The notes below the pieces were generated by a model that was given only the letters and a program-made list of their open reading frames with translations, did no database searches and had not been told where the DNA came from. Made by a program: the position numbers and the translations under genes. Of a stretch of DNA of 26,447 nucleotides, positions 1-26,447 are shown in pieces. Numbering within the stretch: the stretch's first letter is position 1; each line of letters begins with the position of its first letter. The DNA is from a virus: IMG/VR virus record IMGVR_UViG_3300034946_000371, positions 1 to 26,447 of that record. One strand, 5' to 3'.

Positions 1-1
1 A

Positions 2-202
2 TTAAGCGCCTATAAATTGGGCAGAAAATCCGCCGATAGATATTAAGTTAAGTATTACAAGGTTCCAGATTCTAGCGTAAACCATTTGCACAGTCAACAA
101 TGCAAGGCCGAGAATTGCGAGAGCCGGTAGCATAGTGAAAGAAAACAAGGCCATAATGAGAGCGCCAACGTATCCGATTGCAGTAGCAGTTGTATTATTC
201 AT
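2..202 (-). CDS. Small membrane protein, 66 aa, unknown function
   Basis: The function is not recognised. The protein is almost wholly hydrophobic, with two or three predicted membrane segments (about residues 8-24, 26-42 and 46-62) and very few charged residues, so it should sit in the inner membrane. The ATG at 200-202 is preceded on the minus strand by GGAG with a 6-nt spacer (CTGGAGAATATTATG), which supports the start. It is the third gene of the leftward operon that begins at the promoter at 724-751. Size and topology would suit a holin-like or superinfection-exclusion peptide, but nothing in the sequence proves either. The stop lies at 2-4, so the gene is complete and the operon may continue beyond the window. 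Confidence 0.7.
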   Translation of the reverse strand: MNNTTATAIGYVGALIMALFSFTMLPALAILGLALLTVQMVYARIWNLVILNLISIGGFSAQFIGA

Positions 203-220
203 AATATTCTCCAGTAGTTA

Positions 221-240
221 AGCCCTGATTATACAGGGCT
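221..240 (-). terminator. Intercistronic hairpin, weak terminator or processing site
   Basis: A perfect 7-bp inverted repeat (AGCCCTG, 6-nt loop, CAGGGCT) lies between the 102-aa and 66-aa leftward genes. In the leftward direction it is followed by TTAACTACTGG rather than a run of T, so it is at best a leaky terminator. An mRNA-stability or processing hairpin that lowers expression of the last gene is equally likely. Confidence 0.4.
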
Positions 241-248
241 TTCCCTAG

Positions 249-557
249 TTATGCAAGCGATGCAAGCAAGTTATTGAGAGCCTGACCAGTGGCCTTTTCT
301 AAGCCGTCAAGGTTATCGGCACCAGTTGCCAGCATGATAGCCGCGACCATGTCGCCCTTTGTTGGAGCCGCCTTCTTTTTGGCAGGGGCGGGCTTGCTAA
401 TATATTCGATGCCCTCACGCTTGCATTTTGCAATGATGGATCGAACGCCGCGATCGAGTTGGACAGCCAAAGCCTGAGCCTTCTCGTGGTTGATAGGAGC
501 CGCAGCAGTTAGAACCGCGATCATTTCGGGAGTGTAGTTTACAGTTGAAGTAGTCAT
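249..557 (-). CDS. Phage helix-turn-helix-like DNA-binding protein, 102 aa
   Basis: The N-terminal half (residues 8-52) reads like a short helix-turn-helix module, with a YTPE start, an A/Q-rich helix and then VRSIIAKCKREGIEYI. This resembles small phage proteins I know from marine phages whose core is 'R-S-(V/I)-(V/I)-A-K ... G-(I/V)-x-Y'. A Lys/Ala/Pro linker (residues 56-66) leads to a second small helical domain (68-102, TKGDMVAAIM). Role inferred: sequence-specific or architectural DNA binding, perhaps control of early or middle transcription. The start ATG at 557 has AAAGG with an 8-nt spacer. It is the second gene of the leftward operon. The family resemblance is from memory and was not checked against a database. 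Confidence 0.72.
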   Translation of the reverse strand: MTTSTVNYTPEMIAVLTAAAPINHEKAQALAVQLDRGVRSIIAKCKREGIEYISKPAPAKKKAAPTKGDMVAAIMLATGADNLDGLEKATGQALNNLLASLA

Positions 558-593
558 ATTTATAGCCTTTAGTATTATTAAGTTTGAAATTTA

Positions 594-692
594 TTATAAC
601 ATTAAAATTGTGTAGAGTGCAACAAATAAAACGCATCCGCCCATAACAATTGTGAAAGTAGCTTCAAGTATTGCATCGATTACGTTTTTCAT
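594..692 (-). CDS. Single-span membrane micropeptide, 32 aa
   Basis: Translation from ATG 690-692 gives a 32-aa peptide: MKNVIDAILEATF, then a hydrophobic span ending YTILML, then TAA at 594-596. It has one predicted transmembrane helix (about residues 13-31) and a short charged N-terminus. AGGGA lies about 6-7 nt upstream of the ATG on the minus strand. The gene sits directly downstream of a near-consensus promoter and ahead of the 102-aa gene, which is what makes so short a frame credible. Function unknown; small single-span peptides at this kind of early position often target host membrane processes, but that is speculation. Confidence 0.55.
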   Translation of the reverse strand: MKNVIDAILEATFTIVMGGCVLFVALYTILML

Positions 693-723
693 GGTTGCTT
701 CCCTATCTGTCTAATGAGGTGAT

Positions 724-751
724 ATTATAGCACGATCAGCGAATGAGTCAA
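724..751 (-). promoter_or_regulatory. Sigma70 promoter for the leftward operon
   Basis: On the minus strand TTGACT (746-751) and TATAAT (724-729) are separated by 16 bp, which is one base off consensus at -35 and perfect at -10. Predicted transcription starts near 717, giving a leader of about 25 nt before the ATG at 692. It should drive the 32-aa, 102-aa and 66-aa genes and is recognisable by host RNA polymerase alone, as expected for an early promoter. Confidence 0.8.
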
Positions 752-800
752 GCATTAATAAAATTTTTCTGCATGTTTTTTAGAACAAAAAAGCATAAGA

Positions 801-850
801 GAGGGGGCGGTTAGACGACCTGGTTATATGCGAACCGCCCGCGCTCCCCC
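801..850. other. GC-rich dyad in the divergent intergenic region (possible cos/packaging site)
   Basis: In the otherwise AT-rich gap between the leftward and rightward genes (693-984) is a GC-rich island. GGGCGGTT at 805-812 and AACCGCCC at 833-840 form a perfect 8-bp inverted repeat around a 20-nt centre, flanked outside by GGGGG and CCCCC runs (803-807, 846-850). No T-tract follows on the plus strand; on the minus strand a T-run occurs about 12 nt past the stem, too far for a good terminator. Position just upstream of the small terminase gene, GC-rich character and symmetry would fit a cohesive-end or packaging site, but there is no direct proof. Confidence 0.35.
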
Positions 851-898
851 ACATGTATAACTTTAAGAAAAACAGCAAAACCAAAAGGGTGTAATATA

Positions 899-942
899 AA
901 AACTGTCATAAAACTGTCATAAAACTGTGATATAATTGTCAT
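899..942 (+). promoter_or_regulatory. PhoB box and -10 element (phosphate-starvation promoter)
   Basis: Four 11-bp tandem repeats run head to tail: AAAACTGTCAT (899-909), AAAACTGTCAT (910-920), AAAACTGTGAT (921-931) and ATAATTGTCAT (932-942). Positions 903-920, CTGTCATAAAACTGTCAT, match the enterobacterial Pho box consensus (two CTGTCAT repeats separated by 4 AT-rich bp). TATAAT at 931-936 starts exactly 10 bp after the box, the spacing known for PhoB-activated promoters, and there is no -35 hexamer, as expected when PhoB substitutes for it. Further half-sites extend the array to the -10. The gene at 985 follows on the same strand. Confidence 0.85.
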
Positions 943-984
943 CAATTCGAAATAATTCGAATAAGCTGAAAAAAGGAAACAACT

Positions 985-1314
985 ATGAAATTGAAAGAAA
1001 TCATCTGGGGCCCATGGCAACTTACCGCATACGTGATCGCAGGCGTCATGTTTTTCGCAACTCAAGGAGAGGCAAGCCCTTATATCGAATACAAGTACAA
1101 GTCTCTGCTCGAAGACCCTACTACAAAGACCTCTTCTTTTACACGAGTTGGATACAAGTTCTCAAAAAATTATTATATGGAAGTTGGAGATGGAAGTGCC
1201 GAAGCGGGTTATAAGTTTAAGATGGGCAATCTTACTCTCAAAGGTAAAGTCGAAAGTACAAAAGACTTTAGCAAAAATGGCGTTGAAACCGAGTTACGTT
1301 ATACTTTTAAATAA
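985..1314 (+). CDS. Small secreted outer-membrane-like (beta-rich) protein, 109 aa
   Basis: The N-terminus has lysines at 2 and 4, a hydrophobic core (AYVIAGVMFFA) and an Ala/Ser cleavage region (QGEAS, about residue 31), so export by Sec is predicted. The mature part of about 78 aa has alternating polar/aromatic strands (YIEYKYK, VGYKFS, AGYKFKMG, LTLKGKV) and ends ELRYTFK, close to the terminal-aromatic signal of outer-membrane barrels. It is short for an 8-strand barrel, so oligomers or a periplasmic beta-protein are possible. AAAAGGAAAC before the ATG is a strong ribosome site. It is the only gene behind the Pho box, so expression is predicted in phosphate-starved cells. Possible jobs (inferred): a porin-like uptake aid, receptor masking or superinfection exclusion. 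I recall similar short proteins in marine phages but cannot name a family. Confidence 0.8.
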   Translation: MKLKEIIWGPWQLTAYVIAGVMFFATQGEASPYIEYKYKSLLEDPTTKTSSFTRVGYKFSKNYYMEVGDGSAEAGYKFKMGNLTLKGKVESTKDFSKNGVETELRYTFK

Positions 1315-1319
1315 TGAGT

Positions 1320-1371
1320 GGGGTGGTTTGAGAGGATGGAAAAATAGTGCTTGACAAATCACCCCCATTTT
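1320..1371 (+). terminator. Possible terminator overlapping the next promoter
   Basis: GGGGTGGTTTG (1320-1330) pairs with CAAATCACCCC (1355-1365) over 11 bp with one G-T wobble, and the sequence after the stem is CATTTT (1366-1371). The 24-nt loop is large for an intrinsic terminator, so efficiency is doubtful. The right arm overlaps the -35 element and spacer of the terS promoter, so transcription from the Pho promoter could interfere with it. Confidence 0.4.
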
Positions 1372-1379
1372 AGTATAAT
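1351..1379 (+). promoter_or_regulatory. Perfect sigma70 promoter for the terminase operon, leaderless start
   Basis: TTGACA (1351-1356), a 17-bp spacer and TATAAT (1374-1379) match the bacterial consensus exactly. Only seven bases (CTTTCAC) separate the -10 from the ATG at 1387, so transcription should begin at or within one base of the start codon. No Shine-Dalgarno sequence can therefore be on the message. Confidence 0.88.
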
Positions 1380-1386
1380 CTTTCAC

Positions 1387-1848
1387 ATGGCAAAAGAATT
1401 AACTACAATTTCACCTGAAGGGCTAGAGATAGCTAACAGTTACTTACAATTCGGAAATATCCGAGGCGTTTGTGAACACTTGCAGGTGGGAGAAGCACAG
1501 GTCGTAGAACTCCTTAATAAACGAGAAGTTAAAAAGTACATAGATACTGTTTACCTAGATATGGGATATCGCAATAAGAATAACATCGGGTCTTTACTCG
1601 ATACTATGATCGCGTCTAAACTCGAAGAAGCTCAGGATTCTGGTGTCTACTCTAGTAAAGATCTAGCGGACTTATTACAAATGGCCCATAAAATGCGAAT
1701 GGATGAAATCAAAGCTCAAGCTGAGCTATTGAAAGCCGAAGGAGGCAACATCAAGAACCAAACCAATGTTCAGATCAATGAAGCAGTTCCATTCGGTCAG
1801 GGCAACTATGGTAAGTTAATGGAAAAACTGTTAAATGGACCAGACTAG
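1387..1848 (+). CDS. terS: Terminase small subunit-like protein
   Basis: 153 aa. The N-terminal part (residues 5-48) reads as a helix-turn-helix of the small-terminase type: a helix with IANSYLQFGN, IRGVCEHL, VVELLNKREVKKYI. A long charged helical region (about 60-120) for oligomerisation follows, and the C-terminal tail ends VPFGQGNYGKLMEKLLNG. The protein would recognise phage DNA at the packaging site and load TerL. An upstream TTG in the same frame at 1351 is inside the promoter -35, so ATG 1387 is chosen. The gene is first in the rightward packaging operon and lies about 2.4 kb before terL rather than next to it, which is unusual but known. The call rests on fold-like features and position, not on a sequence search. 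Confidence 0.7.
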   Translation: MAKELTTISPEGLEIANSYLQFGNIRGVCEHLQVGEAQVVELLNKREVKKYIDTVYLDMGYRNKNNIGSLLDTMIASKLEEAQDSGVYSSKDLADLLQMAHKMRMDEIKAQAELLKAEGGNIKNQTNVQINEAVPFGQGNYGKLMEKLLNGPD

Positions 1849-2029
1849 ACTAGAGATTGAGCTTCGTACTCATGAAGTACAGTGTGATGAGCGTTGGAAA
1901 ACTACGTTTCATAGATTAGAAGGTATTGAAAGCATAATTGAGCGTATGGAAAACCGTATGCTCGCAATGGGAGGAATATTAATTATGTTCCTAGCGGGAT
2001 TAGTCGTGACCCTTTCTACGATGCAGTAA
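1835..2029 (+). CDS. Coiled-coil plus single-TM protein (XhlA/holin-like)
   Basis: 64 aa. Residues 1-40 form a charged amphipathic helix with heptad-like leucine/isoleucine spacing (RLEGIESIIERMENRM), followed by one membrane helix (about 42-62, GGILIMFLAGLVVTL). This order and size match the XhlA family of phage/prophage membrane proteins that accompany holins. The start overlaps the end of terS by 14 nt and the stop overlaps the next start (TAATG), so it is translationally coupled. A lysis accessory role is an inference; a virion or packaging role is possible. Confidence 0.65.
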   Translation: MDQTRLEIELRTHEVQCDERWKTTFHRLEGIESIIERMENRMLAMGGILIMFLAGLVVTLSTMQ

Positions 2030-2508
2030 TGGACCCCTTTACGGCGGTAGCCATGGCAACCTCTGCCTTCAAGACCATACAAAAGATGGTTGCAGCAGGA
2101 CAAGAGGTCGAGAATGCACTCGGACAAATAGGTAAGTGGTACGGAGCTGTAGCAGACTTTAACGAAGCGAAGAAGCAGGCAGAAAATCCGCCCCTCTTCC
2201 GCCGTTTAGTCAATAAAACTTCTGTTGAAGAAGAAGCTATGACCATTTACATGCAAGACAAGAAGATACAGCAGCAGGAGAAAGACCTTCGTGAACTCTT
2301 AATGTACACGTATGGACCTTCTGGCTATGATGAACTAGTTAGACTTCGAAGATCAATAAGAGAAACGCGTGAGAAGACTGTCTATGCACAGGCTCGACGC
2401 CGTAAAGCCCTTTTTTGGAATACAATTGGTACCGTCGCAGTATGCGGCATGAGCTACGGGCTTTATATACTTGCTATTATAATATATAATGCGTGGCCAG
2501 AGAAATAA
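2029..2508 (+). CDS. Conserved phage membrane protein, 159 aa, function unknown
   Basis: The N-terminus (MDPFTAVAMATSAF) is a small hydrophobic segment. A central charged helical region follows (about 20-120) with a 'NPPLFRRL' turn and a 'YGPSGYDEL' motif, and one transmembrane helix lies near the C-terminus (about 129-152). I recall proteins with the same 'MDP.TAV', 'ENPP' and 'YGPS' landmarks in marine phages, where they remain hypothetical. Coupled to the gene before it by a TAATG overlap. It could be part of a lysis or membrane-tethering set with its two neighbours, but no catalytic motif is visible. Confidence 0.65.
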   Translation: MDPFTAVAMATSAFKTIQKMVAAGQEVENALGQIGKWYGAVADFNEAKKQAENPPLFRRLVNKTSVEEEAMTIYMQDKKIQQQEKDLRELLMYTYGPSGYDELVRLRRSIRETREKTVYAQARRRKALFWNTIGTVAVCGMSYGLYILAIIIYNAWPEK

Positions 2509-2511
2509 GCA

Positions 2512-2838
2512 TTGAAAACACTCGAAGATGGATGTGAACTAGAAGGAGCAGATATAAATGGTGATGGAATCATCACTCAGAGAGAACTTGAACTGCACCT
2601 TGAATATAAAAGAAAAGAGTTAGATGACGCCGACGCTATGCGAGATGCACAGCGAAAGATGGCTTGGTTTGCACTCTTTGGTATGTTACTGTACCCTTTC
2701 TCAGTAGTACTCGCAGAGTTAGTAAACTTGAACAGTGCTTCAAAGATCTTAGGAGATATGGCACCAACATACTTTGTTTCAGTAGCGGCTATTGTCGCAG
2801 CCTTCTATGCAAAAGAAGCTATAGGGAAGAAGAAATGA
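2512..2838 (+). CDS. EF-hand membrane protein, possible Ca2+-responsive holin
   Basis: 108 aa with a TTG start. Residues 14-25 (DINGDGIITQRE) are a canonical EF-hand calcium loop with acidic or polar ligands at positions 1, 3, 5 and 12 and Gly at 6. A charged helix (26-48) is followed by two predicted membrane segments (about 50-68 and 85-102) and a lysine-rich end. The only in-frame ATG (2638) would remove the EF-hand, so TTG 2512, three bases after the previous stop, is preferred; no strong ribosome site is seen and coupling is likely. Two membrane helices suit a class II holin, and this is the third of three successive membrane proteins after terS. Function unproven. Confidence 0.65.
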   Translation: MKTLEDGCELEGADINGDGIITQRELELHLEYKRKELDDADAMRDAQRKMAWFALFGMLLYPFSVVLAELVNLNSASKILGDMAPTYFVSVAAIVAAFYAKEAIGKKK

Positions 2839-3038
2839 GTGATAAATTTTTTAGACGAGGATTTTGGCATGTAAAGTGCGATTGCCCTACTTGTGGTAAT
2901 GGTAAGAAACGTTTCGAGACTGAAGCAGAAGCAGATGCATTTATCGCAGAGTGTTCAGGTACAGCAGTACCGGCACCAGAGCCAGAAGTAAGATCATGGC
3001 TAGAGGACTTTGACTATGAAGAGGAAGACGAAGACTAA
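2835..3038 (+). CDS. Cys-cluster acidic mini-protein, 67 aa
   Basis: Starts at ATG 2835, sharing ATGA with the stop of the EF-hand gene; a longer in-frame extension upstream is only read-through of that gene's other frame. Cysteines at 15, 17, 20 and 40 (CDCPTC) resemble a small zinc- or metal-binding knuckle. The C-terminal third is strongly acidic (EEEDED end). No family recognised. The acidic tail next to four extremely basic small proteins may be meaningful, for example as a partner, but that is speculation. Confidence 0.65.
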   Translation: MSDKFFRRGFWHVKCDCPTCGNGKKRFETEAEADAFIAECSGTAVPAPEPEVRSWLEDFDYEEEDED

Positions 3039-3150
3039 AGCAAAAAGAGCTCCGAAAGGGTATCATAGAATGCCGAATGGCAAGTTAATGAAAGGAGCAT
3101 CTCATGGCGGTAAAAAGAAAAAAGCCTCGAAGAAAAAGCGCGGCTACTAA
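3016..3150 (+). CDS. Nested Lys-rich mini-protein, 44 aa
   Basis: ATG 3016 opens a 44-aa frame ending at TAA 3148-3150, with 19 Lys/Arg residues. The centre (APKGYHRMPNGKLMKG) matches a 'PKGYH-MP-G-LMK' motif I recognise from small phage proteins, which is what makes this frame credible. GAGGA 8 nt upstream gives a good ribosome site. It overlaps the preceding gene by 23 nt and the following one by 47 nt, each in a different frame. Role unknown; strong positive charge suggests nucleic-acid binding. Confidence 0.65.
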   Translation: MKRKTKTKAKRAPKGYHRMPNGKLMKGASHGGKKKKASKKKRGY

Positions 3151-3304
3151 GAAGCCTGTTCCAACGAACAAGCGACTATACTCTTCTGTTAAAAGTGCCG
3201 TAAAGAGGAAGTTCAAGGTATACCCTTCCGCTTATGCAAATGCCTTCCTAGTGAAGGAATATAAGCGTAGAGGTGGCAAGTACCGAATGGGAGTCAAGAA
3301 ATGA
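3104..3304 (+). CDS. Basic phage mini-protein (DUF5872-like), 66 aa
   Basis: A very basic N-terminus (AVKRKKPRRKSAATKK) is followed by a compact conserved part (VKSAVKRKFKVYPSAYANAF then VKEYKRRGGKY). The 'KFKVYPSAYAN-LVKEYK-RGGKY' pattern is common in marine phage and virus proteins that I associate with DUF5872, from memory. AAAGGAG lies 6 nt before ATG 3104. The first 47 nt also encode the end of the 44-aa nested gene. The stop shares ATGA with the next gene. Probably binds DNA or sits inside the virion; unproven. Confidence 0.72.
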   Translation: MAVKRKKPRRKSAATKKPVPTNKRLYSSVKSAVKRKFKVYPSAYANAFLVKEYKRRGGKYRMGVKK

Positions 3305-3567
3305 GTCTCAAGAAGTGGTTTAAAGAAGATTGGGTAGACATCTCCCGTCCGAAGAAGGGCGGAGGTTACGCAAAATGTGGTAGAGGGAAAGCTAAGACTA
3401 GCAAATACCCTAAATGTGTTCCGAAAGCGAAAGCAGCTACCATGACTGCAGCACAGAAGAAGTCTGCAATAAGCCGAAAAAGAAAAGCAGGAAACCCTGG
3501 AGGCAAGCCTACCATGGTTAAGACTTTTGTTAAGAAGAGGCGTAAAGCCCGTATGAGACGAGGGTAA
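3301..3567 (+). CDS. Basic phage protein (DUF5872-like), 88 aa
   Basis: Residues 4-40 carry the pattern KKWFKEDWVDISRPKKGGG, a Cys-Gly-Arg turn, and KYPKCVPKAKA with two cysteines. Then come MTAAQKKSAISRKRKAGNPGGKP and a final Arg/Lys run. This is the same type of conserved small phage protein as its neighbour (DUF5872-like, from memory). It begins within the stop of the 66-aa gene (ATGA). Its extreme basicity and position just ahead of the packaging genes suggest a DNA-associated role; no enzyme motif is seen. Confidence 0.72.
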   Translation: MSLKKWFKEDWVDISRPKKGGGYAKCGRGKAKTSKYPKCVPKAKAATMTAAQKKSAISRKRKAGNPGGKPTMVKTFVKKRRKARMRRG

Positions 3568-3577
3568 GGACACCACT

Positions 3578-3883
3578 ATGCCAGCAAAGCGAAAAGCGAA
3601 AAAGAAAGACTCAAGGATAAAACGAGCAGGCGTTACGGGGTTCAATAAACCCAAACGCACTCCAGGACATGCCAAAAAGTCTCATATTGTTGTAGCTAAG
3701 ACTGGCGGCAAAATTAAAACAATTCGTTTCGGCCAGCAGGGAGCTAAGACGGCAGGGAAGCCCAAGGCTGGAGAGTCAGAAGCAATGAAAGCAAAGCGTC
3801 GAAGCTTTAAAGCTCGACACGCAAAGAATATAGCTAAAGGCAAAATGTCTGCAGCATATTGGGCAGATAAAGTAAAATGGTAG
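3578..3883 (+). CDS. Basic phage protein (DUF6321-like), 101 aa
   Basis: Landmarks are DSRIKRAGVTGFNKPKRTPG near the start, then KSHIVVAKTGGKIKTIRFGQQG and SFKARHAKNIAKGKMSAAYW at the end. These match a widespread marine phage family that I associate with DUF6321 (from memory, function unknown). AAGGAC lies 6-7 nt upstream of ATG 3578. The stop overlaps the start of the peptidase gene at 3877. It is the last of four successive Lys/Arg-rich small proteins. Confidence 0.78.
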   Translation: MPAKRKAKKKDSRIKRAGVTGFNKPKRTPGHAKKSHIVVAKTGGKIKTIRFGQQGAKTAGKPKAGESEAMKAKRRSFKARHAKNIAKGKMSAAYWADKVKW

Positions 3884-4290
3884 GAGGCGCGGATATCTTA
3901 AAAGAATTAAATGATAACTGGACTTATAAGTATGATCTAGACCAGTTTGCTACTCCAGAGTACTGGACAATATTAAAAGAGGCTCCTTATGTTGGAGACT
4001 GTGAGGATTACTCACTTACTCTTCTTTATAATCTTAGTGATAAGTCTATGACTAAGTTTTGGAAAGAGTTATTTACGTTTAAAGCAAAAATGCACTTCTG
4101 TAGGATAGGTGGCCAAGGCCACGCGGTTCTTAAGTACTATGGTATGTATATTGATAATATTCAAAAAGAATGGTGTACAAAACAAGAGATGGAAGCAAAA
4201 GGCTACGTATTTCGTACTTTCGCTTACAACCCACTCGAAGTTCTCATAAAACTACATATTATAGGCAAAATTAAATGGCCGTTGAAATAA
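3877..4290 (+). CDS. Transglutaminase-like cysteine peptidase (BTLCP-like), 137 aa
   Basis: The motif GDCEDYSL (Cys42) is the nucleophile signature of bacterial transglutaminase-like cysteine proteinases. GHAVL (His82) and YIDN (Asp93/Asn94) supply the rest of the expected Cys-His-Asp/Asn triad in the right order and spacing, preceded by WTYKYD and FATPEYW that fit the substrate groove region. No signal peptide is visible, so it should act in the cytoplasm or in the particle. It overlaps the DUF6321-like gene by 7 nt and terL by 16 nt, so it is made together with the packaging motor. Substrate unknown: virion protein processing, host protein cleavage or cell-wall crosslinks are all possible. 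Confidence 0.75.
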   Translation: MVGGADILKELNDNWTYKYDLDQFATPEYWTILKEAPYVGDCEDYSLTLLYNLSDKSMTKFWKELFTFKAKMHFCRIGGQGHAVLKYYGMYIDNIQKEWCTKQEMEAKGYVFRTFAYNPLEVLIKLHIIGKIKWPLK

Positions 4291-5579
4291 GCCGGAGAGA
4301 TATTCTCTCTGATAAGATTTACGATTTACCGTCTGAGACAAGGTTTCTAAAACTCCCAGTACCTCCATATTTGGGGATGCTGGGTATCGAACCACTACCA
4401 TCCCAGGTAGCAATTATTAATGCAATTAATAATCCAAAGTATCGTTTTATCTGTGCTGCCGTCTCTCGGCGACAGGGAAAAACGTACATAGCAAATATTA
4501 TTGGACAGCTAGTGTCTCTAGTGCCTGGCTCCAATATCCTCATCATGTCCCCCAACTACTCCTTGTCTCAGATTTCTTTCGATTTGCAAAGAAATCTGAT
4601 TAAGCACTTCGACCTAGAAGTGACTAAAGATAACGCTAAAGATAAAGTTATTGAACTTTCCAATGGTTCTACTGTACGCATGGGTTCTATCAATCAGGTA
4701 GACTCTTGTGTAGGTAGATCTTATGACCTAATTATATTCGATGAGGCCGCACTAGCAGATGGCAGAGACGCTTTCAACGTAGCGCTACGACCTACCCTAG
4801 ATAAGCCCAACTCAAAAGCAATTTTCATCTCCACGCCACGGGGTCGCAACAACTGGTTCTCTGAGTTCTTTCAGAGAGGCTATTCAACCGAGTTCGCAGA
4901 GTGGGCATCTATTAAAGCTACATATCGTGATAATCCTCGTATGTCTGAGTCCGATATTGCAGAAGCACGTAAGTCGATGTCTGATGCCGAATTCAAACAA
5001 GAGTACGAAGCTGACTTTAATACTTATGAAGGGCAGATTTGGAACTTTAACTTTGAAACTCAGGTTATGGATCTAGAGAACTTTGATACTAGTAATATGG
5101 ACGTCTTTGCGGGGTTGGACGTTGGTTTCCGAGATCCTACTGCAATGTGTGTAATTGCCTACGATTGGGACAGTGAGAAGTTCTACCTGCTTGACGAGTA
5201 CTTTAATAACGAAAGAACTACGGAACAGCACGCAGAGCATATTCAGAAACTTATTGAAAAGTACGATATAGATTATATCTACATTGACTCAGCAGCACAG
5301 CAGACTCGTTTTGACTTTGCACAGAATTATGGTATTTCTACTCTTAACGCCAAGAAGTCTGTTATTGATGGTATTGGACACGTTGCCAGTCTAGTAGATA
5401 ATGACATGCTGTTTGTAGATCAAAATGCGAAAGAATCACAAGCTTGCCTAGATGCGTATCAATGGGATCCAAACCCTAACCTTCTGAAAGAGAAGCCTCG
5501 ACACAACATGGCCTCACACATGGCCGATGCAATACGTTATGGATTATATTCGTTTATTACCGCAAACACTACGTTCTAA
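4275..5579 (+). CDS. terL: Terminase large subunit (ATPase-nuclease)
   Basis: 434 aa, normal for the family. The N-terminal ATPase has Walker A SRRQGKT (64-70), Walker B DLIIFDE (151-157, catalytic Glu157) and the coupling motif STPRG (186-190). The C-terminal RNase H-like nuclease has the metal-binding acids in GLDVGF (Asp282), YIDSA (Asp338) and HMADAIRYG (Asp418). It drives ATP-dependent DNA translocation through the portal and cuts the concatemer. ATG 4275 lies inside the peptidase gene (16-nt overlap) without a clear ribosome site, so translation is probably coupled. Followed by a promoter-bearing gap (5580-5664). Confidence 0.97.
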   Translation: MAVEISRRDILSDKIYDLPSETRFLKLPVPPYLGMLGIEPLPSQVAIINAINNPKYRFICAAVSRRQGKTYIANIIGQLVSLVPGSNILIMSPNYSLSQISFDLQRNLIKHFDLEVTKDNAKDKVIELSNGSTVRMGSINQVDSCVGRSYDLIIFDEAALADGRDAFNVALRPTLDKPNSKAIFISTPRGRNNWFSEFFQRGYSTEFAEWASIKATYRDNPRMSESDIAEARKSMSDAEFKQEYEADFNTYEGQIWNFNFETQVMDLENFDTSNMDVFAGLDVGFRDPTAMCVIAYDWDSEKFYLLDEYFNNERTTEQHAEHIQKLIEKYDIDYIYIDSAAQQTRFDFAQNYGISTLNAKKSVIDGIGHVASLVDNDMLFVDQNAKESQACLDAYQWDPNPNLLKEKPRHNMASHMADAIRYGLYSFITANTTF

Positions 5580-5602
5580 TGATACCTAGTCAAAAATAGT
5601 TA

Positions 5603-5631
5603 TTGACAACAGACCTTAAACTCGATATAAT
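5603..5631 (+). promoter_or_regulatory. Perfect sigma70 promoter for the HNH/portal module
   Basis: TTGACA (5603-5608), a 17-bp spacer and TATAAT (5626-5631) match consensus exactly, a second copy of the design seen before terS. Seven bases (TCTTCTA) separate the -10 from an ATG at 5639, so the predicted transcript begins at A5638 or A5639. Confidence 0.87.
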
Positions 5632-5638
5632 TCTTCTA

Positions 5639-5677
5639 ATGAAAAATCAGGAACCAGAACCAAAATGCCTAAGTTAA
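5639..5677 (+). CDS. Putative leaderless 12-codon leader peptide
   Basis: The first ATG after the promoter opens MKNQEPEPKCLS and stops at TAA 5675-5677, overlapping the first codons of the HNH gene (ATG 5665) in another frame. It may be translated from the very 5' end of the message and modulate or couple HNH translation. No independent support beyond promoter spacing. Confidence 0.3.
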   Translation: MKNQEPEPKCLS

Positions 5678-6030
5678 AACGTGATCCGGTAAAGTACGTC
5701 AGAGATGCCGCAAAATCTAAGTATAATAAAGGTTCGGCCTGTGAGATTTGCGGTGAGACAGAGCAGCTTGACTTTCACCATTACTACAGTTTAACTCCTT
5801 TGTTAAATCAATGGCTTACAAAGAATAGACATAACCCTGAGTACATACAAGCACTTAGGGATGACTTTATAGAAGAACACTCCGCCGAACTATTTGATGA
5901 CACTGTGACTATATGCCACACACATCACTTATTATTGCATTCAATTTACGGTAAAGATCCTGCGTTAGGTACTGCAAAGAAGCAGATGCGTTGGGTCGAG
6001 ATTCAGAGACAAAAACATGGCTTGGTATAA
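5665..6030 (+). CDS. HNH endonuclease
   Basis: 121 aa. A zinc-knuckle CEIC (residues 26-29) is followed by LDFHHYYSL (the first HNH histidines) and TICHTHHLLLHSIYG (the Cys and remaining His ligands), the order seen in phage HNH nucleases. HNH proteins encoded near terL in HK97-type phages assist TerL in cutting at cos sites; that role is inferred here from position between terL and portal. The ribosome site is weak (AGGA 12 nt upstream). It has its own promoter and overlaps the portal gene by 14 nt. Confidence 0.88.
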   Translation: MPKLKRDPVKYVRDAAKSKYNKGSACEICGETEQLDFHHYYSLTPLLNQWLTKNRHNPEYIQALRDDFIEEHSAELFDDTVTICHTHHLLLHSIYGKDPALGTAKKQMRWVEIQRQKHGLV

Positions 6031-7216
6031 TCCTTTTGAAAAGAAACCCGTAGACGCTGAAGAGAAGCTGAACCCGGCACAAAACCATATCGGTAGTGGC
6101 GGCCACGGCGTTGAATCTTCGAGAGAGCCTACGTTTAGCTACGAAAGAGCCTATGAAGATCTAGAAATCGTTAACCGTGGCGTAAACATGATCGTCGATG
6201 ATGTTGCCGAGATTCATACCCTAGTATCGAAAGATAATGCTTTCCGAGGCGTTGCTCCTGGTATTAAGCGTTCTAAAGTAGAGACCCTTCTTAACAAGTC
6301 TCCTAACCCCTATCAAGACATCAATAGCTTTAAGCGTAACCTTATTACTGACTTTATTATTGATGGTAATATCTTTATCTACTTTGATGGTGCACATCTT
6401 TACCACTTACCTGCTACTGATGTACGCATTCATGCAGACAAAGATACCTACATTGAAAAGTTCACAATGTTCGATGTTACCTTTAGCCCTGATGAAATCA
6501 TTCATATTAAAGAAAACTCTTTTCACTCTATCTACCGTGGTGTGCCTCGCTTAAAGCCTGCACTTCGTACTATGGTTCTTATGAAGAATATGAGACAATT
6601 CCAGGATAACTTCTTTAAGAATGGTGCAGTTCCTGGCTTGGTACTAAAATCCCCTAATACGCTTTCTGAGAAGATCAAAGAACGAATGATGATTTCTTGG
6701 CAAGCACGCTACCGTCCAAATGCAGGCGGTCGTCGACCCCTCATTCTTGACGGTGGTATCGAAGTAGATAAGATCTCAAACGTTAATTTTAAAGAATTGG
6801 ATTTTCAAAGTGCAATCTTAGAGAACGAAAAGATTATTTTAAAGGCACTCGGAATCCCTCCAATCTTGATGGACTCTGGTAACAACGCCAACATTCGCCC
6901 AAATATGCGATTATATTATCTTGAGACTATACTTCCTATAGTTCGAAAAGTCAATTATGGACTGGAAAGATATTTCGGTTTCGAGTTGAGCGAAGATATT
7001 ACAAACATCCCTGCTCTGCAGCCTGAGTTACGTGACTCCTCTGCATATTATACTTCACTAGTAAATGGCGGTATTATTACTGCAGCAGAGGCGCGCGAGC
7101 GTTTAGGCTTCGAGCCTATAGATGGTACACAAGAGATTCGGATTCCCGCAAATATTGCAGGTTCCGCAGCTAACCCAGACGAAGGTGGAAGACCACCACA
7201 AGAAGGAGAAGAATAA
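6017..7216 (+). CDS. Portal protein (HK97 family)
   Basis: 399 aa, typical length. Recognisable by the order of conserved stretches: a Tyr-rich N-terminus, NRGVNMIVDDVA, LLNKSPNPYQDINSFK, DFIIDGNIFIYF, the FSPDEIIHIK strand, YRGVPRLKPAL, the long helix before FFKNGAVPGLVL, and LGIPPILMDS with NANI, ending in an acidic Pro/Gly-rich tail. It forms the dodecameric channel at one capsid vertex through which TerL moves DNA and to which the connector binds. Starts inside the HNH gene (14-nt overlap); the next gene begins at the following base. Confidence 0.95.
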   Translation: MAWYNPFEKKPVDAEEKLNPAQNHIGSGGHGVESSREPTFSYERAYEDLEIVNRGVNMIVDDVAEIHTLVSKDNAFRGVAPGIKRSKVETLLNKSPNPYQDINSFKRNLITDFIIDGNIFIYFDGAHLYHLPATDVRIHADKDTYIEKFTMFDVTFSPDEIIHIKENSFHSIYRGVPRLKPALRTMVLMKNMRQFQDNFFKNGAVPGLVLKSPNTLSEKIKERMMISWQARYRPNAGGRRPLILDGGIEVDKISNVNFKELDFQSAILENEKIILKALGIPPILMDSGNNANIRPNMRLYYLETILPIVRKVNYGLERYFGFELSEDITNIPALQPELRDSSAYYTSLVNGGIITAAEARERLGFEPIDGTQEIRIPANIAGSAANPDEGGRPPQEGEE

Positions 7217-7531
7217 ATGGCAATGCGTCAAAGACAAGCAGTACTAGAGAGAACTTTCAAGCACTTTAAAGAGTTTGAGTTACCTTTAAGTATTCAGCAA
7301 AAAGAATATATGGCAATTGTAGGCCTCGATGCCTGTTGCGTTATAACTGTTAAAAGAAGTTTCAAAGCATGGAAGTACCTAACTCATGCTCTTAGGATAA
7401 ATTATCCTGAACTGTCAGCGCCGAAGCCCGAGCCAAAGCCCGAGCCAAAGCCTGTTACACCCAAAGCACCAAAGCAAACACCCAAAGCTGCGGTCAAGCC
7501 TGCTGTAAAGCCAGCAGTAAAAAAGGATTAA
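7217..7531 (+). CDS. Small Lys/Pro-rich protein between portal and capsid, 104 aa
   Basis: Residues 1-65 look like a compact helical domain (ERTFKHFKEF, AIVGLDACCVITVKRSFKAW). Residues 68-104 are a low-complexity tail built of PKPE and AVKP repeats with many lysines, encoded by near-identical short DNA repeats (about 7420-7525). No family recognised. Position suggests a head accessory, assembly or decoration protein. It begins immediately after the portal stop and ends 3 nt before the protease-capsid gene. Confidence 0.7.
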   Translation: MAMRQRQAVLERTFKHFKEFELPLSIQQKEYMAIVGLDACCVITVKRSFKAWKYLTHALRINYPELSAPKPEPKPEPKPVTPKAPKQTPKAAVKPAVKPAVKKD

Positions 7532-7534
7532 GGT

Positions 7535-9541
7535 ATGAACAAAATCTTTAATCTAACGTCTACTTTTAAGACTCAGACACAGGAAGATGGTTCTGTGATG
7601 ATTCGAGGGTTTGCAAGTACAGCTGATTTTGATCGTGCAGGTGATACGATTTCAGCAGAAGCTTGGCAGAAGGGTGGACTAAAGAATTTTGAGAAAAACC
7701 CAATTATTCTATTTAATCACGACTATGATAGACCAATTGGTAGAGCTACCGGGATGAAAGCAGGTCCCGACGGCCTAGAGTTAGAATGTAAGATCAGCAA
7801 AAGTGCCCCAGGCAACGTAGCTGAGCTTGTTAAAGACGGTGTTCTTGGAGCCTTTTCTGTCGGTTTCAGAGTCAAGGATGCTGATTACATTAAAGAAACC
7901 GATGGACTAATGATTAAGGACGCTGAGTTATTTGAGGTATCGGTTGTTTCCGTACCTTGCAATCAAGCAGCTACTTTTTCGCTCGCGAAGTCTTTTGACT
8001 CAGATGCTGAGTACGAAGCCTTCAAAAAAACTTTCACTAATCGTGTAGATCTAGCCGGTCAGTCTCTGGCTAAGGACGAAGATACTTCTTCAAATATAGC
8101 TAGTGACCACACACCGAAAAGCGCGGAACTTATTTCCGCAGATCAGGAGATCAAAATGGACAATCAAAACATCGACTTGGAAGCTTTTGCAAAGAAAGTA
8201 GCTGAAGATACAGCTGCTAAAATCGCAATGAAGCAAGCCGAGCAAAAAGCAGCTGACGTAGCTGAAGCCAAAGCAGTAGCTGAAGCAGAAGTATCAAAAG
8301 CAACGGCCCTCGAAGCCGAAAACATCCGCGTTAAAACTGGCGTACAAACTGGCGTTGAAGCTCTTATGGCTGACGTACAGAAGCAGCTTAACGAAAAAGA
8401 TGCAAAGTTCGAAGAAGTCATGGCCAAGCATGGTAAGGACCTCGAAGAGAAGAAAGCTGAAATCACTGCTATGCAGAACAGCAAGAAAAGCTTCGGCGAC
8501 CGTTCTGGCGCTGGCGACATTTCTAAGTTTGGTAAAGAGTTTATGACTGGCCACATGCTGGGCGTAATGACTGGCAAAGGCTGGAACACTGACTATGCTC
8601 AGGACCTAGCTCAGAAAGCTGGCGTAAACTATACTGAGAATGCTGCTGGTATTGCTCAAGGCGTTTCTACTCAAATCGAGAAAGAAATCATGCAAGAACT
8701 GAAGTTGGCCCAGGCTTTCCGTGAGATTACTATTAACTCACAGACTCAAGTACTGCCAATTCAGACTGATGCACTCCCAGCTGCTTGGGGCAATAACACT
8801 GTCGTTGGTGGTAACTTGACTAACCGCCCACAGGTTGATGCTAACCAGTACAATGCTGCTCAGGTAATCTTGAAAGCTAACCGTCTTGTTTCTACTACTT
8901 TCATGGATAATAATATCGATGAAGAAGTACTTGTAAACTTGATGCCTATGCTGATTGATTCTGTTGCTCGTGCCCACGCTCGTGCTGTAGACAACGCAAT
9001 CATCAATGGTACTTCTGGCGGCGCTGAAGGCTTTAACGGCTTGGAAGCTCTTGCTGGTACTAACAGCGTTGCTGTTCTTAACTCTACTGCTAGTGCTGAT
9101 GTTGCAGTTACTGCTGCTGAGTTCCTTGCTGGTCGTAAGTTGATGGGTAAGTATGGCATGATGCCTTCTGACCTCGTTTATGTCGTATCTCAGGCTCGTT
9201 ATTATGATCTGCTTGCTGATCCAGCTTTTGCTGACATCACTGACGTAGGTTCTGATATTGCTACTAAGATCACCGGCATGGTCGGCGCTATCTATGGCAC
9301 TCCAGTTGTTGTATCTGACCAGCTCGAAACTGAAGCCAACACTGCTTCTGTAGGCTACTGTGTTAACGTTCGTAACCACGTCATCCCACGTCTCCGCGGT
9401 GTATCTGTAGAGCAGGATTACGAAGTAATGAACCAGCGTAACGTAATTGTTGCTAGCCAGTCACTCGGCTTCAACCAGTTGCGTGCTAACAACGGCACTA
9501 CCGATGTATCGGTTGTTAAGTTGATTCGTACTGACGCTTAA
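7535..9541 (+). CDS. Prohead protease-major capsid protein fusion (HK97-like)
   Basis: 668 aa. Residues 1-165 are an S78-type prohead protease: RGFASTADFDRAGDTI, NHD (His62), GAFSVGFR (Ser108) and ELFEVSVVSVP (Glu134 region) give the catalytic set. Residues about 166-207 are a linker. Residues 212-315 form an Ala/Glu/Lys-rich coiled coil like a delta/scaffold domain, and residues 319-668 are the HK97-fold capsid protein (TLTN-type strands, VLPIQTD, SQARYYDLL, DYEVMNQRNV). In HK97 these parts are separate genes. A lysine pair at 317-318 before SFGDR is a plausible cleavage point. A strong internal start at 8156 should yield capsid precursor alone. A terminator follows immediately. Confidence 0.93.
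   Translation: MNKIFNLTSTFKTQTQEDGSVMIRGFASTADFDRAGDTISAEAWQKGGLKNFEKNPIILFNHDYDRPIGRATGMKAGPDGLELECKISKSAPGNVAELVKDGVLGAFSVGFRVKDADYIKETDGLMIKDAELFEVSVVSVPCNQAATFSLAKSFDSDAEYEAFKKTFTNRVDLAGQSLAKDEDTSSNIASDHTPKSAELISADQEIKMDNQNIDLEAFAKKVAEDTAAKIAMKQAEQKAADVAEAKAVAEAEVSKATALEAENIRVKTGVQTGVEALMADVQKQLNEKDAKFEEVMAKHGKDLEEKKAEITAMQNSKKSFGDRSGAGDISKFGKEFMTGHMLGVMTGKGWNTDYAQDLAQKAGVNYTENAAGIAQGVSTQIEKEIMQELKLAQAFREITINSQTQVLPIQTDALPAAWGNNTVVGGNLTNRPQVDANQYNAAQVILKANRLVSTTFMDNNIDEEVLVNLMPMLIDSVARAHARAVDNAIINGTSGGAEGFNGLEALAGTNSVAVLNSTASADVAVTAAEFLAGRKLMGKYGMMPSDLVYVVSQARYYDLLADPAFADITDVGSDIATKITGMVGAIYGTPVVVSDQLETEANTASVGYCVNVRNHVIPRLRGVSVEQDYEVMNQRNVIVASQSLGFNQLRANNGTTDVSVVKLIRTDA
8145..8158 (+). 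promoter_or_regulatory. Internal ribosome binding site and ATG for capsid precursor alone
   Basis: AGGAGA (8145-8150), 5 nt, then an in-frame ATG (8156-8158, Met208 of the fusion). This is better than the ribosome site of the full gene and sits exactly at the protease-linker to delta-domain boundary. Confidence 0.7.
8156..9541 (+). CDS. Capsid precursor from internal start (delta domain plus capsid), 461 aa
   Basis: Initiation at Met208 would give MDNQNIDLEAFAKKV, then the coiled-coil delta domain and the complete capsid fold, with no protease. This would supply the many capsid copies per shell while the fusion supplies the few protease copies. Same frame as the 668-aa fusion; the relative yields of the two cannot be read from sequence. 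Confidence 0.6.
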   Translation: MDNQNIDLEAFAKKVAEDTAAKIAMKQAEQKAADVAEAKAVAEAEVSKATALEAENIRVKTGVQTGVEALMADVQKQLNEKDAKFEEVMAKHGKDLEEKKAEITAMQNSKKSFGDRSGAGDISKFGKEFMTGHMLGVMTGKGWNTDYAQDLAQKAGVNYTENAAGIAQGVSTQIEKEIMQELKLAQAFREITINSQTQVLPIQTDALPAAWGNNTVVGGNLTNRPQVDANQYNAAQVILKANRLVSTTFMDNNIDEEVLVNLMPMLIDSVARAHARAVDNAIINGTSGGAEGFNGLEALAGTNSVAVLNSTASADVAVTAAEFLAGRKLMGKYGMMPSDLVYVVSQARYYDLLADPAFADITDVGSDIATKITGMVGAIYGTPVVVSDQLETEANTASVGYCVNVRNHVIPRLRGVSVEQDYEVMNQRNVIVASQSLGFNQLRANNGTTDVSVVKLIRTDA

Positions 9542-9551
9542 TCTACAAAGA

Positions 9552-9590
9552 GTAAAAAACGAAGGGGAGTCCGCTCCCCTAAGTTTTTAC
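9552..9590 (+). terminator. Intrinsic terminator after the capsid gene (probably bidirectional)
   Basis: AGGGGAG (9563-9569), TCCG loop, CTCCCCT (9574-9580), then AAGTTTTT. The outer sequences GTAAAAAAC and GTTTTTAC extend the pairing, so the element has an A-tract before and a T-tract after and could act on both strands. It closes the capsid transcription unit 10 nt after the stop. Confidence 0.85.
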
Positions 9591-9604
9591 TAATGGACTT
9601 ATAA

Positions 9605-10174
9605 ATGGCAAATCTCATAACACTATCAACTTACAAAGACGTCAAGGGTATCACTTCTGCTACTCATGATTTCGCGTTGACTACTATTATTGAATCTGTG
9701 AGTCAATTAGTAAAAACTTATTGTGGTAATTCGCTAGTCGACCACTATAGCACTAATAAAGTAGAGTTCTTTAACGTTAATTGGGCTACTGATGTAATTC
9801 AGCTAACCGAGACACCTTTAAATACTATAGTTAGTATTGAAGAACGCACAGACTTTGCAGCTAGCTATACAACTCTGACTACTTCCGACTACTACCCAGA
9901 CACTTCTACGGATACTGTCTATAGAATTAATAAACCTTGGCCCGATGGCCACGGAGCAGTAAAGGTTACTTATACTGCAGGATACAACGGCTGTCCCTCA
10001 GACCTTAAACTAGCAGTAATTGATTTAGTTACTTACTACTTTAAGGATGAACATAAAACCCGCCAAACTATCGCAGGTGCGAGCTTACAAAATGCTTCGT
10101 CTACCAGTCTACGCGATAACATTGCATTCCCAGATCATATTAAGCGCGTTCTGGATCTTTATAAGAACTTTTAA
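9605..10174 (+). CDS. Head-tail connector (gp6-like)
   Basis: 189 aa. The helical N-terminus (STYKDVKGI, then IIESVSQLVKTYCGN), a beta-rich middle (LTETPLNTIVSIEERTDF, DYYPDTSTDTVYRI), VKVTYTAGYNGCPSDLKLAV and the final helix with YYFKDEH are the pattern of gp6-type connector proteins that ring the portal. First gene after the capsid terminator; no strong ribosome site or promoter is visible in the 63-nt gap, so it probably depends on read-through. The stop shares TAATG with the next start. Confidence 0.85.
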   Translation: MANLITLSTYKDVKGITSATHDFALTTIIESVSQLVKTYCGNSLVDHYSTNKVEFFNVNWATDVIQLTETPLNTIVSIEERTDFAASYTTLTTSDYYPDTSTDTVYRINKPWPDGHGAVKVTYTAGYNGCPSDLKLAVIDLVTYYFKDEHKTRQTIAGASLQNASSTSLRDNIAFPDHIKRVLDLYKNF

Positions 10175-11589
10175 TGTCTACCAAGTCCGTCAGGGATAAT
10201 CTTGCTGATGAGCTATTACGTTTAGCATTAAAGTCAGAAGGTGAAATGATACGGAGCACTGCTTCTACCAGGCCCCAAGTTATTATACTACAAGATCTAG
10301 AGTGGTTGGACAATATTATACTTGAGATGATGGATAGAGGGCACATGCCCAAAAAACGGTTTAAAAGATATAGTGATCCAAGAGGTAAAAACTTAGCCAA
10401 AGCCCGAAAGCTCGCAAAAACAAAGCATGATAGGTGGCTGACAGGAGATAAGCTTCCAGGCAGTGCAGGCACCCATATATTGCATACTCATGTTGGCCAA
10501 AGACTAGAGCAATTTGCTCCCGACTTATACAACTTAGTATTACAAGGTGAAGCTTTTGTTGTAGGCTCTTTTTCTACAGCGGGGGTGCTCAAGAAAGAAA
10601 TAATACAAGCTTTAGTCACCCGTAAGAGTCATAAGAACTTTGTAGAGACAATTATGGGCAGGGTAGATAGAGGGCACGGTGCAGGCACAGGACAGGCAAT
10701 CTCTACAATAAGTGCTAGTCGCGGAGTAAATGCAGTTGCTCAAGTTTTAACTCCTGAGCAGAAGAAGGAGTTTGACGCTTACGTCTTAAAAGAGGCAGAT
10801 GGTTTAATAAAGAGTGGTCAAATTGATAATGCTCATCTAAGTATGATAACTGGTATCCTTATGGAGTATTCCACTTCTGTAGATAGACAGGGAAATCTCA
10901 GAGCCGAGTATGTTCCAGCACTTCAATTTCAAGACAAGTATAGTAACAGTGCAGTAGACGCCCCTAGAGAGAAATTTGTAAAAGATTTAATGTTTAAGTT
11001 TTCTAAGAAATTCAACGCAGAAGTACTTATTAATATGAAAGGCTCTGATAGTATTAAGACGCAGGCTGTAAAAACTGTACTAGCCCCAATGGTATCTTTA
11101 GGTAAAAAGCATAAGAATATAACAGTAGAGCTTGATTCACAATTTAAAGGCGCTGTAAAATCAGGTAAAGGTAAAGTTAAAAGCAAGTCTAAAAAGTCAG
11201 GTAAGACTAATGTTAGACGGAATCGTGCGGCTAAAGGACTAAAACTAACTAAAAATAGAGCAACAGGTTTCAGCCCCTTAGCAATGTTAGCTCTTATGAA
11301 CCGGAAGCTGCCTGACACAGTAAGAAAAAATATGGATCTACCTGCCTTAGAAAATCGTACAGGTCGTTTTTCAGAAAGCGTAAAGGTTGTAGACGTAACT
11401 CAAACACCTCAAGGGTTTCCAAGCATAGGCTATACATATGACAGAGAGCCCTACGGGGTCTTTGAAATGGGCGGAGGAGCCCCACCTTGGGCAACTCCAG
11501 AAAGGGATCCAAGAAAATTAATTGATAGATCTATTCGAGAAATCGCAGCTGAGCTAGCTATCGGAAGATTTTATACTAGGAGAATGTAG
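10174..11589 (+). CDS. Neck/tail-completion-like protein, 471 aa
   Basis: Not firmly recognised. The N-terminal 300 aa are mixed helical with HILHTHVG, VVGSFSTAGVLKKEI and a long charged region. Residues about 325-350 are extremely Lys/Gly/Ser-rich. The C-terminal 90 residues (NRTGRFSESVKVV, SIGYTYDREPYGVFEMGG, then PERDPRKLIDRSIREIA) resemble HK97 gp10-type tail-completion proteins, whose usual size is far smaller. The position between connector and tail terminator, where head-closure and completion proteins normally lie, suggests that one protein covers these jobs. The start overlaps the connector stop; the stop shares TAGTG with the next gene. Confidence 0.65.
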   Translation: MSTKSVRDNLADELLRLALKSEGEMIRSTASTRPQVIILQDLEWLDNIILEMMDRGHMPKKRFKRYSDPRGKNLAKARKLAKTKHDRWLTGDKLPGSAGTHILHTHVGQRLEQFAPDLYNLVLQGEAFVVGSFSTAGVLKKEIIQALVTRKSHKNFVETIMGRVDRGHGAGTGQAISTISASRGVNAVAQVLTPEQKKEFDAYVLKEADGLIKSGQIDNAHLSMITGILMEYSTSVDRQGNLRAEYVPALQFQDKYSNSAVDAPREKFVKDLMFKFSKKFNAEVLINMKGSDSIKTQAVKTVLAPMVSLGKKHKNITVELDSQFKGAVKSGKGKVKSKSKKSGKTNVRRNRAAKGLKLTKNRATGFSPLAMLALMNRKLPDTVRKNMDLPALENRTGRFSESVKVVDVTQTPQGFPSIGYTYDREPYGVFEMGGGAPPWATPERDPRKLIDRSIREIAAELAIGRFYTRRM

Positions 11590-12041
11590 TGGCGGCAAGA
11601 GACAATACAACAAGAAGATCGCAAATATTAACAGGCTTAGTTACTGTTCTAAAAGGCATTAATGGCCTGGGGGACTACAGAGTCGACTTAGATAATAACG
11701 TTTCCAAACGCTTACTATTCTGGGATGAAGTAGATCAATTTCCAGCAGTGCATTTGAATGCAGGCTCTGAGACAAGGGTTTATCAAGGGGGAGGACACAA
11801 GGATCGATACCTTTCCATAACGCTTCGTTGTTATGTACAGGCAGAAGATTCTGTTTTAGAGCTCGATAAACTACTAGAAGATGTAGAGACAGTTATAGAA
11901 AACAATTCACGACTTTCTTATATCGATTTAAACAGTGTAACTAATTACACTCAACAAATCACCGTCGTTAGTATAGATACTGACGAGGGTGTACTTGAAC
12001 CTTTAGGCGTCGGAGAGATGCTAATCGAGGTTCGATACTAG
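11589..12041 (+). CDS. Tail terminator protein
   Basis: 150 aa with a GTG start overlapping the previous stop (TAGTG). It has the alpha/beta pattern of gpU/gp17-type terminators: an N-terminal helix (RSQILTGLVTVLKGI), FPAVHLNAGSE, the strand RYLSITLRCYVQAED, the helix LELDKLLEDVETVIEN and a final strand LGVGEMLIEVRY. These proteins cap the growing tail tube and join it to the neck. The order before the tail tube gene supports the call. A 62-nt gap follows with no clear terminator. Confidence 0.8.
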   Translation: MAARDNTTRRSQILTGLVTVLKGINGLGDYRVDLDNNVSKRLLFWDEVDQFPAVHLNAGSETRVYQGGGHKDRYLSITLRCYVQAEDSVLELDKLLEDVETVIENNSRLSYIDLNSVTNYTQQITVVSIDTDEGVLEPLGVGEMLIEVRY

Positions 12042-12103
12042 AAAATACAGGCACGAACAGACGTTCACGTCCTAGTCTTTTCAAGATACATAGGAGATAA
12101 ACT

Positions 12104-13255
12104 ATGGCACAACTATATTTTAGCAGAGATGTAAAAGTATATGTACAACAAGGCGGTAAGATGTGGGATATTCCTGTACTTGACGGCTTTTCTTTTTCAC
12201 AATCTACAAACAACGTAGAAGTTACTCTTAACGAGATGAGTGGCGCAAGTACTCGTGGTCGTAAGCTGTTTAACGATTCTTTGGCTCCGGCTGAATGGTC
12301 TTTCTCAACTTATGCGCGTCCTTTTGTTTCAGCAGGTTCTGGTGTTGGCGCAGCAGATACAGTCGCCGGCAATCACCATGCAGTGGAAGAAGTACTGTGG
12401 GCGCTTATGGGCGGTCCAGCTACTTATGCATCTAGCGCTTTTACAGGTCAGACTGTTCCTAGTGCTACTGAGCAGACTGTTGACTTTTCTGAGTCGAATG
12501 TTTCTGTACTTGGCGAAGCTACTATCTGGTTCGAGTTTCCAGATGCTAGTAATCCTACCATTTACAAGATGACTAAAGGCTGTGTAAACGAAGCTACTAT
12601 GAACTTTGATATTGATGGTATTGCTACTATTGATTGGTCTGGTTTTGCTTCTTTGATTGAAGAATCTGATCAATCTGCTCTCAACTCCGCTCTTGGTGTT
12701 GCTCTTGCTAACGTAATTAACGAAGGTACTGCTTGTTCTGTTACAAGTAACTTTATTCGTAATCGTCTTAGCACTGTAACCATTATTGCAGACGATACAA
12801 CTACTTTCTCAGGAGACGTTGACAATGATGGAACCTATAACTTAGTATTGACCGGCGGCAGTGTTACTATTAGTAACAATATTACTTTCTTAACGCCCTC
12901 AACTTTAGGTTGTGTAAATACACCTCTTGGCCACGTAACTGGTACTCGTAGTGTTTCTGGCTCTTTGGACTGCTACTTGAATGGTGCTGCTGCCGGAGAT
13001 AGTGCAGACTTCTTTAGCGATCTAGTGGGCGCGACAAGTGTTGTTACTAACTCTTTCGCTGTAAACCTTTCTGTAGGCGGTACTGCAAGCAGTACTAATC
13101 CAGCAGTTAAGTTTACATTCCCTACTGCTCACTTTGAGATTCCAGCACATGATATTTCTGATGTGATTTCATTGACTACTGCTTTCCACGGTCTCCCTTC
13201 TACAATTGGCGGAACTGACGAAGTAGTTATTGAGTACAAAGGCGTAGCATTATAA
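12104..13255 (+). CDS. Major tail tube protein
   Basis: 383 aa, larger than the lambda tube protein (about 246 aa). The N-terminus (LYFSRDVKVYVQQGG, DIPVLDGFSFSQST, VTLNEMSG) is the strand layout typical of tube subunits. A middle Thr/Ser/Val-rich beta part and a C-terminal half (HFEIPAHDISDVI to DEVVIEYKG) follow; the extra length probably adds a surface domain. AGGAG 7 nt before ATG 12104 is the best ribosome site in the window, consistent with a highly abundant protein. A terminator follows 67 nt after the stop. Confidence 0.87.
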   Translation: MAQLYFSRDVKVYVQQGGKMWDIPVLDGFSFSQSTNNVEVTLNEMSGASTRGRKLFNDSLAPAEWSFSTYARPFVSAGSGVGAADTVAGNHHAVEEVLWALMGGPATYASSAFTGQTVPSATEQTVDFSESNVSVLGEATIWFEFPDASNPTIYKMTKGCVNEATMNFDIDGIATIDWSGFASLIEESDQSALNSALGVALANVINEGTACSVTSNFIRNRLSTVTIIADDTTTFSGDVDNDGTYNLVLTGGSVTISNNITFLTPSTLGCVNTPLGHVTGTRSVSGSLDCYLNGAAAGDSADFFSDLVGATSVVTNSFAVNLSVGGTASSTNPAVKFTFPTAHFEIPAHDISDVISLTTAFHGLPSTIGGTDEVVIEYKGVAL

Positions 13256-13273
13256 CATAGCTAAAAATATTTC

Positions 13274-13302
13274 TTGACTTTTCTGGTCTTTTGAAATATA
13301 CT
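13274..13302 (+). promoter_or_regulatory. Sigma70-like promoter upstream of tail chaperone genes
   Basis: TTGACT (13274-13279), a 17-bp spacer and TATACT (13297-13302), one mismatch in each hexamer. Predicted start near 13309. An intrinsic terminator begins only about 14 nt later, so transcripts would be either about 40 nt long or would read through into the G gene. Confidence 0.65.
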
Positions 13303-13322
13303 ATGTAAATAGAAAATCGAAG

Positions 13323-13350
13323 CAGGGGTGATTTTTCACCCCTGTTTTGT
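13323..13350 (+). terminator. Intrinsic terminator between tail tube and G
   Basis: A perfect 9-bp stem CAGGGGTGA/TCACCCCTG with a TTTT loop is followed by TTTTGTT. It lies downstream of the tail tube gene and also inside the leader of the following promoter. It should restrict tail chaperone and later tail-gene expression relative to the tube protein. Confidence 0.88.
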
Positions 13351-13379
13351 TCCCATACTTTAATAATAAGGATTAAAAC

Positions 13380-13802
13380 ATGAGCGATACCCCAGTTTCA
13401 TTAGCGAGTCTTATGACTCCTAGCAAGACCGTAACATTAGACTTTCCAGGCTTCCAAGATATGACAGTTGATCTGTGCTACCTAGCCCGTGAAGAGTTGG
13501 TTAAATTACGTAAAAAGTGTATTACTACTAAGTTTAGTAAAAAGAGTCGTCAGCCTGAAGAAATTCTTGACGAAGATACTTTCTTATTAGAATACTGTAA
13601 AGCAGTTATCAAGAATTGGTCAGGCTTTAAATATTGTTACCTAGAAGAGCTTCTTTTGGTAGATGTGTCGGCTTTTGACCCACAAGATACACTAGCTTTC
13701 TCACAAGAAAACGCAGAGCTTCTTATGAAGAACTCTACTGATTTCGACTCCTGGGTTACAGAAACAGTGAGTGCTTTAGAAAATTTTACTGGGAACAAGT
13801 AG
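13380..13802 (+). CDS. G: Tail assembly chaperone G
   Basis: 140 aa, the same length as lambda gpG. It starts with a Ser/Thr-rich stretch and a beta-strand (KTVTLDFPGFQDMTVDL), then a helical body (REELVKLRKKCITTKF, EYCKAVIKNW), and ends LENFTGNK. AAGGA 7 nt before the ATG. G coats the tape measure while the tube polymerises and is absent from the finished virion. The stop TAG at 13800 sits inside the stimulatory stem of the frameshift signal; most ribosomes should stop here. Confidence 0.88.
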   Translation: MSDTPVSLASLMTPSKTVTLDFPGFQDMTVDLCYLAREELVKLRKKCITTKFSKKSRQPEEILDEDTFLLEYCKAVIKNWSGFKYCYLEELLLVDVSAFDPQDTLAFSQENAELLMKNSTDFDSWVTETVSALENFTGNK

Positions 13803-14215
13803 GCGAGATAAAATCCCTACTTGAGAAGTATGTAAAGTCTTCTAATCAGATAGATCTTGATAAGTACTTACTGATTTGCGAACAATTAGGGGAAGAGCCC
13901 GACCCACAAAAGATGCCGCTAGACCCATCGGATTTTCCGTATGAGGTTCAAGTGGCATTTTTTATATCTGGCTTTTTGTCCGACGAGTGGGACGGAGGGT
14001 CTGGTACTTACATGGGCAAAAACTGGTCAAACATAGAGTATTTATTTAAGTTATACGATATACAAGAGCCTAAAACAATGCTGTATATTATGAAAATGTA
14101 TGAAGATATATTAATACAACACAGGGTTGAGGACGCGAATAAAAAACGTAAAGCAGAAGAGAAGAGATCTTCTTCCGGCGGTGAAAAGAATTTCACCCAT
14201 AATGTGAAAGGCTAA
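13380..14215 (+). CDS. GT: Tail chaperone GT, made by -1 frameshift (278 aa)
   Basis: A -1 shift at 13781-13787 joins the first 136 codons of G to a 142-codon extension in the -1 frame: after LENF it reads YWEQVGEIKSLLEKYV, IDLDKYLLICEQLG, LDPSDFPYEVQVAFFISGF, and ends at TAA 14213-14215. The extension is open from the slippery site, protein-like, and has no start of its own before ATG 13913. Lambda GT is about the same size. GT links the tape measure-G complex to tube subunits. The stop shares TAATG with the tape measure start. Confidence 0.88.
13781..13823 (+). promoter_or_regulatory. Programmed -1 ribosomal frameshift signal
   Basis: Slippery heptamer A AAT TTT (13781-13787, zero frame AAT then TTT), an 8-nt spacer, then an 8-bp stem CAAGTAGG (13796-13803)/CCTACTTG (13816-13823) with a 12-nt loop that contains the zero-frame stop TAG at its base. 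All three parts match the known design of such signals. Confidence 0.85.
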
Positions 14216-17200
14216 TGTCAAATAAAGTAAAAGTTGGTATAATAGTAGATGATAAAGGTACTTTAAAGAAAGTAACTAACGATAGCAATAAGCTGTCTAC
14301 TTCTACTGATAAGTACAGTAAGAAGCAAAAAGGCGCGGCACAGGCTACTTCCAACTCTACCAAAGCGTTTGCAAAAATGCAAGGTGGAATGGGTGGAATG
14401 GTAGGTGTTTATGCTGAAGTTGCTTCTCGGGTTTTTGCATTATCCGCCGCCTTTCAGTTTCTTAAAAGCGCAAGCGATGTTACTAACCTTATAGCTGGTC
14501 AAGAAGCTCTTGGAGCTGTATCTGGTGTAGCCTATAAAACACTGACTCAAGGTTTAAAAGACGCAACTGATGGTCAGCTAAGCTACGCAGCAGCAGCAAA
14601 AGCTGCCGCTATTGGTACCGCCGCAGGTCTAAGTCCCGACCAACTAAATAGGCTAGGTAAAGCGGCTAAGAACACTTCTATCGCATTAGGTAGAGACTTA
14701 GGGGACTCATTTGATCGCCTCATCCGAGGTGTTACAAAAGCCGAGCCGGAATTGCTCGACGAATTGGGTATTATTCTACGACTAGAAACTGCAAAGAAAA
14801 ACTATGCTCTTCAAATTGGTAAAACAGCCACAACTCTAACCCAGTTTGAGCAGTCACAAGCAGTAGCCAATGAAGTGCTTAGTCAGGCAGAGCAAAAGTT
14901 CGGAGCAATAGAAAAGATCATGGATCCAGCTGCTGCCTCTCTCAATAGGTTTCTAGTCAGCTTTGATTCCTTGTTAAATACTATAAAGACGGGGATCACA
15001 GCAGGGCTGCGGCCTGTTTTCGACTTCCTTTCAGGAAACACCTTAGCGCTGTCAGCCTCTCTTTTGCTTCTCGGCAAAAGCGTACTAAGCGCAATACTAC
15101 CAAATTTTAAAGAAATGGGAGAGACTGCGGCCGGGGCTATGAAACAAGCTAATCGTGGCGTAGCAGAACATGAAGCCCACTTAGAGAATCTACAAAGAAC
15201 GATTAAGAAGACTCAAGCAGCAATGTTACCTAGTAAGAGAGACGCTACGACGGCTGCACAAAAAGCCTTCGGTAAAGCAACGCCTAGTACTACTGTTAAA
15301 GGTGGGGGATCTATGGACTTCTTAATGGGCTCTTCCGAGACGAAGAAAGCCCAACAACAGGCAAATAAAGTTCTACTTGATGCAGAGAACCAACTGAAGA
15401 AGAGCTTAGACAAAAGAAGAGGTATGTTTAAGCACATGAACGCCCAGCAAGTGGCAGATATGCGCGCAGCTTATAACCAAAGAATGGCAATTATTCAGCG
15501 AGAGTCTTCTGTTCAGAAGAAAGCTACAATGTCCGCAGGGCAGGGTTTACAGGTATTAGGGGCTCAAGCGAAAGTAACTTTTGCCACTATGAGAGCAGGT
15601 ATTGTTTCTGTCGGAGCCGCTGCCGCTTCTGTAGGCGCTATAATAATGTCTTTCTTAGGTTGGATAGGTATCCTTGCTATGGTGGGCTCAGCTCTTTATG
15701 CAGCTTTTAAGTACATATTTCCAGTTCCTGAGAAAATAAAAGAAGCGGAAGAGGCGGCAAAAAGCTATATAGATAGCGCAAAAACTCTCAATAAAGAGCT
15801 CGAGAAGATGGCAGCCGTATCACGAGAAGCAGCTTTAGGGTTGGCTGATATAGCCGCTCAGAGAGGTGGAATGGCTTCAGGTGCAAGCTTTGGAGAGCGA
15901 TTAAAAGGCTATGTAGCTACCGCAAAGGCTTTAGGTACAAATAGCAAAGAGGCCACAAAGCTGCGTGTCGAGTTAATAAAAACCGTAGCCGTTTTAGGTA
16001 GGGCAGTGAGCCCTGAGTTTACAAAGTACGGAAGGCTTCTGTTAGATAACGATTTTTTAACTAAAGGTCAGACAGCCTCCTTAATCCTCTTAACAAACAA
16101 GTATGCAGAGTTTGGTGCAGCAGTAAAGTCACTACCTAATATGTTGAAAGAGCTCAATGCAGAGTTCGCTAAAGTAATGGGCATAGCTAAAGAGGCGAAT
16201 CCTTTGGCAAGTCTCACTGAAAATCTCAATAAAACTACTGCTACCTCTACCACCGCCCTTGAGGGCATGACAGAGGTTTATCGCAAAAATAATACTGATG
16301 TAGAAAGATTATCTAACGAGATTATGGGAATGCAAGGGGTGACAGAAACAATTACTTCTAAGCCAAATGCGAGAGGTAAAGCTGTCACAAGAGACAACCC
16401 AGAGTTTAAAAGACTGCAGGTATTAAGAGCTGAACTCACTAAGTTAGAGGACGATTCAGGTAAACAAGGAGCTGAGCGAGCGAAAGCAATCGCTCAGAAT
16501 AACTACTTGCTAGAACTAGAAAAATCTATAGGTTCACGCTCCGCCGACTTTGCCTTAAATAGTAAAAAGGCTCTTGATCTCAGAGAGAGGCTAACTACTG
16601 AGAAGCGCAGGGGTCTAACTATTGACGGTCGAATTGCAAATCTAAGCATTAAAGATAATGAGTTAAAAGCTAAACTATTAGATACTCAAAGCAAACAGCT
16701 ATTTGCACAAACAGCCTATGAGACCTCCCTCAAGAATGGAGGCAAAGAAGTGCAAGCTAACAATAAGCTTGCTCTAGACTCTATAAATTCCGAAGTTACT
16801 GCACTACAGTCTAAATTAGACATAGCAAAGGCCTTAACAGCAGAGCAACGATTTAACTTGAACATGCAGAAAGATGTGTTAGGGATACTCAAGGCACAGA
16901 ATATTTTACAACTAAATGCCTCAAAGATTAAGCAGGGCCAAGCGCTTACTGACTCCGGTACGACTAGCTTTGGTTTCGGACAGGTTGCAGATCAGAGATC
17001 TAATAAACTATCCGAGCTAACAAACACAGAAGCTCAAGCAATTATTGGTGTAAAGAAGGCAGAAGAGCTAGCAAAAGAACTAGGTTTAACTCAAGAAGTC
17101 GCTGTTCAAAGAGCCCATGCAGTAGATCTGGCAAGACAGGCCTTGTCTCTCGCTACGCAAACCAGAGTAATAGAAGAGAACATAGCTATGGCTACGTTTA

Positions 17201-18084
17201 ATAAGATGAGAGGGGAGACACAACTTCTAGCATTTAAAACGCAGAACTTTGCCTTTAGCCAGAGAGAGAAAGCCGTACAAGAAGCAGCGCTCGCAATAAT
17301 ACAACAAAAGGGTACTATTACCCAGGCAGAATTAGATCAAGTTACTGCTTTAGTAATAGAGAACGAGAAATTAGCAAATTTATATCAATTACAGACCACT
17401 TTAAAAGACTCTGTTACTAGCGGTATGGCCCAAACGCTCGCCTCTCTCGTTAAAGGAGAAGAGGCTAGCTTTGGAGACGCAATGTTAAGCCTCGCACAGG
17501 GTGTAGTAGGCTCTTTGATAGATACACTAGCCCAGCAGTTAGTAGACGGCCTGTTTAATGTTGCATCAGCAACGGCATCCGCTGCAACTATGACGGCTGG
17601 TATTGTTGCTGGCGGAGCATCAGCTGCAGTCACTATGGGATCAGCCATTATAGCTGCAGGAACAGCTGCAGCTGCGGCTATGGCGGCTTCTAGCATGACT
17701 AATACTGTAGCAGGTATAGGGCTCGGAAGCTTTATACCTACTGCAAGAACTGGAGGAGTATTATCAGAAGGTAAAAAGCTTGCTGGGTACTCGACGGGAG
17801 GCGTAGCAAAAGGCCCAGGTGCTGGATACCCTGCCGTATTGCACGGAACTGAAGCAGTTGTACCTCTTCCAAACGGACGCTCAATACCTGTAGAGATGCA
17901 GGGTGGAGGCGGATCACAAAATAACATAGTTGTTAATGTAAGTACTGATGGGCAGACTAGTAACTCAGGCAGCACAGGCCCTGACATGGACAAGCTAGGC
18001 GGTGCCATTGCAGAAGCTGTACAAAAAGAACTACACGCACAGAAACGATCAGGCGGTATATTAAACCCGTATGGAGTAGCATAA
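14215..18084 (+). CDS. H: Tail tape measure protein
   Basis: 1289 aa; length predicts a tail near 190 nm at the usual about 0.15 nm per residue. It follows GT and begins with coiled-coil-rich sequence. Membrane-like helices lie near residues 460-505 (SVGAIIMSFLGWIGILAMVG), a long charged helical rod at about 510-1110, and an Ala/Gly-rich hydrophobic region at about 1115-1180. The C-terminal Gly-rich end (TGGVLSEGKKLAGYSTGGVA, AVLHGTEAVVPLPNG) is shared with many tape measures. It sets tail length and probably helps DNA cross the inner membrane. No lytic transglycosylase motif was seen. The stop overlaps the next start (TAATG). Confidence 0.95.
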   Translation: MSNKVKVGIIVDDKGTLKKVTNDSNKLSTSTDKYSKKQKGAAQATSNSTKAFAKMQGGMGGMVGVYAEVASRVFALSAAFQFLKSASDVTNLIAGQEALGAVSGVAYKTLTQGLKDATDGQLSYAAAAKAAAIGTAAGLSPDQLNRLGKAAKNTSIALGRDLGDSFDRLIRGVTKAEPELLDELGIILRLETAKKNYALQIGKTATTLTQFEQSQAVANEVLSQAEQKFGAIEKIMDPAAASLNRFLVSFDSLLNTIKTGITAGLRPVFDFLSGNTLALSASLLLLGKSVLSAILPNFKEMGETAAGAMKQANRGVAEHEAHLENLQRTIKKTQAAMLPSKRDATTAAQKAFGKATPSTTVKGGGSMDFLMGSSETKKAQQQANKVLLDAENQLKKSLDKRRGMFKHMNAQQVADMRAAYNQRMAIIQRESSVQKKATMSAGQGLQVLGAQAKVTFATMRAGIVSVGAAAASVGAIIMSFLGWIGILAMVGSALYAAFKYIFPVPEKIKEAEEAAKSYIDSAKTLNKELEKMAAVSREAALGLADIAAQRGGMASGASFGERLKGYVATAKALGTNSKEATKLRVELIKTVAVLGRAVSPEFTKYGRLLLDNDFLTKGQTASLILLTNKYAEFGAAVKSLPNMLKELNAEFAKVMGIAKEANPLASLTENLNKTTATSTTALEGMTEVYRKNNTDVERLSNEIMGMQGVTETITSKPNARGKAVTRDNPEFKRLQVLRAELTKLEDDSGKQGAERAKAIAQNNYLLELEKSIGSRSADFALNSKKALDLRERLTTEKRRGLTIDGRIANLSIKDNELKAKLLDTQSKQLFAQTAYETSLKNGGKEVQANNKLALDSINSEVTALQSKLDIAKALTAEQRFNLNMQKDVLGILKAQNILQLNASKIKQGQALTDSGTTSFGFGQVADQRSNKLSELTNTEAQAIIGVKKAEELAKELGLTQEVAVQRAHAVDLARQALSLATQTRVIEENIAMATFNKMRGETQLLAFKTQNFAFSQREKAVQEAALAIIQQKGTITQAELDQVTALVIENEKLANLYQLQTTLKDSVTSGMAQTLASLVKGEEASFGDAMLSLAQGVVGSLIDTLAQQLVDGLFNVASATASAATMTAGIVAGGASAAVTMGSAIIAAGTAAAAAMAASSMTNTVAGIGLGSFIPTARTGGVLSEGKKLAGYSTGGVAKGPGAGYPAVLHGTEAVVPLPNGRSIPVEMQGGGGSQNNIVVNVSTDGQTSNSGSTGPDMDKLGGAIAEAVQKELHAQKRSGGILNPYGVA

Positions 18085-18452
18085 TGGCAATAGGATTTAC
18101 AGTAGGGGTCACGGTTAGAACTCCTGACAAAATGTTAGCACGAACTACTAACCCTCAGGTTAAAGTAGCTTCTTTTGGAGATGGCTATGAGCAGAGATTG
18201 CCAGATGGTATCAACACCTTAAAGGAGTCTTATAGCGTATCTTTTAGTACTCAACCTAAGGCAGATATTGATGATATCGTAGCTTTTTTTGATACTAACA
18301 AAGGTGTTGTGCCTTTTAACTTTACAATCCCAGACACAAACGCAGGAGGGGGAGAAAAAACTATTAAAGTAGTTTGCCCTACCTGGAATCAAGTATATGA
18401 CTATGGAGACTACTATAGCTGTACTGCAACTTTTAAAAGAGTATATGAATAA
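18084..18452 (+). CDS. M: Minor tail protein M (distal tail-like)
   Basis: 122 aa. The stretch FGDGYEQRLPDGIN, then YSVSF and FFDTNKGVVPFNFT, are hallmarks of the lambda gpM family (lambda M about 109 aa). It forms the ring that joins the tube to the tip hub. Coupled on both sides by stop/start overlaps with H and L. Confidence 0.93.
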   Translation: MAIGFTVGVTVRTPDKMLARTTNPQVKVASFGDGYEQRLPDGINTLKESYSVSFSTQPKADIDDIVAFFDTNKGVVPFNFTIPDTNAGGGEKTIKVVCPTWNQVYDYGDYYSCTATFKRVYE

Positions 18453-19594
18453 TGAGTGATATAATTGCAACAGATGTGCAAGGCCACTACGTAGATAGCA
18501 GTCTTGTAACTTTATTTGAGATAGAGATAGATGGAGCATATGCGTACTTTCATGCAGGCCTGGATGAAGACTTAGATAACGTACAGTTCTTAGATAGAGA
18601 TGGTAGCGCAATGCGAACCTACCTAGCTTTGCCAATCTTAGTTGATGGCATGGAAATAGCTGCTGATGGTGCCCAGTCTCGGCCAACCCTTACTTTGGCG
18701 AATGTCACAACTGTATTTAAAGATGCTCTTGGGGGTTTCACAAATGAAGACCTCATAGGTAAAAAACTAGTCCGTAGACAGACTTTTAGAAAGTTTTTAA
18801 AAGATGGCAGTCAAGAAAACTTAGTAACTAATCCTATTACCATCCCAACAGAGTTTCCTATTCGAGAGTACATTATTGATAGGATTAGCTCAGAGAATAA
18901 GGTATCTATTAGTTTTGAACTAGCTTCTCCGTTTGACTTAGAAGGAATAACCCTGCCAAGAAGAGTTATTGTAGGTAAGTATTGTAGCTGGGTTTACCAA
19001 GGTATGGGGTTAGATACTCCTGTAGGCGCTTGTAGCTGGAAAAATAATGGCCAAATAACTATACAAGACTCCGGGACTTACACAGCTCACCAGTTTTACT
19101 TCACAGAGGATGACGTGCCTTTAGTAGCATCTACCACTTCTGCCCCCAACTGGTCTGCTAGTACTACGTACACTCCTACCAATTATATTACTTACGAAAC
19201 TAAGGTATATGTAAGCAAGACTTCCAATAATATTAACAATGTACCTTCAGTAGAAAAAGATCAATGGCAGGAAGTGTACCTTTACACAACGTATAGTAAT
19301 TCAGAGACCGGATATGTTAAAGGCGACTATGTTAGGTATGGTATAGACACTGCTAATGAGACTATATGGAGATACATAGCCCCTACAACGAATGTTGCGT
19401 CTCCTGCACCTGTCGCTCGCTCTATATATTGGGCACGAGCTGATGTATGTGGAAAAGAGATCTCTTCTTGTAAGTGCCGCTTTCAAGCACTTCCTATATC
19501 TATTACAACTTCAGGACAACCTCCAGCAGGCGATAAAAACACTAACAGGGTTTTACCTTTTGGAGCGTATCCGGGGAGTGCAAAGTACAAGTGA
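18452..19594 (+). CDS. L: Minor tail protein L with inserted CBM5/12-like modules
   Basis: 380 aa versus about 232 in lambda. The N-terminal domain (DVQGHYVDSSLVTLFEIEI to about residue 165) and the C-terminal motif (CGKEISSCKCRF at 333-344, ending LPFGAYPGS) are gpL. Cys178, Cys194, Cys333 and Cys340 correspond to the conserved cysteines that hold an Fe-S cluster in lambda L. Between Cys194 and Cys333 are two Trp/Tyr-rich modules (about 234-275 and 277-328) with the W...Y...V-Y...Y-V...P...W spacing of chitin/cellulose-binding CBM5/12 domains. L caps the tail hub. Starts at ATG inside the M stop; its stop overlaps K as GTGA. Confidence 0.9.
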   Translation: MSDIIATDVQGHYVDSSLVTLFEIEIDGAYAYFHAGLDEDLDNVQFLDRDGSAMRTYLALPILVDGMEIAADGAQSRPTLTLANVTTVFKDALGGFTNEDLIGKKLVRRQTFRKFLKDGSQENLVTNPITIPTEFPIREYIIDRISSENKVSISFELASPFDLEGITLPRRVIVGKYCSWVYQGMGLDTPVGACSWKNNGQITIQDSGTYTAHQFYFTEDDVPLVASTTSAPNWSASTTYTPTNYITYETKVYVSKTSNNINNVPSVEKDQWQEVYLYTTYSNSETGYVKGDYVRYGIDTANETIWRYIAPTTNVASPAPVARSIYWARADVCGKEISSCKCRFQALPISITTSGQPPAGDKNTNRVLPFGAYPGSAKYK

Positions 19595-20292
19595 TCCAGT
19601 TTTTAGAAGAGATAGAGCAACATTTTGAAAAGTGGTATCCCAAAGAAGGTTGTGGAGTGCTTGGAGTTGTTAAAGGAAAGTTAAAGTGGTTTCCTTGCGA
19701 CAATGTAGCAGAAGGTGAAGAGGATTTTATAGTAGACTCCAGACAATATATCTCTATAGCACAAAGATGTGACATAGTCGGTATTGTACATAGCCACCCT
19801 GATGCAAGTCCAGAGCCGAGTAAATGCGACATAGCTCAATGTAATACTCTTAAGATTCCCTACTACATATTTAGTTATCCTGAGATGGAGCTTATTAAGA
19901 TTGACCCCATACAAGAGGACAAGCCTTTAATAGGAAGAGACTACGAGTTTGGAATTACGGACTGCCTAGAAGCAGGGATAGACTATTACAAGTCGGTAGG
20001 GATAGACCTTCCTGCAAGAATTTTATTTGAAGATGACTGGTGGGAGAAGGGCTTAGATTATTTTACAGACGACTACATCAGAACATGGAATTTTCATAAA
20101 GTAGAAGATGGTACTATGAAAGAAAACGATCTACTTATTTTTAAAGTAATGGCCAATGTAGGGAACCATTGCGGAGTGTATTTAGGGGATGATATATTCT
20201 ATCATCATGCAGTAAACAGAATATCTTGCAGAGAGAATATATACCCTTTCTGGAATAAGTATATAAGTGGAGTGTATCGCTATGGAGCGTAA
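19591..20292 (+). CDS. K: Tail assembly peptidase K (JAMM plus NlpC/P60)
   Basis: 233 aa with a GTG start overlapping the L stop. The N-terminal JAB/MPN domain has Glu19 (KEGCGVL) and the JAMM zinc ligands His67, His69 and Asp80 (HSHPDASPEPSKCD). The C-terminal NlpC/P60 domain has Cys125 (GITDC) and His193 and His205 (NHCGVYLGD, YHH). In lambda, gpK shares both domains and is needed for tail-tip assembly; NlpC enzymes cut cell-wall peptides, so host-entry hydrolysis is a likely role. Overlaps gene I by 11 nt. Confidence 0.93.
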   Translation: MIQFLEEIEQHFEKWYPKEGCGVLGVVKGKLKWFPCDNVAEGEEDFIVDSRQYISIAQRCDIVGIVHSHPDASPEPSKCDIAQCNTLKIPYYIFSYPEMELIKIDPIQEDKPLIGRDYEFGITDCLEAGIDYYKSVGIDLPARILFEDDWWEKGLDYFTDDYIRTWNFHKVEDGTMKENDLLIFKVMANVGNHCGVYLGDDIFYHHAVNRISCRENIYPFWNKYISGVYRYGA

Positions 20293-21022
20293 GGTTTACC
20301 TGGTTGGAGATATCGGAGATAAGTTTGGACGAACCCATTCTGTCCATGCCGATAGCTACAGCGATGTTATGAAGTGTATTGAGGCTAATAACCCTACACT
20401 TAAGAAATATCTTTTGGATGCGCACGAAGCAGGTGTCGGGTTCACACTAGAAATAGAGGGTAAGTCAGAGGAACACGAAGAAGACTTACTACTACCTATC
20501 AAAGCAGGAGACATTACGATCTCTGCTATTCCTGCAGGCTCAAAGAGTGGCGGCGCTAAGATATTTGCAGCACTTGTTCTTGCCTTTTTTGTTCTTCCTA
20601 TGATTGGAGCCTTCACGCAGGCGGGAGCAGCTGCAGGTTATGGTGTAGGTGCTACTACAACAGGGTATTCAGCAGCACTTAAAGCCGGTTTATCGGCAGG
20701 CTTCGCAGGAAAAGCCACAGCAATGCTCGCGCTCAACCTAGCAATGACAGGAATGCAGCAATTGATGGCCCCCGACCCCTCCGTGGATAATGGGCCAGAT
20801 AACTACTTGTTTAATGGATCCGGACAAAATATACAAGAGGGAGATCCCGTCCCTCTTCTCTACGGAGAGTTGCGAATACCGGGGAGACCCGTGTCCGTAG
20901 ACATCAGGGTTGGAGACCCAACTTACAATGTTAGCATTCCCACCGTAGCCGGTGATTTGATGAGTACAGTATTTGAAAACGGAACCGACGACGTATTGTT
21001 TACCCACGTTGGATCAGCTTAA
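20282..21022 (+). CDS. I: Tail assembly protein I
   Basis: 246 aa from ATG 20282; a GTG 15 nt upstream is in frame, but the ATG has GGAG 9 nt before it and gives the natural start MERKVYLVGDIGDKFG. The N-terminal domain is ubiquitin-like in pattern (residues 1-85, ending AGDITISAIPAG). A hydrophobic Ala/Gly-rich region follows (94-160, IFAALVLAFFVLPMIGAF), then the family motif QNIQEGDPVPLLYGELRIPG. gpI works with K and L at the tip during assembly. Its stop is followed by AAGGAG and the J start. Confidence 0.9.
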   Translation: MERKVYLVGDIGDKFGRTHSVHADSYSDVMKCIEANNPTLKKYLLDAHEAGVGFTLEIEGKSEEHEEDLLLPIKAGDITISAIPAGSKSGGAKIFAALVLAFFVLPMIGAFTQAGAAAGYGVGATTTGYSAALKAGLSAGFAGKATAMLALNLAMTGMQQLMAPDPSVDNGPDNYLFNGSGQNIQEGDPVPLLYGELRIPGRPVSVDIRVGDPTYNVSIPTVAGDLMSTVFENGTDDVLFTHVGSA

Positions 21023-21036
21023 GGAGCAGAGAACAA

Positions 21037-24000
21037 ATGAGTGATAAAAGATTTCAACAGAGTGTAATACCTCTTAAAACCTCAGACGGGTTTAGCGACG
21101 CGTTTACAGATGGAGGCTTTGGCCGCCAAAGCCAATCCATTTCTATAACAGATGTACTATCTGAAGGCCCTGTTTATGGTCTTGTTGACGGTGCAGCTTC
21201 TATATACCTTAATGATGATAGAGCTCAAGAGATTGGAGACGCTGCCCAGTCCATGTCAAGAACGCCTAATACTGTAACCTTGACTAATGGCGACACTGCT
21301 GTAACTACTACAGGCCCCTTCTATCCCATGAACGAAGAAGGGCTTATCAAACAGCTTATTGTCCGAAAAGGTTGGGGAAGCACTACTGTAACTTTAACAC
21401 AAGCAAGTCCAAATGCCTTTCGCACAGCTAGATTAAACCGTCTCACTACTTCAACTTCTGGGTTTTTTCTAGCGGGTATGGTTACTGGAGCTACCTCCGT
21501 TAGCCCCCGTTTTGCAGACAGTTCTGAGTTTTTGTACTCTCCTGCTCGCTTATATGGCCCCTCTAATGATGGGCTACCTATCGAGGGTTTTCTATACGAG
21601 AGAACTGATGGCGAGAATGCTGGCTTTAGAACAAACGGTGCCGGTTCTACCGAAATAGAAGATGGAACTTATACGCTCGAAGTAGACCGAGTTGTTGCTC
21701 TTACGATAGCAGGCGCCTTGTCTACTCCACTAATAGTTTTGGGCGAGGACTGGCCAGGCGCAACAGGAGACTACTCTTATGACCTAACAGGTACTATTGA
21801 TAGTAGCGTAAGAGACTTAGATGCTCTAGAACCTCATCTTAAAAGTACTAGCACCTTCGGAGGTTTCAATGCCCAGTTCCGTGCTGGTACCTTACTGCAG
21901 TCCCCGATGGCAGGTCAAGGAGGCCTTGGGTCTACTTCAATAAGCCACACTCCCACAGGCGTTCCAGCTTTGGAACAGTCCGTAGAGTTTGATAGCGAAG
22001 GCGTAGACAAAACAGAGTTAGTAGCCACCTCTAATACTTCTGGCTTTAAGCTTACCGCAGAACAGGCGCAAGAAGCTGACGAAGTACGTGTTATTTATAG
22101 TTACGGAAATGGTATATATTCAAGCAGAAAGGATGGCAAAGGTACAGGCTCTAATTATGTGTTCTATAAGGTTACTATAGCTTTTCAAACTCTAGACGCG
22201 CCTACTGCTTGGACGGAAGACCTTATACTTTATGACTATCTAAGACACGGTGGAGAGTCAAAGGACGCTACTAGTTTCCAAACTATTATAGACTTAAGCC
22301 CTTTCAAGCCTTATAGCAACTTCAAGGTTACTATCTCCAGGAGAACTTCTCATACTGGAGATAACTATGATAGACAGGGTGACAGATCTGGGGGTCTCAA
22401 CACGGCTTCCGAGGCTACTATCAGCAGTGTTACAAGCATAATAAAGGAGCAACTTAATCACCCTTATACTTCTTATGCTAACGTTAATTTTAGTTCCAAG
22501 CAGTTTAACAGTATGCCCAAACGTACTTACCATCTTAGAGGCTTATTGGTACAGGTGCCTAGTAACTATGTAACCCGCGAAGAAAGCTCTACCGGTGTTG
22601 CTAGCTATACACGTAATACAAGCGATAGTGCCTTAATAGAATCGAGCTACCAGGCTTGGAATGGTGCTTTTAGACCTACTAAGATTTATACTAATAACCC
22701 TGCGTGGGTTTTCTATGATGTCATATCAAATAATAGGTATGGCCTAGGAGCGTTCCTCGACGCTGGTCAAATAGACAAGTTCGCTTTATATAGAATAGCT
22801 AGATACTGCGACGAGCTTGTTGATGATGGTAAGGGAGGTCTTGAGCCTAGATTTACTGCAAACGTATATCTTACAAAGTCTACAGACGCCTATAAAGTAA
22901 TAAAAGATTTTGCAACTATCTTTAGAAGCATGGTATATTGGCTTGACGGTAAGGTTTTTGCAGTTACTGATCAACCTAAAGAGCCGATTTACAATTTTAC
23001 AAAAGGTAATGTTTTAGATGGATCTTTCAACTATGAAGGTACTGGTAGCAAGACGCGAGCAAACCAAATTTATGTTAACTGGAACAACCCTGAGAATAAC
23101 TATAACTTAGTACCTATCCTCATTGAAGATAGAAACAACATAATAGAGACCGGCAAGATTATAACTTCTGACGCAGTGGCCTTTGGTGCTACGAGCGAGG
23201 GGCAGGCTATTCGGTACGGTAGATGGAAACTTTGGACAGCAATTAACCAAACAGAGATTGTCTCTTTCTCTACGTCAATAAACGCCGCCTTCATAGCTCC
23301 TGGAGATATAGTAAATATACAAGATGCTGATCGCTTCGCAGTAAGATATAGTGGGCGCATACCTTCCACAGGGACTAGAAGCACAACTGTTATACCTATA
23401 GATGCCCCTGTTCTTCTTGCAGCTAATTCAGTTTATGACTTAAGTGTGCTCATAGTAGAGCCAGGTGCGTTTATTACTTCGGAAGGCTCCTTCACAATTA
23501 ACTCAGTTGTTTATAACAAGGGCGACTTAGTCCCCTCTCTGACTACAGAAGAAACAGCAAATAACCTAGTTGATGATAGTGGCGTACCTATTCAAGTAAC
23601 TTGGTCTGACTACACGCGCGTAGAGACCCGAGAAGTCTCTACTTCTGCAGGCACTACGAGCTCTCTGACGGTCGGAACAGCTTTCAATGCTACTCCTGAT
23701 GCTGCTACTGTCTGGATGTTAAAAGAAACTATCAATGGCGCTACAGTTTTGGGCTCTGCAAAACAGTATAAAATACTATCTATTTCTCAAAGTGATGATA
23801 ATAAGTATGATATTTCTGCTGTAATTCACTACAATGAGAAGTTTGACGCAGTGGATAAAGAGTTTAACCTTTATCTTGAAGAAAACGTACTGCCTTCTAT
23901 AACCCCCGATTCAATAGTTCCGCCGCCTATAGATCCGCACGCTCTGTTGAGCACTAATTCCTTTCTAGAAGGAGAGGAGTTTCAACTTAAATGGACTTCT

Positions 24001-26447
24001 CCGAGCTTTATTGGAGGAGGTACTGAAGTTGGTAGAGGTACGTATGAATATTTAGCCGGATATGAGATTGCCCACAACATTCCGGGACACAGGAGCCCTA
24101 TACGCGTAGGTAAGGATGTAACTTCTTTAGACTTTAGCGGTATACCGGATGGAAGTCATACTTTAGGAGTGCGAACTCTCAATATTTTAGATAATAGGTC
24201 AAGAGTTGCATTAACTAAGGTAACTATACTTGATCGTTTCTCTGCAAAGACTACTCGCATGCCCGAAGGAGTCCCTTTTGGAGGCTCTAGTAATGTAGCC
24301 TTGTCTATCAGCGACACGGGCGTATTTAGATTAGGAACAGAGAATAACGGATTTAATTATACAGTTGAGCCAACACACCCTAACGCCGCAGTATTTACAA
24401 ATACTATCGGTCTGTCCTCTACCTACAAGCAGACTTGTACAGACTTGCCTGTTATTGCACAGGTAGCTCAAAGTGCTCCTGGTGCTTTCATATCAGAACA
24501 TGCCTACATTATGTTAGACTCCAGCGGCGCTGCCTTAAGCACTCCTGATCCTTTAGTACTAATGAAGTATAATAATACATCCTACGATAGACCTTATTGG
24601 TTCAATGCAGGTACTGGAAACGATACTACCGGCTTAACAGCAAATTTAACAGGTACTATAAGTAAAGCAGCTTATCAAACTAAAATTGTAGGAGTCGGTA
24701 CTAGCTTTACTACAGAATGTAAAGTGGGCGAGGTATTTAAACCTGCAACAGGTCTAAACCCTGCTGGAACTAATATTACTTCAGAGCTCTTTAGAGTCTC
24801 GTATATTAAAAATGATACTGAGATGTTTATAGATAGAGCTGTCTCTACTGCGTACACTGCTCAAACTTTTAAAACTTCGAATATATTCGTAGATTATACC
24901 AATGATACTATTATAGCAAGAGTGTACCGTACCTCCGATGGTTATTTTGTAGACCCTTTAGTCACGGTAAAGGCCAGCCAGAATTCAGGCGCAGAAACTT
25001 TACTAGCTCAGAGTATAACTAATACAGAAGTAGCTGATCAAACAATTGTTGCTGCTAATATAGAAGACGGCACTATTACTGATATGGAAATAGCGCAAAA
25101 TACTATAACCGGCGGTAACATAAATGCAGGTACAAAGATAGCTGTCTATACCAAAGAAAGTAATGTTATTGTTGATAATACTTACGCAGCATTAGACGGC
25201 GCGAATAACACTTATAGGATATATGCAGGTTCGGAAAGCCCTGCACAGGCTCCCTTCAGCGTTACAAAAGAAGGACTTGTTAGAGCACAGAATATACAAC
25301 TAACCGACCCAAATGGTGTAGTATACTTTGACTCTCAAGTTGGCTTTACTGAAACGGCCTTCTCACAGATTGCAAACGCAACGAGCTCGCGTGTTTATAA
25401 TATAACAAAAACTCTCTCTGCGGATCTTGACTCTTCGAATGCCAGCACTTACCAAGAAGTGGTACTTACAGATGCTGCAGATGTTACGTTAAAAACTGCG
25501 ATACCGGTTTCTAACTTTAGTAAGTATTTAAGTGAAGAGTACTTTGGCGGACAGACTCCAGAGACCGCAGTAAATCTTACAGTAAGTGGGGGTAGTTACC
25601 ACCAAAGACTAACAAATGCTGATCTAACCGTAATACGAAATGGTGCTTCTGTAGCTTTAGCAAGAGCTTTAAAAGCGGGCGAAATCGTACGAGTTACACT
25701 AAACGTCAACTATAGCAAGAATATAAGAAATGTAACTGGTGCTACTAAGGTAGACGGAAGTGCTTGGGCGAGTGTAACGCAGTTAGACAACTCAGCAACT
25801 ATTGTATTATACTTCAAAGTTGTAAACGCACAAGAGTTTAGCTTCAGAGTTGGTGCTCCTACGACCGGTGATCAGTTATTTAAAGCTGGTGGAGAATTAG
25901 ATGAGACTTACTATGCTAAACAGACTAGCCCAAGATATAATGTTAGAAAAAGACCTATCAATAATGTTAATACTTATTTCCATGAGTGGATGTGGAATGA
26001 GGTTCTTTTAGATACTACGGCTACGACTGTTAACCAGATTACTCCTGAGGATGGTTATACTTATACAAAAGGCACCGTCGTTAGACATACAAGCTTTGAA
26101 GGGACGTGGGAGTACTTTGAAATTACACGAGTAGCTTCCGGAACAGGAAGTACTGTAAATACTACTGCCACTCCTGACTTGACTCAAGCTATTTTGGACG
26201 TTATTCCGAATACTGTAAAAGCTCGATTATTACAAAGAACTAGCCCTACTGATACTAGCCCTACTGTACGATTGGATAACTTTTCTTCGAACACTATTCA
26301 AAGAGTAACTTCAGGTACTCCAAGTGACGATCAGTACATTGTAACAGCGGATTTAGATAATGTTGTGTCTGATGGTTTAATTGAGGCAGACCATAGTGTA
26401 GTACTTACTAATTTTGCAGGAGCTGTAAATGCTCAAGGCTTTATTGA
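21037..26447 (+). CDS. J: Tail tip / host-specificity protein J (3' end beyond window)
   Basis: At least 1803 codons with no in-frame stop in the lines translated; lambda J is about 1132 aa. The N-terminus GGFGRQSQSISITDVLSEGP is classic J. A core domain about residues 440-800 includes NPAWVFYDVISNNRYGLG (near 555) and the typical ARYCDELV helix. A fibronectin III-like stretch lies near 965-1070 (TSPSFIGG, LAGYEIAH). A central-fibre module near 1360-1420 (NINAGTKIAVY, APFSVTKEGLVRA) is followed by more beta-rich repeats to the edge. J forms the central tip and fibre and binds the host receptor. AAGGAG 10 nt before ATG 21037. The gene is cut by the window end. Confidence 0.95.
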   Translation, partial: MSDKRFQQSVIPLKTSDGFSDAFTDGGFGRQSQSISITDVLSEGPVYGLVDGAASIYLNDDRAQEIGDAAQSMSRTPNTVTLTNGDTAVTTTGPFYPMNEEGLIKQLIVRKGWGSTTVTLTQASPNAFRTARLNRLTTSTSGFFLAGMVTGATSVSPRFADSSEFLYSPARLYGPSNDGLPIEGFLYERTDGENAGFRTNGAGSTEIEDGTYTLEVDRVVALTIAGALSTPLIVLGEDWPGATGDYSYDLTGTIDSSVRDLDALEPHLKSTSTFGGFNAQFRAGTLLQSPMAGQGGLGSTSISHTPTGVPALEQSVEFDSEGVDKTELVATSNTSGFKLTAEQAQEADEVRVIYSYGNGIYSSRKDGKGTGSNYVFYKVTIAFQTLDAPTAWTEDLILYDYLRHGGESKDATSFQTIIDLSPFKPYSNFKVTISRRTSHTGDNYDRQGDRSGGLNTASEATISSVTSIIKEQLNHPYTSYANVNFSSKQFNSMPKRTYHLRGLLVQVPSNYVTREESSTGVASYTRNTSDSALIESSYQAWNGAFRPTKIYTNNPAWVFYDVISNNRYGLGAFLDAGQIDKFALYRIARYCDELVDDGKGGLEPRFTANVYLTKSTDAYKVIKDFATIFRSMVYWLDGKVFAVTDQPKEPIYNFTKGNVLDGSFNYEGTGSKTRANQIYVNWNNPENNYNLVPILIEDRNNIIETGKIITSDAVAFGATSEGQAIRYGRWKLWTAINQTEIVSFSTSINAAFIAPGDIVNIQDADRFAVRYSGRIPSTGTRSTTVIPIDAPVLLAANSVYDLSVLIVEPGAFITSEGSFTINSVVYNKGDLVPSLTTEETANNLVDDSGVPIQVTWSDYTRVETREVSTSAGTTSSLTVGTAFNATPDAATVWMLKETINGATVLGSAKQYKILSISQSDDNKYDISAVIHYNEKFDAVDKEFNLYLEENVLPSITPDSIVPPPIDPHALLSTNSFLEGEEFQLKWTSPSFIGGGTEVGRGTYEYLAGYEIAHNIPGHRSPIRVGKDVTSLDFSGIPDGSHTLGVRTLNILDNRSRVALTKVTILDRFSAKTTRMPEGVPFGGSSNVALSISDTGVFRLGTENNGFNYTVEPTHPNAAVFTNTIGLSSTYKQTCTDLPVIAQVAQSAPGAFISEHAYIMLDSSGAALSTPDPLVLMKYNNTSYDRPYWFNAGTGNDTTGLTANLTGTISKAAYQTKIVGVGTSFTTECKVGEVFKPATGLNPAGTNITSELFRVSYIKNDTEMFIDRAVSTAYTAQTFKTSNIFVDYTNDTIIARVYRTSDGYFVDPLVTVKASQNSGAETLLAQSITNTEVADQTIVAANIEDGTITDMEIAQNTITGGNINAGTKIAVYTKESNVIVDNTYAALDGANNTYRIYAGSESPAQAPFSVTKEGLVRAQNIQLTDPNGVVYFDSQVGFTETAFSQIANATSSRVYNITKTLSADLDSSNASTYQEVVLTDAADVTLKTAIPVSNFSKYLSEEYFGGQTPETAVNLTVSGGSYHQRLTNADLTVIRNGASVALARALKAGEIVRVTLNVNYSKNIRNVTGATKVDGSAWASVTQLDNSATIVLYFKVVNAQEFSFRVGAPTTGDQLFKAGGELDETYYAKQTSPRYNVRKRPINNVNTYFHEWMWNEVLLDTTATTVNQITPEDGYTYTKGTVVRHTSFEGTWEYFEITRVASGTGSTVNTTATPDLTQAILDVIPNTVKARLLQRTSPTDTSPTVRLDNFSSNTIQRVTSGTPSDDQYIVTADLDNVVSDGLIEADHSVVLTNFAGAVNAQGFI

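Follow-up and report, generated by a model that had tools for sequence, protein, structure and literature searches.

Among the described systems, the closest counterparts of the locus analysed here are found in cyanophages. The pstS gene of phage P-SSM2 is under the control of the host PhoBR system, and gel shifts with PhoB were reported on phage promoters (PMC10976474). The DUF680 family has been suggested to function in phosphate limitation and was found to be mutated, often destructively, in Synechococcus-adapted phage (PMC6224464). DUF680 genes with upstream Pho boxes were described, the DUF680 protein was present in virions (PMC9146016), and the family is enriched together with PstS at BATS (PMC3686209). 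The cyanobacterial Pho box follows the consensus CTTAN7CTTA (PMC3037559). According to our comparison DUF680 adjoins pstS in eight of the cyanophages examined (P-SSM2, S-SSM7, Bellamy, S-SSM5, S-E7, Syn30, S-8S53 and RB11-B), and a CTTAN7CTTA box was detected upstream of DUF680 in two of them (P-SSM2_247 and S-SSM5). The P-SSM2 gene g247 is said to have been named among the induced genes by Zeng and Chisholm in 2012.

The phage DNA described here (the window) is an entire IMG/VR record of 26,447 bp (IMGVR_UViG_3300034946_000371) that carries terminase, portal, protease/capsid and lambda-like tail genes. Since the closest matches of its large terminase and portal belong to T5-like phages of Vibrio and enterobacteria (approximately 49% and 40% identity, respectively), the window represents an uncultured siphovirus. 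T5-like head and polymerase genes were detected.

The first-pass annotation had described tandem 11-bp repeats containing a PhoB box exactly 10 bp from TATAAT, without a -35 hexamer, and had compared this geometry to that of host PhoB-activated promoters. All of these elements were confirmed at positions 903-942 (Table 1), where the 11-bp units form the array CTGTCAT-AAAA-CTGTCAT-AAAA-CTGTGAT-ATAA-TTGTCAT, and no TTGACA-like hexamer was found at the -35 position of the 903-936 promoter. The geometry matches that of phoA, phoB and pstS in E. coli K-12, which served as yardstick for the geometry. In E. coli the box is followed by 10 bp and TATAGT in phoA and by 10 bp and CATAAT in phoB, while 10 bp separate the -10 from the -10-proximal box in pstS; the 18-mer of the window recurs letter for letter as the distal box of pstS. 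Two sequence characteristics of class II PhoB promoters, namely two 7-bp CTGTCAT-type half-sites with an 11-bp period and a -10 located 10 bp 3' of the box in the absence of a -35 hexamer, were detected in the window. Unlike its E. coli counterparts the window promoter is phage-borne and combines a consensus TATAAT with an extended TRTGn (TGTGA-TATAAT), which had been overlooked in the first-pass annotation and would increase basal activity. As the gene for the terminase small subunit (ATG at 1387) possesses its own perfect TTGACA-17-TATAAT promoter, the Pho-type promoter appears to drive a single gene, as had been proposed. No pstS was found directly downstream of this gene, the next one being that of the terminase small subunit.

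Table 1. Features of the promoter region and of the gene behind it (window coordinates).
Feature	Position	Strand	Remark
Conserved leader of the cargo slot	799-892	+	Hairpin arms 799-812/833-846, then AAAAGGGTGT at 883-892
Pho box CTGTCATAAAACTGTCAT	903-920	+	Half-sites CTGTCAT 903-909, N4, CTGTCAT 914-920; exact match
10-bp spacer with extended -10 TRTGn (TGTGA, 926-930)	921-930	+	Overlapped by repeat unit 3, CTGTGAT (925-931)
-10 hexamer TATAAT	931-936	+	Separated from the box by exactly 10 bp
Repeat unit 4, TTGTCAT	936-942	+	Shares bases with the -10 and the presumed start region; probably non-functional as PhoB site
Ribosome-binding site AAGGAA	973-978	+	Recognised by sequence
109-aa protein, signal/TM helix and six predicted beta strands	985-1314	+	Apparently a diverged Phage_OMP/DUF680 relative
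Sigma-70 promoter TTGACA-17-TATAAT of the terminase genes	1351-1379	+	Right-hand bound of the Pho-driven unit

A chance origin of the box was ruled out. For the 18-mer with up to three mismatches, shuffled versions of the window predict 0.01 occurrences; three were observed, every one within the 903-942 array, and the strict pattern CTGTCATN4CTGTCATN10TATAAT matched three contigs in IMG/VR, all of them upstream of homologs of the 985-1314 gene. A general phage promoter was rejected as well, because each related contig contains a single box site; the other promoters of the lineage follow the consensus TTGACA-17-TATAAT. Likewise, a phage-encoded PhoB was discarded, as no OmpR/PhoB-type DNA-binding domain was found in seven related records.

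A relaxed, gene-blind pattern matched 14 contigs in IMG/VR. In six of them (L024, L013, L022, L087, L088, L089) the gene behind the promoter is that of the window and in three (L082-L084) it encodes a diverged homolog, while the remainder carry genes for a secreted protein of 177-181 aa (L080, L086), a secreted protein of 91 aa (L079, L085) or, in L081, a TonB-dependent receptor of 714 aa that has both a plug and a barrel domain. Since window-type terminase genes are present on all eight contigs with diverged homologs or other cargo, these are assigned to the same slot of the same lineage. Slightly altered patterns matched pstS in other phages (L101, L090, L021), so that nearly the same promoter is found before pstS genes of marine phages, and the gene-blind scans of IMG/VR mostly returned either the slot in front of the terminase genes or pstS. 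The identity of the L101 pstS is backed by PF12849; its box is identical to the box TTGTCATAAAACTGTAAC of the homolog L036, and in L021 a three-unit array like that of the window precedes pstS. Pho-type promoters before pstS were thereby located on non-cyanobacterial phage contigs at L021:175-203 and L101:3581-3614. A search of 84,980 species genomes gave nine matches to the strict pattern, including pstS-like genes of Methylomonas and of an Alteromonadaceae MAG; the same architecture also precedes response-regulator genes in Lachnospiraceae.

The presence of the box upstream of homologous genes in related phages, a check proposed in the first-pass annotation, was examined in homologs that had been gathered by protein similarity alone, ignoring the box. 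In each of the eight homologs that occupy the slot (L007, L008, L009, L010, L011, L036, L040, L045) the sequence YTGTCAT-N4-YTGTMAY is followed after exactly 10 bp by TATAAT or, in L008, TACAAT. Of the 14 half-site columns, 10 are the same in all eight distinct promoters and four show C/T or A/C variation only; by comparison, none of 20 downstream columns and nine of the 20 A-rich columns immediately upstream are invariant. Of repeat unit 3 only N-T-R-T-G-N-T is kept, which corresponds to the sigma-70 extended -10; unit 4, which overlaps the -10/start region, is not conserved. The former proposal of four functional half-sites with graded activation was therefore abandoned, neither unit being conserved as CTGTCAT. 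The TG of the extended -10 occurs in 13 of 14 promoters, six of which had been picked by the box pattern and are independent in the TG count only. In L005 exactly one 11-bp unit, and hence one half-site, has been lost. Judged by these sequence comparisons, a host-PhoB promoter on a phage gene of envelope type appears well supported.

The assumption of a signal peptide and of beta strands in the product is likewise supported, by prediction only: the modelled structure (pLDDT 74) comprises an N-terminal helix and six strands, and fold searches returned no significant match. Among the relatives the N-terminus is exchanged (WGPWQL... in some, a classical MKKLIAIALLITPTLQA signal peptide in others) and the remainder of the protein is kept, which argues for export. 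Two homologs (L083, L102) apparently start without a signal peptide, and no lipobox was seen in the window protein. The protein scores 16.6 bits against the Pfam family Phage_OMP (PF24653), below the curated cut-off of 27, and is therefore filed as a relative rather than a member; sub-threshold matches were also obtained for 8 of 14 homologs. A profile-profile comparison with 13 cyanophage DUF680 members (PhCOG173) reached a probability of 97.7 over 99 columns, and the mature part alone scored 81 compared to at most 4.9 in 60 shuffles. According to these profiles the 985-1314 protein appears to be a diverged relative of the cyanophage Phage_OMP/DUF680 proteins.

The slot itself is marked by a GC-rich hairpin element and AAAAGGGTGT even where promoter and cargo differ. 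This leader is partly duplicated in L010 and L011; an RNA element within it was rejected, as the Rfam search of 799-892 returned no match and the folding energy is not unusual (z-score -0.9). In L132 the same slot holds an OMP homolog behind an ordinary sigma-70 promoter (TTGACA-17-TATAAT), and five further loci (L134, L138, L153, L157, L161) keep the leader with other cargo and sigma-70 promoters. The homologs L006, L038 and L042 lack the box and are situated in other operons. Among 80 loci selected by their terminase, 24 include no less than 1.5 kb of sequence in front of the small subunit gene and none of these contains the box (1 of 25 if L105 is counted); the sole box among the 80 is that of L105, which is the same contig as L011 and covers 0.6 kb upstream of that gene. 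These counts and the box-free slots led us to reject the universality of the box in the lineage, in which the Pho-promoter module is accessory. Of the earlier interpretation, the PhoB-type promoter and the secreted, envelope-type product were retained, whereas the idea of four sites was not, and envelope remodelling and dependence on PhoB appear overstated.

The cargo recorded in the slot comprises Phage_OMP-like proteins, the secreted proteins of 177-181 aa and 91 aa and a complete TonB-dependent receptor. We consider it somewhat favoured that the slot upstream of the terminase retains a host-PhoB promoter while its envelope cargo is exchanged, forming a modular, phosphate-gated outer-membrane tool that parallels the cyanophage DUF680-pstS arrangement with a homologous gene and the Pho box of a different host. 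The receptor gene (L081:181-2325, IMGVR_UViG_3300018426_002730; PF07715 plug, PF00593 barrel) lies behind a Pho-type promoter on a contig that also holds terminase, HNH and portal genes; this is a single contig and a misassembly is possible. In L142 (540-640) an OMP homolog is located behind degenerate 11-bp repeats TCTTAATCAAATCTTAAC (TCTTAAT-N4-TCTTAAC), followed by 10 bp and TATAAT; the deviating half-sites perhaps reflect a host with another PhoB specificity. In L053 (2677-5807, IMGVR_UViG_3300025620_000004) the OMP-like gene is separated from that of the small terminase by genes for five predicted secreted proteins in tandem and for one membrane-anchored coiled-coil-like protein; this region has its own sigma-70-type promoters and no Pfam function.

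The best explanation of the locus, to which we assign a probability of about 0.7, is a class II PhoB-type promoter by which phosphate starvation would induce an exported, Phage_OMP-related protein that aids phosphate passage or envelope adaptation. The phage would transcribe with the host RNA polymerase, the 985-1314 gene alone being placed under this promoter. Phosphorylated host PhoB presumably binds the half-sites at 903-920, 10 bp upstream of the extended -10, and substitutes for the missing -35 contact. Given such a promoter, induction is expected once phosphate runs low in the infected cell. The small, beta-rich product would be exported, putatively to the outer membrane, and most likely aid the passage of phosphate or organophosphate across the outer envelope, or adapt this envelope in another way, while phosphate-starved cells are being infected. 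Phosphate-short infected cells would thus probably receive a phage-made change of their outer surface. Several points count against this explanation: the extended -10 could allow activator-independent expression, one half-site is lost in L005, the box is absent in L006, L038, L042 and L132 and rare among the terminase-selected loci, L083 and L102 seemingly have no signal peptide, the fold searches gave no significant match, and the Pfam score is below the cut-off.

It may alternatively be argued that the extended -10 alone drives the promoter, that the repeats are remnants or are bound by a different host regulator of the OmpR family, and that expression is independent of phosphate. TRTGn and the -10 hexamer are indeed kept in all eight homology-selected promoters (TACAAT in L008), the architecture recurs before the response-regulator genes of Lachnospiraceae, and the L132 homolog is placed under a promoter of constitutive type. 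However, the half-site bases are conserved while the downstream flanks are not, and identical 18-mers precede pstS genes, which makes this explanation improbable. Even less credit is given to the repeats being operators of a phage-encoded regulator with a role in phage timing. The gene at 249-557, which neighbours the Pho-box region, matches a D5-like phage regulator family, and tandem repeats close to a divergent region would suit its product. Such a role is nevertheless hardly compatible with one site per contig, the lack of OmpR/PhoB-type domains in the seven related records, the same box preceding host and phage pstS, and the five loci that keep the leader yet use other promoters.

An explanation that leaves the PhoB switch intact concerns the product, which may block or alter a surface receptor induced by phosphate starvation (superinfection exclusion) instead of aiding uptake. 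The Llp protein of phage T5 acts on FhuA in superinfection exclusion. The T5-like head and polymerase genes, the small exported cargo proteins and the TonB-dependent receptor in L081 would fit a similar function here. Taking into account, however, the family tie to cyanophage genes that are paired with pstS, and the missing lipobox, it seems rather unlikely, and an exported protein aiding phosphate passage or envelope adaptation is preferred.

The promoter-gene unit of the window is accordingly judged to be a variant of the already known hijacking of PhoB by cyanophages. As in the cyanophage DUF680/Phage_OMP genes (for example P-SSM2 PSSM2_246-248), the product is predicted to be small, rich in beta structure and exported; the two are homologous according to their profiles and linked to phosphate, in the cyanophages via the neighbouring pstS and the Pho box in P-SSM2 and S-SSM5. 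In contrast to the cyanophage genes, that of the window is carried by a siphovirus with a T5-like head, behind proteobacterial-type CTGTCAT repeats instead of CTTAN7CTTA, in a single-gene unit without adjoining pstS and with a sequence below the Pfam cut-off. The locus also resembles the regulation of pstS and further cyanophage genes by host PhoBR (PMC10976474 and reference 13 therein, Zeng and Chisholm 2012) in that phage genes would read the phosphate signal of the host; that case, however, involves a cyanobacterial host and box and includes expression and gel shift data, whereas the window is known from its sequence. The use of the host phosphate switch, documented for cyanophages, would thereby extend to an abundant marine lineage of siphoviruses with T5-like heads. 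The poorly understood DUF680/Phage_OMP family would gain a second tie to phosphate by way of another type of box, and such a recurrence is not easily accounted for if the protein has no importance in phosphate-starved cells. If true, this phage lineage would possess a modular, phosphate-gated means of altering the outer membrane of starved hosts. One slot and promoter with varied envelope cargo and natural promoter-swap controls provide a testable set, and the part worth following is the wider pattern, in which one phosphate-type switch is combined with envelope cargo that can be exchanged and has a cyanophage cousin behind another Pho box.

The host was also sought via the TonB receptor; this search of 185 gammaproteobacterial genomes gave no match at 1e-100 and was uninformative. 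A match to a 'lysozyme' region of the pelagiphage Skadi (E = 10) was dropped, as it sits within a large lysozyme gene. Elsewhere in the window the head maturation protease and the major capsid protein are apparently fused in a single 668-aa reading frame (7535-9541). The gene at 2512-2838 encodes a 108-aa protein with an EF-hand-like stretch DINGDGIITQRE, and its DNA shares 72% identity with a hypothetical gene adjoining the tail tape measure gene of pelagiphage HTVC008M. A relative of the window phage furthermore carries a gene for a NifU-like Fe-S assembly protein (L056:1545-1925).
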